Below, piece after piece: positions 1 through 64,000 of a stretch of 64,000 nt of DNA. Origin of the DNA: Rhodospirillaceae bacterium (GTDB lineage Bacteria; Pseudomonadota; Alphaproteobacteria; Rhodospirillales; Casp-alpha2). The stretch's first letter is position 1, and the number at the start of each line of letters is the position of its first letter. The stretch is from the NCBI GenBank assembly GCA_018665815.1, contig JABJBP010000025.1, positions 1 through 64,000 of the forward strand, read 5' to 3'. Both the position numbers and the translations under genes were made by a program. A model generated the notes under the pieces. The model did no database searches, was not told the origin of the DNA, and was given only the letters and a program-made list of their open reading frames with translations.

Positions 1-22
1 TCCAGAATTCAGACGAATTAGG

Positions 23-50
23 AAAACCCCGCCTCGTGCGGGGTTTTTTT
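23..50 (+). terminator. Rho-independent terminator of an upstream gene
   Basis: A 10-bp perfect stem (AAAACCCCGC / GCGGGGTTTT) closes a 5-nt loop and runs into a T-tract. This is a textbook intrinsic terminator on the + strand. The gene it ends lies left of the window. Confidence 0.9.
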
Positions 51-206
51 ACGTCGCGGCCCTCAAGGTGACATACTGCTGTATGCGATCATCTTGCGCC
101 TGCATTGCAGTTGACCTAGGCTAATGTGGTTAAATCGGGGGTATGTGATAATCCCAAAGTGATACTGCGTCCGGTTGCGTAGACGGGATCACATGAGGGG
201 GGAATT

Positions 207-2591
207 GTGGCGAACAAGCGTGCCAAGCCCAGCGCTATCGCGACTGCTTTGAGCGAACAGGAGCTTATGGTCCTGTTGGGCAGTGAGGAACGTTATCGCC
301 ACATTGCCGAAATCGGTTCCGATTGGATCTGGGAAATGGATGCTGAACTCAGGTTTAGCTATTTCTCGCCGGGTTTCGAGCGTATTACCGGTATCCCTCC
401 CGAGCTTGCCATCGGCAAGACTCGCCCGGAGTTTTCATCGGATTCAATGGATAGCGAAGAATGGCTGGACCATTTCGATGATCTTGAGGCGCGGCGGGAT
501 TTTCGGAATTTTCGTTATACGTTCCTAGGCCCTGAAAGCATTGAATGTGTTTACGAGGTCAACGGTTCGCCGATTTTTGACGGTGACGGAAAATTTCTCG
601 GTTATCGGGGCACCTGCAGCGATATATCTGCTTTGGCCGAAACGGAAAAAGCGCTCAGGGCCAGTGAAAATCGCCTCAGGGATATTGTCTCTACGGCGTC
701 CGACTGGGTTTGGGAAATGGACGCTAATCTGAATTTCATTTACGTATCCGGGCGTGTTTTCGACATTGCGAATATGGACCCATCGAAATTCGTCGGTCGG
801 ACCCGGTTCGAGGCGGCCGGCGAAGAGATCATCTCGCTGTCGCCCCGCCTTTGGGAAAAGCATAGGCAGGATCTCACCAGCCGCCGGCCGTTCAAGAATT
901 TCACCTATCCAAGTTCGGACCGGGACGGCCAACGCCGCTATCTACAGATTAGCGGCAAGCCAATATTTGATGAGGTTGGGCATTTCACCGGGTACCTGGG
1001 CACCGGGACAGACGTCACCGAAATGGTTGAAGCGGAAGAACGCCTGACCACATTGATCGCCGCTATCGAACAAATGCCCGAGCGGATCGCGATTTTTGAC
1101 GATGAAGATCGATTTTTATTCACCAATCAAGCCTACAGAGATTTTAACAAAGACGTCTTTGACACCATTCAACCCGGAACGAAATTTGAAGATCATATAA
1201 GGAATGTCGCAAGCAAGGGCGGCATCACTGAGGCGGTTGGCCGCGAAGAGGCTTGGATCAACGAACGCATGGCGCGCCACCGCAACCCAACAGGGCCAGT
1301 TGAGACCCGCCGCACCGGGGATATCTGGTCGCAGATCCAAGAACACGCCTTGCCCAACGGCACGATATTGTGGAGCTCTGATATTTCCGAACGCAAGCGT
1401 ATGGAGGAAGATCTTCGTGGCGCCAAGGCCAATGCGGAACAAGCCAACAACGCCAAATCTGAATTCTTATCCGCCATGAGCCACGAATTGCGGACGCCGA
1501 TGAACGCCATCCTCGGCTTTACACAGTTGTTGAAGCTAGGATCGCCGTTGGATACCAAGCAGGCCGATTGCGTCACGCATATTCTGAACGGCGGTGGGCA
1601 TTTGCTTGAATTGATCGATCAAGTACTGGAATTGCACAAAATTGAAACCGGCAACACGGAATTTGTCCGTGAAACAGTCAATGTGGGCGAGCTCGCGAAG
1701 GAATGCCTGCAATTCATCGAAGCCAGGGCCGCCGAAAACCGGATTGAGGTCCGTAACGATACTGAACAAGACACGGCACTTTTCGCACATACGGATCGGA
1801 CGCGGTTGAAGCAGATCATTTTAAATCTTCTTTCCAACGCGGTGAAGTGCAACCGGGCCGACGGCGAAATTGTCCTCGCCTGCCGCCGGATGCCTGCTGA
1901 TGTGATAAGAGTGTCAGTCACCGATACGGGAATTGGCATCGCCGCGAATTTGCAAGATGACCTGTTTACGCCGTTTGAGCGTCTTGGCCACGAACGCGGT
2001 AATATTGAAGGCACGGGGATCGGGCTGACGATTACCAAACGGTTGGTCGAACTGTTGGGCGCCGAAATCGGGTTCATCAGCGAAGAAAACGCAGGCAGCG
2101 AATTCTGGGTTGATTTGCCGCCGGGCGACAATGGCGAGAACATAGCTGAATTCATCGGCTTCAAGGTGCCGTCAGAACAGACGATGTCGCCATCCAGCAA
2201 GGCTATTGCGCCGGTGCCGAGTGGACGACGGACGGTTCTTTACATTGAGGACAATGCGGCCAACCTCGAACTCATGCAGATGATCATTCGCGAAGAGCCC
2301 GGGCTGGAATTGATTTCCGCCGTCGATGCATATTCCGGTATTAGCCGTGCCCTCGAAAGCCGCCCTGATCTGATTTTGATGGATATCAATCTCCCCGATA
2401 TAAGCGGGATCGACGCCATGGAAAAACTGAAAGAGCATCGGGAAACTGCGGCAATTCCCGTGATCGCGGTCTCGGCGGCAGCCATGCCGCATGAAATTGA
2501 ACGGGCCTTGGATGCGGGCTTTCAGACGTATCTGACCAAGCCGATCAACGTCAACGAGGTGTTGGATGCCATTCGACGGGCGTTAGCTTAA
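207..2591 (+). CDS. PAS-domain hybrid sensor histidine kinase with C-terminal receiver
   Basis: A 794-residue soluble hybrid kinase; no membrane segment is visible, so it probably senses a cytoplasmic signal. Two similar PAS domains lie at about 25-150 and 155-280 (both contain a DW(I/V)WEMDA motif), and a third, PAS-like domain at about 285-400. HisKA follows with the phospho-accepting His near residue 426 in AMSHELRTPMNAILGF. The HATPase_c domain has an N-box (NLLSNAVK) and G-boxes (DTGIGI, GTGIGL). A receiver domain occupies about 670-794, with the phosphoacceptor Asp near 726 in LILMDINLPD and the conserved Lys in TKPI. The start is the GTG at 207, which follows a purine-rich GAGGGGGG ribosome site. 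No output domain or cognate regulator is adjacent, so phosphorelay to a separate Hpt protein or regulator is inferred. Confidence 0.95.
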   Translation: MANKRAKPSAIATALSEQELMVLLGSEERYRHIAEIGSDWIWEMDAELRFSYFSPGFERITGIPPELAIGKTRPEFSSDSMDSEEWLDHFDDLEARRDFRNFRYTFLGPESIECVYEVNGSPIFDGDGKFLGYRGTCSDISALAETEKALRASENRLRDIVSTASDWVWEMDANLNFIYVSGRVFDIANMDPSKFVGRTRFEAAGEEIISLSPRLWEKHRQDLTSRRPFKNFTYPSSDRDGQRRYLQISGKPIFDEVGHFTGYLGTGTDVTEMVEAEERLTTLIAAIEQMPERIAIFDDEDRFLFTNQAYRDFNKDVFDTIQPGTKFEDHIRNVASKGGITEAVGREEAWINERMARHRNPTGPVETRRTGDIWSQIQEHALPNGTILWSSDISERKRMEEDLRGAKANAEQANNAKSEFLSAMSHELRTPMNAILGFTQLLKLGSPLDTKQADCVTHILNGGGHLLELIDQVLELHKIETGNTEFVRETVNVGELAKECLQFIEARAAENRIEVRNDTEQDTALFAHTDRTRLKQIILNLLSNAVKCNRADGEIVLACRRMPADVIRVSVTDTGIGIAANLQDDLFTPFERLGHERGNIEGTGIGLTITKRLVELLGAEIGFISEENAGSEFWVDLPPGDNGENIAEFIGFKVPSEQTMSPSSKAIAPVPSGRRTVLYIEDNAANLELMQMIIREEPGLELISAVDAYSGISRALESRPDLILMDINLPDISGIDAMEKLKEHRETAAIPVIAVSAAAMPHEIERALDAGFQTYLTKPINVNEVLDAIRRALA

Positions 2592-2637
2592 ACGGGGCGT
2601 AACGGCCAATTAGACAGATTGTGGAAGACGTCGGTTT

Positions 2638-3231
2638 TTAGGCGCCGACATCAACGATTGAGCCGCGTGGTGTGTCTTCGGTACGTTGCGGTGCTTCGCC
2701 GACCCGGCTGACGCTGGAACGCAGATCTGCCTGTTGGCGAATTTCGGAAGCGCGCTCGGCGGCTCGGCGTTCCGTCAGCCGGCCTTCGCGGTCAATCAGG
2801 GCTTGGCGAAGATCTTCGGCGCGCTGTGCCAGGGTGTCGATTTCAATGGCGTCGTTGCGGGCCCCGGCGATGTCGCGCACCAACAAGTTCTCACCGACTT
2901 GCCGGTTGTCGCGGGTTTCGTTCAATACAATCTGGACTTGATCCTGGCCGCGCTCAAACAAGGTGTCATTGGCAATAACGTCGAGAATTTGCTGCTGTAC
3001 ACCCAGTTCACGATCTTGGCTTTGCTCAAATTCAAGATCACCGCGGCGGTCGCGGACACGCTGTTCAGCTAGGCGAACCTGTTCCGTGGTCACTTGGCGG
3101 ATACGCTGGGCCTCGGCAGTTGCCCGTTCGCGCACCGCTACGACCTCGGCGCGTTGGTCGTCGCGCACCCTGAGCGCGTCCTGAACAAGCCTGGCACGTT
3201 GGCCGGCGGATACGGAGGCTATTTCTGACAT
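2638..3231 (-). CDS. Hypothetical Arg/Glu-rich coiled-coil protein
   Basis: A 197-residue, highly charged protein dominated by long helical stretches with heptad-like spacing (RVRDDQRAEVVAVRERATAE, LAQRAEDLRQALIDREGRL). It has no cysteine cluster, signal peptide or membrane segment. I do not recognise a family. It is convergent with the sensor kinase (46 bp apart) and is followed on its upstream side by an A/T-rich stretch that could hold its promoter. Composition and an ATG start support a real gene, but function is unknown; a structural or scaffolding role is only a guess. Confidence 0.6.
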   Translation of the reverse strand: MSEIASVSAGQRARLVQDALRVRDDQRAEVVAVRERATAEAQRIRQVTTEQVRLAEQRVRDRRGDLEFEQSQDRELGVQQQILDVIANDTLFERGQDQVQIVLNETRDNRQVGENLLVRDIAGARNDAIEIDTLAQRAEDLRQALIDREGRLTERRAAERASEIRQQADLRSSVSRVGEAPQRTEDTPRGSIVDVGA

Positions 3232-3419
3232 GGCCTAGACAAAATTACCCTTAATAACCCGTTAATATTATACAAATCCGCCAAAAATTTCAACTGCATA
3301 TGCCTTTTCGGGCGTTCAGAGGCCGGCTATCCAATCGATCATGCCCGTCATTCGACACGTCGGTTGAAGACGGAAAAGGACCGCCCTCGCCTTTAACGGC
3401 ATGGTGCGGCCCTTCCCTC

Positions 3420-3479
3420 AAGACTCCCTGGGAAACATCGGGGTCTTTTAATTTATTCGGGTGTCACGTCACCCGTTTT
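3420..3479 (+). terminator. Two tandem + strand terminator-like hairpins in a gene-free interval
   Basis: In the 281-bp gap between the coiled-coil gene and grxD, two hairpins each run into T-tracts on the + strand: AAGACTCC/GGGGTCTT (3420-3447, followed by TTAATTTATT) and CGGGTG/CACCCG (3458-3475, followed by TTTTG). No protein gene on the + strand lies directly upstream, so they may end a small RNA that starts near 3275. On the minus strand neither hairpin is followed by Ts, so they do not suit grxD. Confidence 0.4.
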
Positions 3480-3512
3480 GTTGTTTCCCGGGCTGTTTCC
3501 CAGGTTGAATTC

Positions 3513-3848
3513 TTACTCGGCAGTCGCGACGGCTTTTTCTTCGAAAAGCTTTTCCAGTTCGCCGGTTTCCGCCATTTCGCGGACGATATCACAGCCGCCG
3601 ACAAATTCGCCTTTGACATAAAGCTGCGGGATCGTCGGCCAATTGGAAAACTGTTTGATACCGTCGCGGATTTCCATGTCTTCTAGGACGTCGACGCCCT
3701 TGAATTTGACCTGCAAGGTGGACAGAACTTGGCTGACGGCTGCCGAGAAACCGCATTGCGGAAACATCGGGTTGCCCTTCATGAACAAAACGACGTCGTT
3801 GCCGTCGATTTCACCTTGAATGCGGTCGAATGTGGGATTGTCGGTCAT
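3513..3848 (-). CDS. grxD: Monothiol glutaredoxin, Grx4 family
   Basis: A 111-residue monothiol glutaredoxin with the CGFS active site at about residues 32-35 (FPQCGFSAAV) and the family's WPTIPQLYVKGEFVGGCDI glutathione/Fe-S binding region. Members coordinate a [2Fe-2S] cluster with glutathione and deliver or sense Fe-S/iron together with BolA. The start used here is the ATG at 3848, preceded by AAAGGAAG; an upstream in-frame extension would overlap bolA and has no family similarity. It lies 16 bp downstream of bolA and is surely co-transcribed with it. Confidence 0.95.
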   Translation of the reverse strand: MTDNPTFDRIQGEIDGNDVVLFMKGNPMFPQCGFSAAVSQVLSTLQVKFKGVDVLEDMEIRDGIKQFSNWPTIPQLYVKGEFVGGCDIVREMAETGELEKLFEEKAVATAE

Positions 3849-3864
3849 GATACTTCCTTTAACG

Positions 3865-4107
3865 TTAGTCGGCGTCTTCCGGCGTGCTGGTCTGGAGAGC
3901 AAGCGCGTGCAATTCACCCCCCATGCGGCCCTGAAGCGCCTGATAAACCATTTGATGTTGTTGTACACGGCTTTTGCCGGCGAAAGCCGGTGAGATCACA
4001 TATGCTGCGTAGTGATCGCCGTCGCCGCGTAAATCCTCAATGGTGACTTGGGCGTCGGGGACGCCTTCTTTGATAAGGCTTTCAATTTCTGCAGCAGCCA
4101 TTGCCAT
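3865..4107 (-). CDS. bolA: BolA family protein
   Basis: An 80-residue BolA-like protein. The fold's signature is visible in the C-terminal half (FAGKSRVQQHQMVYQAL, then GGELHALAL), including the His of the QQHQMVY helix that helps ligate the Fe-S cluster shared with a CGFS glutaredoxin. It sits directly upstream of grxD in the classic bolA-grxD pair, which in many alphaproteobacteria directly follows purL. Here purL is about 7 kb away. Confidence 0.93.
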   Translation of the reverse strand: MAMAAAEIESLIKEGVPDAQVTIEDLRGDGDHYAAYVISPAFAGKSRVQQHQMVYQALQGRMGGELHALALQTSTPEDAD

Positions 4108-4235
4108 GTTAATCGGCCCCTATTTTATCTGTCGCAGGCAGTCCAACGTCTGCCCAATTGCCTGATCCATGGATATGGCCATATCCGTCGGCAGGGTCAA
4201 CCCCTGTCGGCATATGGTTATAGCGCCGACGACGC

Positions 4236-5524
4236 TCAAATCTGATCAGCAAAGTAGCGGCTAACCAAGCCAAATCGTTCGCGCCGCATGGTGTCTGGGA
4301 AGCTGCGCATGAAATCCTTCAATAGTCCGTTATTCAAAAATAAGTCCGACCGTTGGTAAATAGCAGCCAGCAGAGGCAAATCGACATCTTTGCCGTGTTG
4401 ATAGTCGGCAAAGGTCTTGGCGGCGTTACCGCCTTGTTCGGCAATTTGGCGAATCGCATTGATCTGCTTTCCCATTGAACCTGCAGTTCGCGCAATGAGG
4501 CTCATTAATGTCTTGTTGTCGGCGTCCGTTGGCGCCTGAAATTGTTCGTCCGACGCGGTTATCTTTTGCCAAATGTCCTTGGCTAGCGCGTTCGCCGCAT
4601 CAATACGTGCAACCTCAATTTCCCAATCTTCAAGGCTCATGACTTCGCCCATCCATCCGGGTTTCGGTTTTTCTTTTTTAAGGCCGCCGAACAGGCCTTT
4701 TTTCCCCTGAGCCGCCGGTTTTTCGGCGGCTCTTGGCGAACCGTCAACTCCTCCCAGGTTTTTTGCCAGGCATTCCAGATGGTTTCGCGGTTTTTCCGTT
4801 CTTCCATGCCGGCGCAGATGAAATCTACCTGCTCTTCGGCCGCCAATCGCTCGGCTTGGCGGACAAAAGGGTGGCATGGTCGTAACATGGCAGGCGCAAA
4901 GTGCACGATTATCAGCGCGCCGAACCTCTCGGCGAACGCCTCGGACAACGCGAAAGGCAGCGGCTGTCCATCAACTGGTGTCTGCGGCACGCCCTCACGA
5001 AGGACCTCAAGACGGCGTTCGATCATGTAAGAGAATGCCATGACAAACGCATCTTCCGCCGTTGCCGGGATGTTGCGCCGAATTTCATCACTGCGGATGG
5101 CCGATGTTTCGCTCAAGACGGCGCGCCGTTCTTCCAATTCATCGGCCTCGGTTTTTTCCCGCTCCAGTCTGTCTGCGTGGGCGTCGGCGCGGGCAATTCG
5201 GTTTTCCTTGATATCGCGCATCAGCAATGAGATCGCCATTTTTCTGGGCTCCATTGCATAGCCCTCACCGGGGTCCTTATCGGTGGCCATGATGGCGTTT
5301 AATTCGCGTTCGAACTCAACCCGGTTGCTAGCGTCGTCACCGCGGCTGAACAGGCTGCGAATGATAATTTTTGAACAACGCAGTAATCCGTCCGGCGTTG
5401 ACGCTTGCTCGATCATCGCAATCAATCCGGTATCGGGCCTCTCGAAAACATCTTCCCAGGCAAGGGTCTTTTTACGGGCCTGGGGCCAGGTGTCCTTGGG
5501 TGGCGGAATAGCGGTTTCTGTCAT
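4236..5524 (-). pseudogene. Conserved hypothetical gene split by a frameshift
   Basis: Two overlapping frames read as one gene. The upstream frame begins at the ATG at 5524 (residues MTETAIPPPKDTWPQ) and is fluent to about 4745 (NAWQKTWEELTV). It then degenerates into basic low-complexity sequence and stops at 4637. The -1 frame becomes fluent from about 4735 (AAEKPAAQGKKGLFGGLKK, then GWMGEVMSLEDWEIEVARI) and runs to 4236. Joined, they give a soluble helical protein of about 425 residues of unknown function. The switch point coincides with a perfect 8-bp inverted repeat around an A5 tract (4710-4731). Either a 1-nt indel or recoding would explain this. An alternative is two overlapping genes, with the second starting at the ATG in GWMGEVMSL. 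Confidence 0.6.
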
Positions 5525-5675
5525 GGCGGCGTGTCCGGAAGTCTCCCCGCCCGAAGTTTAACGGATTGGCGCGCCAATGAGGAGTCGTCCAGGCGGTGCC
5601 AGCCCCTGACACACCTTGCCGCTAGCGTGGTGCTCGTCTAATCATAGCTGCGGGGCGCAACCCGGGAGGATCAAC

Positions 5676-7814
5676 GTGGCCGCCTATTCACTCGGCATCG
5701 ATATCGGCGGTACTTTCACCGATATCGTCGCCTTCGATCACGCCAGCGGCCGGCAGATGAGCCGCAAGGTTTTGACCTCGCACGATGATCCGGCGCGTGC
5801 CGTGATGGCGGGAATTGATGCGGTGATGGAAATGCATGGGCTGGCCGCCGCGGATTGCCGGCGTCTGGTTCACGCGACCACCCTGTTCACCAACGCCTTG
5901 ATCGAACGTAAGGGCGCGAAAACCGGTCTGATCACCACCCAGGGGTTTCGTGATGTGTTGGAAATCGGCCGCGAGCGCAAGTACGGGCTTTATGATTTGG
6001 CGATCTCAAAGCCCGCGCCGTTGGTCCCCCGCGATCGGCGCCTCGAAGCGATTGAACGTATCGATGTGGACGGCAATGTGGTCGTCGAATTGGATCATGC
6101 GGATGTGCTGAAGCAGGCCGATCGGCTTGTTGCCGCCGGAGTCACGTCCGTGGCCGTCGTCTTTTTGCATGCTTACGCCGATGGGACGCATGAGCGCCAG
6201 GCGATCGATATCATCAGTGCCGCCCACCCCAGCCTCAGTCTTTCCGCATCGCATGATGTGGCGCCCGAAATCCGCGAGTTTGAGCGGACATCGACGACCG
6301 TTGCCAACGCCTACATCAAGCCATTGGCCGAACGCTATTTGGAAGCACTGGCCGATCAGGCGGCGGCGCGGGGGATTGCTACGCCGCTGCATATGATGCT
6401 GTCGGCGGGCGGCCTCACGCATTTGGAAGAAGCCAAACGGGTGCCCGTGGAAATGCTGGAATCGGGGCCGGCGGCGGGGGCCTTGGCTGCGGCGTACTTC
6501 GGCGCGGCCTCAGATGATGGCGTCGGTGCGGATGATTTACTGGCTTTTGATATGGGCGGCACGACCGCGAAACTGGCCTTGGTCGAGGGCGGCGAGCCGC
6601 GTACCGCCTATGGATTTGAGGCGGCGCGCGAAAAACGGTTCGCCGAAGGCAGCGGGTTGCCGATTCGTATATCGACCGTGGAACTGATTGAAATCGGTGC
6701 TGGCGGCGGCTCCATTGCCAGATTGGATGCGGCGGGGTTATTGAAAGTCGGGCCGGAGAGCGCGGGTTCCGATCCTGGGCCGGCGAGTTACGGTGCCGGG
6801 GGCACGCAACCGACCGTGACCGACGCCGATCTGGCGCTGGGATATCTGGATTCTGAGGGGTTCGCCGGCGGCGATGTCACGATCGATCTGGCTGCCGGTG
6901 ACGCGGCCATCAGCGGTTTGGCGGATCAGGTGAGCATGGCGCCGCTCGCCTTAGCCTGGGGAATCCACGACATTGTCAACGAAAGCATGGCCAGCGCGGC
7001 CCGCGTTCATATCGCCGAGCGCGGCCGTGATCCGCGTGGATACAGTCTGTTGTGTACCGGTGGTGCTGGGCCCGTGCATGCCTACGGCGTGGCCGCTAAA
7101 TTGGGACTAAAGCGGATCATCTGCCCGCCTTCCGCGGGGGTTGCGTCGGCGCTGGGCCTATTGGTGGCGCCGGCTCGTGTCGACCGAGTGGCGACCATCG
7201 GGCTAAATCTGGAAACCGATGATCCGGCCAAACTGGAAGCCGTCTTCCAGCGCCTTGAAGCGGAAGCACGCGGTGTCATCGCCGACACCGGATTGGCGGA
7301 GAATGATGTTGAATTTCACCGGCTTGCCGATGGGCGGTTCGTTGGCCAGGGATTTGATCTGGTGATCCCCTTGCCGCCCGGGCCCTATGACCTTGCCGAC
7401 AAGCGGGCTGTGCGCGCACAGCTGCTGGCGGCATTTGAGCGCGGCTACCGCGAACGCTTTAACCGTACACCGCCGGATGTGGCGGTGGAATTCATCAATG
7501 CCCGGCTGTCGGCGCGCGCCCCGGCGCCGGTTCCGGAAATGGAACCGCCCTCGAGCCCGCGCGCCGACGACAGTGCGCAGATCGGCACAAGGCCCGCGTA
7601 CTTCCCGGAATTCGGCGGGTTCACTGAGGTGCCCGTTTTCGATCGGCAACAATTGGCTGGTGGGCAAAAATTGTGCGGCCCGGTGATCATTGCCGATGCC
7701 GGCTCGACGCTGATCGCCGGCCCGGGGGCAGCTATTGCGGTGATGGAGAACGGCAATATTCACGTAGATCTGCCGGCGAGAAAACAGGCGGTTGAGGGGG
7801 TGGGGGATGGCTGA
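5676..7814 (+). CDS. hyuA: Hydantoinase/oxoprolinase subunit A
   Basis: A 712-residue ATP-dependent amidohydrolase subunit of the HyuA/oxoprolinase family, which opens cyclic amides (hydantoins, 5-oxoproline) or carboxylates ketones. The N-terminal ASKHA nucleotide-binding motif is GIDIGGTFTDIVAFD. The second phosphate-binding region (LAFDMGGTTAKLALV) and the family motif GPGSDPGPASYG-like (SAGSDPGPASYGAGG) are present. The start is the GTG at 5676, behind a strong GGGAGGA; an upstream extension of 20 codons is rejected. It overlaps hyuB by 8 nt, so the two are translationally coupled. The substrate cannot be told from sequence alone. Confidence 0.93.
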   Translation: MAAYSLGIDIGGTFTDIVAFDHASGRQMSRKVLTSHDDPARAVMAGIDAVMEMHGLAAADCRRLVHATTLFTNALIERKGAKTGLITTQGFRDVLEIGRERKYGLYDLAISKPAPLVPRDRRLEAIERIDVDGNVVVELDHADVLKQADRLVAAGVTSVAVVFLHAYADGTHERQAIDIISAAHPSLSLSASHDVAPEIREFERTSTTVANAYIKPLAERYLEALADQAAARGIATPLHMMLSAGGLTHLEEAKRVPVEMLESGPAAGALAAAYFGAASDDGVGADDLLAFDMGGTTAKLALVEGGEPRTAYGFEAAREKRFAEGSGLPIRISTVELIEIGAGGGSIARLDAAGLLKVGPESAGSDPGPASYGAGGTQPTVTDADLALGYLDSEGFAGGDVTIDLAAGDAAISGLADQVSMAPLALAWGIHDIVNESMASAARVHIAERGRDPRGYSLLCTGGAGPVHAYGVAAKLGLKRIICPPSAGVASALGLLVAPARVDRVATIGLNLETDDPAKLEAVFQRLEAEARGVIADTGLAENDVEFHRLADGRFVGQGFDLVIPLPPGPYDLADKRAVRAQLLAAFERGYRERFNRTPPDVAVEFINARLSARAPAPVPEMEPPSSPRADDSAQIGTRPAYFPEFGGFTEVPVFDRQQLAGGQKLCGPVIIADAGSTLIAGPGAAIAVMENGNIHVDLPARKQAVEGVGDG

Positions 7815-9441
7815 AAAGAAGAACACCGCCACTGGGGACTTTGATGCCGTTATTTTGGAAATCCTCTGGACCCGATTGATTTCCATTGTCGATGAGGGTG
7901 CCAAGGCTATCGTCCGCACGGCATTTTCAACCTTGTCGAACGAAGCCAATGATTTCGCCTGCGTGCTGACCGATGCGCGCGGCCGCTCGCTGGCTCAAAA
8001 TTCAGGCTCAATCCCGTCTTTCATTGCCACTTTGCCGGCGACCGTGCGGCATTTCCTTGATGCCATCGGCGCGGAGAACATGCGCCCCGGCGATATTCTG
8101 ATTACCAATGATCCGTGGAAGGGCACCGGGCATCTGCCCGATGTTTGCATCGTTCAGCCGGTGTTTTTTGGTGCGCGTCTGGTGGCCTTTGCCGCGACGA
8201 CGTCCCACGTTCCCGATATCGGTGGCCGCATCCGGGCCTTGGAAGCCCGCGAAATTTATGAAGAAGGCCTGCAGATCCCTCTGACCAAGCTGTCCGATGG
8301 CGGCGTAATTAACGACCAATTGGTCGACATCATCCGTCTCAATGTCCGCACGCCTGACCAGACCATGGGCGATATCTGGGCCCAGGTCGGCGCCGGCGGG
8401 CTGATGGCGGATCGATTGCTGGCGATGATGTCTGATTACAGCCTCGCTGACCTCACGGGCCTAGCCGACGAATTGTTCCGGCGTTGCGAGGTGGCCATGC
8501 GCGCCGCCATCTCTGCGGTGCCGGACGGCGTTTATGGTTACGTCATGGAAACCGACGGCATGGATATCGCGTTCCGCTATGAGGTCGCGCTGAGCATTGA
8601 AGGTGATGCCATCAGCGCCGATTTCACCGGCATCACGGCGGCTCAGCCCCGTGCGATCAATTGCCCGATGACCTATACCTATGCCATGACCGCTTACGCG
8701 GTGAAATGCGCGTTGCTGCCCGATCTTGCCAACAACGACGGCATGTTCCGCCCAATTACCGTGACGGCGCCGGAAGACTGCCTGGTCAATCCGCGTTATC
8801 CTGCCGCCGTCTCGGCCCGCGCCGGCACCGGGCATTACGTGCCGGTTGTCGTCTTTGGCGCCTTGGGTCAGGCGGTACCGGACCGTGTCATGGCGGGCGC
8901 CGGCTCGCCCCTGTGGGCGATCACCCAGACAGGACACCGTGATGACGGTAGCGCTTATGCCAATGTCTTGTTTTTCAATGGCGGAATGGGCGCGCTGGCG
9001 GACAAAGACGGCGAAAGCTGTCTGAGCTGGCCCTCGAATATTTCATCAACCCCGGTTGAGGTTGCCGAGCGCAACGCACCTTTGCTGATCCGTGAAAAGA
9101 AACTGCGTCCGGGCTCGGGCGGCGCCGGACGCCATCGCGGCGGCCTGGGCCAGGACGTGGAGATGGTCTGCACGTCCGAGCGGCCGATCGCCATGATGTT
9201 CATGGCCGAGCGCACTCGCGTGCCCGCGCCGGGCTTTGCCGGCGGTGGGCAGGGCGGCCTCGGCAGCGTTGAAATCAACGGTGAGGCCGTCAATCACCGG
9301 ACTCAGCATATCTTGCAAAAAGGTGACGTGGTGGTCGTGCGCACGCCCGGCGGTGGCGGCTATGGGGTGGCCGCTGAGCGATCCGGAAGCGCAGTTGAGG
9401 TCGATGCGGCGCGCGGGTATGCATCCGACAATGAGCATTGA
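7807..9441 (+). CDS. hyuB: Hydantoinase/oxoprolinase subunit B
   Basis: The B subunit partner of the preceding gene, about 544 residues from the ATG at 7807, which is embedded in the end of hyuA (ATGGCTGA). Family signatures include NEANDFACVLTDARGRSLAQ, the metal-site region NDPWKGTGHLPDV, and the Gly-rich C-terminal stretch RPGSGGAGRHRGGLGQD. A and B subunits assemble into a cytoplasmic complex that couples ATP hydrolysis to ring opening. It is convergent with the thiamine-diphosphate enzyme, with 35 bp between the stop codons. Confidence 0.93.
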   Translation: MAEKKNTATGDFDAVILEILWTRLISIVDEGAKAIVRTAFSTLSNEANDFACVLTDARGRSLAQNSGSIPSFIATLPATVRHFLDAIGAENMRPGDILITNDPWKGTGHLPDVCIVQPVFFGARLVAFAATTSHVPDIGGRIRALEAREIYEEGLQIPLTKLSDGGVINDQLVDIIRLNVRTPDQTMGDIWAQVGAGGLMADRLLAMMSDYSLADLTGLADELFRRCEVAMRAAISAVPDGVYGYVMETDGMDIAFRYEVALSIEGDAISADFTGITAAQPRAINCPMTYTYAMTAYAVKCALLPDLANNDGMFRPITVTAPEDCLVNPRYPAAVSARAGTGHYVPVVVFGALGQAVPDRVMAGAGSPLWAITQTGHRDDGSAYANVLFFNGGMGALADKDGESCLSWPSNISSTPVEVAERNAPLLIREKKLRPGSGGAGRHRGGLGQDVEMVCTSERPIAMMFMAERTRVPAPGFAGGGQGGLGSVEINGEAVNHRTQHILQKGDVVVVRTPGGGGYGVAAERSGSAVEVDAARGYASDNEH

Positions 9442-9476
9442 ACGGCCGCTAATTTTCATTGGCCAATTGAGAAGGA

Positions 9477-11117
9477 CTAACGTGCGCTTCCTGAATAGGG
9501 CGAGACGTCGCGGAGGTCGAGCTTCAGGTGGATCAGCGCCGGGCCGTCGTGGGCCATGGCACCTTTCAAGGCGTCGGCGAAGGCATTCGTCTCACTGACC
9601 GTGAATGCAGCCATGCCGTATCCCCGTCCGAGGGTCGCGAAATCGGGACTAACCAGCCTAGTGCCAAAATCCCAGTCGTCGAAGCGTTTCTGCTGATGCA
9701 CCAGGATTGAGCCCCAGGCAGCGTTGTCGCAGACGATGATCTTCACCGGGAGTTTCTCTTGGACAATGGTCGTCGCCTCCTGCCCGGTCATCAGGAACCC
9801 GCCATCCCCGCACCAGGCAAACACCGGGCGCGACGGGTCGGCGATGGCAGCACCAATGGCGCCGGGGACGCCATAACCCATGGCGCCTGAAATCGGCCCG
9901 AAGCTGCTGTAGGGTGCGTTGCAACGGTAGTAGCGGTGCAGCCAGCGTCCAAAGGTCCCCGCGTCGGACGAAAGGATGGTATCGGTGGGCACCATCGCGG
10001 CAAATGCCGCGATGATTTCAGCCATGTCGACGTCACCTTGAACTTCGACTTCACCGGGGACCGCGTAGGCGGTTTCCTGGGCATGAATGGCATTGCGCCA
10101 TTCGAGCCGGGCCGGCGGCGGCGTGAAATCCTTGAGATTTCTGTTCATGGCGGCGAGTGCCGGTTTGACGTTGGCGCCCAGTGCCACGTTGGCCTGCCAT
10201 GCGGAGAACGTCGCGGCGTCAGGATACACCATGATCATCTTCTGGTCGGCGCGGATCAATGTATAGTCTGCCGTGGTCGCGCTATCCAGGCGGCTGCCGA
10301 TGTTGATCACCAAATCACAGGCGTCCAAAGCCTCGGTCTGGAACGGCAACCGGTTGAGGGTAAGCTGACCAAAATAGGCCGGGTGATCGTTCAAAAAAAC
10401 ATCTTGGTGCCTGTAGGCGGCCATGACCCCGGCGCCCGTAATCTCGGCGAAGTCCTTGAGTTCACGTATCGCACCTTCATTGGCGATCATCTCGCCTGCC
10501 AGGATAATCGGATGGTGGGCATCACGGATGAGCGCGCAGGCGGTCTCGACGGCTTGTGGTTCGGCGCCGAGAATTACCGGTGCCGGGACATCGGGGATTG
10601 TCGGCGTGCCGGTTTTGCCATCCAGAATATCTTTAGCAATTGCGCAGACGACGGGGCCGGGCCGACCGCTGACGGCAAGATCCAAAGCGCGGGCCGTGAC
10701 GTCGGCCAGTTCGTCGAAGGAGGCGACGTCGAACACCGCCTTGGCGATGGGATTGAACATGCGGAGGTAGTCGATCTCTTGAAAGGCTTCGCGGCCTTTT
10801 TGGGCGCGCGGAATATTGGCAATGAACAGGACCATGGGCCGCGACGCCTGCATTGCCGTATGCGCGCCGATGGCGGCGTTAGATGCCCCAGGCGCGCGAC
10901 TGACGAAAACGCAAGCCGGCTTGCGACGGATCGCCGCATAGGTCTCGGCAGCAAACATGGCCGATGATTCCAGCCGGGTCGGGACGGCACGAATCTCATC
11001 TTGATGGCGGCTGAGCGCTTCCAGGACCGTGACATAGGTGCCACCGGCAACAAAAAACACCGTATCGATGCCGCGTGACAGCAACGTCTCGACGACGACC
11101 TCGCCGCCATTCATCAT
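9477..11117 (-). CDS. Thiamine-diphosphate-dependent enzyme, acetolactate-synthase-like
   Basis: A 546-residue ThDP enzyme with the usual three domains. The N-terminal pyrimidine-binding domain carries the catalytic Glu (VPTRLESSAMFAAETYA). The central domain has a degenerate FAD-type fold. The C-terminal pyrophosphate domain has the GDG...N metal motif (WCGDGGFLMTG through CDNAAWG). Members include acetolactate synthase, benzoylformate decarboxylase and sulfoacetaldehyde acetyltransferase; I cannot assign the substrate. No small regulatory subunit is adjacent, which argues against a biosynthetic IlvB. It starts only 29 bp after purL's stop on the same strand and is probably transcribed with it. 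The start could be either of the two adjacent ATGs (11117 or 11114). Confidence 0.88.
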   Translation of the reverse strand: MMNGGEVVVETLLSRGIDTVFFVAGGTYVTVLEALSRHQDEIRAVPTRLESSAMFAAETYAAIRRKPACVFVSRAPGASNAAIGAHTAMQASRPMVLFIANIPRAQKGREAFQEIDYLRMFNPIAKAVFDVASFDELADVTARALDLAVSGRPGPVVCAIAKDILDGKTGTPTIPDVPAPVILGAEPQAVETACALIRDAHHPIILAGEMIANEGAIRELKDFAEITGAGVMAAYRHQDVFLNDHPAYFGQLTLNRLPFQTEALDACDLVINIGSRLDSATTADYTLIRADQKMIMVYPDAATFSAWQANVALGANVKPALAAMNRNLKDFTPPPARLEWRNAIHAQETAYAVPGEVEVQGDVDMAEIIAAFAAMVPTDTILSSDAGTFGRWLHRYYRCNAPYSSFGPISGAMGYGVPGAIGAAIADPSRPVFAWCGDGGFLMTGQEATTIVQEKLPVKIIVCDNAAWGSILVHQQKRFDDWDFGTRLVSPDFATLGRGYGMAAFTVSETNAFADALKGAMAHDGPALIHLKLDLRDVSPYSGSAR

Positions 11118-11146
11118 GGTTTGTGCTTGCGCGCCACCGCGACCTC

Positions 11147-13369
11147 TCAGCCAACGTTCATGAAGTCGGGCAGCCAGCTTTCATGGGCGAGTTTAAGCTT
11201 CGACAGCGCAATTGAGAAGCCTGCCACTGCGACCGCGTCGCCGCCACTGACACCGATTTGCGCGGCTGAGACGCCGGCGGTCTTAGCGTCGGCGAGGAGG
11301 GCCGCGGCGTTGTCCGCGGCGATCAGGTAGCGCGCCTGGTCTTCACCGAACAACCAAGCGTGCAGCGGCAAAGTGCTGGCGGCATCCGCATCCAGCGTTA
11401 CACCGACATTGCCGGCCATTGCCATTTCGGCAGCGCCGATAAGCAGCCCGCCATCCGATAGATCGTGGCAGGCGGCAACGTTGCCGTCATTGATCTGGGC
11501 GCGGACGAAATCACCGTTGCGGCGCTCGGTGGCCAAATCGACCGGTGGTGGGGCGCCGTCTTCGCGGCCTTCAATCTCGCGCAGGTACATAGACTGGCCG
11601 AGATGGCCTTCTGTGTCGCCGATCAAGATCAGCGTTAATCCGGCCTTGGTAATGCCAAGGCCGACGCTTTTGTTGGCATTCTCGATGAGCCCGACGGCAC
11701 CAATGGCCGGCGTTGGTAAAATCGCCTCACCTTTGGTTTCGTTGTAGAGCGACACGTTGCCGGAAACGACCGGGAATTCCAGCGCAACACAGGCTTCGCG
11801 CATGCCTTCAATGGCGCCCACAAACTGCCCCATGATTTCCGGGCGCTCCGGGTTGCCGAAGTTCATGCAATCGGTGATCGCCAGCGGTTTCGCACCGACG
11901 GCAGTGATGTTGCGCCAGGTTTCCGCGACCGCCTGACGGCCGCCTTGGACCGGGTCGGCGACGCAATAGCGTGGCGTGCAATCGGTGGTGACGGCCAACG
12001 CCTTATCGGTGCCGTGAACACGGACCAGTGCAGCGTCGCCGCCAGGCCGTCCGTGACCCAGCGTATCGCCCATGACCATGTGATCGTACTGTTCCCATAT
12101 CCAGCGCTTTGATGCCATATCAGGCGCGCCCAGTATTTTGGCCAAGGCGGCCAGCGGATCGTTCGGTGCGGCGATGCTTTCCGCGTCGATGGCGGCGGGG
12201 GGCGGCGTCGGCGTCCAGGGGCGTTCTTTTTCGTCGTATTCCGGCGACGCCAAGGCCAGTGGGTCGATGGGCAAGTCGGCGACCATCCGGCCGTGATGCA
12301 TCAACACCATGCGGCCTGTTTCGGTGAGCGTGCCGACGATGGCGAAATCCAATTCCCATTTCTCAAAGATCGCCCGGGCCTCGTCTTCGCTGCCGGGTTT
12401 CAAAACCATCAGCATGCGTTCCTGGCTTTCCGACAGCATCATCTCATAGGCGGTCATGTTCTCTTCGCGTTGCGGCACTTGGTCGAGGTCCAATTCAACG
12501 CCCATGCCGCCCTTTGATGCCATCTCGAATGCCGATGACGTCAATCCAGCCGCGCCCATATCTTGGATGCCGACGATGCAATCGGTTTGCATCAGTTCAA
12601 GACACGCCTCGATCAGCAGTTTTTCGGTGAACGGATCGCCGACCTGTACGGTCGGGCGTTTTTCATCCGAATCATCATCGAATTCGGCTGATGCCATGGT
12701 CGCGCCGTGAATGCCATCGCGCCCGGTCTTGGACCCCACATAAACAATGGGATTGCCTGCCCCCGATGCGGCGGAATAGAAAATCTTGTCGGTGTCGGCG
12801 ATGCCCACCGTCATGGCGTTGACCAAAATGTTGCCGTCATAGGCCGAGTGGAAGATACATTCACCGCCGACCGTCGGCACCCCGACGCAATTGCCGTAGC
12901 CGCCGATGCCGGCCACGACGCCGTCGACCAGATGACGGGTTTTCGGGTGCTCGGGGGAGCCAAACCTGAGCGCGTTCATATTGGCGACGGGGCGCGCACC
13001 CATAGTGAAGACGTCGCGCAAGATGCCGCCGACACCGGTGGCCGCGCCTTGATAGGGCTCGATGTAGGACGGGTGGTTGTGGCTTTCCATCTTGAAGATC
13101 GCCGCCTGGCCGTCGCCGATATCGATGATGCCGGCATTCTCACCGGGGCCGCAGATCACCCAGGGCGCTTCCGTGGGCAATGTCTTGAGCCAATGTTTGG
13201 AAGATTTATACGAGCAGTGTTCCGACCACATGACGGAAAAGATGCCAAGCTCGGTGATGTTCGGCGCGCGGCCCATGATCTCCAGAACCTTGTCGTACTC
13301 GGCCTCGCTGAGGCCGTGTTCGGCGATAATCTCGGGTGTAATTTCAGACTCGACAGTCGGTGCGCTCAT
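11147..13369 (-). CDS. purL: Phosphoribosylformylglycinamidine synthase, large subunit
   Basis: A 740-residue PurL of the small (Bacillus/alphaproteobacterial) type that works with separate PurS and PurQ; both are present at 17.5-18.5 kb. It catalyses the ATP- and glutamine-dependent conversion of FGAR to FGAM in purine synthesis. Visible motifs are [18 protein letters not shown] near the N-terminus, [14 protein letters not shown] and [18 protein letters not shown]-type active-site segments, and [14 protein letters not shown] in the second half. The start is the ATG at 13369 ([13 protein letters not shown]); the longer reading frame lacks family similarity. purL stands alone here, with accessory genes between it and purQ. 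Confidence 0.97.
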
Positions 13370-13437
13370 AAGGCTTTCATAGCAGATCACGCGCGTTTGA
13401 CAACGCGCAGAAGCCGCCACGTGGTAAGTGCCATGCC

Positions 13438-13809
13438 ATGGATCGGAAATTCCTCGCGATTGGGGCTATTTTGGCGTCATTTTGGGTGACCGCCTTGTCC
13501 TATGGCACGTCCCATGGCGGGGCCGACTCGCCTCTCGTTGCGGCCGTAAAACGCGGCGATTCGGTGGCTGTTGCCCGTTTGCTCAAGGTGGGGGTTGATG
13601 TCGATGCCTTCGATGATGTCTGGAACACAGCGCTGATCTTTGCGGCCCGCGACGGCAAGATGACGATTGCCCGGCAATTGTTAGTCGGCGGCGCTACGGT
13701 GAACTGGCAGGACGGCGAACTGGTGACGCCGTTGATCTTGGCGTCCTTCAAAAACCATCCCGATGTGGTGGAATTATTGCTCGCGCACGGCGCCGACCCA
13801 TCCATTTGA
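13438..13809 (+). CDS. Secreted ankyrin-repeat protein, C-terminus cut by an in-frame TGA
   Basis: 123 residues: a hydrophobic N-terminal export signal ([19 protein letters not shown]), then three ankyrin-like repeats ([58 protein letters not shown]), each ending in a V/GADV-type turn. The frame stops with TGA at 13807-13809 after GADPSI. It then continues for 20 more codons (DQWGRRALDCARRRGRRMKF) to a TAG at 13870. That continuation matches the start of a fourth ankyrin repeat, so a CGA-to-TGA change probably truncated the gene. Periplasmic ankyrin proteins usually mediate protein contacts; no partner is evident. Confidence 0.75.
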
Positions 13810-14061
13810 GATCAATGGGGGCGCCGCGCCCTGGATTGTGCGCGACGGCGGGGGCGGCGGATGAAATTCTAGTGATGCTCCGCGCGGAAATGCGCCGCCG
13901 TGCGAAATAGAATGCGACGGGCACGTCGGTTGAAATCTGACATTATCCGCTAATGTGATTGTGAATCATCGCCGATCACGCCTAGAATTTAGAAATCTTT
14001 TAAATGAATAGCCAACCCGTCGGGGCTGGTTTGATGATGATATCGAATTGGGAGTTAGCTC

Positions 14062-14931
14062 ATGAGCAATCTTGAAAACGCCGGCACGCCGGAAAATCTG
14101 GCACTGCCGTTGAAAGTCTACTGGCAGCCTGGGTGTTCAAGTTGCTTGAAAACCAAGGAGTTTCTTCTCGATCACGGCATTCCGTTTGAATCGGTCAATG
14201 TCTTGGAAGACGACGAAGCCTTTACGGAACTGCAAGCCTTGGGCGTTCGCATGGTGCCGATCGCGGCGCGCGGCACCACCTGGGCCAATGGCGCGGTTTT
14301 CCGTGATGTCGCCGAGGTCGCCGGATTTGAATACGAAGGCCACACGATGCTGACGCCGGAGGAAATGAAAGACAAAGTGCTGATGATCTTGGATGCGGCC
14401 GGGCGCTATCTGGCGCAAATTCCCGATGATCAACTCGATGATATATTGCCGGGCCGGCCCCGTTCATGCCGCCAGCTAGTATATCACGTGTTCGATGTGC
14501 CGAAGGTGTTTCTTGATCGGGTTGAACACGATGCGCCCTACACCTATGAAGCGCTGAAATCGATTTTGCCGGACGAAATGAAGACAAAAGACGATCTGAT
14601 GGCCTATGGGCGAGGCAATCGCGAACGGTTTGCAGCGTGGTGGGATCGCGATGGCGCGACCACGGATTTTAAGCAGCCTGGCAAGGTCTACTACGGCGAG
14701 GTCAGCCTGCACGAAGTGCTGGAGAGAACGGGCTGGCATTCCGGCCAACATACCCGCCAAATCATCCTGATGCTGCGCGAAAAACTGGGTATCGAGCCCG
14801 ATGGCCCATTGGTCGACGCGGATTTTGCGGGGCTGCCGCTGCCCAAGAACGTTTGGGACAACGAACGCTCTTTCGATGAGCAATCCTATACGGACACCGC
14901 CGAGACCTGGGAGACCGCCAAGACGGCGTGA
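14062..14931 (+). CDS. Glutaredoxin domain fused to a DinB-like domain
   Basis: A 289-residue fusion. The N-terminal ~80 residues are a glutaredoxin with CxxC at about 25-28 (WQPGCSSCLKTKEFLLDHG) and a VRMVPIA cis-Pro loop. The C-terminal ~170 residues resemble DinB/YfiT four-helix proteins, with candidate metal-binding histidines in YHVFDV and GWHSGQHTRQ. DinB-family members often use low-molecular-weight thiols (bacillithiol, mycothiol, glutathione) as co-substrates, so a thiol-transfer or thiol-dependent detoxification role is plausible but inferred. The start ATG follows TTGGGAG. It stands alone between the ankyrin and lipoprotein genes. Confidence 0.8.
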   Translation: MSNLENAGTPENLALPLKVYWQPGCSSCLKTKEFLLDHGIPFESVNVLEDDEAFTELQALGVRMVPIAARGTTWANGAVFRDVAEVAGFEYEGHTMLTPEEMKDKVLMILDAAGRYLAQIPDDQLDDILPGRPRSCRQLVYHVFDVPKVFLDRVEHDAPYTYEALKSILPDEMKTKDDLMAYGRGNRERFAAWWDRDGATTDFKQPGKVYYGEVSLHEVLERTGWHSGQHTRQIILMLREKLGIEPDGPLVDADFAGLPLPKNVWDNERSFDEQSYTDTAETWETAKTA

Positions 14932-15117
14932 GGTTTTTTGTTCGCTGTTAACTCACGACACGCAAGCCTTGGATTGCGGGAAATATTGAGCCGTGCGGTT
15001 GAGGAGCGGTACCTCGCGTCGACGCCGTTACGGTAATTGCCAGGATATGATTGCATCAATTCGTAAAAGTTGATTGTATTTGTGTTGAGTAATCAATCAT
15101 GCCGAAAGTTAATTAGC

Positions 15118-16035
15118 ATGGCGACAGGCATCTCCCGACTAGCAATACCAATATGCGTGATTGCAATGCTGCCGCCAATTTTGACCGGGTGTAAAACCGT
15201 TTCCGGTATAGATCCCGGCTTGGCTTATTCTTATGATTCCTATCGCGAGAAGCCGCATATTCGGGCCTATGCAACGACTTTGAACACCGACCTGTCGGGG
15301 TCGTCATCCGCGTATACACGGAACCGGAATGACGTTCGGACGGCAATGAAAGCTGCGCTCAGGGGATGCAACAAGGACCGGCACACGGTTCAGGCGCTGG
15401 ACTGCGAAATTCATTCCATCGGTGATATCAACGTGTCGGGATACGCGAAGGAAAAACTCGAGCGCGCCATTGCGTATTATGACAGCAATCGCCACGCGAC
15501 GACTGAAAGTTTTGAAAAATCTCTCGTCGCACCGGTATCGAAGGCCAACAGAAACACAAACGACGCTGGGCCGGCTGCCGTCAATCCTTTGGATGGAGCC
15601 GCCGTATTTTGCAGGCCGCCGGCTAAGCAAAAATATCGGTTCAGCCAAGTGTACGCGGGCAGCCGTTGCGGTACCGGGGATATCAACATTACTTATGATG
15701 AGTTTCATGCGGGTCTGCGCGATGGGCGTCTAATCGGCGACAGTCAAAGCAGTTTTGTGTTCGCTTATGCAACTGGCAAGGACAAATTGACCCGCTATAC
15801 GCTCGCGAAACGCCACAAGGCATTTGCCATCGCCATCGACAAAGAACCGGACGATGGACACCCACCGATCGCGTATTATTCGACGCTTACGTGGGATGAA
15901 AATGATGCCGGGGCCGCGCGAGAGAAAGCCTTGGCCACATGCCGACGATACAACGACGTGAAGAGGGCTTTTTGTGTGGTTTATTCCATTGAAGATGAAT
16001 TGCAGGTTCTCAACGGTCAGTCATCACGTAGCTAA
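15118..16035 (+). CDS. Hypothetical lipoprotein
   Basis: About 305 residues, starting with a lipoprotein signal peptide that ends in the lipobox LTGC (residues MATGISRLAIP..., Cys near 25). The mature part is hydrophilic with several cysteines (RGCNKDRH, DCEI, CRPPAKQ, SRCGTG). It ends in a module KALATCRRYNDVKRAFCVVY, which resembles the paired-Cys repeat of periplasmic DUF4189-like proteins. Presumably it is membrane-anchored in the periplasm. I do not recognise its function. The ribosome site is weak, so the start is uncertain; an upstream in-frame start at 15070 exists. Confidence 0.65.
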   Translation: MATGISRLAIPICVIAMLPPILTGCKTVSGIDPGLAYSYDSYREKPHIRAYATTLNTDLSGSSSAYTRNRNDVRTAMKAALRGCNKDRHTVQALDCEIHSIGDINVSGYAKEKLERAIAYYDSNRHATTESFEKSLVAPVSKANRNTNDAGPAAVNPLDGAAVFCRPPAKQKYRFSQVYAGSRCGTGDINITYDEFHAGLRDGRLIGDSQSSFVFAYATGKDKLTRYTLAKRHKAFAIAIDKEPDDGHPPIAYYSTLTWDENDAGAAREKALATCRRYNDVKRAFCVVYSIEDELQVLNGQSSRS

Positions 16036-16089
16036 GTTCCGTGGTGTTATTGCGGCTTTCGCGCAGTCACGTTCCGAGTTACCTTCTTA

Positions 16090-16857
16090 TCATCTATGCC
16101 GTTGCTTTTTTGAGCGCGGTTTTGTCACCAGTACCCGGTGGTCGACGCGCGTGTAGCCCTTGTCGAAAAGCGGCACTTCTTTGTCGCGCATGAAGACAAT
16201 GAGGATGGCGCCGGTGAAGAAGCCTGCGATATGCGCCCACCAGGCGACGCCCCCGCCGTCCGCCCCCATCAGGCCACCGGCGGCCAGGGCGGCGCTCAGG
16301 AATTGAAATCCGATCCAAAACCCCAGCACCAACCAGGCCGGCAGCCAAATGATGAAATACCAGACCAGGGTCCGGATTGGCGCGCGCGGATGCAGGACCA
16401 GATAAGCGCCGATGACGCCTGAGATTGCCCCCGATGCGCCGACCATGGGGGCTTCGGACCAGATGTCCGTGCCGGCGTGCGCCAATGCCGCGGTGACGCC
16501 GCAAAGCAAATAAAAGCGTACGAACCGGGAATGTCCCATGGCGTCTTCGATGTTGTCGCCCAGCACCCACAAGAACAGCATATTGCCGGCGAGATGCATG
16601 AAGCCGCCGTGGACGAACATGGACGAAAACAATGTCGCCCAACCGGGAATGACTTTTATGCCTGGATCAAGATGGGCACCACCGAGCAGAACGCGGGGAA
16701 TGGCGCCGAAGGCGAGGATGAAATTTTCGATCTCGGCGCCGCTCAAGGTCAGTTCATAAATGAACACCATGACGCAGACCGTGATCATCGACATACAGAC
16801 ATATGCGCGTCGGATGCGGCGAAGCGGCGTGTCGTCGTGAAGCGGCAAAATGGCCAT
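16090..16857 (-). CDS. Rhomboid family intramembrane serine protease
   Basis: About 255 residues from the ATG at 16857, with six or seven membrane segments. The rhomboid signatures are present: the HLAGNMLFLWVLGDNIED region, with its His/Asn oxyanion residues, after TM1; the nucleophile motif GASG (MVGASGAISGVIGAYL); and the catalytic His in AHIAGFFTGAI. It cleaves membrane-spanning substrates within the inner membrane; the substrate is unknown. It is convergent with the lipoprotein gene and divergent from the lectin gene. An upstream extension of 20 codons is less likely, because MAILPLHDDTPLRRIRR fits the usual cytoplasmic N-terminus. Confidence 0.9.
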   Translation of the reverse strand: MAILPLHDDTPLRRIRRAYVCMSMITVCVMVFIYELTLSGAEIENFILAFGAIPRVLLGGAHLDPGIKVIPGWATLFSSMFVHGGFMHLAGNMLFLWVLGDNIEDAMGHSRFVRFYLLCGVTAALAHAGTDIWSEAPMVGASGAISGVIGAYLVLHPRAPIRTLVWYFIIWLPAWLVLGFWIGFQFLSAALAAGGLMGADGGGVAWWAHIAGFFTGAILIVFMRDKEVPLFDKGYTRVDHRVLVTKPRSKKQRHR

Positions 16858-17032
16858 GATCGGCGCAGTGTAGCGCATGCCGGGCCGGTCGCCATCCATT
16901 AGAGTCAAATGAATCAAAGCGCTACGAAAGAATGCTCATATTGGGCTGAAATGAGATTGTTCGTTTATTATCGCTTTTTTAGGGATTTCGTGCTAGGTTT
17001 TGTGATTATTGACTCATTGTGCCTGGGGAATC

Positions 17033-17524
17033 ATGAAACGCATCAATATCAGATGTTGGATAGGATTTGCCGCCGCCCTGGTTGCGGCGCTGGGCATTTT
17101 CGCGTCCGCGACATCGTCGACACACGCCAAGCAAGCGAAAAAACCTGTTGTCATCAGCGCTGCCGGCGCAAGTGGCTGCTTGGCTATTCAGAGGGCATCG
17201 CGCTCACAAGGCAAAAGTGCTGTCATCGGGGATTGCCATGGCAAGGTTTCGCAGCAATGGGTGCGGACGTCTTCGAAGCAATTTCAGGTCAAGCACAGCG
17301 GGCTGTGTCTGAATATCTTGAACGCCGATAAGAAACGCGGTGCGGCGGTTGTCCAGGAATCATGCGAAAAAGCCAAAAGCCAGCAATGGTATGTGACCAG
17401 CAAGGGCGAAATTCGCTCGAAGCTCAATCATATGTGCCTGACCATCAGTCACGGCGGCAGCCGCATCGTGATGAATGGTTGCAGCGGCGCCGCTAACCAG
17501 CTTTGTAAGCTGGGCGGGCTTTAA
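17033..17524 (+). CDS. Secreted ricin-type beta-trefoil lectin domain protein
   Basis: 163 residues. An N-terminal signal peptide (about residues 1-28, hydrophobic core IGFAAALVAALGIFASA) is followed by a single beta-trefoil. Three repeat units are visible, two with the QxW-type signature (KVSQQWVRT, KSQQWYVTS) and one degenerate (AANQLCKLG), each with paired Cys (GLCLNI, ESCEKA, MCLTIS, NGCSG). Ricin-type folds bind carbohydrate. A periplasmic or extracellular sugar-binding role is inferred; no catalytic domain is attached. The start at 17033 follows GGGGAA. Confidence 0.8.
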   Translation: MKRINIRCWIGFAAALVAALGIFASATSSTHAKQAKKPVVISAAGASGCLAIQRASRSQGKSAVIGDCHGKVSQQWVRTSSKQFQVKHSGLCLNILNADKKRGAAVVQESCEKAKSQQWYVTSKGEIRSKLNHMCLTISHGGSRIVMNGCSGAANQLCKLGGL

Positions 17525-17563
17525 AAAAACCTTCTAAATTGATTGTGAAATTGGCCGTTGGTC

Positions 17564-18253
17564 TCAGCCCAGCGCCTGCACCAGTCCGTCAAACATCGGT
17601 TTGCCGTCGGCGCCGCCAAGCTTTGCATCGGCCAGGCGTTCGGGGTGCGGCATCATGCCGAGCACGTTGCGGTTTTTATTGAAGATGCCGGCAATAGCGC
17701 GTTGCGAGCCGTTCGGATTGGCGTCCTCAGACAAGGTGCCCGCCGCGTCGCAATAGCGGAAAGCCACGCGGTTATCGTCTTCCAATTCGTTTAAGGTGTC
17801 GTCATCGGCGAAGTAATTGCCGTCATGATGGGCGATGGGGATCCTGATCACCTGGTCTTGGTCATAGGCTTGGGTGAAGGCTGTGTCGTTGGCCGCGACC
17901 TTCAAAAGCACATCCTTGCAGATGTATTTGAGTTGCGCATTGCGCATCAGGGCGCCGGGCAACAGGCCGGCTTCGGTGAGCACTTGAAAGCCGTTGCAGA
18001 TGCCCAAAACCGGCACGCCTTTACCGGCTCGGGCGACGACTTCTTTCATAATCGGTGATTTTGCCGCCATGGCGCCGGACCGCAGGTAATCGCCGTAGGA
18101 AAAACCGCCCGGTACCGCAATCAGATCGACGTCGGGCATGTCACTGTCGCCGTGCCAGACCATTTTCGGCGCAGCACCCATGGCACTGCGAAGCGCCACC
18201 TGAAGATCACGGTCACAGTTTGACCCGGGAAATACGATGACGGCGGCTTTCAT
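17564..18253 (-). CDS. purQ: Phosphoribosylformylglycinamidine synthase, glutaminase subunit
   Basis: A 229-residue class I glutamine amidotransferase that supplies ammonia to PurL. Catalytic residues are visible: the nucleophilic Cys in [11 protein letters not shown] and the His-Glu pair in MMPHPERL near the C-terminus. It follows purS by 23 bp and purC by about 300 bp on the same strand, so it is the last gene of a purC-purS-purQ operon. Confidence 0.97.
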
Positions 18254-18276
18254 GGCAAAGCTCCTGGTGGTTGCGA

Positions 18277-18522
18277 TTAGGGCTCGGCGATCTCGATGGA
18301 ATAATTTTCAATCACCGTATTGGCGAGCAATTTTTCGCACATATCGGTGACGTGGGCGTGGGCGGCCGCGGTGTCCGTTTCCGTCAGTTCCAGTTCAATG
18401 AACTTGCCTTGGCGGACATCGTCGACGCCGTCGAAACCAAGCGCACCGAGCGCATGCTGGACGGCCTTGCCTTGCGGGTCGAGGACTCCGTTTTTCAAGG
18501 TAACGTGAACTTTTGCCTTCAT
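18277..18522 (-). CDS. purS: Phosphoribosylformylglycinamidine synthase subunit PurS
   Basis: An 81-residue PurS (starts [20 protein letters not shown], with the conserved [16 protein letters not shown] segment). A PurS dimer bridges PurL and PurQ in the three-component FGAM synthase. The ATG at 18522 is the true start; a longer in-frame extension overlaps purC and has no family similarity. It lies between purC and purQ, the usual order. Confidence 0.96.
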
Positions 18523-18559
18523 TGAATGTGCCTCATCGCCCGTAAGAATAACTGTAGGT

Positions 18560-19324
18560 TTATTGTAGGGTCTTGGGTCCCTTGATGTCGCTGGGGCCCG
18601 ATTCCGGCAAGATGCCAAGCCGTCGGGCAACCTCTTGATAGGCTTCCTCGACCCGGCCCAGATCCTTTCGAAACCGGTCCTTGTCCATGGGTTCGTTGGT
18701 TTCCAGATCCCAGAGCCGGCAGTTGTCGGGGCTGATTTCGTCCGCCAGTACGATACGCATTTGTTCGTTTTCCCAAAGCCGGCCGAATTCCAGTTGTACG
18801 TCGACAAGCCGGAGCCCGATCCCTAAGCAAAGCCCGGTCAGGAAATCGTTGATCCTGAGCGCCAAGGCGAGGATCTCATCGATATCGTGGGGATGCGCCC
18901 AGCCAAAGGCGGTGATGTGTTCTTCGGTGACCATCGGATTGTCCAGCTCTTCGGACTTATAATAGAACTCGATGATGGAGCGTGGCAGGGCGGTGCCTTC
19001 CGGCATGGCGAAGCGTTCCGCCAATTCGCCGGCGACGACGTTGCGGACCACGACACTGACCGGAATGATTTCAACTTCGCGGACCAACTGTTCGCGCATA
19101 TTGAGACGGCGCATGAAATGCGTCGGTACACCGATCTCGCCCAACCGCTGCATCAGGTATTCGGAAATCCGATTATTCAGCACGCCTTTGCCGGTGATGG
19201 TGCCCTGCTTGCGGGTCTTGCGGACGTAGGCGTCGTCTTTGAAATATTGCACGAGTGTTCCGGGTTCCGGCCCTTCGAAAAGCACTTTTCCCCGGCCCTC
19301 GTATACTTGTCGACGTCTGGCCAT
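18560..19324 (-). CDS. purC: SAICAR synthase
   Basis: A 254-residue phosphoribosylaminoimidazole-succinocarboxamide synthase, which ligates aspartate to CAIR using ATP. The N-terminal [18 protein letters not shown] region and the central [16 protein letters not shown] and [11 protein letters not shown] segments are typical. The ATG at 19324 is preferred to an upstream in-frame start. It is the first gene of purC-purS-purQ. The divergent gene beyond the NRDE protein is ATPase zeta, an arrangement seen in many alphaproteobacteria. Confidence 0.97.
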
Positions 19325-19455
19325 GATGTTTTGTCCCGTTTGGGCTGGAAGACGCCCGTTGGAATGTTTGTCCCTATAGCAGGTGTCTTGGGGGAAGACA
19401 ATCGCGCCCATTGCGGGCGCCCTGAAAAGCGCCGAATCAAGCCGTCGGTGATACG

Positions 19456-20208
19456 TCAGGCAAAATCAACGGACTGAAATACAGCCGCATCCGGTGGACC
19501 ATCACAATAGAGCCATTGCGGTTTCAGGGTCGTCCGGTTGACGCTGGGCAACCCGATCAGCGATGACGATACGGTGCCGAAACCGGTGTCTGTTCCCACG
19601 CACATGGCGCCGCCCGGCCCGGCGCCCGGTGCCGCGTCGCCCGACGCCAACAGCGCTTTCCAGGTGTCCCAATCACCCAAGCCCGGATCGGGCGCCGGCG
19701 CCCGGTGAAAGCGGTCCAAATGAAAACCTATGCGGTCCGAGCCTTCGGTGTCGTTGAGATCGTTGGCGGTGATCATCGACAAGCCTTGGGGAATTTCCAG
19801 GGCCTCAACCCGTTTCCCGTCGGAGCGCACCCAGAAGGCGTCCAGGGTATCGGCGATGACCATGTTGAAGGTCCTATAGCTTTCGGGCTCCAGCAAAGCG
19901 AGCGCCTTCGCGGCTTGTTTGGCTTCGGCGTGATCGACGGCTTCCAGGGGCAGTTCACCGCGCGAGCGTTTCGTCGCGTCGGGGCCCAGCGAACCGTAGC
20001 GATTTAATACGGCGGCCACCAATCGGTCGTCATTGAGTGCCAGCCAGGTGCCGCCGGCCAATTCATCCATACCGGCGACGACATGATCGCGGTCGTCCCA
20101 GTGGCGGGCCGGTGGCTTGGCCGGGCGATCGCGCATTTCATCGCGGTTGGCGCCAATGATCAGCGGCCAGTCGTGATCGGGGCGGCGGAGAATGACGACG
20201 GTGCACAT
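19456..20208 (-). CDS. NRDE (TANGO2-like) family protein
   Basis: A 250-residue protein beginning [10 protein letters not shown], whose Cys2 is the potential Ntn-type nucleophile. The eponymous NRDE motif is in [14 protein letters not shown], followed by [21 protein letters not shown]. The biochemical role of this family in bacteria is not settled (hydrolase-like, or haem/lipid related as in eukaryotic TANGO2). It lies 131 bp upstream of purC on the same strand and may share its transcript. The start at 20208 is required by the MC N-terminus; the longer frame is rejected. Confidence 0.85.
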
Positions 20209-20360
20209 GGGGCTCTCATAAACCGTTTCGCCAACGCATACCAGCCGGCGACGCCATGATGGGCATATACACACCGGCGACGCTTGCGGGGCGTGCCAAA
20301 CAACCGTATATCAATGGCGAAATTCACGCCGCCCAATTCACGCTATCGAGGGAGACCGTC

Positions 20361-20687
20361 ATGTCCGACGTCATGAATGATCGCCAAAAAGGCGAAGAAC
20401 GCAAATACCAGATGGACCAGGAACTTGAGTTCAAGGCCGAAGCCCGGCGCAACAAGCTGTTGGGGCAGTGGCTAGCCGGTGAGTTTGGCATGGGTCCGGC
20501 GGAAACCGAGGAGTACGCCAAGGAAGTTGTCATCGCTGATCTGGATGAGCCCGGTATCGAAGACGTCATGCGCAAAGTGATGGCCGATATCGAGGCGAAA
20601 GGATCCGACGTATCGGAAGACGCCGTTCGCGCCAAAATCAGCGAATTGAACGCCGTCGCCATTCAGCAAATTCAAGACGAAGGCTGA
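20361..20687 (+). CDS. F1FO-ATPase inhibitor subunit zeta (DUF1476)
   Basis: A 108-residue alpha-helical protein of the DUF1476 family, characterised in Paracoccus denitrificans as the zeta subunit. Its N-terminal helix inserts into F1 and blocks ATP hydrolysis. The family's opening (NDRQKGEERKYQMDQELEF) and the four-helix core (LLGQWLAGEFGMGPAETEEY...) are present. The family is essentially restricted to Alphaproteobacteria, which is strong taxonomic evidence. The start ATG at 20361 follows GAGGGAGA. It faces away from the purC group, a conserved placement, although the ATP synthase operon is not in the window. Confidence 0.93.
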   Translation: MSDVMNDRQKGEERKYQMDQELEFKAEARRNKLLGQWLAGEFGMGPAETEEYAKEVVIADLDEPGIEDVMRKVMADIEAKGSDVSEDAVRAKISELNAVAIQQIQDEG

Positions 20688-20696
20688 GCCGCTCGC

Positions 20697-21590
20697 TCAG
20701 GCGGTGGTTCCCGCCAACACAGATTTCTTTTCGTTAAACGCCGCAATCAGCGCGTCCATGACGGCGCGGATAGCGGGACGGCGTTTCATGTCAGGGTGCA
20801 CCAGCATCCACAACGGTTCGACGACGTCTTTAAGCGGCGGCGTCAGGCGGACCAATGAAGGATCACCGTCTTTGACGAAGCACGGCAGCACGCCCAATCC
20901 CGCGCCGGATTTCACCACATCTTTTAGGACGAGGCCGTTATTGGTGCGATAGACGGGCGCGCGGTTGCCCATATTGTTCGTGAGCCACGCGTAACCCGCG
21001 AACCGGGCGTGCATCTCGTCAAAGCCGATCCAATCACAATCTTGAAAGCGTCTGTCGGTTTTTGCCGCCGGATGGGCGTCCACATAATTCTTGGCGCCGT
21101 AAACCGCATAGGCGGCTTCGGCAAGTTTCCGCGCGGTGAGACTGGAAGCGGCGGGAAGTTCGTCGCGAATTAGAATATCGGCCTCACGTTTCGACAGGTT
21201 GACCTGAATATGGGTGACGAACAATTCGAACTCAACGTCCGGAAGTTGGATGCGCATGGGCTCCAAGTGATCAATAATGAACGGCGTCAGACTTTCGTGG
21301 ACGGAAACTCTGACCGTGCCGTCGATGGTGTCGGAAAGCGCCGCCGTGGTGCGATCCAGAGCTTCCGCAGCGTGCGCCATGTCCTGGGCCATGGGGACCA
21401 AACGTTCGCCGGCGGCCGTCAGCGCATAGCCGTCGGCCAGCCGGTCAAACAGCTTGGCGTCCATGTCGCGTTCCAAGCGCTCGATCCGGCGTCCCACGGT
21501 GGGCTGTGAAACCTTCAGCTTGCGCGCCGTCTCCGACAGCGTGCCGTCGCGCGAAAGCGCCAGGAATATTCTGAGATCATCCCAATTCAT
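20697..21590 (-). CDS. LysR family transcriptional regulator
   Basis: 297 residues: an N-terminal winged helix (MNWDDLRIFLALSRDGTLS, LKVSQPTVGRRIERLE) and a periplasmic-binding-like effector domain. It is divergent from the transporter gene at 21679 across an 88-bp intergenic region that contains a palindrome (21635-21651). That is the standard LysR arrangement, so it probably controls the transporter/racemase/PLP-lyase/cupin operon and itself. The effector is unknown, plausibly an amino acid or derivative handled by that operon. Confidence 0.93.
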   Translation of the reverse strand: MNWDDLRIFLALSRDGTLSETARKLKVSQPTVGRRIERLERDMDAKLFDRLADGYALTAAGERLVPMAQDMAHAAEALDRTTAALSDTIDGTVRVSVHESLTPFIIDHLEPMRIQLPDVEFELFVTHIQVNLSKREADILIRDELPAASSLTARKLAEAAYAVYGAKNYVDAHPAAKTDRRFQDCDWIGFDEMHARFAGYAWLTNNMGNRAPVYRTNNGLVLKDVVKSGAGLGVLPCFVKDGDPSLVRLTPPLKDVVEPLWMLVHPDMKRRPAIRAVMDALIAAFNEKKSVLAGTTA

Positions 21591-21634
21591 GATGAATTTA
21601 TAGCCGATTACAGGGATTCAAGACCATGCAATTG

Positions 21635-21651
21635 TGAATAAGAATTATTCA
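21635..21651. promoter_or_regulatory. Probable LysR operator
   Basis: A perfect dyad TGAATAA-GAA-TTATTCA sits at the centre of the divergent intergenic region. It is enclosed by an outer pair ATGCA (21626-21630) / TGCAT (21658-21662) with almost the same centre. It contains T-N11-A spacing as in LysR boxes. Confidence 0.55.
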
Positions 21652-21678
21652 AAATAGTGCATTCCTATATGAAAGTGT

Positions 21679-22656
21679 ATGTCCTACAAAAGCACCATGG
21701 AAGAGTTCACACGCATAATGCAACAGCCACATAGGCCCTTTGAGCGGTGGTCATCGCGCTGGCATTTCGGCCGGTTCCGCGGGCCGATCAGCGCCCATCA
21801 ACGGGGCATCTTGATGATGTTGGCGTCAGGATTTTTGTTCGCCTTGATGTTCTCCATCCCGAAGCTCGCCGGTGGAGAGGTCAACGGCCTGCAAGTGACG
21901 TTCATCCGTTACTTTACGGGTTTTCTGACGATCTTGCCGATCATGCTCTGGCGGGTGTCGCGGGGGGGCTCGTTTCGCGCCCCTGCCTGGCCGTTGATTG
22001 CCTTGCGCGCGTCGTTCGGTGCCGCGGGCGTCACTTGTGTGATCTACGCAACCACCCATATGACTTACGCCGATGCCCTGGCGATCAGTTTCGCCGACGG
22101 TATTTTCGTGCTGGTCCTGGCCATGTTGATTCTTGGCGAACGCGTTTCGCCACGGCGCTGGGCGGCGGCGGCATTATCCCTGGCAGGTGCTGTCATCGTC
22201 GCCCAACCGTCGCCGGAACTTCTGGGCCGAGTGTTCATGGAGCCTGCCGCCGGCATCGCGTTTTTGGGTGCGGCGATCATGGCCGGTGAGGTCATTGTCA
22301 TTAAACATCTGAGCCACCGCCTGGGCGCCGTGACGCTGCTGTTCTACACCAACATGTTCGCGGTCGCGCTTTTGACGGTTCCGGCATTCTATATCGGCGA
22401 TTGGCCGCCACTTGAAGACCTCATGCTTTACGCCTTGATGGGCCCCGTGGCGATTGCCGGACAGTTCTTGTTTATTTTCGCGCTCCGCTCCACAGACGTC
22501 TCGGCGCTGGTGCCCTACAAATACTCGACCCTGATTTACGCGGTGTTGTTGGGTATCGTGTTCTTCGGCCAGTGGCCCGATATGTTGACCGTCGCGGGGA
22601 TCGGACTGATCATCTTTTCCGGCGTGCAGTTGTCCAGGCTGGAAGCGCGGGCCTGA
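21679..22656 (+). CDS. EamA/DMT family transporter
   Basis: A 325-residue inner-membrane protein with about ten hydrophobic segments in two EamA repeats (ILMMLASGFLFALMFSIPK..., then IAFLGAAIMAGEVIVIKHL...). DMT members export or import amino acids and small metabolites. It heads a four-gene cluster with a racemase, a PLP enzyme and a cupin, under a divergent LysR gene, so an amino-acid-related cargo is inferred. The N-terminus (about 35 residues before TM1) is longer than usual and the start may lie further in. Confidence 0.9.
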   Translation: MSYKSTMEEFTRIMQQPHRPFERWSSRWHFGRFRGPISAHQRGILMMLASGFLFALMFSIPKLAGGEVNGLQVTFIRYFTGFLTILPIMLWRVSRGGSFRAPAWPLIALRASFGAAGVTCVIYATTHMTYADALAISFADGIFVLVLAMLILGERVSPRRWAAAALSLAGAVIVAQPSPELLGRVFMEPAAGIAFLGAAIMAGEVIVIKHLSHRLGAVTLLFYTNMFAVALLTVPAFYIGDWPPLEDLMLYALMGPVAIAGQFLFIFALRSTDVSALVPYKYSTLIYAVLLGIVFFGQWPDMLTVAGIGLIIFSGVQLSRLEARA

Positions 22657-22671
22657 ACGACGGGGCTTGCC

Positions 22672-23403
22672 GTGTCCGAACATGGGCAATGCAGGGGAGG
22701 GAATATTGAAAAAATCGGCATGATCGGCGGCTTGAGCTGGGTATCCACCGCGGAATATTACAAACGCATCAATGAAATGACACAAGAGGCAAGGGGCGGT
22801 GTTCATTCGGCTGAATTGATCCTGCAAAGTGTGGACCGGCAACATTATGTCGATGCCGTGATCGAGCGCCAGGACGAGGACGCGGCGTGTGAAATAATTT
22901 TGCATGCCGCCAAGGCGGTTGAGCGCGGTGGCGCCGAATTCATCGTGATTTCGTGTAATGACGTGCATCGGTTTGTGCCCCGCGTCGCGCCGCAAATATC
23001 CATCCCGTTTTTGCATATCGCCGATGCCACAGGCTGCGCTGTCCAGGCCGCCGGGTTGACCACGGTGGCGCTGCTGGGCGTCAGAAAAACCATGGAAGAG
23101 CCGTTTTATCCTGACGTTCTGAAAAATCATGGGATCACCACGATTATCCCCGATGAGGGTGAAAAAACATATATCCACGACAAAATTTACGACGAGTTGG
23201 TAAGGGATGTCTTTACCGAGGAAACGCGCACGGGCTACCTCAGCATCATGTGCGATTTGACCGATCGGGGCGCCGAGGGCGTCATTTTGGGATGCACGGA
23301 AATCCCGCTGCTGATCCGCCCCTGCGACACCGACATCGCCACCTTCTCAACCACTGAAATCCACTGCCGTGCGGCCGTTAATATGGCCCTCGACGACGCA
23401 TAA
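22672..23403 (+). CDS. Aspartate/glutamate racemase family protein
   Basis: About 243 residues with the two-cysteine catalytic layout of cofactor-independent amino acid racemases: Cys in VISCNDVHRF and Cys in LGCTEIPLL, with the N-terminal IGMIGGLSWVSTAEYYKRIN. The annotated GTG start at 22672 lacks a good ribosome site. A strong GGGGAGGG (22694-22701) instead precedes a TTG at 22706 that would give M-K-K-I-G-M if the A6 run were A7. So the true start is either the GTG, a rare ATT at 22705, or the TTG with a 1-nt indel. It lies 15 bp downstream of the transporter. Confidence 0.85.
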   Translation: MSEHGQCRGGNIEKIGMIGGLSWVSTAEYYKRINEMTQEARGGVHSAELILQSVDRQHYVDAVIERQDEDAACEIILHAAKAVERGGAEFIVISCNDVHRFVPRVAPQISIPFLHIADATGCAVQAAGLTTVALLGVRKTMEEPFYPDVLKNHGITTIIPDEGEKTYIHDKIYDELVRDVFTEETRTGYLSIMCDLTDRGAEGVILGCTEIPLLIRPCDTDIATFSTTEIHCRAAVNMALDDA

Positions 23404-23434
23404 TGGCGACAACACCCATGAAATGAGGCTCAGA

Positions 23435-24577
23435 ATGTCCTTCAATACAGACGCCGCCTACATCGACCTCGTCAGCGGGGATACTTATCCTCTCGACCAA
23501 CCCATTTGGCGTTCGCCTGCCGGCAATCCGCTGATGCTGACTGACCTGCCGGGTATTCGGCGCGATCAGATCGACGCGGAGACGCGCTCAATTTGGCGTT
23601 ATCGCCGCGCACTACCTCTGGAAGTCGACGCCCCCGTGACCATGGGCGAGGGATGCACACCGCTGCACCGGGGCGAATTTGATGGCGTGGCGTGTAACTT
23701 CAAGTTGGAATGGTTTTCGCCGACCGGGTCGTTCAAGGACCGGGGCGCGTCGGTGTTGGTCTCAATCCTCCGCCAGCAAGGCATCACCCATATTCTGGAA
23801 GACAGTTCCGGCAACGGTGGCGCGGCCATTGCCGGGTACGGGGCGGCGGCGGGTATCAAAGTCAAAGTATTGGTGCCTGAGACCACGTCGCCCGCAAAGG
23901 TCGCCCAAGCGCGCGCATACGGTGCCGAGATTGAATTGATCCCAGGCCCGCGCGAAGCCACGGAAGCGGCAGCCATCACCCAGGCGGCTGAAATATTGTA
24001 CGCTAGTCACAACTGGCACCCATTCTTTTTGCAGGGCACGAAGACGCTGGGCTATGAAATCTGGGAAGATTTGAATTTCACTGTTCCCAATAACATCGTC
24101 ATCCCGGCGTCGGCAGGCAGTAATCTCTTGGGTTGCTATTTAGCCTTCAAAGAATTGATGGCGTCGGGTGAAACGACGCGGTTGCCGAGACTGTTCGTCT
24201 CCCAGCCGGCCAATTGCGCCCCCTTGCATGCCAGTTTTCAGGCTGGCTCGGACGATTTTGTTGAAACCGAATTCGGCATGACCATTGCCGAGGGCACGGC
24301 GATCAAACGACCGATCCGGTTGAAGCAGATGCTGGATGCGGTGCGCGAAAGCAGTGGTGGCACGGTGGCGGTAGCCGAGGAGGACATCGCCCGGGCCGCG
24401 CTGAATTTGGCGGCGGCGGGCATCTATACCGAGCCGACGTCGGCGCACGCCGCGGCGGGGTTCACTCAACTCATCGCGTCGAGGCAAATCGATGCCGCCG
24501 AGGAAACCGTCGTCATTCTGACCGGCACGGGTTTGAAAGCGACGCCGTTCTACGCGGATCATTTCTCGGGAGAATAA
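23435..24577 (+). CDS. PLP-dependent threonine-synthase-like enzyme
   Basis: About 380 residues, fold type II. The Schiff-base Lys lies in SPTGSFKDRGASVLV, followed by the phosphate/Asn loop DSSGNGGAAIAGYGAAAGIK. The C-terminal TEPTSAHAAAGFTQL and ILTGTGLKATPFY are typical of threonine synthase / cysteate synthase / diaminopropionate-type enzymes. Bona fide threonine synthase for biosynthesis would be expected elsewhere with hom/thrB, so a specialised beta-elimination or beta-replacement role in this operon is likely. It is followed after 1 bp by the cupin gene. Confidence 0.88.
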   Translation: MSFNTDAAYIDLVSGDTYPLDQPIWRSPAGNPLMLTDLPGIRRDQIDAETRSIWRYRRALPLEVDAPVTMGEGCTPLHRGEFDGVACNFKLEWFSPTGSFKDRGASVLVSILRQQGITHILEDSSGNGGAAIAGYGAAAGIKVKVLVPETTSPAKVAQARAYGAEIELIPGPREATEAAAITQAAEILYASHNWHPFFLQGTKTLGYEIWEDLNFTVPNNIVIPASAGSNLLGCYLAFKELMASGETTRLPRLFVSQPANCAPLHASFQAGSDDFVETEFGMTIAEGTAIKRPIRLKQMLDAVRESSGGTVAVAEEDIARAALNLAAAGIYTEPTSAHAAAGFTQLIASRQIDAAEETVVILTGTGLKATPFYADHFSGE

Positions 24578-24578
24578 A

Positions 24579-24956
24579 ATGGCTGAAACGATCGATATCG
24601 AGGCGGCGCTCAAATCCGTCAGTTTTCTAGACGGCCGTACGCCCGAGTCCGATACGTCGGGAACATTTGCCCGCCTTGGCACCTACCGCGACGGCGCAAT
24701 GTTCGCAGGCAGCTTTTCCGGCACCAGCCCATGGGAGCGCCATCCCGCTGATGAGATCGTTCATGTTCTGGGTGGTGGGGCGGTCATCAGCCTGGTCGCC
24801 GGCGAGGCCGTCGAACAACACAATTTGAAGGCCGGCATGATCGTCATCGTGCCCGAAGGCACCTGGCACCGGTTCGAAGCGCCCGACGGAGTCACCTTGA
24901 TGACCGTGACGCCGCAACCCACTGAACACACGTTGGAAGATGTGCCGGCCGGCTAA
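24579..24956 (+). CDS. Small cupin-domain protein
   Basis: A 125-residue single-domain cupin with the two half-motifs: PWERHPADEIVHVLGGGAVI (His, Glu, His ligand region) and VPEGTWHRFEAPDGVTLM (terminal His). It starts 1 bp after the PLP enzyme and closes the operon. Small cupins act as isomerases, dioxygenases or metabolite-binding proteins; the metal ligands look intact, so an enzymatic role is possible. Substrate unknown. Confidence 0.87.
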   Translation: MAETIDIEAALKSVSFLDGRTPESDTSGTFARLGTYRDGAMFAGSFSGTSPWERHPADEIVHVLGGGAVISLVAGEAVEQHNLKAGMIVIVPEGTWHRFEAPDGVTLMTVTPQPTEHTLEDVPAG

Positions 24957-24997
24957 TGTTTAGGTTTGCCGCCGGAGAATTAGCAGGGCGAAGTGCC

Positions 24998-25894
24998 CTA
25001 TTGAGGCGGTGGCACGGCACGGCGATAGAGATGCCAGGTGGCATGACCAAGAACTGGCAGCGTGACAAACAAGGCGACTAGGCCCGAGAGCAGCGAAACC
25101 GCGACCGTCGCCGCGATGATCGCACACCAGACCGCCATGACGCGGGGGTTTGCAGTGACGAAACGGACGCTGGTCAGCATCGCGGTGACGAAATCGATGT
25201 CACGGTCGAACAACATCGGGATCGAGACCACCGAATAGGAAAACACGGCGAAGGCGATGATCGCGCCGACGGCGTTGCCGACAACCAGGAACAGCCAACC
25301 AGACGGCGTCGTGAAGATCACGTCGATCAGTTCCTCGAAGCCGAAGATCTGGAAGCCCATGAAGCCGAAAGTCAGAAAAGCGGCAATATCCAGCCAGATG
25401 AACCAGGAGAAACCGGTGACCAGAGCCATCCAGCCCAGGTCCCGATCGAACATGGATTTCACCGTGGCGAACACCAAAGTCCATGAAAGGTCGGGCTTGC
25501 CCATGTCCGGCCCCGTGTCTGGCCCCATGCCTGGCCGCATGGCTTGCTCGTTTTCCAACTGCCGGCTAACGACATAGAAGCCGCTGGCGATGAACGGCGC
25601 GATCAGTGCAAAGCTAGCGGCCAGCGGGTAGATCAGATAGGGCAGGTCGAAAAGTAGCAACAGCGCGATCAGCGCCCAGCCGCCGACCACGTATATACCG
25701 GAAAAAAATATCCCGTAGACGGGTGCGGCGCGAAAATCACGGAGCGCCAAGGCCAGAACGTCCAGGAGGTCGTCGACCGCCACCACGTTGACCTGAATTG
25801 GGGTTTTGTACCTCGCCGCCGGCGCGGCACCAGCATCCGTCGAAACGGCCGCGGCTGCCGGAGCACCGCCGGCCTTATCCATATTGTCGTTCAC
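24998..25894 (-). CDS. DUF2189 integral membrane protein
   Basis: 298 residues: an Ala/Pro-rich cytoplasmic N-terminus of about 45 residues, then six hydrophobic segments (for example YGIFFSGIYVVGGWALIALL, WLFLVVGNAVGAIIAFAVF, VMAVWCAIIAATVAVSLL). This arrangement matches the DUF2189 family, often encoded near cytochrome oxidase genes but of unsettled function. It is convergent with the cupin gene, with 41 bp between. Confidence 0.82.
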   Translation of the reverse strand: MNDNMDKAGGAPAAAAVSTDAGAAPAARYKTPIQVNVVAVDDLLDVLALALRDFRAAPVYGIFFSGIYVVGGWALIALLLLFDLPYLIYPLAASFALIAPFIASGFYVVSRQLENEQAMRPGMGPDTGPDMGKPDLSWTLVFATVKSMFDRDLGWMALVTGFSWFIWLDIAAFLTFGFMGFQIFGFEELIDVIFTTPSGWLFLVVGNAVGAIIAFAVFSYSVVSIPMLFDRDIDFVTAMLTSVRFVTANPRVMAVWCAIIAATVAVSLLSGLVALFVTLPVLGHATWHLYRRAVPPPQ

Positions 25895-26077
25895 TATTCA
25901 CGACCCTCAACATGTTCCTTCCCCATGTCGAGTAGTCAGTATAGGAAGTTCACGACGGTGTGTCGAATTCTGAACGAGTTTGGGCCGTTGTGTTTTATGG
26001 CAATGACCACAGGGAACACTGAGTTACGGACCAGGTGATTTTGGAAGGCGAAGCGCCGGTTTAGAGATTGCGCCGCA

Positions 26078-27291
26078 CTAAATAACCGCGTCCTCAGTGA
26101 ACGGAAGGTTGTTTTCGATGCGCGTGTAATTGAACGGCGACAAATCCAGCGATCTGTATTCCCCGAAAACGATAAGCTCGGCCGTGCCTCGACCCATGGC
26201 CGGCGATTGCTGGAATCCGTGCCCTGAAAATCCGTTGACGAAGATAAAGTTTCTGACCGTCGTGTGAGGCCCCAAGATCGCGTTTTGATCAAACGTGTTA
26301 TAGGCGTAATGCCCAGCCCAGGAATTGATCAATTTGATCGCTTCGAATTGAGGAATTCGGTGCGCGATTGCGGGCCCGGCTTTTTCTTCCCAGATGCTGT
26401 GATCTTGGACGAAGTTGTCGTAATCGACTGGTGGATCATCATCGGGCGGGCAGCCGGCGAGATAATAGGCGCCGTCGGTTCGCATATGCACGCCGGAAGG
26501 GTCGATGGTCAGCGGCAAATCGCCTTTGAGCGGCGTCTCGGCATCGAAAATGAAGGTATAGCGCTTGCGGGGCTCGACGGGAATTTCGATTCCCGCCATC
26601 CGCGAGGTGCGGACGGCCCTCGGCCCTGACGCGTTCACCACGGTGCCGCAAGCAATCAATTCACCAGTTGCCAGAGTTACGCTTTCAACCTGGCTCCCGC
26701 TGGCGTTTAGCGTCATGGCGATCACTTCGTTGGTAAGATATTCAACGCCTTTTTCGCGGGCCGAACGCTTCCACCAATCGAACAAGGTGTTGCCGTCAAA
26801 ATATCCTTTATCGATCAGATTGTGGTTGCCGGCAATGATGTCGTCCAGGTGATAGAAGGGATATGTGGTTTTGATCTCTTCGGCGCTCATGTGCTTGGTG
26901 CCAGCACCGCAGGCGACCTGAATTTCCTAAATTTTTTTAAAACTCTAGCAAACGCTTCGTTGTCGGCAAGATACATATATCCAAAATTTTGGAGTGTTAC
27001 CTCGGGTACTCGCGGATCATTGCCCATGAAAGACCGAAAGTTCTTCACGTAATCTGCGGCAAATTGCGAGATGCGAACGTTAATTTCCTGAGAAAATTGC
27101 TGGCGCATGCAGCTGTTGGTGTGAGCAGTTGAGGTGAATTCGTAGGTCGGGTCGCGTTCAACGACCAGGACCGAGCCGTCGAAATCCAAGTTGTTGGCCA
27201 AGAACCAGGCTACCGACGATCCGTACATGGCGCCGCCAACAATGACGACATCATAACTTGGCCTCTTTGGTGCTTCGAACGTTTGGGGCAT
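26078..27291 (-). pseudogene. FAD-dependent oxidoreductase (DAO / sarcosine-oxidase-like), frameshifted
   Basis: The N-terminal frame (27291 to about 26930) contains the dinucleotide motif YDVVIVGGAMYGSSVAWFL and a RQQFS substrate-loop region. The C-terminal frame (about 26925 to 26078) contains HMSAEEIKTTYPFYHLDDI, VVNASGPRAVRTS and GFSGHGFQQSPAMGRGTAEL, the FAD-clamping end typical of glycine/sarcosine oxidases. Restoring one base at about 26929 (TTT[C]AGGAAATTCAG) would join them as LKKFQEIQVACGAGTKHMSA. The deletion lies beside an A7 run. Both halves remain fluent, so it is either a very recent mutation or a sequence error. If intact, it would be an enzyme of about 404 residues that oxidises an N-methyl or D-amino acid. 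Confidence 0.85.
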
Positions 27292-27294
27292 TGA

Positions 27295-27645
27295 TCAGCC
27301 TAAATTTATCGAATGACTAGCGACGGACAGATTGATGCGCTGGCCCACATCATCGCGGGCTTTCTGGTAGTTATGCCATTCGTACCCACCAAGTAAGGCC
27401 GCGAACAGCACAATCGTGATCGGCACTGTCAGACCCAAAATTTTGTTTTCACGGATTTCAGCATGGAGCCGCCACCTCAAGTCAACCGACGCCCAAGGGA
27501 TGCCGTATGTACACCACCCGCCATGAGCCGGAATAAACGGCGCCGGATTGGCTTTGGAGGCGGCTAAGGGTTTCCGTTGTTTTTTCATTTCATAAGGACG
27601 CGACCAATGGGGCCGGAACATGCGGTCATGCAACCGGTAATCCAT
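27295..27645 (-). CDS. Small single-pass membrane protein
   Basis: Up to 116 residues (possible internal start at the ATG at 27588). A hydrophilic N-terminal part rich in Trp/Pro/Arg is followed by one transmembrane segment (ILGLTVPITIVLFAALLGG) and a short tail. Family not recognised. It ends 3 bp before the FAD oxidoreductase start on the same strand, which suggests coupled expression, perhaps as a membrane tether or accessory subunit. Reality of the gene is moderately supported by the tight spacing and the clean membrane segment. Confidence 0.5.
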   Translation of the reverse strand: MDYRLHDRMFRPHWSRPYEMKKQRKPLAASKANPAPFIPAHGGWCTYGIPWASVDLRWRLHAEIRENKILGLTVPITIVLFAALLGGYEWHNYQKARDDVGQRINLSVASHSINLG

Positions 27646-27763
27646 TGCGCGGCGGCCCGTGTTTCGTTAGATTTTTGACGCTGTCATTCGTTCGTATCGG
27701 GTCGCCTCGACTTGATGCCGAACCGACACGATTTCCGCCCCTGAACTGAACGCCGGGACCCAA

Positions 27764-30700
27764 ATGGACCGCCGAACCAATAACACTGAGCGCGCGCCCT
27801 CAGAGGCGCTAAGGCTAAACCATGGGGTTGCCTTTGAAGACCTCTATGATCGTGGCGGACTGGTACGTATCGACGCGGCCTTTTTAAGTCATTTGGCGGC
27901 CGATGATCCGGGGTTGGCCGAGCGGCTCAAATCGGCGCGCGCTGCGCCAGATGCATTGGACCGAAAAGCGGAATCGGAACTGCTCATTGAAATCTCTCCG
28001 TATGTGGATGATTTCCTGGCGGAATTATTTGATATAGAGGCGGAATTGGCCGTCTTGGCCAACGCCCACGAAGACCTGAACCATGTGTTTACTTGCCGCC
28101 GATTGTTTGTCCAACGGGTTGCACTGAAGAAAATCAAAGCTGATGACGCCGTCGCCCTTGACGGCAGTGCGTTGGAACGCGAGCTCACCGAATACCTGAA
28201 CGGTGCCTTTGACGAAGACCTGTTTGCCCGCGCCGTCCTGGGATGGCTGGAGGACGCGGAAGCCCATGGCGAAGCCCTTGGCCTGGCCGCTCGGTATGCG
28301 GCCTGGCGTGTTCATGCGGGCGATCACGGTGCGGCCAGTGTTTTGTTCAAGACACCGGGGAAGATCGATCCATACAATTTGGTGCCGGTACTTGAACAAG
28401 CGGAGCATGACAACGTTTCCATGCTCGAGATCGGCGCTGATCACGTGCGCCGGCGCGACGGGTTTGAATTGACAGAGCCGACGCCCAGCCTGGAAGCAGC
28501 GTTGTCGGAGGGCCACTACTGCATCTTCTGCCACAATCAGGGCAAGGATTCGTGCGCGCATGGCTTGAGTGACAAAAAAACCGGAGAATTTCGAACCAGC
28601 ACTTTCGGCGTCAAATTGGCCGGATGCCCGCTGGAGGAAAAAATCTCTGAGATGCATCTGGTGAAAACGCGAGGCGAGGTCATTGGCGCGCTGGCCATGG
28701 CGGTGGTTGATAATCCCATGGTGGTGGGCACCGGGCATCGCATTTGCAATGACTGCATGAAGGCCTGCGTTTTTCAGAAACAAGAGCCGGTCGATACGCC
28801 GTTGGCGGAAACGCGGACTTTGGCAGACGTTTTGGAACTGCCGTGGGGCTTTGAAATCTACGGTCTGTTGACGCGGTGGAACCCGCTTAATCTGCGGCGC
28901 CCCTTACCGCGCGCCGAATCAGGCTACAGCGTCCTAGTCGTCGGCCTGGGGCCATCCGGATTTACCTTGGCCCATCATCTTCTTAACGACGGGCATTTCG
29001 TCGCCGCCATAGATGGCGCGAAAATCGAACCCCTGGCGCCTGAGATCAGCGGCGTGACACCGCTTGGTGAGCGGGTCCCGTTCCAACCCATTCATGACGT
29101 CGCCTCCATATATGAAAGCCTGGATGACCGGGTCATGGCGGGCTTCGGTGGTGTGGCGGAATACGGCATCACGGTGCGTTGGAATAAGAATTATTTGAAA
29201 ATTATCCGCCTGCTCTTGGAACGCCGGCGCGCCTTTGCCATGTACGGCGGCGTGCGCTTCGGTGGGCAACTGACGGAAGATTCCGCCTATGCCATGGGCT
29301 TTGATCATATTGCGCTGTGTGCGGGCGCGGGCCGGCCGACGGTGTTGAATATCCCCAATGGACTGGCGCCGGGTGTGCGCCAGGCGTCGGACTTCCTGAT
29401 GGCACTGCAACTGACCGGTGCGGCAAAAGCAAATTCGATCACCAATTTGCAATTGCGCCTGCCTGTCGTCGTGGTCGGCGGCGGCCTGACCGCTGTCGAT
29501 ACGGCGACGGAAAGCCTGGCCTACTACGTGGTCCAGGTCGAGAAATTCGTCGAGCGCTTTGATGTACTTTCATCGGAGCAGGGCGTGGAAGCCGCCCGCG
29601 CCGGTTGGTCGCCGACCGAGGCGGAAATCGCCGAGGAATTCCTGGCTCACGGGCGTGCCATCAAAGAAGAACGCCTCCGCGCCGCCACGACCGGTGAAGC
29701 TCCGCAAATTCTTGAACTGCTCAACACCTGGGGTGGGGTCACATTGGCGTACCGGCGCCGGTTGATCGACGCGCCGAGCTACACCCTGAACCACGAGGAA
29801 GTGGAGAAGGCCATGGAAGAAGGGGTTCGGTTTGCCGAAACCCTGTCGCCCGTCGCCGTTGAGATCGATGCAAAGGGCTGGACGTCGGCCTTGCGCTGCG
29901 CCGTCCAACAGGTCGGCGAGGACGGCCGCTTGAGTGCTACCGGTGAAGAAACAGTGCTGGCGGCCCGCTCCGTCCTTGTTGCCGCCGGTACCCAGCCGAA
30001 CACGATTTTGGCCCGCGAACGACCGGGCGTTTATGAATTGGACGGTAAGTATTTTCGAGCCATCAATGAACATGCCGAGCCGGTGTCGCCGGATACATTC
30101 TCCAAGCCGTCCGAGACATATGTCCTCATATCCGACGATGAAGATTCGCCCGGCATCAGTTTCTTCGGCGACTTGCATCCGTCCTTCAAAGGCAACGTGG
30201 TCAGTGCCATGGCCAGTGCGAAGCGCGGCTATCCGGTAATCACTCGCGTATTGTCGAACCGCGCACCCAATGCCGTTGACCGGGAATCTCTGCTGACCCA
30301 CATGAACGATAGCCTGAGGCCGGTGGTGCACGAGGTCGTCCGACTGACGCCCAAAATTATCGAAATCATCGTCCACGCGCCGCGCGCGGCACGGATGTTC
30401 CAACCGGGGCAATTTTACCGGTTGCAGAATTACGAAGCCCTGGCGCCGCGCTCCAGCGATACGACGCTGGCCATGGAAGGCTTGGCGATGACCGGCGCCT
30501 GGGTCGACCGGGAACAGGGATTGGTGTCGATAATCGCGCTGGAAATGGGCGGCTCATCCGATATCTGCCAATTGATGAAGCCTGGCGACCCGGTGGTCCT
30601 GATGGGCCCCACCGGCATGCCGACGGAAACGCCCGGCGATCAGACCGTGGTTTTGGTTGGTGGCGGGCTGGGTAACGCCGTGCTGTTCTCCATCGGACAG

Positions 30701-31276
30701 GCATTGCGTGCCGCCGGTACGCGGGTGCTCTATTTCGCCGGCTACAAAGCCCTGGAGGACCGCTACCATGTGGACAATATCCAGGCCGCATCCGACATGG
30801 TCATTTGGTGTTCCGATGAGGCGCCGGGGTTCGTGCCGGGCCGCCCTCAGGACCGGACGTTCGTCGGCAATATGGTCGATGCCATGAAGGCCTATGCTTC
30901 GCATGACCTCGGCCACGTCGGCATTCCGTTCAGCAAAGTGGACAGGCTTGTCGCCATCGGCTCAGACGGCATGATGGCCGCCGTCGCGCATGCCCGGCAC
31001 AATGCCTTGAAGGGTTATTTCAAGGACGGTCACGTGGCCATCGGATCGATTAATTCCCCCATGCAATGCATGATGAAGGAAATCTGCGCGCAGTGCCTGC
31101 AACGCCACATTGACCCGGATACTGGTGAGGAAACCGTGGTTTTTTCGTGCTTCAACCAGGATCAGCCGCTCGACCATGTGGATTTCAAATGCCTGCGCGA
31201 GCGCCTGTCGCAGAATGCCACGCAGGAAAAATTGACCGCAAAATGGGTCGGCCGCGCGCTTCAAAACCTAGTGTAA
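27764..31276 (+). CDS. Large multidomain flavoprotein: GltD/NfnB-like core fused to a PyrK-like reductase
   Basis: 1170 residues in one frame. Residues ~1-235 are an all-helical domain I do not recognise. Residues ~245-350 carry Cys clusters (CIFCHNQGKDSCAHG, then HRICNDCMKACVF), as in the Fe-S N-terminal domain of glutamate synthase small chain / dihydropyrimidine dehydrogenase. Residues ~385-770 are an FAD/NAD(P) module with two dinucleotide motifs (LVVGLGPSGFTLAHHL, VVVGGGLTAVDTATESL). Residues ~850-1170 resemble the ferredoxin-reductase / PyrK fold (FQPGQFYRLQNYE, VVLVGGGLGNAVLFSIG), ending in a Cys-rich stretch (MQCMMKEICAQC, then VFSCFNQDQ). The layout fuses what are two subunits in NfnAB-type enzymes. 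The electron donor/acceptor pair is unknown; a soluble NAD(P)H-linked redox role is inferred. Confidence 0.85.
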   Translation: MDRRTNNTERAPSEALRLNHGVAFEDLYDRGGLVRIDAAFLSHLAADDPGLAERLKSARAAPDALDRKAESELLIEISPYVDDFLAELFDIEAELAVLANAHEDLNHVFTCRRLFVQRVALKKIKADDAVALDGSALERELTEYLNGAFDEDLFARAVLGWLEDAEAHGEALGLAARYAAWRVHAGDHGAASVLFKTPGKIDPYNLVPVLEQAEHDNVSMLEIGADHVRRRDGFELTEPTPSLEAALSEGHYCIFCHNQGKDSCAHGLSDKKTGEFRTSTFGVKLAGCPLEEKISEMHLVKTRGEVIGALAMAVVDNPMVVGTGHRICNDCMKACVFQKQEPVDTPLAETRTLADVLELPWGFEIYGLLTRWNPLNLRRPLPRAESGYSVLVVGLGPSGFTLAHHLLNDGHFVAAIDGAKIEPLAPEISGVTPLGERVPFQPIHDVASIYESLDDRVMAGFGGVAEYGITVRWNKNYLKIIRLLLERRRAFAMYGGVRFGGQLTEDSAYAMGFDHIALCAGAGRPTVLNIPNGLAPGVRQASDFLMALQLTGAAKANSITNLQLRLPVVVVGGGLTAVDTATESLAYYVVQVEKFVERFDVLSSEQGVEAARAGWSPTEAEIAEEFLAHGRAIKEERLRAATTGEAPQILELLNTWGGVTLAYRRRLIDAPSYTLNHEEVEKAMEEGVRFAETLSPVAVEIDAKGWTSALRCAVQQVGEDGRLSATGEETVLAARSVLVAAGTQPNTILARERPGVYELDGKYFRAINEHAEPVSPDTFSKPSETYVLISDDEDSPGISFFGDLHPSFKGNVVSAMASAKRGYPVITRVLSNRAPNAVDRESLLTHMNDSLRPVVHEVVRLTPKIIEIIVHAPRAARMFQPGQFYRLQNYEALAPRSSDTTLAMEGLAMTGAWVDREQGLVSIIALEMGGSSDICQLMKPGDPVVLMGPTGMPTETPGDQTVVLVGGGLGNAVLFSIGQALRAAGTRVLYFAGYKALEDRYHVDNIQAASDMVIWCSDEAPGFVPGRPQDRTFVGNMVDAMKAYASHDLGHVGIPFSKVDRLVAIGSDGMMAAVAHARHNALKGYFKDGHVAIGSINSPMQCMMKEICAQCLQRHIDPDTGEETVVFSCFNQDQPLDHVDFKCLRERLSQNATQEKLTAKWVGRALQNLV

Positions 31277-31313
31277 AATCGATCGATTTCTGGGTGTCTT
31301 GGCGCTGTCCGAC

Positions 31314-32708
31314 TTATGCCTTGCCGAAGACACGTGCGAAAATCGTATCGACGTTCTTGGTGTGATAGGCGACGGGATCGACGTTGAATAACTCATCCAT
31401 GTCGGCCTTGGAAAGCGCGTCAGTCAGCTGGCTATCGGTCGCTAGGAAGAACATCAGGCGATTGTCCTGTGCCGCAGCCTCGCGATCTTCGTCATTAAGC
31501 TCAATCTCAGCATCCGGATCATCGGGATCGATGCCGAACGATCGCCAGACCTTCATGGCGGCACGCTGGACGATTTTATAGCCGTCCTCGCGACTGACAC
31601 CGCGCTGCGTCAGCGCCAGCAAAACGCGTTGCGAATCATGAATACCGCCGAACCTATTCAAATGCTCGAGCATGTTGGCGGGATACACCACCAATTTCTC
31701 AATCACGCTGGCCAAGCGACCCAAGGCAAAGTCCAGGGTAATGGTGGCGTCGGGGCCAATCATCCGCTCCACCGACGAATGCGAAATGTCGCGCTCATGC
31801 CAAAGTGCCACGTTCTCCAATGCCGGCACCACGGCCATGCGAACGACGCGGGCCAGACCGGTAAGATTTTCGGTCAAGATCGGGTTGCGCTTGTGTGGCA
31901 TCGCCGACGAGCCTTTCTGGCCCGGTGCGAAATATTCCTGGGCCTCGCGGACTTCCGTGCGTTGCAGGTGGCGAACCTCGGTTGATAGGCGTTCGACGGC
32001 GGCGGCGGTTATAGCGAGCGTCGCAAAGAACTGCGCGTGACGGTCGCGCGGGATGACTTGGGTGGAAACCGGCTCAGGCGCAAGGCCGAGTTTTTCGGCG
32101 ACATGCGCCTCGACAGCCGGATCGATATTGGCAAATGTCCCGACCGCGCCCGATATGGCACAGGTGGCGATTTCCGCGCGGGCTGCCTGCATGCGGGTTC
32201 GGCACCGGTCAAATTCAGCGTAGTGGCCGGCGAGCTTCACACCAAACGTTGTCGGTTCGGCGTGAATGCCGTGGCTGCGTCCGATGCAAGGTGTCAGTTT
32301 GAATTCTCGGGCGCGCTTTTTCAGCGCCGCCAGCATGTTGTCCAAATCAGCCAGCAAAATGTCGGCAGCTTGGGTCATTTGTACCGCCAGGCAGGTATCC
32401 AATACATCGGATGACGTCATGCCTTGATGGACAAAGCGCGCTTCGTCGCCGACTTGTTCAGCCAACTCGGTGAGAAAGGCGATGACATCGTGGCGGGTCT
32501 CGCGCTCGATCTCATCGATGCGTTCGATACGGGCGTCGGTGTAGGGTTTGTCGCCGCGTTCCCACACGGCTTTCGCGGCGTCCGCCGGGATCACGCCCAG
32601 TTCGGCCATGGCATCGCAGGCGTGCGCTTCGATCTCAAACCAAATTCGGAATTTGTTGGAGGGCTCCCAGATGGCAGCCATTTTAGGGCGGGAATAACGA
32701 GGGATCAT
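31314..32708 (-). CDS. purB: Adenylosuccinate lyase
   Basis: A 464-residue PurB that cleaves SAICAR and adenylosuccinate in purine synthesis. The fumarase/aspartase superfamily signature GSSAMPHKRNPILTENL is intact, as are the catalytic His region (TPCIGRSHGIHAEPTTFG) and HQGMTSSDVLDTC. It is slightly longer than the usual ~435 residues because of a C-terminal extension (DDPDAEIELNDEDREAAAQD). The start ATG at 32708 follows GGAG. It is on the same strand as, and upstream of, the rest of the dispersed purine block, and divergent from an Ntn hydrolase. Confidence 0.97.
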   Translation of the reverse strand: MIPRYSRPKMAAIWEPSNKFRIWFEIEAHACDAMAELGVIPADAAKAVWERGDKPYTDARIERIDEIERETRHDVIAFLTELAEQVGDEARFVHQGMTSSDVLDTCLAVQMTQAADILLADLDNMLAALKKRAREFKLTPCIGRSHGIHAEPTTFGVKLAGHYAEFDRCRTRMQAARAEIATCAISGAVGTFANIDPAVEAHVAEKLGLAPEPVSTQVIPRDRHAQFFATLAITAAAVERLSTEVRHLQRTEVREAQEYFAPGQKGSSAMPHKRNPILTENLTGLARVVRMAVVPALENVALWHERDISHSSVERMIGPDATITLDFALGRLASVIEKLVVYPANMLEHLNRFGGIHDSQRVLLALTQRGVSREDGYKIVQRAAMKVWRSFGIDPDDPDAEIELNDEDREAAAQDNRLMFFLATDSQLTDALSKADMDELFNVDPVAYHTKNVDTIFARVFGKA

Positions 32709-32796
32709 CAAAGGCTCCGGTGTCGCGAAAAATTGCGGGTGGCGCGGCCAGAAGGCTTTACGTGGTATATTCCGACGGACCCATTATGTAAACCGT

Positions 32797-33831
32797 GTGA
32801 CCCTCGGAGAAACAACGAAATTGCCGCCCCTGGACCTGCATATGACGACCGCCCCGGCGGACCTGCCGGAAATCCCGCATCTCGACGTGGGCGACGCCGG
32901 CCCGATGGCGATTATCGAGGCCGACCCGGAGCGGTTTCAATCGATCCTGGCGTCGGGCCTGGATCATTACGGCGCGGCGGCACTTCGTTATGGGGACGCA
33001 TTGTCGCGAAAATGGCTGATGCGGAACGCCAATCCGAGGCTCCAAGAGATCGAGGCATTTGCTGCGCGTGCTGAGCGGCCTGGCGCCTATTTACTGAATT
33101 TGTCCTACGAATGGACCTGCACGACCAGTACCGGCGCCGATCCGTCGGGAACCGGCAACCGCATGTTGCGGACACTCGATTGGCCGCTGGATGGGCTGGG
33201 GCGCCATGTGGTCGCGGCGAAAATGAACGGCGCGGCGGGGCCCTATGAAAACGTCACCTGGCCGGGCTTCGCAGGCGTCGTCACGGCGATGGCGCCCGGA
33301 CGGTTTTCCGCGGCGATCAATCAGCCGCCCATGCGGCGTTGGTCGGCGTCGTGTTGGTTGGATTGGGGGATCAATCGAATAAGGCTGTGGCGTCGCCGCG
33401 CACTGCCGCCGGTGCATTTGCTGCGCCAGGTATTTGAGACCTGTGCCAATTATGCCGAGGCCAGGCGGGTACTGGCGGAAACGCCGTTGTCGATGCCGGC
33501 GTTCTTTACGCTTTCCGGAATGGCGCCCGACGAAGGTTGCGTGGTTGAGCGCGATGAAGATCACGCCCACGTTCGCGCCGCACCGGCCAGTGTCGCCAAC
33601 CACTGGATCGCCGGCGAAACACCCGGTCGGGCGCGCGGTGTCGACAGCCGAGGCAGGTATGCGTCGATGGAGACACTGCGCGACAGTTCGGGAGATGATT
33701 TCCTGTGGGTTCAACCGCCAATTTTGAACGCCACGACGCGCCTGGCCGTAATTGCCAACGCGGCGGCGAGCAAATTGATTGTCCAGGGCTGGGAGGAAAC
33801 CGGGCCGGCAACGGCAGTATTTAGTTTGTAG
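32797..33831 (+). CDS. Ntn-hydrolase, acid-ceramidase / C45-like linear amide hydrolase
   Basis: Up to 344 residues. The probable autoprocessing nucleophile is the Cys in YEWTCTTSTGADPSGT, followed by the family's NRMLRTLDWPLDGLGRHV segment and the ETPLSMPAFFTLSGMAPDE / GCVVERDEDHAHV region. This pattern matches NAAA/acid-ceramidase and C45 acyltransferase relatives, which cleave linear amides. No signal peptide is seen. The start is uncertain: GTG 32797, a TTG near 32821 with GGAG upstream, or ATG 32842. Its 3' end overlaps the convergent MFS gene by 11 nt. Substrate unknown. Confidence 0.8.
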   Translation: MTLGETTKLPPLDLHMTTAPADLPEIPHLDVGDAGPMAIIEADPERFQSILASGLDHYGAAALRYGDALSRKWLMRNANPRLQEIEAFAARAERPGAYLLNLSYEWTCTTSTGADPSGTGNRMLRTLDWPLDGLGRHVVAAKMNGAAGPYENVTWPGFAGVVTAMAPGRFSAAINQPPMRRWSASCWLDWGINRIRLWRRRALPPVHLLRQVFETCANYAEARRVLAETPLSMPAFFTLSGMAPDEGCVVERDEDHAHVRAAPASVANHWIAGETPGRARGVDSRGRYASMETLRDSSGDDFLWVQPPILNATTRLAVIANAAASKLIVQGWEETGPATAVFSL

Positions 33832-35032
33832 TATCGCCTCGATAGACGAAATACCAAATCAAGCTGGCGGCTTGGATGGCAAGAATCACGGCAAAGGCCG
33901 CTTGATACCCGTCCGGGTGATAGCCGCCGTCGGTGGTGGGTGGCCAGAGATCGATAATGACCCCCGTTCCCCATTGCACCGCAAAAGCCAGAAAAAACAC
34001 CATCATGTTCATACCGGTCAGTAATCGACCTGATAGAGACGCATCGAAGCGTTGCGGCAAAAGCGCGTAGACGACGATGCTGGCAGTGCCGAAAAATCCG
34101 AAGGCGATCCAGTTGAGCAACGCATATTCGGTGAGTTGCAGGACCAAACCCACCTGCACCACGATAAAAATTGCCATGGCGCCGATAACAAAGGTCATGG
34201 GTTTGAAGCCAAACCGAGTGAACCGCTCAGCCATGGCGCCCATGGTGAACGAGCCGGCAATCATGGCGCACGCCACGAAAAACAAATTTTCGGCAACGCC
34301 GTCGCGGGGCAGTCCGGCGACATCTTTCATCCAAGGGCCCGACCACAACGTCTGAATCCCCAAAAACCCGGCCTGTGTGGTAACGGTCACCGGGGCGGTC
34401 CGCCAAAACATTGGGCTTCGAAACACTTTTCCAACGCCGGCGATCTGCTCGGCGAAGGTCATCTCAACACTGTCGGTGCCGCCGCGCCGGGGTACGGTGA
34501 AGAAAATCAACGCGGAAATGACCAGCGCCATGGCGCCGAAAGCCCAAAACACGCCGCGCCAATCCGTGAAGCCCAGCGCCATTTCCACCGGCACCGTGCC
34601 GCTCAGCGCGCCGAGACCGCCGGCGACCATGTGGCAGCCGTTGACCAATGGCATGCGAGGCCCGGCGAACCATTGGGTATAGGCCTTGAAGGCCGCCATC
34701 AGGCAGGCCGAGGTGCCGAGACCGAGAAGGGCGCGCCCGATCATGAGTTCAGTCATGCCGCTGGCCAGCGCTGAAATGAATGCGCCAGCGGCGCAAACTA
34801 GAAGAAGTGCGGCTTCCGTGCGCCTCGGCCCGAACCTGTCGAGCAAGATACCCAACGGCAGTTGAAAGGCGCCGAACGCAAACAACGCGGCGCTGGTGAG
34901 CAGGCCCAACTGATCGGCGGATAATCCCAGATCTCGGACCAAATCAGGGGCAAGGACGGCGTTGACCACGCGCACCAGGTAGGACAAAAAATATCCCAGT
35001 GCGAAAGGTATGAAAACGCGGGCTAGGAGCAT
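33821..35032 (-). CDS. MFS transporter
   Basis: A 403-residue major facilitator with about twelve hydrophobic segments. The A-motif-like loop follows TM2 (GILLDRFGPRRTEAALLL). The N-terminal PFALGYFLSYLVRVVNAVLA matches small-metabolite:H+ symporters. No specificity can be read. It is divergent from the thioesterase gene, with 130 bp between that could hold promoters for both. Confidence 0.9.
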   Translation of the reverse strand: MLLARVFIPFALGYFLSYLVRVVNAVLAPDLVRDLGLSADQLGLLTSAALFAFGAFQLPLGILLDRFGPRRTEAALLLVCAAGAFISALASGMTELMIGRALLGLGTSACLMAAFKAYTQWFAGPRMPLVNGCHMVAGGLGALSGTVPVEMALGFTDWRGVFWAFGAMALVISALIFFTVPRRGGTDSVEMTFAEQIAGVGKVFRSPMFWRTAPVTVTTQAGFLGIQTLWSGPWMKDVAGLPRDGVAENLFFVACAMIAGSFTMGAMAERFTRFGFKPMTFVIGAMAIFIVVQVGLVLQLTEYALLNWIAFGFFGTASIVVYALLPQRFDASLSGRLLTGMNMMVFFLAFAVQWGTGVIIDLWPPTTDGGYHPDGYQAAFAVILAIQAASLIWYFVYRGDTTN

Positions 35033-35162
35033 AATTGGGTTTTGGCGCGGGTTCCGTTTGAGTGGATGGCGTTGATCGTATTCAATGACGCTTAAGTTTG
35101 CTCTAAACTAGAGCACCTGGAAACCGCTTCAAAGCGGCGTCTGAACACAAGAAGGAATATAG

Positions 35163-35582
35163 ATGCCTGAGAACAAGATGACGGAAGAGGAATTGGCCGA
35201 GCGACTGACCGCCGCGCCCTTTCATAAATGGCTGGGATTGCGTCTAACCGGCATGGACGAGGATGAAATTACCATCGCCGTGCCGTGGCGCGAGGAATTC
35301 GTCGTCAATGTGGACGTCGGCTATACCCATGGCGGCATCCTAGCGACATTGATCGACGTTGCCGCCGACTATGCCATCGCCGCGAAAATCGGCCGGCCGG
35401 TGCCGACCATTGATATGCGCGTCGACTATCACCGTGCCGCCATGCAAGGCGAGTTGACCGTCAAGGCGCAAGCTTTGAAGTTAGGCGGCTCGTTCTCAAC
35501 CGGTGAAGCGCAGGTTTACGATGAAAAAGGCAAGCTGTTGGCCAGTGGTCGCGGCGTCTATTTTACCGCACCCCCGAAATAA
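35163..35582 (+). CDS. PaaI family (hotdog-fold) thioesterase
   Basis: 139 residues with the hotdog-fold central helix HGGILATLIDVAADYA, containing the catalytic Asp, and the substrate-binding strand RVDYHRAAMQGELTVKA. Enzymes of this family hydrolyse acyl-CoA thioesters, often aromatic ones. The start ATG at 35163 follows AAGGAA. It is followed after 59 bp by a quinone reductase-type gene on the same strand. Confidence 0.9.
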   Translation: MPENKMTEEELAERLTAAPFHKWLGLRLTGMDEDEITIAVPWREEFVVNVDVGYTHGGILATLIDVAADYAIAAKIGRPVPTIDMRVDYHRAAMQGELTVKAQALKLGGSFSTGEAQVYDEKGKLLASGRGVYFTAPPK

Positions 35583-35641
35583 TATCGAATAGGGCCGCCC
35601 CGGCCGAATATATGGGCGCCTCGGACGCCTAAGGAGGAAAC

Positions 35642-36649
35642 ATGAAAGCCGTTGTATTGCACGCCCATGGGGGCATGAATCAATTTGTTTACGAAGATAG
35701 TTACCGCGACCCGGAATGCGGCGCCAACGATGTGATCGTTGCCGTGAAGGCTTGCTCGCTGAATTATCATGACCTGTTTACCCGAAATGGCATGCCCGGC
35801 ATTAAATTGGAATTGCCCCGGATTTGCGGCCTCGATGTCGCCGGTGAAATTTGTGAAATCGGTTCCGATGTTTCCGATTGGGCAGTCGGTGATCGGGTCT
35901 TGATTGATCCGCGCAACCGGGTCGAAGGTGGACTGGTCGGCGAAACCATTGACGGTGGTCTGGCCGAGCTTTGCCGTGCGCCGACGCATCAGTTGGTGAA
36001 AATTCCCGATAACGTTAGTTTTGCCGATGCCGCCAGCTTGCCAGTGGCTTATGGGACGGCGCACCGGATGATGGTGACGCGTGGCCAGGTCACGGCCGAT
36101 GACAAGGTATTGATATTGGGCGCCAGCGGCGGCGTCGGCACCGGTGCCTTGTTGATTGCTAAAATTCTGGGTGCCGAGGTTGTCGCCTGCGGCTCTTCCC
36201 AGGAAAAGCTCGACGCCCTCACTGAAATGGGCGCTGATCATGTGATCGATTACACCGAGGTGGATTGGGTCAAGGAAGTATGGAAGCTTTACGATAAGCC
36301 GCATCGCCGTGAGCACGCCGGCGGGGTTACCGTCGCGGTCAACTTCACCGGTGGCGATACCTGGGTCAAATCCATGCGATGCCTGCAACGCGGTGGCCGA
36401 TTGCTGACCTGCGGCGCGACCGCCGGGTACGATCCAAATACCGATTTGCGTTACGTTTGGAGTTTCGAATTTGACGTGCGCGGCTCAAATAGTTGGGAGC
36501 CCGAAGACCTCGTGGCGCTTCTCGATATGAATTCGACGGGCAAGATGTCGGTGCCGATTGCCGGCACATATCCCCTCACCGAGGCCGCCGAAGCGCTCAG
36601 GCTGATCGAGGACCGCGAGGTGATTGGTAAAGTGATCGTCGAGCCTTAG
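35642..36649 (+). CDS. Zinc-independent medium-chain dehydrogenase (quinone oxidoreductase type)
   Basis: 335 residues with the NAD(P)H-binding GASGGVGTGALLIAKIL motif and the GroES-like N-terminus. The catalytic Cys that binds zinc in true alcohol dehydrogenases is replaced (SLNYHDLFTRNG), and no structural Cys4 lobe is present, so it is more likely a quinone or enoyl reductase. The ATG at 35642 follows AAGGAGG. The following TPR gene starts about 12-30 bp later and may be co-transcribed. Confidence 0.9.
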   Translation: MKAVVLHAHGGMNQFVYEDSYRDPECGANDVIVAVKACSLNYHDLFTRNGMPGIKLELPRICGLDVAGEICEIGSDVSDWAVGDRVLIDPRNRVEGGLVGETIDGGLAELCRAPTHQLVKIPDNVSFADAASLPVAYGTAHRMMVTRGQVTADDKVLILGASGGVGTGALLIAKILGAEVVACGSSQEKLDALTEMGADHVIDYTEVDWVKEVWKLYDKPHRREHAGGVTVAVNFTGGDTWVKSMRCLQRGGRLLTCGATAGYDPNTDLRYVWSFEFDVRGSNSWEPEDLVALLDMNSTGKMSVPIAGTYPLTEAAEALRLIEDREVIGKVIVEP

Positions 36650-36661
36650 AAAGAACCGCGA

Positions 36662-37492
36662 TTGGTTTGGGGTGGAGGCAGGTGGCCCGAAAAAAAACGG
36701 CGTAAGAGGACGAAGGCCATTGCGGCGGAGGACGGCAGTCTTTCGCCGCTTGATGCCGGGCTGCGGGCGCATCAGGCGGGTGATTTAGCCGATGCCAAGG
36801 CACACTACCAAAAAGCTCTCGAGGATAATCCGTCCGATGCCGGGGCGCTACATTTGCTGGGCGTCATGGCCATTCAGTCGGGTGATTTTCAAGGTGCTGT
36901 TGAGCGGATTGAAAACGCCATCGCCGTCAATGCCCAAGTGCCGGCATTTCATGATCATCTGGGCCTCGCATTGCGCCAATCGGGCCGGCCCACTGAGGCT
37001 GAGCCGCATCACCGCCGCGCCCTTGAACTGAATGCCGAATTTGCGCCTGCGCATAACAATTTAGCCGGCACCTTGTTGGCCTTGAAGCGGTATGCAGAGG
37101 CTGAGAAACAAGTCCGCCAAGCCCTGAAACTGCAACCGGGCGAGATCGGAGCCCGGCTTAACCTCGGACGTATTTTGCTGGCTCAGAACCGGCCGCGCGC
37201 CGCCATTGATGCCCTTGAAGCGGCCAAGCGGGGCCAACCTGAAAGTGCCGAGACAGCCATGCACCTGGGCCGCGCCTATCAAGGTGCCGGGATGCGGGAG
37301 AAGGCCGGCGCATCGTTTCGCCAGGCCACCAAACTGACGCCTAAGGATGCGCGATGTTGGATGGAACTCGGCACGTTCCATATGGCAACGGAGCAGTTCG
37401 CCGAGGCAGCCGAAGCCTTTAAGAAGGCGGCCGCGAAACCATTGCCGGCATGCGCGAACCGCCGAGTTTCTTGGGCGAAATTTCGGTGCTGA
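36662..37492 (+). CDS. TPR-repeat protein, apparently truncated at its 3' end
   Basis: Five to six tetratricopeptide repeats between about residues 30 and 260 (SPLDAGLRAHQAGDLADAKA, AGALHLLGVMAIQSGDFQGA, PAHNNLAGTLLALKRYAEA, AETAMHLGRAYQGAGMREKA, CWMELGTFHMATEQFAEAA). After residue ~255 the sequence turns unlike TPR (AKPLPACANRRVSWAKF). That segment is the out-of-frame 5' end of the kinase coding region, so the real C-terminus is missing. Upstream, a better start exists: GGAGG, then GTG at 36682. It reaches this frame only if the A8 tract at 36690-36697 loses one A (giving V-A-R-K-K-R-R-K). The gene is thus altered at both ends. Confidence 0.7.
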   Translation: MVWGGGRWPEKKRRKRTKAIAAEDGSLSPLDAGLRAHQAGDLADAKAHYQKALEDNPSDAGALHLLGVMAIQSGDFQGAVERIENAIAVNAQVPAFHDHLGLALRQSGRPTEAEPHHRRALELNAEFAPAHNNLAGTLLALKRYAEAEKQVRQALKLQPGEIGARLNLGRILLAQNRPRAAIDALEAAKRGQPESAETAMHLGRAYQGAGMREKAGASFRQATKLTPKDARCWMELGTFHMATEQFAEAAEAFKKAAAKPLPACANRRVSWAKFRC

Positions 37493-38649
37493 CGGGCAAC
37501 CCGATCAGCGTCTCGTGCCGCGCGCAGACGGAATGTGAATTGCTGTGGCTGGGCGAAGAAACGTTTTTTGATTTGCTTGGGTGCTGCCGTCAATTTGCGC
37601 GCCAGATTTTTTCCACTATGACCCAGCGGACGTCGGAGACCGAAAGTATCTCACGCGATATGGAAAAGATGGCGTCGCTCGGCACCCTGGCCGCCGGCTT
37701 GGCGCACGAATTAAATAACCCCGCCGCCGCCGCCGTCCGCTCGCTGTCGCGGGCCGAGGCCCGGGCTGCTGACCTGCACGCGCTGACCAGTGAATTGACG
37801 GCAACGCCAGGCGCCGCCGACGTGCTGCGCAAGTTGGCCGAGGCAACGGCTGACGATGGCGAGGACATTGACCCGCTTGATCTCGCCGACATCGAAGACA
37901 CGCTGGCGGACTGGCTGGATGACCGGGGCGTCGAAGACGCCTGGGAATTGGCACCGGGCTTGGCGCAAGCTGGGTTGACGACGGAAACCTTGGACGACAT
38001 CGCAGTCGCGTCCGGCGATACGGACATTGGGCGCGCCGTGCAGTGGGCGGCGTCAGCCATGGATTTGCGCGGGCTGTTGAACGACAGCCGCAGTGCCTGC
38101 GGGCGGATATCCGATCTGGTCAAGGCGATGAAGTCCTATTCCTACATGGATCAGGACATCACCCAGGAAGTCGACATCCATGCCGGGATTGACGACACGT
38201 TGGTCATCCTCAAACACAAAATGCCGGCGGGCGTGGAAATTGCTAAGGCCTATGCCAGTGATCTGCCGATGGTCACGGTCTATGGCAGCGAGCTCAATCA
38301 AGTTTGGACCAATCTTTTGGACAATGCCATCGACGCCGTGGCTGATGGTGGGCGCATTGATATTGCGACCCGCGCTGACGGCGAACGGGTGGTGATTTCC
38401 GTGACCGACAGCGGGGCCGGCATCCCAGAAGACATCCAAAACAAAATCTTCGATCCGTTTTTCACCACCAAACCGGTCGGCCAGGGCACTGGCTTGGGCC
38501 TGGATATTTCACACCGCATCGTCACGGCACGCCACTGCGGGTGTCTGGAGGTCGCATCGAAACCGGGCGAGACACGGTTTACCGTGACCTTGCCGATTCT
38601 GCCGCCCGGCTGTCCGACGGGCGAGGCATGCGACATAGAAGACGAGTGA
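37450..38649 (+). CDS. Histidine kinase with remnant cyclic-nucleotide-binding domain
   Basis: 399 residues. The first ~55 (FLGEISVLTGNPISVSCRAQ, then ELLWLGEETFFDLL) are the C-terminal half of a cNMP-binding domain. The frame upstream of this ATG still reads domain-like sequence (EGGRETIAG) back to a TAA at 37420, so the N-terminal half has been lost. The kinase core is intact: His near residue 86 (GTLAAGLAHELNNPAA), N-box LLDNAIDAVADGG, DSGAGIPEDI, GTGLGLDISHRI, and a Cys-containing tail (GCPTGEACDIEDE). It overlaps the TPR gene by 43 nt in another frame. Expression and signal sensing of this product are doubtful. Confidence 0.75.
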   Translation: MREPPSFLGEISVLTGNPISVSCRAQTECELLWLGEETFFDLLGCCRQFARQIFSTMTQRTSETESISRDMEKMASLGTLAAGLAHELNNPAAAAVRSLSRAEARAADLHALTSELTATPGAADVLRKLAEATADDGEDIDPLDLADIEDTLADWLDDRGVEDAWELAPGLAQAGLTTETLDDIAVASGDTDIGRAVQWAASAMDLRGLLNDSRSACGRISDLVKAMKSYSYMDQDITQEVDIHAGIDDTLVILKHKMPAGVEIAKAYASDLPMVTVYGSELNQVWTNLLDNAIDAVADGGRIDIATRADGERVVISVTDSGAGIPEDIQNKIFDPFFTTKPVGQGTGLGLDISHRIVTARHCGCLEVASKPGETRFTVTLPILPPGCPTGEACDIEDE

Positions 38650-38662
38650 CGAGTCCTTCCGT

Positions 38663-39421
38663 CTAGCCGCGCCCCACAAACGGCATTTTCGTCGCCATGA
38701 TGGTCATGAACTGAACGTTGGTTTCCAACGGCAGGCTGTCCATGTGAACAACCGCGTCGGCGACCTGTGTGACATCCATCATGGCTTCCGCGGCAATCTC
38801 GCCGTTCGCCTGTTTGACGCCCTTGCTCATGCGCGCCGCCAATTCCGTCATGGCGTTGCCGATATCGATTTGGCCGACGGCGATATCGTACTTGCGGCCG
38901 TCCAGCGACAGCGTCTTGGTCAGGCCCGTGATGGCGTGTTTTGTGGATGTATAAGGCGCCGAGTCGGGCCGGGGCGCGTGCGCCGAGATCGAGCCGTTGT
39001 TGATGATCCGCCCTCCCATGGGCGTTTGTTTCTTCATCACGCGAAACGCGTTCTGGGCACAGAGAAATGATCCCGTCAAATTGACATCGACCACGGCCTT
39101 CCATTGCGCGAAAGTCAATTCCTCGAACAGGATGCCGGGCGCGTTTTGGCCGGCGTTGTTAAACACCAGATCAAGCCGCGCGAAGGCGTCGGTGGTCTTG
39201 GCGAACAAGTTCGCGACCGGTTCGGGATCGGTGACATCCGTGGGCACAGCCATGCCGCGCCCGCCCGCGTCGCCGGCCTCGGTAATGGACTCGCGCAACG
39301 CATCTTCACGCCGCCCGGCCAGCGCAACGTTGTAGCCGGCTTTCAACAAAGCAATGGCCGTGGCGCGGCCAATGCCGGAGCCGGCACCCGTAACGATGGC
39401 GGTTTTTTGTGGTGAACTCAT
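38663..39421 (-). CDS. Short-chain dehydrogenase/reductase
   Basis: A 252-residue classical SDR: cofactor motif [25 protein letters not shown] structural motif, and catalytic Ser/Tyr/Lys ([20 protein letters not shown]). An Arg-Arg pair after beta-2 (GRREDAL) suggests NADP preference. It is convergent with the kinase gene (13 bp between stops). Substrate unknown. Confidence 0.93.
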
Positions 39422-39969
39422 AGTTCTTATCCAATTTTATGAAACTGAAATGTATTTCGAAGGGATCATTCTTGCCGCCCGCGCCCGCCATGCAACACTG
39501 AATTTTTGGCGCGGGGTACTTCGGTGGGGTTCGGAAACCTTGCATGTCGGTGAACCTACGCGGATTTCGGTGTCCGCTTTGTGGACTAGGGCGACCTCAT
39601 TTCGCTCAAGTGACTTCGGCTGCTTTTGACCCATAACAGACACTTCTCAACTCGGCGGTTCCCTCATCGAATGGGAGCATGTCCGCTTTCAAAATAAAGG
39701 TGGAGCAATCGGCTCTATTCCACTGTGCCCGAACGAGTGGCTTCGCTTTGTTGCTGTGTTCAATAAGCGCAACCGGACGCTGTCAACGCGTTTGATGCCG
39801 AACTGGTTGAACTGATGGCACGTGACTTCACGGACGATCCCCAACCTGTCCCGCACCGATACTGGGCGATCATTTTCAGTTTTTCGTTCTACCCCCTTGA
39901 GGACACCCCACGAACAAGACTATGTGTAAGATATTCAAGAATGGGTACGGACCTGAAAGTGAGCCCGCC
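39422..39969. other. Gene-free interval with coding-like remnants
   Basis: 548 bp without a convincing gene. The left part (39437-39660) holds a short minus-strand frame with alternating 'gaccca...acagaca' and 'gtccgcttt' blocks, of the sort seen in dispersed alphaproteobacterial intergenic repeats. The right part has an open but start-less + frame (39767-39975; VNAFDAELVELMARDF, then PHRYWAIIFSFSFYPLED) that looks like a coding remnant of unknown origin. Confidence 0.35.
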
Positions 39970-40326
39970 ATGTTGAAGATCCTTGAAACCTCAATTGATG
40001 ATCTGATTGCCGTCAAGGCCGCCGGAATCCTGACCGGCAGCGATTACGACGATGTCTTTCCTGTAATCGAAAACGCCATTAAGAAGTAAGGCAAGATCAG
40101 GTTTTTTCTTGATCTGGGTGAATTCGAGGGAATGGACGTCAGCGCTATTTTGAAAGACACGATCTTCGCCATGAGCCACAGAAATGATTTCAAGAAGATG
40201 GCCGCCGTTGGTGACCAGGCCTGGGAAGACTGGGTCGCCAGAGCAGCGGATGTGGTTACCGAGGGTGAAGTTCGTCACTTTCAGTATTATGACAAGGTCG
40301 AGGCGTTTAACTGGGTACGCGAATAA
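39970..40326 (+). pseudogene. SpoIIAA-like (STAS-related) protein gene with an in-frame TAA
   Basis: One reading frame of 118 codons plus stop, interrupted by TAA at codon 40 (40087-40089). Before it reads ILETSIDDLIAVKAAGILTG and DDVFPVIENAIKK; after it GKIRFFLDLGEFEGMDVSAI, then FKKMAAVGDQAWEDWV and a C-terminal FQYYDKVEAFNWVRE. The whole matches the small SpoIIAA-like/STAS family (about 120 residues), in which the position of the stop is normally a residue before G-K-I/V-R. No frameshift is needed, only one codon change. If translated as two pieces, the second has an ATG at 40132, which leaves an incomplete fold. Role of the family: unknown, possibly phospholipid or partner binding. Confidence 0.75.
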
Positions 40327-40504
40327 GATTCCCACTCAGTTTGACCATCTAGATTTTCCGCTTCTGGCGATTAACGGAAGTCGTTCGGCTCTGTAAATAA
40401 CGTCCGGTTAGGTATGATCAGCAGATATCAGCTATAGTCGCGGCCATGATATTTGAACGAAGCGCCGCGCGCGATATCCCCCTGCGATCCGCTATGTCCC
40501 ATCT

Positions 40505-40702
40505 ATGAGCGACATTCCCCAAGATATCTGCCCATGGATGCTGACCGCTTCCCTGGAAACGGGTGTACTTGACCGGGACAACGCCCCGCTGCCGGTGGCT
40601 CATGACGCTCAGCAACGTGGGCTAGTCCGCAACAGCGACGGTGATTGGATATTAACCAGGCTTGGACGAGAGACGCTGAACGAGATGTTGGCCGGCGAAT
40701 GA
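40505..40702 (+). CDS. Small hypothetical protein
   Basis: 65 residues (begins MSDIPQDICPWMLTASLETG), acidic, with a C-terminal helix-strand pattern (RNSDGDWILTRLGRETLNEML) reminiscent of the wing of small winged-helix proteins. It overlaps the next gene by 4 nt (ATGA), which supports translation. Family not recognised. Confidence 0.5.
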   Translation: MSDIPQDICPWMLTASLETGVLDRDNAPLPVAHDAQQRGLVRNSDGDWILTRLGRETLNEMLAGE

Positions 40703-40878
40703 CACGCGCACATATATTAGCGTCCGTCGTCCTGGTCGGCGTGCTGGCCTGGATAGTCTATTCAGTGGTTCAGGGAAAATACCTCGAAGCCGTCGCAATC
40801 AGCTGTATCGGCCCTGTGCTGGCGTGGTTCGCATTAGGTGCCGGCAAGGCCCCGAAAGTCGAAGACGATGAGGATTGA
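40699..40878 (+). CDS. Small two-helix membrane protein
   Basis: 59 residues from an ATG overlapping the preceding stop. Two hydrophobic segments (ILASVVLVGVLAWIVYSVV and AVAISCIGPVLAWFALGAG) flank a short GKYLEA turn, and the tail is acidic (KVEDDED). Inner-membrane localisation is clear; function is unknown. The overlap with the upstream ORF suggests a two-gene unit. Confidence 0.55.
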   Translation: MTRAHILASVVLVGVLAWIVYSVVQGKYLEAVAISCIGPVLAWFALGAGKAPKVEDDED

Positions 40879-40942
40879 GGTGGTGGCGGTGACGTGGTGA
40901 ACGTGCCGGCCAGCAGGTTCTCCGCTGACCGGCGCAATTTAT

Positions 40943-41152
40943 TCAGCTGATGATAGATAGGTTTCCAGCGGAAGTCTTGCCATCCCGTCCGTCCTCAAGC
41001 TCATAGGAAACCTTGTCACCTTCATTGAGCGCATTCAGTCCCGCCGCCTCGACGGCAGAAATATGTACGAAAGCATCTTTTGAGCCATCTTCTGGCTCGA
41101 TGAATCCATAACCTTTTTGTGAGTTAAACCACTTTACAGTACCAGTAGGCAT
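40943..41152 (-). CDS. cspA: Cold-shock domain protein
   Basis: A 69-residue CspA-type RNA/DNA chaperone with RNP-1 ([11 protein letters not shown]) and RNP-2 (DAFVHIS) motifs on the OB fold, starting [20 protein letters not shown] precedes the ATG at 41152. A long untranslated leader would lie in the 41153-41300 region, in keeping with cold-shock genes, but I cannot prove it. Confidence 0.95.
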
Positions 41153-41610
41153 AATCGTTTCCTCTAACAGGCAAATTGAACGCGTACCTCACTGCGCGTG
41201 AGTGCGTTGCGATTATATTGTTCGCAATGTCAGGCGGTAAATACAATTCATTAGGTTTAGGGCTGTATCGATGCAAATTGCGAGGTCTTCTAGATCGCCT
41301 GCACACTTGAAAAGCGAGAGCCCTAGCCATTTGGCGCTGACGGCGCGATCCCCAAAGCGGGCATCTAATCGACAATTTGAGTCTGGTCTTGGCTATAAAG
41401 AGACGTTCAGAAAGCCAGCAAATCACGTCCGCTTTCCGCCTCCAAACAGGTGGAGAACCGAAATTTCAGTATAATGAAAAAAATCAATAATATTGGTTGA
41501 TTTTCCTATTTCATCTACCTAACTCTATTTCATGCTATCCGCACCCAGGCGGGAAGCACGCTATTGGATATTGTGAATACGAAGTCGAAGGGCAGGTGAT
41601 TTCAATCTCA

Positions 41611-41643
41611 AGCGGGATTGGGGTGGCCGGTGAGGCAATCCCG
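41611..41643. repeat. 33-bp palindromic repeat, copy 1
   Basis: GCGGGATTG (41611-41619) and CAATCCCGC (41635-41643) form a perfect 9-bp dyad around a G/C-rich core. Preceded by TCTCAA. A near-identical copy lies in inverted orientation at 42118-42150, so 41605-42156 is a 552-bp segment bounded by 39-bp inverted repeats. It lies in a 1,033-bp stretch (41153-42185) in which I see no protein gene. Confidence 0.75.
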
Positions 41644-41724
41644 CGTGGCCGCACGGCAGTCGCAAAGCTCGTTGTTCCTACTGGGGGATGCTCAGCGCTT
41701 GCGCTGCCACGGTCCCTCCGGGGG

Positions 41725-41774
41725 ATGAAAACTCGCTTACGCGGCCACATTAGTGGCCACGGTCATGTTTTCAT
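41725..41774. repeat. Nested hairpin
   Basis: ATGAAAAC (41725-41732) pairs with GTTTTCAT (41767-41774). Inside lies GGCCAC-ATTA-GTGGCC (41743-41758). It could form a cruciform or transcript hairpin. It sits inside the segment bounded by the two 33-bp palindromes; no T-tract follows, so it is not a normal terminator. Confidence 0.6.
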
Positions 41775-42117
41775 TGTTCCGTCAATTTTTTATCAAGTGC
41801 ATGAAATTTCACCGCTTTTGACCCCCGCTTTGGCGCGTCATAGGGGGATTTGTGGCGACGGATGATTAAGAAAAGCTGACTTTCGGATGACAATTGCTGA
41901 CTTGCGGTGAAATCGTGTACACATTTGTACACCGGCTTAAGGCATTGATCTAAAACGTTTTCGCTGAAATTAGTTCGCGGAAATGCGTGCAAATGATGAC
42001 TTTTGCTGACGGATGCTGACAACGTAAAAACGTGAGGTGGGATACATGCCACCCTGATCGATCACCAGAGGGGCGCGGGCATTGCGTATATGTCCGGCGT
42101 TTTTTCGGTTGCAGAGC

Positions 42118-42150
42118 GCGGGATTGCCTTGCCGGCCATCCCAATCCCGC
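42118..42150. repeat. 33-bp palindromic repeat, copy 2 (inverted)
   Basis: GCGGGATTG (42118-42126) and CAATCCCGC (42142-42150) around TGCCGGCCA, followed by TTGAGA. Its reverse complement differs from copy 1 at only three core positions. It ends 35 bp before radC's stop codon, so it would be transcribed at the 3' end of the radC message. Confidence 0.75.
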
Positions 42151-42185
42151 TTGAGACCGTGTTTACGATTTCATATAAGCCCCAT

Positions 42186-43121
42186 CTACTTAAACGACGA
42201 ATGGCCGTGCTTTGAAATAATAATGTGGTCGTGCAGCATGATCCCCAGTCTCTCGCCGGCTTCCATGACTTCGGTGGTCATGTCGATATCGGCTTGGCTT
42301 GGGGTCGGGTCGCCGGATGGGTGGTTATGGACCATGATCAGTGCCGTGGCACCCAGATCCAAGGCGCGCTTGATCACCTCGCGGGGGTAAACCGGTGTGT
42401 GATTGACCGTGCCGTGTTGTTGCACTTCGTCGGCGGTAACGGCGTTTTTTGTGTTCAGAAAGACGATGCGGAATTGTTCCTTGGTCTCATGCCCCATGTG
42501 GGCTTTCAGATACTGGAGCAATTTGGACCACGATTTCAGCACCGGTTGCTCGGCAAATTCGGCACGGGCCATGTTCAGGCCGGCGGCTTGGACGGCTTTT
42601 AACTGCACGACGCTTTGGTAGGTCAGATCATCGATCTCGGCCAGGCGGTCGGGTTCGGCGGCAAGCACGCCGGCGAAGCTACCGAACTTTTCAATGAGCG
42701 TTTTCGCCAACGGTTTGACGTCAACGCGGGGGATGGAGAAGAATAACAGCAACTCCAGCAACTCGTAATCGGCCAGACCGTTTGATCCCTGCGCCATGAA
42801 GCGGTCGCGGAGCCGTTGGCGGTGTCCCCAGTAGTGGGGTTTTTCGTTACCATTAGGGCCATCCGATTCCGACAGTCCACCAGGTGGTGGTGGTTCGGCG
42901 CTGAGCGCACTTGCGATGGCGGGTGTCGGGTCATCGCCGGTGAAGATCCAAACGCGCTTTAACTTGTCCCAGGTGCCGCCGGCGCGGCGCAACGCGTGAC
43001 GCACCGCGTGGGTTTCGCCGCTGACGTGGAACTCGGGCGAACCATTGCCACTAGAACGCTCGCTCAGGTTGAGACCGGCGTCGGCAACCTGCTCTGCATC
43101 GGTCTTGCCAGCGTTGTCCAT
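42186..43121 (-). CDS. radC: RadC family JAMM/MPN+ protein
   Basis: 311 residues. A variable N-terminus of about 95 residues is followed by the RadC helix-hairpin-helix region (LADYELLELLLFFSIPRVDVKPLAKTL in segments) and the JAMM metalloprotease-like domain with the zinc motif VHNHPSGDPTPSQAD and the upstream Glu. Despite the name, a DNA-repair role is not established; members are often linked to mobile DNA or natural transformation. It follows map by 20 bp on the same strand, so the two form a unit. Confidence 0.93.
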   Translation of the reverse strand: MDNAGKTDAEQVADAGLNLSERSSGNGSPEFHVSGETHAVRHALRRAGGTWDKLKRVWIFTGDDPTPAIASALSAEPPPPGGLSESDGPNGNEKPHYWGHRQRLRDRFMAQGSNGLADYELLELLLFFSIPRVDVKPLAKTLIEKFGSFAGVLAAEPDRLAEIDDLTYQSVVQLKAVQAAGLNMARAEFAEQPVLKSWSKLLQYLKAHMGHETKEQFRIVFLNTKNAVTADEVQQHGTVNHTPVYPREVIKRALDLGATALIMVHNHPSGDPTPSQADIDMTTEVMEAGERLGIMLHDHIIISKHGHSSFK

Positions 43122-43141
43122 GGCGCCCCTGCGTGGGTTGG

Positions 43142-43966
43142 TCAGATATTATAGGGTGGTTTATCGAGGTCCGTCGGCGACAAGGTGAAGACCTCGTAGC
43201 CATCGGCCGTGACGGCCAGGGAATGCTCGAATTGCGCCGACAGGGAACGGTCCTTGGTCACTGCCGTCCAACCATCGGAGAGAATCTTCACTTCGAACCG
43301 CCCGGCATTGACCATCGGCTCGATGGTGAAGAACATACCTTCCTTGAGCACGTCGCCTTCGCCGGGCCTGCCGAAATGCATGATGTTGGGCGCATCATGA
43401 AACACCTTGCCCAAACCATGCCCGCAAAAATCCCGGACCACGGAATAGCGTTCGCTCTCGGCGTATTCCTGGATGGCGTGGCCTATATCGCCGAGCGTTG
43501 CACCGGGTTTCACAACCCGGATGCCGCGCCACATGGCTTCAAACGTCACGTCGATGATGCGCTGCACTTTGACGCTGGGCTTGCCGACCGTGAACATCCG
43601 GCTGGTGTCGCCGTGCCAGCCGTCGACGATGACGGTGACATCGATGTTGATGGCATCGCCGTCTTGGAGACGTTTGTCACTGGGGATGCCGTGACAAACA
43701 ACGTGGTTGATCGATGTACAGATGGATTTCGGAAATCCCCGGTAACCTAGCGGCGCCGGGATGGCGCCTCGGTCGACGATGAACTCGTGGCATAACCGGT
43801 CCAACTCTTCGGTCGAGACCTTGGGCACCACGTGGGGCGTGATGAAATCCAGGCACTCGGCCGCCAATTGGCCGGCCCGACGCATGCCTTCATAGCCATT
43901 AGCATCGTGAATTTTGATGTGTCGTCCGTCGCGACCGACAGTCTGTGTGTAAATTTCTTCCTGCAT
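43142..43966 (-). CDS. map: Methionine aminopeptidase, type I
   Basis: A 274-residue cytosolic enzyme that removes the initiator Met. The metal-binding residues of the pita-bread fold are in place: NIDVTVIVDGWHGDTSRMF (two Asp), GHGLGKVFHDAPNIM (His), FFTIEPMVNAG (Glu) and SAQFEHSLAV (Glu). The N-terminal 25 residues (KIHDANGYEGMRRAGQLA) are standard for the type I form. Upstream is sfsA on the same strand, 62 bp away, and downstream radC. Confidence 0.96.
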   Translation of the reverse strand: MQEEIYTQTVGRDGRHIKIHDANGYEGMRRAGQLAAECLDFITPHVVPKVSTEELDRLCHEFIVDRGAIPAPLGYRGFPKSICTSINHVVCHGIPSDKRLQDGDAINIDVTVIVDGWHGDTSRMFTVGKPSVKVQRIIDVTFEAMWRGIRVVKPGATLGDIGHAIQEYAESERYSVVRDFCGHGLGKVFHDAPNIMHFGRPGEGDVLKEGMFFTIEPMVNAGRFEVKILSDGWTAVTKDRSLSAQFEHSLAVTADGYEVFTLSPTDLDKPPYNI

Positions 43967-44028
43967 GATCAGATTATGCCAGCATTTCCGCCGGTTTTAC
44001 TACCTTTGAGGTGATTGATGTCCGCACG

Positions 44029-44751
44029 TCAGTCGAGAAACGCCACCGGTTCGGTGACGCGGATGCTTTTCGACGTCAGTTTACATTTGTATGCCAAGAC
44101 CTCGACGCCGGCTTTTCGCGCCTTGTCCAAGGTCTCGCCATAGGTCGGGTCGATATCGCGGGCAATGACCATTTCGTCGGCATCGCCGCGCTGGACCAGA
44201 TAAATCATGACCGCGCGGTGGCCTTCCTTGACCATATCCGAAAGCTCGACCAGATGCTTGGCACCGCGTGCCGTGACACCGTCGGGAAACTCCGCCGGGG
44301 CGCCCTTGGTCAGGCCGCGCCGCATGGTGACGTTTTTGACCTCAACGTAGCACCGCGGGCCTTGCAGGGCGTCTTCGCCTTCACCAAGCAAAATATCGAT
44401 GCGCGAGTTCTTGCCGTATTTAACCTCGCGCCTAGCCTTCTCGAAGCCTTGCAACTCGGTGATCGTGCCGTCCTCGATGGCGTCGGCGACCAGTCCGTTC
44501 GGGTGCTGGGTGTTGATGCCGACCAGCGCGCGTTTGATGCGGATCATCTCCCAGGTGAATTTGAGTTTGCGGTCGGGGTTTTTGGCCGGGCTCAGCCAGA
44601 CCTCGGCGCCCGGATCATTGACGCTGAGCATCGAGCCCGAATTGGCGCAATGCGCTGTGACCTCCGAGCCGTCCTCCAGCGTCACATCGGCCATGAACCG
44701 CTTGTAGCGCTTGATCAACGTGCCCTTGAGCAATGGTGCATGAAATTTCAT
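44029..44751 (-). CDS. sfsA: SfsA family sugar fermentation stimulation protein homologue
   Basis: A 240-residue protein with the OB-fold-like N-terminus (KGTLIKRYKRFMADVTLEDG, AHCANSGSMLSVNDPGAEVW) and the C-terminal nuclease-like region (GPRCYVEVKNVTM, FPDGVTARGAKHLVEL). The literature describes DNA binding and RNase activity for related proteins, but the physiological role is unclear. sfsA-map-radC is a recurring alphaproteobacterial order, and here all three are on one strand. Confidence 0.94.
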   Translation of the reverse strand: MKFHAPLLKGTLIKRYKRFMADVTLEDGSEVTAHCANSGSMLSVNDPGAEVWLSPAKNPDRKLKFTWEMIRIKRALVGINTQHPNGLVADAIEDGTITELQGFEKARREVKYGKNSRIDILLGEGEDALQGPRCYVEVKNVTMRRGLTKGAPAEFPDGVTARGAKHLVELSDMVKEGHRAVMIYLVQRGDADEMVIARDIDPTYGETLDKARKAGVEVLAYKCKLTSKSIRVTEPVAFLD

Positions 44752-44940
44752 CGCCGAATTCTTAACGGCTTCGTAGCGTCACGGCAAGCGGATGGCACTT
44801 ATTTGCCCTTAAGCTGAACTAAATCGGCATAATGGCCACTCATTTCATGAACCGACGGCCAAGGTCATCGTTCCGCCCGTATAAAGATGGGCGGAAATTA
44901 GGGCCGATCTGGCACCATGCGACCATCAAAACTGGAGACG

Positions 44941-45537
44941 ATGCCGATGTTTAAAGTCCTTTCCACCGCCGCATTAACCGCCGCGCTGCTTATCAGTCTT
45001 TCTTTGCCTGCCGAGGCTATGAACCGAAATGGCTTGATCGCTGCTGTCAGTGCAAATTCTGGAGCCTCAAAAGCTGACGCAACTAAAGTGGTCGACGACG
45101 AATTCGACAGAATTTCCGCTGAGTTAAGTAGAGGGAGGAATGTGAACATTCTTGGGTTTGGTAAATTCTCTGTTGTCCGTCGGACGGCGAGGAAGGGACG
45201 GGACCCGAGGACGGGGCGACAAATCAATATTCCTGCGTCCAGACAAGCCAAATTCAGAGCTAGCAAGGTCCTCAAAAATGCCATGAACGGGCGTGGTAGT
45301 TATGACGCGGCCAACAAGCGGGCAAATAGAGAACTCCAGGCGCTATTCGACACGATCGGCGCCGAATTGGTCAAAAAGAATTCCGTGCGTGTTAGCGGGT
45401 TTGGGACTTTCTCTACCAAGCGTCGTTCTGCGAGAGTGGGTAGGAATCCGAATACGGGGCAGCAGGTCAATTTCCCTGCGTCCAATATCGCCATATTCAG
45501 AGCCATCAAAGCACTCAAGGACGCCATAAATAGGTAA
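44941..45537 (+). CDS. Tandem HU/IHF-domain protein with an export signal peptide
   Basis: 198 residues. Residues 1-26 form a classical signal peptide (FKVLSTAALTAALLISLSL, cleavage after PAEA). Residues 27-117 are a complete HU-type domain (MNRNGLIAAVSANSG, helix pair, NILGFGKFSVVRRTARKG, arm motif GRDPRTGRQINIPAS). Residues ~122-198 are a second HU domain lacking the first helix, with SGFGTFSTKRRSARVGRNP and an NTGQQVNFPAS arm. The ATG at 44941 follows GGAG. Two HU domains on one chain would make an intramolecular dimer. Signal-directed export of a DNA-bending protein is very unusual; a periplasmic or surface DNA-binding role (uptake, biofilm DNA) is possible but untested. sfsA is divergent. 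Confidence 0.8.
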   Translation: MPMFKVLSTAALTAALLISLSLPAEAMNRNGLIAAVSANSGASKADATKVVDDEFDRISAELSRGRNVNILGFGKFSVVRRTARKGRDPRTGRQINIPASRQAKFRASKVLKNAMNGRGSYDAANKRANRELQALFDTIGAELVKKNSVRVSGFGTFSTKRRSARVGRNPNTGQQVNFPASNIAIFRAIKALKDAINR

Positions 45538-45583
45538 ATCTATCGGTAACGTGGGCGGTGGGGTTGGAATTAAGGGCGTCGCC

Positions 45584-45632
45584 GCGCTGTCAACATTTTA
45601 TTGTGCAGCGCACAATAAAATGTTGACAGCGC
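45584..45632. repeat. 23-bp perfect inverted repeat upstream of phasin
   Basis: Left arm 45584-45606 and right arm 45610-45632 are exact reverse complements, separated by AGC. Each arm contains TGTTGACA-type sequence, so a -35-like TTGACA lies in both directions (right arm 45623-45628). It could act as a cruciform, as a protein-binding dyad, or as a terminator for the HU gene, although no T-tract follows. Confidence 0.85.
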
Positions 45633-45670
45633 CTATAAACCTTCTATGTTGACAATGTTGCAACGCAACA
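45623..45670 (+). promoter_or_regulatory. Phasin promoter with PhaR/PhbF-type operator
   Basis: A -35 TTGACA (45623-45628) and a -10 TATGTT (45645-45650) are separated by 16 bp. The dyad TGTTGC-AAC-GCAACA (45656-45670) overlaps the expected start of transcription. It fits the TG-N-TGC-N3-GCAA consensus reported for the PHB regulator PhbF/PhaR, which represses phasin genes until polymer granules titrate it. A second TTGACA at 45649 lacks a good -10. Confidence 0.65.
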
Positions 45671-45744
45671 AAACACGGTGATGCCGATGTCGGGTCACCG
45701 TTTTGAACCCTTTTAGCTACGATATGGAATTAGGAAACAAACCC

Positions 45745-46233
45745 ATGACCAAAGTTAAATCCAACGATCCTCTCGCCGCCGCCCAAAACGCCGTCAATGA
45801 CGCGATTGCCGCGGCTCAGGAAAACCATCAGAAATTCGTCAAAACCGTCGAAGCCAAAGCCGGCAAAGCGCAGAAGGTTGCGCAGAAAGGCTTCGATCAG
45901 GCGGTCAGCGCCCACCACGCCAACATCGACGCCCTGGTCGCTGCGACCATGGCTGCCGTCGATGGTTTCGGCAAAGTCGGCAGCCTCGCCAAGGACCAGA
46001 TCGCTCAGCTTGAAGGCCAAGCCGGCGACGTAAAATCGGTTCTCGGCGTCAAAGATCCGAAGGAAGCCGTCGATCTTCAAATCGAAATGGCGACCGCCGG
46101 TCACAAACAATTCACGGCGTTCGCCGAAGCTTTCGCCCAGACCACTCAGGAAATCGCCAACGATGTCCTGAAGCCGGTCCAAGCCCAGGCCGCCGCGAAC
46201 CTTAAGGCGCTCTCGCAGTTGAAAGTCGCCTAA
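45745..46233 (+). CDS. Phasin (polyhydroxyalkanoate granule protein)
   Basis: A 162-residue Phasin_2-type protein: low complexity, amphipathic helices rich in Ala/Gln/Lys (AAAQNAVNDAIAAAQENHQK, ATMAAVDGFGKVGSLAKDQ) and the family end segment VDLQIEMATAGHKQFTAFAE. Phasins coat PHA granules and control their number and size. The ATG at 45745 follows TAGGAAA; an upstream in-frame start is unlikely. It has its own promoter/operator and a strong terminator, so it is monocistronic. No PHA synthase is in the window. Confidence 0.92.
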   Translation: MTKVKSNDPLAAAQNAVNDAIAAAQENHQKFVKTVEAKAGKAQKVAQKGFDQAVSAHHANIDALVAATMAAVDGFGKVGSLAKDQIAQLEGQAGDVKSVLGVKDPKEAVDLQIEMATAGHKQFTAFAEAFAQTTQEIANDVLKPVQAQAAANLKALSQLKVA

Positions 46234-46268
46234 TCAGAATATTGCGATATCCACGCAAATTAAGTCTT

Positions 46269-46299
46269 AAGCCCCGGTGATTTCGCCGGGGCTTTTTTC
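46269..46299 (+). terminator. Rho-independent terminator of the phasin gene
   Basis: AAGCCCCGG (46269-46277) pairs with CCGGGGCTT (46286-46294), followed by TTTTCTT. Located 36 bp past the phasin stop. On the minus strand it follows egtD and has AA before the stem, so it may partly serve both genes. Confidence 0.9.
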
Positions 46300-46316
46300 T
46301 TGGGCCGAGCCGATGC

Positions 46317-47279
46317 TTATGATGTGTCGGCGGCGACCTTGAACAGATGGACGGCAAATAAATTTTCGGCATCGGTCCAGACCTGCATTGGCTTGAACCC
46401 GGCGCGTTCAGCCAAGGCCTGAAATTCCTCGATGGAATATTTGTAGGAATTCTCCGTGTGGATGGTTTCGCCCTCGGCAAAATCAAAAGGTTGTCCATTG
46501 ATGGTGACGGTTTGCGCTTTGGTACTTTTTAGATGCATTTCAATTCGACCCAGATTGGTGTTGTATCGTGCGACGTGGTTGAAAGTGTCGAGGTCGAAGT
46601 CACCGCCTAACTCCCGATTGATACGGGTGAGCAGGTTCAAGTTGAACGCCGCCGTAACACCCGCCGGGTCGTCATAAGCAATTTCCAATCGCGCGCTATC
46701 CTTCTTGAGATCAACGCCAATCAACAACATGCCGCCCGGGCCGACGGTATCTCGTGCACCGACCATGAATTCGATGGCGTCGTCAGGATCGAAATTGCCG
46801 ATGGTGGACCCGGGGAAGAACACAACCGGGTTGCCCCCTACGCGCGCCGGTTCGGGCAAGTCGACGGGGCGAGTGAAATCGGCAGCAACATGCAGGACTT
46901 CAAGTTCAGGATAGGCGGCGCGGACGTCATTTGCCGCTCGGTCCAGCTGATCGGCCGAAATATCGACGGCAATCAGCGCCACCGGATTGGATATGGCGTC
47001 AAGCAAAATGCGCACTTTTTCGAGCGAGCCCGCGCCGTACTCGACGAGCACGGCATCCGTACCCAGGTAATGGGCAATATCGTCGGCGTTCGTGTCGAGG
47101 ATGCCGGTTTCCGTGCGGGTCGGATAATAGGCGTCGAGTTGGCAAATTTGATTGAACAACTCGGCGCCGCGGGCATCATAAAAATACTTCGGCTCAAGGC
47201 GTTTCCGGGATTTGGAAAGCCCACCTATGACATCACTCAAAAAAATCTCGCGCGTCGAGCCATTTGCATCAGATGCCAT
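46317..47279 (-). CDS. egtD: L-histidine N-alpha-methyltransferase
   Basis: A 320-residue SAM-dependent methyltransferase of the EgtD family, which trimethylates histidine to hercynine. SAM-site motif VLVEYGAGSLEKVRILLDA; family-specific FFPGSTIGNFDPDDAIEFM, and YFYDARGAELFNQICQLDAYY near the N-terminus. The start at 47279 follows GGAGAG and overlaps the end of egtB by 11 nt, so translation is coupled. With egtB it forms a minimal two-gene ergothioneine unit. Confidence 0.94.
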   Translation of the reverse strand: MASDANGSTREIFLSDVIGGLSKSRKRLEPKYFYDARGAELFNQICQLDAYYPTRTETGILDTNADDIAHYLGTDAVLVEYGAGSLEKVRILLDAISNPVALIAVDISADQLDRAANDVRAAYPELEVLHVAADFTRPVDLPEPARVGGNPVVFFPGSTIGNFDPDDAIEFMVGARDTVGPGGMLLIGVDLKKDSARLEIAYDDPAGVTAAFNLNLLTRINRELGGDFDLDTFNHVARYNTNLGRIEMHLKSTKAQTVTINGQPFDFAEGETIHTENSYKYSIEEFQALAERAGFKPMQVWTDAENLFAVHLFKVAADTS

Positions 47280-48585
47280 GTTTGCTCTCCGGGCGTTGAG
47301 CGTCATCGGAGGCAAGGCGAATGCCGGAAAATTGCCAACGGTCTTTCGGATAAAAGAAATTTCGATAGCTTGCACGAATATGATCTTCCGGAGTCGCGCA
47401 GGACCCGCCGCGCAGTACCATCTGGCCCGACATGACCTTGCCGTTGTATTCCCCGACCGCGCCGATGTCGGGCTTGAACCCAGGATAGGCGCCGTACGCG
47501 GTTTTTGTCCATTCCCAGACATCGCCGAATATCTGGGTCATGCCGTCGCCGTTGGCCGGCAGAGGATGGAACGCGCGAGTGTCGACGAAATGCCCGTCAA
47601 CCTCGAGCCCGGCGGCCACGGCCTCCCACTCAGACTCGCTGGGTAGCCGGTGCCCGGCCCAGCGGGCATAGGCATCCGCCTCGAAATAACTGACATGGCA
47701 AACTGGCGAATCCGGATCCATGGGGCGCAGGCCGGAAAGCGTAAACACCGACCAACTGTCATCGTCGCCTTTCTGCCAATATGAAGGCGCTGTCCAGCCT
47801 TGGGCCTGACTGATCGACCAGCCGTCAGACAACCAGAATTCGGGCCGCGTGTACCCGCCGTCCCGCATAAATTCCAGGTATTCGCCATTGGTCACGGCGC
47901 GGGTGGCAAGCCGGAAGGGGTCGAGCCAGACATTGTGTCGGGGGCCTTCGCAATCAAAGGCAAAACCGCCGCCGTCATATCCGATTTTGACCAAGCCGCC
48001 AGGATGATCAACCCAGTCTTGCGCACGGGTGCGGGCTGCATCGCGCGGACTTGGTGGCTGATAGGCGGGCTTCATTAGGTTGCACGAAAAGACGTGTTTG
48101 ATGTCGGTGAGAAGCAATTCTTGATGCTGCTGTTCGTGGTTGAGGCCAAGTTCCAATAGGGTCACGAATTTTTTTGCAATGCCGCCTGGCGTCGAAGCCA
48201 ATTCGGCCAACGCATCATCCACGTGGCGGCGGTAAGCGAGGACCTCGGCCAGCGCCGGGCGTGATAAAAGCCCGCGAGACGGCCGCGCATGGCGCGGACC
48301 AATTTGTTCATAGTAGGAATTGAACAAATAATTGAAATCCTTATGAAAAACAGTATACCCAGCGTGGGCTGGCAATAGAACGAATGTCTCGAAAAACCAA
48401 GTGGTATGTGCCAAATGCCATTTCGTCGGGCTGGTATCGGGCATCGATTGGATGCACTGATCTTCGGCGCTTAGAGGGGTTGAGAGTTCCAAGGACCGTG
48501 CGCGAACTGTGGCGAGTCGGTGATAAAGCGTCTTGGCGGCCTCGTTGGATTGTTGGGCCGTCTTGTCGTCTTGGGCCGAATTCAT
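47269..48585 (-). CDS. egtB: Ergothioneine biosynthesis sulfoxide synthase
   Basis: A 438-residue non-haem iron enzyme. The N-terminal DinB-like domain carries the iron ligands (KWHLAHTTWFFE and NHEQQHQE, the HX3HXE motif near residues 150-156). The C-terminal part is the FGE-sulfatase/SUMF1 domain (AVTNGEYLEFM, VCHVSYFEADAYARWAG, LPSESEWEA, VLRGGSCATP, FRHSG-type end). It joins hercynine to a cysteinyl thiol with O2. The absence of egtA/egtC nearby suggests the type that uses cysteine directly; this is inference. Confidence 0.94.
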   Translation of the reverse strand: MNSAQDDKTAQQSNEAAKTLYHRLATVRARSLELSTPLSAEDQCIQSMPDTSPTKWHLAHTTWFFETFVLLPAHAGYTVFHKDFNYLFNSYYEQIGPRHARPSRGLLSRPALAEVLAYRRHVDDALAELASTPGGIAKKFVTLLELGLNHEQQHQELLLTDIKHVFSCNLMKPAYQPPSPRDAARTRAQDWVDHPGGLVKIGYDGGGFAFDCEGPRHNVWLDPFRLATRAVTNGEYLEFMRDGGYTRPEFWLSDGWSISQAQGWTAPSYWQKGDDDSWSVFTLSGLRPMDPDSPVCHVSYFEADAYARWAGHRLPSESEWEAVAAGLEVDGHFVDTRAFHPLPANGDGMTQIFGDVWEWTKTAYGAYPGFKPDIGAVGEYNGKVMSGQMVLRGGSCATPEDHIRASYRNFFYPKDRWQFSGIRLASDDAQRPESKHGI

Positions 48586-48749
48586 GTCGCCTCTTGCTCC
48601 GTCTCAGGTGGTTAATACTGGTGGTGAAACGGGGCCATCCTAGCCAATGATTAAGGTTCAGGACAAATTTTGCCCCAATTGGTGGCCAAATGGCGGTATG
48701 AATTTGACCGCGAATGCGGCTTGTCATGCGGATAAGTCAGGAACCTGGA

Positions 48750-49700
48750 TTAGAGTGAAGTCCCGGCTGAACTAAGCAAGTAAATCAACACCGGTAGCAC
48801 GACCATTGAGGCCAATGTTGTCACGAAAATAGTAGTCGAGGCTATGGCCTCCGCGGTGCCGTAACGGTTGGCGAACAGGAACATGTTGATACCCGCCGGC
48901 TGCGCGGCCATCAAAACCACTGCTATTGTCCAGACGGGGTCCAGATGTAGGACATGCGCCGCCAATACCCAAACAAAGGCGGGCATGACGATCAATTTCA
49001 AAATGCTGACAACAATCGATTGGGCAATCCGGCCCTTGATTCCATAGCGCGCCAGTGTCGCGCCGAGTGCGAACAGTGAGCACGGAATCACGGCACCTTT
49101 CATGAACGTCAAGACTTGATCCGCCATCGATGGGATTGAGAGGCCACTGGCATTCCAGGCAAGGCCAGCGCCGAGGCCCAGGACAACTGGATTGGTGCCC
49201 ATACCTTTGAGAACTTCCATGGCCGTTGCCAGAGGTCCCCGCCCGTCGGCTCGACCGCTCTCCAAAAGCACCGTTGCCGAGCTCATCAAAATCAGGCTGT
49301 GGATGGAAATGATCAGGAATGACGGCAGCGCGCCGGCATCCCCAAGCACCAATAGATTGATCGGAATACCCAGTAACACCGTATTCCCATAACACGCACC
49401 CATGCCCGTAATCGCGGCGCCTTCAAAATCGCGTTTAAAGACACTAAGGGCAATCACCATGCCGATGCCATAGATTGCTAATGCTGCCGGGAAGAACGCC
49501 AGCCATAGTTCCCATGGCGGATTGGAAAATACGTTGGCATTGGCCATGGCGCGAAACAGCAATGCCGGGATGGCGAAATCAAAGACAAACCGCGCGACGC
49601 CTTCGGCTGCTGATTGCGGAAACCAGCCGAACTTCACGGCGCCGTAGCCGATGAGTACGACGGTAAAGACCGGAGCGACGACGTCTAAGGCGGCGAATAT
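48750..49700 (-). CDS. AEC family transporter
   Basis: A 10-TM auxin-efflux-carrier-type transporter for small organic acids or similar anions. The frame is open back to a typical family N-terminus (FAALDVVAPVFTVVLIGYGA) whose first codon would be ATA at 49700, 8 nt after AGGAG. The only standard start is a GTG at 49637, which would delete most of TM1. So the gene either uses a rare ATA or has lost its ATG. The repeat structure of AEC proteins is visible (GMGACYGNTVLLGIPINLLV, LMAAQPAGINMFLFANRYG). It follows the metallo-hydrolase gene by 22 bp on the same strand. Confidence 0.85.
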   Translation of the reverse strand: MFAALDVVAPVFTVVLIGYGAVKFGWFPQSAAEGVARFVFDFAIPALLFRAMANANVFSNPPWELWLAFFPAALAIYGIGMVIALSVFKRDFEGAAITGMGACYGNTVLLGIPINLLVLGDAGALPSFLIISIHSLILMSSATVLLESGRADGRGPLATAMEVLKGMGTNPVVLGLGAGLAWNASGLSIPSMADQVLTFMKGAVIPCSLFALGATLARYGIKGRIAQSIVVSILKLIVMPAFVWVLAAHVLHLDPVWTIAVVLMAAQPAGINMFLFANRYGTAEAIASTTIFVTTLASMVVLPVLIYLLSSAGTSL

Positions 49701-49722
49701 GGGGCTGGCTCCTGGCCGTGAG

Positions 49723-50655
49723 TTATTTTTTCAGACTGGCGTAAACAAGGCCGACAAAAGCGTCAGGCTTTAAGAAACCATCACCCCATTCGGCGTCCAG
49801 TGCCTGCGTGGGTTTGGCGGAGATCACGTCGGATTTGGATTTTCCTGCATCGACCAATGGTTTCACGCCGGCCCGGACCTTCATCAGCATCTCGCGGTAA
49901 TCGCTCAACGCTGCCTTATCAGCCAAAGGGCCATGACCGGGGATGATTTTGGTATTGGGTCCGGCCAGTTTCAGTATTTCGCCAACCGCCGCAATCATCC
50001 CGGTGATCGAGCCGCCGTGTTCCTCGTCGATGAACGGATAGAAGCCGTTGAAAAACAGGTCGCCTGTGTGAACGACATCCGCCTCAACGAAGTGCACGAA
50101 TGAATCACCGCCGGTGTGGGCCGAGGGCAAGTGACGGACATGCAGAGTCTGGCCGTTCATGTGAAAGGTCGTGGTGTCATTGAAAGTGATGACCGGGAGC
50201 GCGGCCTGTGGCGCGGCCGGAACCTTTTTGTTGAAGGCGGAAATCATCTGGTCAGCGCTCATTAGTTTGCGGACGTTGTCATGAGCGACGATGACGGTGC
50301 CTTTTTTGCCCATGTTCTCATTGCCGCCGGTATGATCGAAGTGCCAATGGTTGTTGAGCACGAATTTCACGGGGGCCGAGTTTATTTTCTTGATGGCGGC
50401 TAGAATTTTGTCGGTGAGTGGTGCGAACTGATCGTCGATCATGAAGATGCCATCGGCGCCCGACGAGACGCCGATGTTGCCTCCCGCGCCGCTCAGCATG
50501 TGTACACCGGCGGTCAGCTTCGTTGCCTTGATCTCGACCTTTGAGAAATCTCGGGCGGCTGTCATGCTGGGTGTGGCCATTAACAAGCCAGCACAAATGC
50601 CGAAGACTGAAATGATACGAGTGGCAGTTCCTGTTACTTGGATTGGGTTGAGCAT
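49723..50655 (-). CDS. Exported metallo-beta-lactamase-fold hydrolase
   Basis: 310 residues. The N-terminal signal peptide (ISVFGICAGLLMATPSM, cleavage near TAA) is followed by an MBL domain with the zinc motif HWHFDHTGG (His103, His105, Asp107, His108), further ligands in LPSAHTGGD and VVHTGDLF, and the C-terminal IIPGHGPLAD. It resembles class B3-like or cyclase/SoxH-type periplasmic hydrolases; I cannot name the substrate and do not infer antibiotic resistance. It probably shares an operon with the AEC transporter. Confidence 0.9.
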   Translation of the reverse strand: MLNPIQVTGTATRIISVFGICAGLLMATPSMTAARDFSKVEIKATKLTAGVHMLSGAGGNIGVSSGADGIFMIDDQFAPLTDKILAAIKKINSAPVKFVLNNHWHFDHTGGNENMGKKGTVIVAHDNVRKLMSADQMISAFNKKVPAAPQAALPVITFNDTTTFHMNGQTLHVRHLPSAHTGGDSFVHFVEADVVHTGDLFFNGFYPFIDEEHGGSITGMIAAVGEILKLAGPNTKIIPGHGPLADKAALSDYREMLMKVRAGVKPLVDAGKSKSDVISAKPTQALDAEWGDGFLKPDAFVGLVYASLKK

Positions 50656-50847
50656 TTGCGATCTTCCTCGGATATGGGGTTGGCTTGGTTGTGCCTAATA
50701 TAGGCAACGCGCGGCGCGGCCGCGAGGAGAGATTTGGGCTCGCGATCCCCTAGCGCAACCGTGAACAGGTGTCATTTTACGGCGGCCGCCCCACATCTTA
50801 TTTATCTAATATGAGCTAACTTGATATTTTGATGAGAGATCGCACCG

Positions 50848-51603
50848 ATGAGCAAATGGAAATCAATTTTTGGCGCAGCCGCTATTTTGGCCGTTGTACA
50901 AGCCGCCGCGCCGGCCAACGCTGGTTCCGGCGATGCGCCGACCGTTGTTGAATTGTTTACCTCGCAAGGCTGTTATTCGTGCCCTGCGGCAGAGGCTTTT
51001 CTGACCGAACTGGCTGACAAAGAAGATCTCGTCGCCTTGGAATGGCATGTCGATTATTGGGATGAATTGGTTTATGGCTATGCCGGCAAATGGAAGGATC
51101 CGTTTTCCAGCCGCGACAACACCCATCGCCAACAGATATACAACCAATCCATCCGCGGTCAGGGCGGTGTTTACACGCCGCAAATGATCATCGGCGGGCG
51201 CTTGGAAGCGGTGGGCTCACAGCGTGGCTCGGTCCAGACCGCAATCCAACGCACCAGGGCCGAAGCGCCGGCCAAGCTTGGGGTGACGATCATTCCGAAA
51301 GCCGATAAGGGCATGGTTGTCCATGTTGACGGAAAGGATGCCAGGCCGGCGTCCATCTGGCTGATCCGTTATGATCACGCCCACACCACTGTGGTGAAAT
51401 CGGGCGAGAACAAGGGCAAGACATTGACCAGCCGCAACATCGTCCGCGGCGTGGAGCGCGTCGGTGCCTGGAAAGGCCGTTCAACCAAGGTTGAACTGGC
51501 CAGCCTCAGTTTGGCTGAGAACCAAGGCTGCGCGATTTTGGTCCAGGGGGAAAAACCGAACCGCCATGGGCCAATTTTGGGTGCTGCTAACTGCCCGCGC
51601 TAA
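50848..51603 (+). CDS. DUF1223 exported thioredoxin-like protein
   Basis: 251 residues: a signal peptide ending near ANA (residue 25), then a thioredoxin-like domain with a CxxC at about 42-45 (FTSQGCYSCPAAEAFL). The segment YTPQMIIGGRLEAVGSQRG and the beta-rich C-terminal part match the DUF1223 family. A periplasmic dithiol role is likely; partner unknown. Its stop overlaps that of the convergent AraC gene by 3 nt. Confidence 0.88.
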   Translation: MSKWKSIFGAAAILAVVQAAAPANAGSGDAPTVVELFTSQGCYSCPAAEAFLTELADKEDLVALEWHVDYWDELVYGYAGKWKDPFSSRDNTHRQQIYNQSIRGQGGVYTPQMIIGGRLEAVGSQRGSVQTAIQRTRAEAPAKLGVTIIPKADKGMVVHVDGKDARPASIWLIRYDHAHTTVVKSGENKGKTLTSRNIVRGVERVGAWKGRSTKVELASLSLAENQGCAILVQGEKPNRHGPILGAANCPR

Positions 51604-52499
51604 ATTTTCACGACCGCGTCGGCGCCCTGTTGCCGGTCGCGGCGCGGCGAAACACCGAATTTTCGGGAATACTCGCGGCTGAACTGGGTCGGGCTTTCGT
51701 AACCCACTTCGTAGGCCGTGGTGGAGACGGAAAATTGTCCACTCATCAAAAGCCTGCGCGCGTCCATGAGGCGTAAATCTTTTTGGTATTGCAGCGGAGT
51801 CGTTGCGGTAATGGATTTGAAGTGCTCGTGAAAGGACGATGCGCTCATCCCGGCGTCGTCGGCAAGATCAGCGACGGCCAGGGGGTTGGCAAAGTCCTGG
51901 CGGATATACGCGATGGCCCGCGTGATCCGGCTGGCGTGGCTGTTGCGTTGAATGAGATTACGCAGCATGCCGCCATGCGGCGCCGTCAGCAGGCGGAAAT
52001 GCATTTCCTTGAGGATCAGGGGGCCCAGAACTTTCGCTTCGGCGGGGGTGTCGAGTAGCGCGAAGTACCGGCTCATGGCGTCATAGAGCCCCGAGTCCGT
52101 TTCGCAGACGTCGATGGAGGTCGCTTGGGCTTCGGCGATCTCCGAATCGGATACCTCGCCATAGAGACTGCGGACGATGTCCAGATCGAGGATCAGGATG
52201 AGCGCCACGTATGGCGCCTCATGGCTCGCTTCCGTCACCCGGGCATACACCTGCACATCATGGCTGACGATCAGCGACGCCCCAGCGCGGTAGGCATAGG
52301 TCCGATCCCCCAGATTGGTCTCCTTTCCGCCCTGCAGGATTAGGCAGGCGACGGGTTCGTACTGAATGCATTCCAAGTCTGTCGGTCCACGGCTGGCGTA
52401 AACGGCGAGACCCGGCAATCCGGTCTCGATGGGTTGACCCCATTGGCCCTGCTCTTCAACAAATGCGGTCGCTTTTGCGATCAACGCATGTTCGGTCAT
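51600..52499 (-). CDS. AraC family transcriptional regulator
   Basis: About 299 residues from the ATG at 52499 (GGAG 6 nt upstream); an ATG 27 nt earlier is also in frame. An N-terminal cupin-like ligand domain of the AraC_N type (LACLILQGGKETNLGDR-like region) precedes a C-terminal pair of helix-turn-helix motifs (DDAGMSASSFHEHFKSI and TAYEVGYESPTQFSREYSRK). It is divergent from the iorA-iorB genes across about 190 bp, so it likely controls them. Confidence 0.92.
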   Translation of the reverse strand: MTEHALIAKATAFVEEQGQWGQPIETGLPGLAVYASRGPTDLECIQYEPVACLILQGGKETNLGDRTYAYRAGASLIVSHDVQVYARVTEASHEAPYVALILILDLDIVRSLYGEVSDSEIAEAQATSIDVCETDSGLYDAMSRYFALLDTPAEAKVLGPLILKEMHFRLLTAPHGGMLRNLIQRNSHASRITRAIAYIRQDFANPLAVADLADDAGMSASSFHEHFKSITATTPLQYQKDLRLMDARRLLMSGQFSVSTTAYEVGYESPTQFSREYSRKFGVSPRRDRQQGADAVVKI

Positions 52500-52693
52500 T
52501 GGCTGCTCCGTTGCTGTTCGCATCATATAACCGGTTCGGCGTTGAAATCATCATCGATTACGCCAATCTGTACGATTAGGCAGGAATTGCGGAGAATCTG
52601 GCAGGCGTGCCAGCGTTCGCCGTCCTACATAAAGGTGGTCGCGGGATTGCCTTGTAGACACGGCATCGGCCAGGAAAGGGAGCCACATACACT

Positions 52694-53152
52694 ATGGCGA
52701 AACTCAACATCAACGGCACCGTCCACGAAGTGGATGCGCCAGGGGATATGCCCTTGCTTTGGGCGATCCGTGATTTGGCCGGACTGAGCGGCACGAAGTT
52801 CGGCTGTGGCCTTGCACAGTGCGGCGCGTGCACTATTCACTTGGACAACGAACCCGTCCGGTCCTGTCAGACTTTCGTCGAGGACGCCGACGGCGCGACG
52901 ATCACCACCATCGAAGGCTTGAACGGTAAGGTCACCGACACGGTGCGCGCTGTCTGGACTGAAATGGACGTGCCCCAGTGCGGGTACTGCCAGTCAGGCC
53001 AGATCATGTCTGCCGTGGCCCTACTGACTGCGAACAAAATGCCGACGGACGCGGACATCGATGATTCCATGTCTGGTAATCTGTGTCGTTGCGGTACCTA
53101 TCACCGTATCCGTGCCGGCATCCACGAAGCCGCAAAGCGGTTGGAGGCCTGA
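52694..53152 (+). CDS. iorA: Isoquinoline 1-oxidoreductase-type [2Fe-2S] subunit
   Basis: 152 residues with two [2Fe-2S] clusters: an N-terminal plant-type ferredoxin fold ([15 protein letters not shown]...SC) and a C-terminal helical domain ([10 protein letters not shown] and [12 protein letters not shown]). This is the small subunit of the two-subunit xanthine-dehydrogenase family branch that lacks an FAD subunit. It is followed by the large subunit 2 bp later. Confidence 0.93.
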
Positions 53153-53154
53153 TC

Positions 53155-55353
53155 ATGATGAACATCATGCGCAAGTATGGGCTTGAGCCAGCAATGGAAA
53201 CCTCGCGCCGGCAATTCATCGTCGGTGCCGCAGCCGTGACCGGCGGTCTCGTAGTTGGCTTCGGTGCCGGGGCCGCGACACCGGGCAAGCAGAAAGAAGC
53301 CCCAACCATCGATCCCTTCGATGCCTATATTCAAATTTCCGCGGACAACAAAGTCACCATCTTGTCGTCGCAATTCGACATGGGGCAGGGCAGTTATCAC
53401 GGCATCGCCACCTTGGTGATCGAGGAACTCGGCGCCAGTTGGGATCAGATCACCGTCCAGGGCGCCAGCGGCAACAAGGCTTATTACGCCAATCTGGCTT
53501 TCGGTGGGACCTTCCAGGGCTCCGGCGGCTCCACGTCGATTACGTCGTTCTATACGCGCTACCGGACGGCCGGTGCGACAGCCAGGACTATGCTAAGCGA
53601 GGCGGCGGCTAAGGCCTGGGGCGTGCCGGTAACCGAGATTTCGGTTGCCGAGGGGCGGCTTGCGCATAAATCCGGCAAATCCGCGACCTTCGGTGATATG
53701 GCTGGCGCTGCCGTGAACGTTCCGGTGCCGAAGAACGTCACGCTGAAAGCGCCGTCGGAATGGACTGAAATCGGCCGCGTCGACGCACGCCGCCATGACA
53801 CGGCGTCTAAGACCGATGGCACTCACGATTTTACCATCGATGTGAAGTTGCCGGGTATGCTGACGGCGGTGATGATTCATCCCCCCAGGTTCGGTGGCAC
53901 CGTGAAGTCGTTCGACGCTGCGAAAGCGAAGTCCATGCCGGGCGTCGTTGACGTTGTCGCCTTGCCGCGCGGGGTTGCTGTGGTCGCTCAAAATACGTGG
54001 GCGGCACTGCAGGCCCGAGACGCGGTCACCGTCCAATGGGACGACTCGGAGGCGGAGATGCGCGGCACCGATCAGATCATCGCCGAATACAAGACCTTGG
54101 CCACCGGCAAGCCCGGGATCATCGCCGTTGACACGGGCGACGCGGACGAGGCATTCGCCGGTGCGGCCAAGGTTTTGGAGGCCGAATACACGTTTCCTTA
54201 CCTAGCACATGCCGCGATGGAGCCGCTGAATGCCGTCGCGCACCGGAACGCTGACGGCATCTTGGATATCTGGGGTGGTCATCAAATGCCCGATATTTAC
54301 CAGGATCATGCCGCCAAGGCGGCTGGCGTGAAGCCCGAGCAGGTTCGCATGAACATCATGAAGACCGGTGGTGGGTTTGGCCGCCGGGCCTGCCCGGCCG
54401 ATGGCGATATCACCGCGGAAGTCGCAAGCATCGCCAAGGCCATCGGCTTCACGGCGCCGGTGAAGCTGCAATGGACCCGCGAAAATGACATGCGCGGCGG
54501 GCGCTACCGACCGGCCTACGTGCACCGGTTGAAGGCAGGCTTGGATGCGGTCGGCAATCTGGTCGCCTGGGATCATCACATCGTCGGGCAGTCAATCATC
54601 AAGGACACGCTGCCGTTCCTGTTGGCGAAGAACGGGCTCGATTTCATGTCCGTCGAAGGGGCTGCCAACATGCCCTACACAATTCCCAATTTCCGTGTCG
54701 GTGTGACCAACGCGGAGGTCGGGGTGCCGGTACTGTGGTGGCGGTCCGTGGGCTCGACGCACAACGCCTATGCTACCGAAGTGTTCCTCGATGAGGTCGC
54801 CCGGGCCGCCGGCAAAGACCCGCTGGCCATGCGATTGGAACTGCTCAAGGACAAGCCGCGTCATGTGGGGGTGCTGAAGCTGGCTGCCGAAAAAGCCGGC
54901 TGGGGTGTGAAGACAATACCGAAAGGCCACGCACTCGGCCTCTCCGTGCACGAAAGTTTCCACTCCTACGTGGCCGAGGTGGCGGAAGTGTCTGTGGAGG
55001 AAGGCCTTCCGAAAGTGCACCGGGTTGTCGCCGCCGTGGATTGTGGCATTCCCATTAACCCCAATGTCATCGAGGCGCAGGTGCAAGGCTCCATCGGCTT
55101 CGGACTGGGGGCCATCTTAGCGGAGAAAGTCACCATGACCGCCGGTGTCGTCGACCAGGGCAATTACGACACCTATACGCCGCTCCGCATGAATGCCATG
55201 CCGGACGTGGATGTCCACATCGTGGCGTCGGACGCCTCACCCACCGGAATTGGCGAGCCCGCCGTGCCGCCCATCGGCCCGGCTGTGGCCAATGCCGTGG
55301 CGGCGGCAACTGGCAAGGTTTATCGGGACCTGCCGATGATCAAGGATGGCTGA
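53155..55353 (+). CDS. iorB: Molybdopterin-dependent large subunit, IorB type, with Tat signal
   Basis: A 732-residue molybdenum hydroxylase large subunit from the ATG at 53155. A twin-arginine signal ([20 protein letters not shown]) directs folded export, so the complex is periplasmic. Family features include [38 protein letters not shown] and the C-terminal [18 protein letters not shown], which carries the catalytic Glu. No cytochrome c subunit gene follows, although periplasmic members usually pass electrons to one. The substrate is probably an N-heterocycle or aldehyde; not determinable here. Confidence 0.92.
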
Positions 55354-55369
55354 ATAGGCATGCTGCCCT

Positions 55370-55720
55370 TTAGCGCGCGGCAATCACCATAATCTCGACA
55401 TCGAATTTGTCGGACGCCAGCTTGGCTTCGACACAGGCCCGGCACGGCGTGTTGCCAGGGCTCACCCAGGCATCCCAAACGGCGTTCATCTCAGCGAAAT
55501 TCGCCATGTCGGTGATCCACAAGTTCGCCGATAACAGCTTCGATTTGTCGGTTCCGGCTTCCGCCAGAAAGCCGTCGATACGGGCCAGGATGTCCTTGGT
55601 CTGCGCGGCAACGCTACCGCCGGGCGCGCCCTGCGCGACTTGGCCGGCCAGATAAACGGTGTCGCCGTGAATGACGACTTGGCTCATGCGGTCACCGGAA
55701 TGTTTGCGTTCGATACTCAT
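55370..55720 (-). CDS. RidA family protein
   Basis: A 116-residue YjgF/YER057c/UK114-family protein. The N-terminus GDTVYLAGQVAQGAPGGSVA and the C-terminal segment GNTPCRACVEAKLASDKFDV carry the conserved Arg and Glu/Lys region of enamine/imine deaminases. It probably destroys reactive 2-aminoacrylate-type intermediates released by PLP enzymes. It is convergent with iorB. Confidence 0.88.
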   Translation of the reverse strand: MSIERKHSGDRMSQVVIHGDTVYLAGQVAQGAPGGSVAAQTKDILARIDGFLAEAGTDKSKLLSANLWITDMANFAEMNAVWDAWVSPGNTPCRACVEAKLASDKFDVEIMVIAAR

Positions 55721-55795
55721 GGAAGATCTCCCGTAGTTAATTAATCTGGCGCGACCTTATCGAATTTCGCCATGGTGTAAACCGCCGGAGATTGG

Positions 55796-56713
55796 TTAAT
55801 CTGATCCGGCTTTCTCGCCGCCGGGAATTTCATCTGTGCCCAAGGCCTCAGCCAGACTCGATTGCGCGCTGCCGGGTTGCATGGGTTTTTGCTGGCTCGG
55901 GTCGGGGGCCCAGGCGGTCACGGTTAGAATGTCGAAAGTGGCGGGGATTCGGCCGTCTGGGCCGGCGAATTTTTCTAGGTATAGTTCACAAGCCTTGAGC
56001 AATGTCGCGCGGCGGCTGAAGCCCGGGCGTCTGTCCTTGTTGGCGTTGGCCTCGCCCATGTTGCGAAGGTCATGCATCAGTTTCAGCGGATTGTCGTAGG
56101 ACACGGTAATCTGTTCGGCATCGACGACCGGCAACGCGAAACCGGCGCGTTGCAGAAGATTGCCCATGTCACGGACGTCAATCAGCGGCGAGAAGCGCGG
56201 GCTCAGGCCGCCCTCAATGGCGATCTCGGCGTCATAAAGGCACGCCCGCAATTCTTTCAGCGTATCACCGCCAAAGACGCTGGCCAGGAATAAACCATCC
56301 GGTTTCAGGGCGTGGCGGATTTGGATTAGTGCCCCGGGCAGATCGTTGACCCAATGCAAGCTGAGATTGGACAGTACAGCGTCAAATGTTGCCGTGCCAA
56401 AAGGTAATGTTTCTTCATCGGCCACCAACGCTGGACGGTCATTCCCCCGTGCTCGACCGGCCATGGCCAGCGACAAGTCGGCCTGAATTAAGGTTTTGAC
56501 GGCGCCCCGCCCCCCGAGCACGCCCCCCAATCCGCCGGTGCGGCAGCCGAGGTCGAGGCTCAAGGGAAACTCGCGGGTGATGTCGTCGAGCCGGTCGGCG
56601 AGGCGATCGGCAACTTCGGCGAACAAAAAGTCATGATCGCCCAGCAATGGCGCGGCTCGGTCGCGGTGGCGACGGACGGCGGCCCGGTTGAAGACGGTCA
56701 TGGTTTCGGTCAT
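55796..56713 (-). CDS. Class I SAM-dependent methyltransferase, BioC-like
   Basis: About 305 residues from the ATG at 56713 (MTETMTVFNRAAVRRHRDRA); an ATG four codons further in is an alternative. SAM-site region LSLDLGCRTGGLGGVLG, post-motif LPFGTATFDAVLSNLSLHWV, and RHALKPDGLFLASVFGGDTL. In place of the usual acidic-Gly signature, DLGCRTGG is somewhat relaxed. The family occurs at this locus in many alphaproteobacteria, related to BioC and to the complex I assembly factor NDUFAF5. Its start codon is only 9 nt from that of divergent comF. Confidence 0.88.
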   Translation of the reverse strand: MTETMTVFNRAAVRRHRDRAAPLLGDHDFLFAEVADRLADRLDDITREFPLSLDLGCRTGGLGGVLGGRGAVKTLIQADLSLAMAGRARGNDRPALVADEETLPFGTATFDAVLSNLSLHWVNDLPGALIQIRHALKPDGLFLASVFGGDTLKELRACLYDAEIAIEGGLSPRFSPLIDVRDMGNLLQRAGFALPVVDAEQITVSYDNPLKLMHDLRNMGEANANKDRRPGFSRRATLLKACELYLEKFAGPDGRIPATFDILTVTAWAPDPSQQKPMQPGSAQSSLAEALGTDEIPGGEKAGSD

Positions 56714-56722
56714 GCTTTTCTT

Positions 56723-57514
56723 ATGGCACACGACAGCCCCTCCATAAATGCCGACCCGCACAGCGCCGATGCGCGCGGCCCTATTGGTCAGGCGGTCACG
56801 CACGTGCTTGATCTTTTGTTGCCGCCGCAATGCCTGAATTGCGGCTGTATTGTTGAGACCACAGGCGCGCTTTGCGCACCGTGCTGGGAACAGGTGAGTT
56901 TTTTGACGTCGCCGTTCTGTGCGTGTTGTGGCCTGCCGTTTGAAGAAGATGCCGGCACCGACGCACTTTGCGGCGCGTGCCACCGTGCGCGCCCTGCCTA
57001 TCAACGAGCGCGTGCGGTGATGATCTACGATGAGGCCAGCCGCCATATGATCTTGGCTTACAAGCACGGCGACCGCACCGATATGGCGCCGGCCTTCGCG
57101 GCTTGGGCGGCGCGGGCAGGCGGCGACTTGATTGCCGATGCGGATTTGATTGCGCCGGTTCCCCTTCACTGGACGCGGTTGTTTCGGCGGAGGTTCAATC
57201 AGGCCGCCCTCATCGCGCGCCATCTGAGCGCCGACGGGGGGCAGAAATTTGCTCCCGACCTGATTGTCCGCAAGCGTCGCACGCCAAGCCAAGCGGGTCT
57301 CGGCTTTGGCGGACGGCGGCGCAATGTCAGAGGGGCATTCCGGGCGGCGGCAAAATGGCGGTCGCGTCTGGCCGGCAAGCGCGTGTTATTGATTGATGAT
57401 GTGATGACCACCGGGGCCACGGTCTCATCGTGCGCCCGGGTTCTGACGCGCGCCGGCGCAAGCGCCGTCGATGTACTAACCCTGGCACGCGTGGTCCGGC
57501 CTCAGCCGGAGTAA
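56723..57514 (+). CDS. comF: ComF family phosphoribosyltransferase-like protein
   Basis: 263 residues from the ATG at 56723. An N-terminal double zinc-finger-like region (CLNCGCIVETTGALCAPCW and CACCGLPF...CGACH) is followed by a type I PRTase domain with the PRPP-binding loop VLLIDDVMTTGATVSS. ComF is linked to DNA uptake in competent bacteria, but its role in most alphaproteobacteria is unknown. It opens the + strand run comF-grxC-nitrilase. Confidence 0.92.
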   Translation: MAHDSPSINADPHSADARGPIGQAVTHVLDLLLPPQCLNCGCIVETTGALCAPCWEQVSFLTSPFCACCGLPFEEDAGTDALCGACHRARPAYQRARAVMIYDEASRHMILAYKHGDRTDMAPAFAAWAARAGGDLIADADLIAPVPLHWTRLFRRRFNQAALIARHLSADGGQKFAPDLIVRKRRTPSQAGLGFGGRRRNVRGAFRAAAKWRSRLAGKRVLLIDDVMTTGATVSSCARVLTRAGASAVDVLTLARVVRPQPE

Positions 57515-57610
57515 CATCATCGCGATCAGGGGCTGGACAGAAGGGCGCCTTGTCCCATATGTGTCGCTGGTTAATGTGTGTCCCTAGCGTCGATGAGAAG
57601 GAAGAATTTC

Positions 57611-57874
57611 GTGGCTAAAATTGAAATCTATACCTCGCCGTTCTGTGGCTTTTGTGCTCGGGCGAAAAGCCTGCTTGATGGCAAAGGCGTGGCGTTTGAG
57701 GAAATTGATACCTTCATGACTGGCGGGGCGCGCCAGGAAATGGCCGAGCGATCCGGCGGCCGAACCTCGGTGCCGCAGGTTTTCGTCGATGACGAATACA
57801 TCGGCGATTGCGAAGGTATCTTCGCACTCGATGCAGCCGGTGAGCTTGATGCAAAATTGGGCGTGGCCGGGTGA
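57611..57874 (+). CDS. grxC: Glutaredoxin 3
   Basis: An 87-residue dithiol glutaredoxin with CGFC at residues 12-15 and the TSVPQVF/GDCEG glutathione-binding elements. The start is the GTG at 57611 behind AGGAAG; an earlier in-frame start gives an unneeded extension. Its stop overlaps the start of the nitrilase-family gene (GTGA). Confidence 0.94.
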   Translation: MAKIEIYTSPFCGFCARAKSLLDGKGVAFEEIDTFMTGGARQEMAERSGGRTSVPQVFVDDEYIGDCEGIFALDAAGELDAKLGVAG

Positions 57875-58713
57875 CCCGCCGCTTCACGGCAGCTCTTTTA
57901 CAAACGCAAAGCGGTCGTGCTCCGGCCGGCAATGCCATAATCATTGCAGACATGGTGCGCGGCGCCCGCGACGCTGGCGCCGATTTGATCATGACACCGG
58001 AAACATCGAACATGATGGAGCCGGACCGCGACGTGGCGCGTGCCGCCGCACGCCTGGAAGCCGACGACGAATTTCTTGATGCGGCGCGCGGCTGGGCACG
58101 CGATACCGGGGCCTGGATTCTGCTGGGTTCCATTGTCGTCAAGAGCGAGACGCCGGCCCGCGCCGACGGCAAACCCATGTTGGCGAACCGATCCATCTTG
58201 TTGAACGCGGATGGTGAGACGGTGGCTCGGTTCGATAAAATTCATATGTTCGACGTCGAATTAGGCGAAGGCGAGGTTTATCGGGAATCGGAAGCGTATG
58301 CGCCGGGAACCGATATGGTCTTGGCCGACACGCCTTGGGGAAAGCTTGGCATGACGGTTTGTTACGACCTCCGCTTTGCGCATCTCTACCGCAAGCTGGC
58401 CAAGGCCGGCGCTGACTTTCTGTCGATCCCGTCAGCTTTCACTCAACCGACGGGTCGCGATCACTGGGAAATCTTGCTCCGGGCGCGAGCCATTGAAACA
58501 GGGTGCTTTGTCTTCGCGCCGGCCCAGACCGGTAATCATGAAGGCGGGCGTAAAACCTACGGACATTCCCTGGCGGTTGACCCGTGGGGCCGTGTGTTGG
58601 CCGATGGTGGCGAGGAGATCGGTATCGTTACCGCAGAAATCGACCCCGACGCGGTCGTCGTAGCGCGCCGAAAAATGCCGTCGCTCTCTCACGATCGCGA
58701 ATTTTTTGTATAG
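57871..58713 (+). CDS. Carbon-nitrogen hydrolase (Nit1-type)
   Basis: A 280-residue nitrilase-superfamily amidase. The Glu-Lys-Cys triad can be seen in LIMTPETSNMMEP (Glu), FDKIHMFDVELGEGEVYRES (Lys) and MTVCYDLRFAHLYRKL (Cys). Close relatives (Nit1) hydrolyse deaminated glutathione, a repair reaction that fits the coupling to grxC. It starts at the GTG at 57871. Its stop TAG (58711-58713) is part of the terminal inverted repeat of the adjacent palindromic element. Confidence 0.92.
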   Translation: MTRRFTAALLQTQSGRAPAGNAIIIADMVRGARDAGADLIMTPETSNMMEPDRDVARAAARLEADDEFLDAARGWARDTGAWILLGSIVVKSETPARADGKPMLANRSILLNADGETVARFDKIHMFDVELGEGEVYRESEAYAPGTDMVLADTPWGKLGMTVCYDLRFAHLYRKLAKAGADFLSIPSAFTQPTGRDHWEILLRARAIETGCFVFAPAQTGNHEGGRKTYGHSLAVDPWGRVLADGGEEIGIVTAEIDPDAVVVARRKMPSLSHDREFFV

Positions 58714-58967
58714 CCCCTCAGGCGCCGGGTGCTCACTCCGCTCGCTTGGCTTGCGGGCCATAAGGCCCGGCGCGCGGTCGCGCTTGCCTCTGGGCTAACG
58801 CCCGTCGGTAACAGAGACTTCCGAACATCGTCGCGCCGGCCAATTTGCAATGCTGTCAATTGGCTATGGAACCGACGAGCTTTGCTCGGAGGCAAGCCCA
58901 AAGGGCGCCGCGCGTGAGCGCGTAAGCCAAGCATCCCGGAGGGATGCGCCCGGCGCCAGAGGGGCTA
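58711..58967. mobile_element. MITE-like palindromic element between two convergent genes
   Basis: Terminal inverted repeats TATAGCCCCTC (58709-58719) and GAGGGGCTATA (58959-58969) are perfect for 11 bp and extend to 21 bp with one mismatch (then GGCGCCGGG). Further inside, the arms keep pairing imperfectly for roughly another 80 nt (GGCTTGCG / CGTAAGCC, GCTTGCCTC / GAGGCAAGC, CCCGTCGG / CCGACGAG). The whole could fold as a long hairpin around a 60-nt centre. TA flanks each end, as expected of a TA target duplication (IS630/Tc1-type). It has no ORF of its own. Confidence 0.7.
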
Positions 58968-59585
58968 TAAACAATGCACGGCGGGTTCGCCGTCATCGCG
59001 GGTGCTGATCTCCAAATCCTTCACCGCGCAGAGCCGTTGTTTGACGCCTGGAATATCGGTCACTTCCAGCCGCCCGTGTTCATAGGCGACGATTTGAAGC
59101 CGGCCGGTGGCGAGATCAAGCAACTCGCCGCTTATCAATAAATGATCGGGGTTGCGTGGCCGAGCGAATTCCTCGTTGCCGCGTGCGAAAGTTTCGTAAA
59201 TCAAGACGCCGCCCGGGGCGAGGGCATCGACGAGTGCTGGAAACAGGGGCCGGTACAAGTAATTGACGACGACGATGGCATCAAATTGCCGGCCATGCAG
59301 CGGTCCATCGGCGCCGAACGGTGAGGTGTCGGTTTCCATATCAAAGGTGATGATCTCCGCCGCGGAGTTTTCCGTAAGGTCGGAAAGCGCATCGGTATTG
59401 CGGTCAATTAACACGGCCTTGTGACCCTGTTGAAGGAAATGCCGAGCGTGACGGCCACCCCCACAGGCAAGGTCGAGCACGGGGCCATTGGTGGCCACAA
59501 GCGGTGCAAACCGGGCCACCCAGGGGGATGGTTCGGTGATTCTAAGGTGCTTCGCTCTGACGTCGTCGGTCGTAATCTTTTGCAT
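58965..59585 (-). CDS. TehB-like SAM-dependent methyltransferase
   Basis: A 206-residue class I methyltransferase: LDLACGGGRHARHFLQQGH SAM motif, FDAIVVVNYLYRPLFPALV and LAPGGVLIYETFARGNEEF. This resembles TehB/tellurite-resistance and thiopurine-type enzymes; the substrate is not predictable. Its TAG stop (58965-58967) lies in the terminal repeat of the MITE-like element, so the element may have replaced the original C-terminal codons. Confidence 0.88.
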   Translation of the reverse strand: MQKITTDDVRAKHLRITEPSPWVARFAPLVATNGPVLDLACGGGRHARHFLQQGHKAVLIDRNTDALSDLTENSAAEIITFDMETDTSPFGADGPLHGRQFDAIVVVNYLYRPLFPALVDALAPGGVLIYETFARGNEEFARPRNPDHLLISGELLDLATGRLQIVAYEHGRLEVTDIPGVKQRLCAVKDLEISTRDDGEPAVHCL

Positions 59586-59674
59586 TTGTTAACGCATTTA
59601 AGCTATGACAGTTGCTCCCAGGAGTGAACCAAAAGGGGTTCACTCGCGCAAACGGATGATAAAGACGGCGGCGC

Positions 59675-60124
59675 ATGATCGTATATCAATTCCGATGCAG
59701 CAACGGCCATGAGTTTGATGCATGGTTTCGCGACAGTTCCACCTGTGATCTTCAGATCAAGGCGGGGGATGTCGAATGTCCGCATTGTGGTGATCAACAC
59801 GTTTGCAAAGCCGTCATGGCACCGAATATCGCGCCCAGCCGTTCGCGCGCCAAATCATTGCCGCCGGAAAGCGACCGGGCCGAAAAGCGGGCCCATGAGG
59901 TTGCCGAGAAAATTCTCGAAGCGGTCGGCCAAATTCGCGGCCACGTTGAAGAAAATTTCGACAATGTCGGCGACGAGTTCGCCGATGAAGCCCGGCGTAT
60001 CCATTACGGAGAAGCCGAGGAGCGAGGCATCTTTGGTGAAGCGACCGACGAAGAAGCCGAGGAATTGGACGAAGAAGGCATCGAAGTTCACCGTCTGCCC
60101 AACCCGCCGCGCCGCGACAGTTAG
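59675..60124 (+). CDS. DUF1178 family protein
   Basis: 149 residues, starting MIVYQFRCSNGHEFDAWFRD, with CxxC-type zinc-ribbon residues (VECPHCGDQHVCKAVM) and an acidic C-terminal tail (TDEEAEELDEEGIEVHRLP). This matches DUF1178, of unknown function, which recurs beside the nitrilase and ubiG genes in alphaproteobacteria. Confidence 0.92.
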   Translation: MIVYQFRCSNGHEFDAWFRDSSTCDLQIKAGDVECPHCGDQHVCKAVMAPNIAPSRSRAKSLPPESDRAEKRAHEVAEKILEAVGQIRGHVEENFDNVGDEFADEARRIHYGEAEERGIFGEATDEEAEELDEEGIEVHRLPNPPRRDS

Positions 60125-60152
60125 ACCCCTGCAAAATTCTAAAACCGCCGCC

Positions 60153-61655
60153 GTGCCCGCCTCTAGCGCCGGCGCCCGAGCGTATTTTGGGCGAATTCAA
60201 CTGGTCGCAAGTCGATTGTGTTTGGTTTTGCTAATTGGATTTGCCGCCTTGTCGGCACCATCCCCGGTATCCTCAAAGATCCCTTTGTTCGAGGCGGCGA
60301 AGCGGACCTTTGTGCAAGCGACCCGGCATTATCAAGATCGCCAATATGTCGCCGCCATGAAAGTTTTGAAGAAACTTTGGCGCAAATATCCCGTCGGCGA
60401 TGCCGTCTGGGGGCATAGGGATCATAAAGTCGCTAAGCTGCATTAAGGCTCTCCGCCGTTTTACTACGCGCTCATGATGCTCTCGGAGGTGACCCATTGG
60501 CGTCTTAAAAAGAAACCTCAGGGGCCGGCATCGAAAATTACACTGCGCATCGTCCTGATCGGAAAATCAGCCGGCCTGCAACCGCGATCGCCGGGGGAAT
60601 TAACACGCCGCTAAGGCGTGGTCGTTCGGCATATGCTCCACAACAGTCTGCGCAACGACCGAGAAACATTTCATCAATCACTTTGGTTATTTCGGGAATA
60701 CGTTGCCTTCATCACCGGCGGAAAGCTGGATCTGAAAATCAAATTTCTAGACCTGCCGAACGTCAGTGTACCGGTTCGTGTCGCCGCATCGCCGTTGCGG
60801 ATGGCCGGACTTGATTATCAGCGTGCATGGCCGGTTATTTGGAACGCGATCCCTGCTGATATTCAGGCGTCATCGGATTGGTGGTGGATACTTTATCCGT
60901 CTCATGTGCCGCCGAAGTCCGCAGGATTCGGAAACAACGATTTTATTACCGGTGGCATGGCGGCAGGTGCGCGTGGCGAGCCAGTATTCTTGATTGATGA
61001 CCTCTGGTTGGTCCGCAAACCGCCACACCTTGGGGCCGGCGATTATTCCGACCTGGAACGCCAGGCCTACCTGCCGCAATGGCTGCAGCACGAATTTTTC
61101 CATCACTTGTTCCGCAATTATCCGGAATTCAAATTGGAAGCCAAAAGCCATCAGTGGTTTGACCGGCAGGCGTGTCCGAAAGATTTCAAAGGGCAATATG
61201 AGCCCGATTATTATGCCAATGCCCTGCACAAGCGATTGATGAATGCGCGACCGCCGCTGCATGTCACGCTGCGCCACCTGCCAACTGCGGGCCCTGCCCC
61301 AATCCCGAACCCGACAACAAAGCCAGCACCGGCAGGTGCCGCGCTTAGCGACATCGCCGGCACATATCGACGGACGCCGGTTGAAAACGATTGGCATGTC
61401 GGAAAAATTTCCACGGGATCGGCAAAAGGATCGAAAAAGGGTGTGGTGATGTGGCGTAACAAGGCCGGCCGGTCGTGGCGTCTCAAGCCTGATCTTGGTC
61501 GCGGCATGCTGGTCACGGGGCCGGATAATCCCTATTTCGAATCGCAACCTGTCTCTGCCCGCGACTTCACGTTGATTTATAAGACCAACGCCGGTATGGG
61601 CGGTGCAAAAATCATCGGATTCAAATTCCTAGGCGAGTTCTACCGCAAGGATTAA
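60153..61655 (+). pseudogene. Exported zincin-like metalloprotease gene crossed by two in-frame TAA codons
   Basis: One continuous reading frame of 500 codons if the TAAs at 60444-60446 and 60612-60614 are ignored. A GTG at 60153 gives a signal peptide (LVASRLCLVLLIGFAALSA). The middle reads PLFEAAKRTFVQATRHYQDR up to VAKLH, TAA, GSPPFYYALMMLSEVTHWRL through SPGELTRR, TAA, GVVVRHMLHNSLRND. It continues without break to a zinc-protease motif, HEFFHHLF, at about codons 313-320 with downstream Glu residues (NYPEFKLEAKSH). A C-terminal domain follows a Pro-rich linker. The last segment alone (GTG at 60618) is 345 residues and lacks a signal peptide. Family not recognised. Its stop overlaps that of convergent ubiG. 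Confidence 0.7.
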
Positions 61656-62410
61656 GCTCTATCTTTCACGGCAAGCATGATGAAATTGACATCGATATCA
61701 TCGCTTTGATGCCATTCTCCGTTCATCGGATTGTAACTCAGTCCCTTGATATCGGTGATCTCCATGCCGTGCGGACGCAGTTCGTTGGCCAATTCGGAAG
61801 GCCGTGCGAATTTTTTCCAGTCATGGGTGCCGACGGGAAGCCAGCGCAGGATGTATTCGGCGCCGATCTTCGCCATGGCCAAGGATTTCAGTGTTCGATT
61901 GAGCGTTGAGACGACCATCAAACCGCCTGGTTTGACCAAGTTTGCTGCCGCTTCCATGAACAATGCGCGGTCCGCGACGTGCTCGACCACTTCCATGTTG
62001 AGAACGACATCGTAGCGTTTTCCATCCGCGCCCGTATCTTCGGGAAGGACGTGGCGGTAAGTGATGTCCAAGTCCATGATCTCCGCATGGGCGCGGGCCG
62101 CGTTGACGGTCTCGGCGCCCGCGTCAATTCCGGTCACGTTGGCACCCAGGCGGCACATAGGTTCGCACAACAACCCGCCGCCACAACCGATATCAATGAG
62201 ATCAAGATCGCGAAGCGGGCGGTCTGCCAACGGATCGCGGCCAAATCGGGTGGCCGCGTGATCGCGGATAAAGGCAATGCGGGCCGGATTGAGGTGATGC
62301 AGCGGCCGGAACTCACCGTCCGGATCCCACCATTTCTCGGCCAGCCGGGTGAACTGTGCGACTTCATCCGGATTAACGGTGGACTTGGCCGCTTGCACTG
62401 ATGTTGTCAT
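61652..62410 (-). CDS. ubiG: Ubiquinone biosynthesis O-methyltransferase
   Basis: A 252-residue SAM methyltransferase for both O-methylation steps of ubiquinone synthesis. Motifs: EKWWDPDGEFRPLHHLNPAR at the N-terminus, LIDIGCGGGLLCEPMCRLGA (SAM site), VVLNMEVVEHVAD, and HDWKKFARPSELANELR near the end. The ATG at 62410 follows GGAGATGAG. It is divergent from lysC, 174 bp apart, as in many alphaproteobacteria. Confidence 0.97.
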   Translation of the reverse strand: MTTSVQAAKSTVNPDEVAQFTRLAEKWWDPDGEFRPLHHLNPARIAFIRDHAATRFGRDPLADRPLRDLDLIDIGCGGGLLCEPMCRLGANVTGIDAGAETVNAARAHAEIMDLDITYRHVLPEDTGADGKRYDVVLNMEVVEHVADRALFMEAAANLVKPGGLMVVSTLNRTLKSLAMAKIGAEYILRWLPVGTHDWKKFARPSELANELRPHGMEITDIKGLSYNPMNGEWHQSDDIDVNFIMLAVKDRA

Positions 62411-62584
62411 CTCATCTCCGCTCGCGCCGGGCGCGGACTTGTCATGCCTTGAGGTCATAGAGTATGAATGCGCCGCCCGCGCTGCAACCCGCACGATTTA
62501 TTGGTCTCGTTCCGAGAGTTATTAATCCGGTCCGATTCCCAAGATACCCAGCGGCGCGGCGAAGAACGATTTGGAATTGGTAAT

Positions 62585-63805
62585 ATGGCGCGCATCGTAC
62601 AAAAATTCGGTGGCACTTCGGTAGCCGATACGGACCGCATCAAGGCGGTGGCCGTGAAGGTCAAGCGAGAGGTCGACGCTGGCCACGAGGTGGCCGTGCT
62701 GTTGTCAGCTATGTCTGGTGTCACCAATCAATTGGTCGGATTCGTCGATGAAGTCTCGACGCTATACGATGCCCGTGAATACGACACTGTGGTCTCGACC
62801 GGTGAACAGGTCACGGTCGGCCTGCTGGCATTGGTGCTGCAAGGCATGGGAATTCAATCGCGTTCATGGCTTGGCTGGCAGGTGCCCATTCACACCGACA
62901 ATATTCACGGTAAGGCGCGTATTGAACGTATTGAGACGGACGAATTGGACCGCCGCATGAAGTTAGGCGAAGTGCCGGTGATTGCCGGGTTTCAGGGATT
63001 GGCGCCGGAAGGCCGGATCACGACCTTGGGACGTGGCGGCACGGATACCAGTGCTGTTGCGCTGGCCGCCGCATTGGGCGCCGAGAGATGTGATATTTAT
63101 ACGGACGTGGACGGCGTTTATACGACGGACCCGCGGATTGTGCCGAAGGCGCGGAAGTTGGACCGGATCACGTATGAGGAAATGCTGGAAATGGCATCGC
63201 TGGGCGCCAAGGTTCTGCAAACCCGGGCTGTCGAAATGGCGATGAAGCACCGCCAGCGCGTTCAAGTGTTATCAAGCTTTGAAGACCAGCCGGGCACCTT
63301 AGTGGTAGATGAGGACGAGATCGTGGAACAAGAATTGGTAAGCGGCATAGCCTACAGCCGGGATGAGGCGAAAATTACGCTGGTGCGGGTCCGCGATAAA
63401 CCGGGTGTGGCGGCGTCTATTTTCGGCCCCTTGTCCGAAGCCAACATCAACGTCGACATGATCGTGCAAAGCGTTTCTGGCGATGTCGACTCGACCGACA
63501 TGACCTTCACGGTCACTGAAAATGACCTGGCACGGGCCGTCGAAAATCTTAAAGAACGCCAAGACGACATCGGATGTGAGGATATCCTCTACGATTCTGG
63601 CGTCGTTAAGGTTTCCGTGATCGGCGTCGGAATGCGCTCACATGCAGGCGTCGCCCAGACAATGTTTGCGACTTTAGCCGAGAAAGGGATCAATATCCAG
63701 GTGATCTCAACCTCGGAAATTAAAGTCAGCGTATTGATCGACGAGGAATATACCGAACTTGCGCTCCGGGCCCTCCATACGGCTTATGGCCTGGATGCTG
63801 AATAA
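62585..63805 (+). CDS. lysC: Aspartate kinase
   Basis: A 406-residue aspartokinase, first step of the Lys/Thr/Met/diaminopimelate pathway. Catalytic-domain motifs: VQKFGGTSVADTDRIK, AGFQGLAPEGRITTLGRGG and YTDVDGVYTTDPRIV. The C-terminal regulatory part has two ACT domains (ITLVRVRDKPGVAASIFGPL; VSVIGVGMRSHAGVAQTMF), which implies feedback control by lysine and/or threonine. The start is the ATG at 62585; a longer in-frame reading upstream is not family-like. The last intact gene of the window, upstream of ptsP. Confidence 0.97.
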   Translation: MARIVQKFGGTSVADTDRIKAVAVKVKREVDAGHEVAVLLSAMSGVTNQLVGFVDEVSTLYDAREYDTVVSTGEQVTVGLLALVLQGMGIQSRSWLGWQVPIHTDNIHGKARIERIETDELDRRMKLGEVPVIAGFQGLAPEGRITTLGRGGTDTSAVALAAALGAERCDIYTDVDGVYTTDPRIVPKARKLDRITYEEMLEMASLGAKVLQTRAVEMAMKHRQRVQVLSSFEDQPGTLVVDEDEIVEQELVSGIAYSRDEAKITLVRVRDKPGVAASIFGPLSEANINVDMIVQSVSGDVDSTDMTFTVTENDLARAVENLKERQDDIGCEDILYDSGVVKVSVIGVGMRSHAGVAQTMFATLAEKGINIQVISTSEIKVSVLIDEEYTELALRALHTAYGLDAE

Positions 63806-63906
63806 TCCATTTTTTGGTGATCGCCGTGCAGCCGCGGTGATGAATACCTATATCCTTTGAAGACAGCGCGCCGCGATGGGCGGCTTCAGCTTGGAATTTT
63901 TGTGAC

Positions 63907-64000
63907 ATGGTAACGGCCGGGCCTGCCCCAAGACATGGACCATTGCTATCGGCGCCGCGGCGCCTGCTGGCCCGGGTCCGCGACGTCATGGCTGGCACTG
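63907..64000 (+). CDS. ptsP: PtsP, N-terminal fragment (runs off the window)
   Basis: From the ATG at 63907 the frame stays open to the window edge (31 codons). It ends SAPRRLLARVRDVMAGT, which matches the start of nitrogen-PTS enzyme I (EINtr, GAF plus PEP-utilising domains) in alphaproteobacteria. ptsP downstream of lysC is a conserved order. Only the first residues are visible, so the call rests on that motif and on synteny. Confidence 0.65.
   Translation, partial: MVTAGPAPRHGPLLSAPRRLLARVRDVMAGT

Follow-up and report, generated by a model that had tools for sequence, protein, structure and literature searches.

We conclude that a protease-like gene of a Rhodospirillaceae bacterium is very probably a horizontally acquired, species-specific insertion between a DUF1178 gene and a ubiG-like gene, and that it was disabled, apparently recently, by two ordinary nonsense mutations. 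On the same reading, a SpoIIAA-like gene in the same window (the whole stretch of 64,000 nucleotides that was analysed) is a second, independent nonsense pseudogene. The sequence feature is real and its probable explanation is an ordinary one, two nonsense pseudogenes of which the first is an acquired protease-like gene. The original prediction had offered three explanations for the in-frame TAA codons followed by GGC in these genes, namely nonsense mutation, systematic base-calling error and stop read-through, and of these nonsense mutation fits best.

Two interrupted genes and their homologues

The features discussed here are as follows.
39970..40326, plus strand: SpoIIAA-like gene, interrupted by TAA at 40087-40089; PF11964 spans the stop, and eight relatives are stop-free
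59675..60124, plus strand: DUF1178 gene, the ancestral left neighbour (PF06676, E 6e-51)
60153..61655, plus strand: putative exported metalloprotease-like gene, interrupted; open except for two TAA codons, with homologues aligning from end to end
60444..60446, plus strand: stop 1, in-frame TAA (residue 98); homologues have V/I/L/M/F, then an invariant Gly
60604..60620, plus strand: inverted repeat of 6 bp without mismatches, CACGCC-GCTAA-GGCGTG, whose 5-nt loop holds stop 2
60612..60614, plus strand: stop 2, in-frame TAA (residue 154); homologues have T/G/K/A/R/S, flanked by two invariant Gly
60618..61655, plus strand: longest part that is still open, 345 aa if begun at GTG; it covers the C-terminal beta domain and most of the catalytic-like domain
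61652..62494, minus strand: UbiG-like methyltransferase gene, the ancestral right neighbour (methyltransferase domains)

Re-reading the sequence bore out exactly the earlier description of a protease-like frame that is open except for two TAA-GGC sites. Between 60153 and 61652 the only internal stops are the TAA at 60444-60446 (CAT-TAA-GGC) and the TAA at 60612-60614 (CGC-TAA-GGC), after which a terminal TAA closes the frame. There is no frameshift anywhere in this 1.5-kb frame, despite the two nonsense codons. The SpoIIAA-like gene was rightly said to have the same TAA-GGC: its stop at 40087 has the context AAG-TAA-GGC and lies in the middle of the PF11964 domain (E 1.9e-23). The gene lies in a gene-poor stretch, 39422-42185, together with a cold-shock gene that is intact (40943-41152, minus strand); near 41.6 and 42.1 kb this stretch has short segments of similar sequence that look like a dispersed repeat. 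A Pfam scan of the frames over most of the gene-poor stretch (39.4-42.2 kb) matched the cold-shock gene alone.

A collection of 84,980 species yielded 32 loci encoding relatives of the protease-like protein; most lie in draft genomes (MAGs) of Planctomycetota, Fimbriimonadales and Bacteroidota, and identity reaches 50%. In a 26-sequence alignment the window frame aligns with its homologues from end to end at 34-45% identity. The original prediction had asked whether orthologues end or start at the stops. None do: 28 protease-like homologues and eight SpoIIAA relatives continue across them, and since homologues read across the stop sites, both interrupted frames are single genes. An AlphaFold2 model of the read-through frame (mean pLDDT 84) has an N-terminal helix on either side of stop 1 and a strand of the same domain soon after stop 2, so neither stop divides natural domains.

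The label of exported protease stood in part. The protein has a predicted N-terminal helix of the export-signal type and a zinc-binding-like motif, HEFFHH, at residues 313-318 of the read-through frame. The residues H313, E314 and H317 are invariant across the family alignment, and the motif sits in a predicted helix (model residues 300-322). In these invariant HExxH-type residues within a helix, putatively catalytic, the family resembles the zincin (HExxH) metallopeptidases. In contrast to the zincins, it has no Pfam family match, no relative in a PDB sequence search and nothing informative in NCBIfam (one weak match of a single family member to a urease model), and a Foldseek fold search gave no hit at E <= 0.001, with metzincins appearing only at E about 0.7 or worse. 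Because the motif comes with no Pfam, informative NCBIfam, PDB or fold match, we use "exported metalloprotease-like" as a reasonable, putative description drawn from the motif. The family (loci L002-L031) may be regarded as a putative family of metallopeptidases that has no name as yet; its members carry a beta domain at the C-terminus, which L032 lacks.

Residues at the stops and the decoding of UAA

If UAA were read through in the UAA-GGC context, whether by a programmed mechanism or because it is tolerated, a full-length protease would be made. The TAA-GGC common to three of three stops and the intact, conserved frame past the stops would agree with this, but the residues expected at the three sites differ. 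In the 28 of the 32 loci that aligned in full, homologues have V (10), I (9), L (7), M (1) or F (1) at stop 1 and T (16), G (5), K (3), A (2), R (1) or S (1) at stop 2, and at the SpoIIAA site eight relatives have H (6), Y (1) or E (1). Aligning orthologues at each TAA, as had been suggested, therefore gives V/I/L, mostly T/G/K, and H/Y/E, and no one amino acid suits all three stops. A stop codon occurs in none of the 28 aligned homologues at the protease-like sites and in none of the eight relatives at the SpoIIAA site. Comparative screening for read-through depends on an in-frame stop being conserved (PMC1914089), whereas every aligned homologue has a sense codon at both protease sites. Like genes that are read through with selenocysteine or pyrrolysine (screened for in PMC1914089), the window gene has a frame that is open on both sides of the stop within a conserved domain. 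Unlike them, its stops are unconserved in homologues, the residues vary by site, the stops are TAA rather than TGA or TAG, and no suppressor tRNA was found.

The use of TAA elsewhere in the genome also argues against read-through. In a 353-kb sample made up of the window and 20 sampled stretches, TAA ends 85 of 229 long ORFs (37%), with TGA ending 84 and TAG 60, in agreement with the earlier statement that TAA is an ordinary stop here. TAA-GGC itself terminates a PhyH-domain gene (L046) and a gene with a weak match to a regulatory-like domain (L062). Past these two ends the frame either no longer codes for protein or seems to enter a new gene. Three open frames in the genome, of 354, 357 and 146 residues, match the RF-1 domain, and by their lengths we take the products to be RF1, RF2 and an ArfB-like protein. 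No anticodon that reads a stop codon (UUA, CUA, UCA) occurs among the 39 tRNA genes detected. The draft lacks a few tRNAs that one would expect, and since the set is incomplete the argument from a missing UAA-reading tRNA is strong rather than complete. One odd tRNA of 92 nt with a long variable arm, called as tRNA-Ile with anticodon UAU (L101, 1498-1589; G000:C5, minus strand), is possibly from a mobile element.

RNA folding is unremarkable at both stops of the protease-like gene (z 0.80, and -1.17 in the region of stop 2), and no Rfam element was found across 38-64 kb. UAA is generally the least leaky stop in bacteria. The differing residues, the unconserved stops, the ordinary terminators and the release factors, together with the lack of a suppressor tRNA, contradict the read-through option of the original prediction, and we consider it most improbable that UAA-GGC is read through to give a full-length protease. 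It is just as improbable that such decoding is put to use in this lineage for both the protease-like and the SpoIIAA-like protein.

Sequence error and the shared TAA-GGC context

A base-calling error that regularly turned a sense codon before GGC into TAA would deplete that codon-GGC pair. We saw no strong depletion of sense codon-GGC pairs in the 353-kb sample. Observed and expected counts are 57 and 39.6 for TAC, 34 and 48.8 for TAT, 60 and 59.2 for CAA, 138 and 147.6 for GAA, 63 and 79.0 for AAA, 14 and 18.5 for TTA, and 21 and 27.6 for TCA. Because the pairs that should have been lost are not strongly depleted, systematic miscalling at a GGC motif is unlikely. A genome-wide search for ABC, SDR and MFS families gave 147 matches, and in-frame stops interrupt none of these genes. 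One MFS match (C97) was flagged as containing two TGA codons, and there the alignment overruns an ordinary gene end. Systematic base-calling error, another of the three explanations offered, is contradicted by both of these results.

An error need not be systematic. A sporadic fault of sequencing, assembly or binning, or a consensus of mixed strains, could have produced at least one of the stops in a gene that is really intact. The genome is a draft of 157 contigs, apparently a metagenome assembly, and the frame downstream of the stops is well conserved and free of frameshifts, as it would be in an intact gene. Against this reading, the TAC-GGC, CAA-GGC, GAA-GGC and AAA-GGC pairs are not strongly depleted, none of the family matches is interrupted, and two near-invariant residues close to the stops are altered as well. 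We therefore regard sporadic error as unlikely. A codon-usage scan for interrupted genes in the 353-kb sample gave 64 candidates, mostly neighbouring genes or shadow frames. It found the stop at 40087 and missed those at 60444 and 60612, and it is too noisy to be used alone.

That GGC follows all three stops, as the original prediction pointed out, is real. GGC accounts for about 5% of all codons and 55% of those for Gly here. Taken naively, three nonsense codons would be followed by one and the same codon with a probability of about 7.5e-4. However, the Gly that follows each protease stop is invariant in 28/28 homologues, and given that the next residues are Gly, the chance that all three codons are GGC is 0.16. 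The chance that all three stops are TAA is about 3-4%. TAAGGC is not over-represented in the 353-kb sample (90 observed, 85.3 expected); in the window it occurs 22 times where 15 are expected, a count reached in seven of 100 shuffles. There are only three events, of which one gene supplies two, and they were picked post hoc from a 64-kb window. For this reason we regard the GGC common to the three stops as a mild, unexplained, post-hoc coincidence and not as a signal.

Probable acquisition and loss of the protease-like gene

Neither the 60 relatives searched, four of them members of the same genus, nor 384 further genomes of the class have the protease-like gene. Its two neighbours are close together in several relatives: DUF1178 and the ubiG-like gene are separated by 234 bp in L064, of the same genus, and by 36 bp in L074, and tblastn found no trace of the protease-like gene between them in either. 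The gene has a poor codon fit (mean 0.095, near the 5th-10th percentile of the genome's own genes) and a GC3 of 0.59, against a median of 0.66. Its absence from relatives, the flanks that adjoin without it, and the low codon fit and GC3 together suggest an acquired, dispensable insertion. Around the gene no repeats or insertion-element ends were recognised, and no plasmid or viral relative was found. For the right-hand neighbour, plasmid records of similar DNA carry a ubiG annotation.

We postulate that the gene was acquired laterally, became inserted between DUF1178 and ubiG where it was dispensable, and then lost its function, apparently not long ago, through two ordinary nonsense mutations. 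Translation should stop at residue 97, past the N-terminal helices, and no HEFFHH-domain protein should be exported. Between the stops, two of 10 near-invariant positions have changed (R108M and G153R, the latter being the invariant Gly just before stop 2), whereas homologues have zero or one change each. Past stop 2, only two of 76 have changed, and these positions are kept as well as in homologues. Changes between the stops with so few after them make the loss look recent. We infer the direction of transfer, the recency of the loss and the absence of a product. The inverted repeat around stop 2 is a possible footprint of quasi-palindrome mutation; stop 2 lies in its loop, next to the changed Gly, so that a single template switch could account for the two changes together. 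We offer this as a lead only.

Some observations do not sit easily with a pseudogene. About 3% of random substitutions create a stop, so neutral decay that has produced two stops should have brought many other lesions, yet the frame has no frameshift and the part past stop 2 is well kept. All three stops, moreover, are TAA, each before GGC. No intact close orthologue was found, and the mutations themselves are therefore unseen.

The good conservation past stop 2 would also be expected if the gene had been shortened, with the fragment from the GTG at 60618 to 61655 continuing to be produced, and kept by selection, as a protein in its own right. This 345-aa ORF begins one codon past stop 2 and keeps nearly all of the near-invariant residues. 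On the other hand, judged by the structure model, the fragment misses both the export-type helix at the N-terminus and a long strand (residues 127-143), whereas homologues in other phyla retain the N-terminal part. Neither a good ribosome-binding site at the usual spacing before this GTG nor a promoter-like site between the stops was found. We consider a functional shortened gene highly unlikely.

The protease-like gene compares best with bacterial nonsense pseudogenes, the outcomes of which have been studied (e.g., PMC13345370). As in those cases, the premature stops are in frame, intact homologues exist elsewhere, the code is ordinary and the gene is dispensable and lineage-specific. The protease-like gene differs in having two stops, no frameshift and a well-kept downstream frame, which suggests that its loss is recent.

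Read-through, if true, would mean that a bacterium with the standard code uses UAA in two ways, depending on context, and this would be new. Our result takes away this candidate recoding signal. It also indicates that such cases can be decided from sequence, by the residues that homologues have at the stop sites, by the use of the same context at gene ends, by depletion of codon pairs and by synteny with the empty site.
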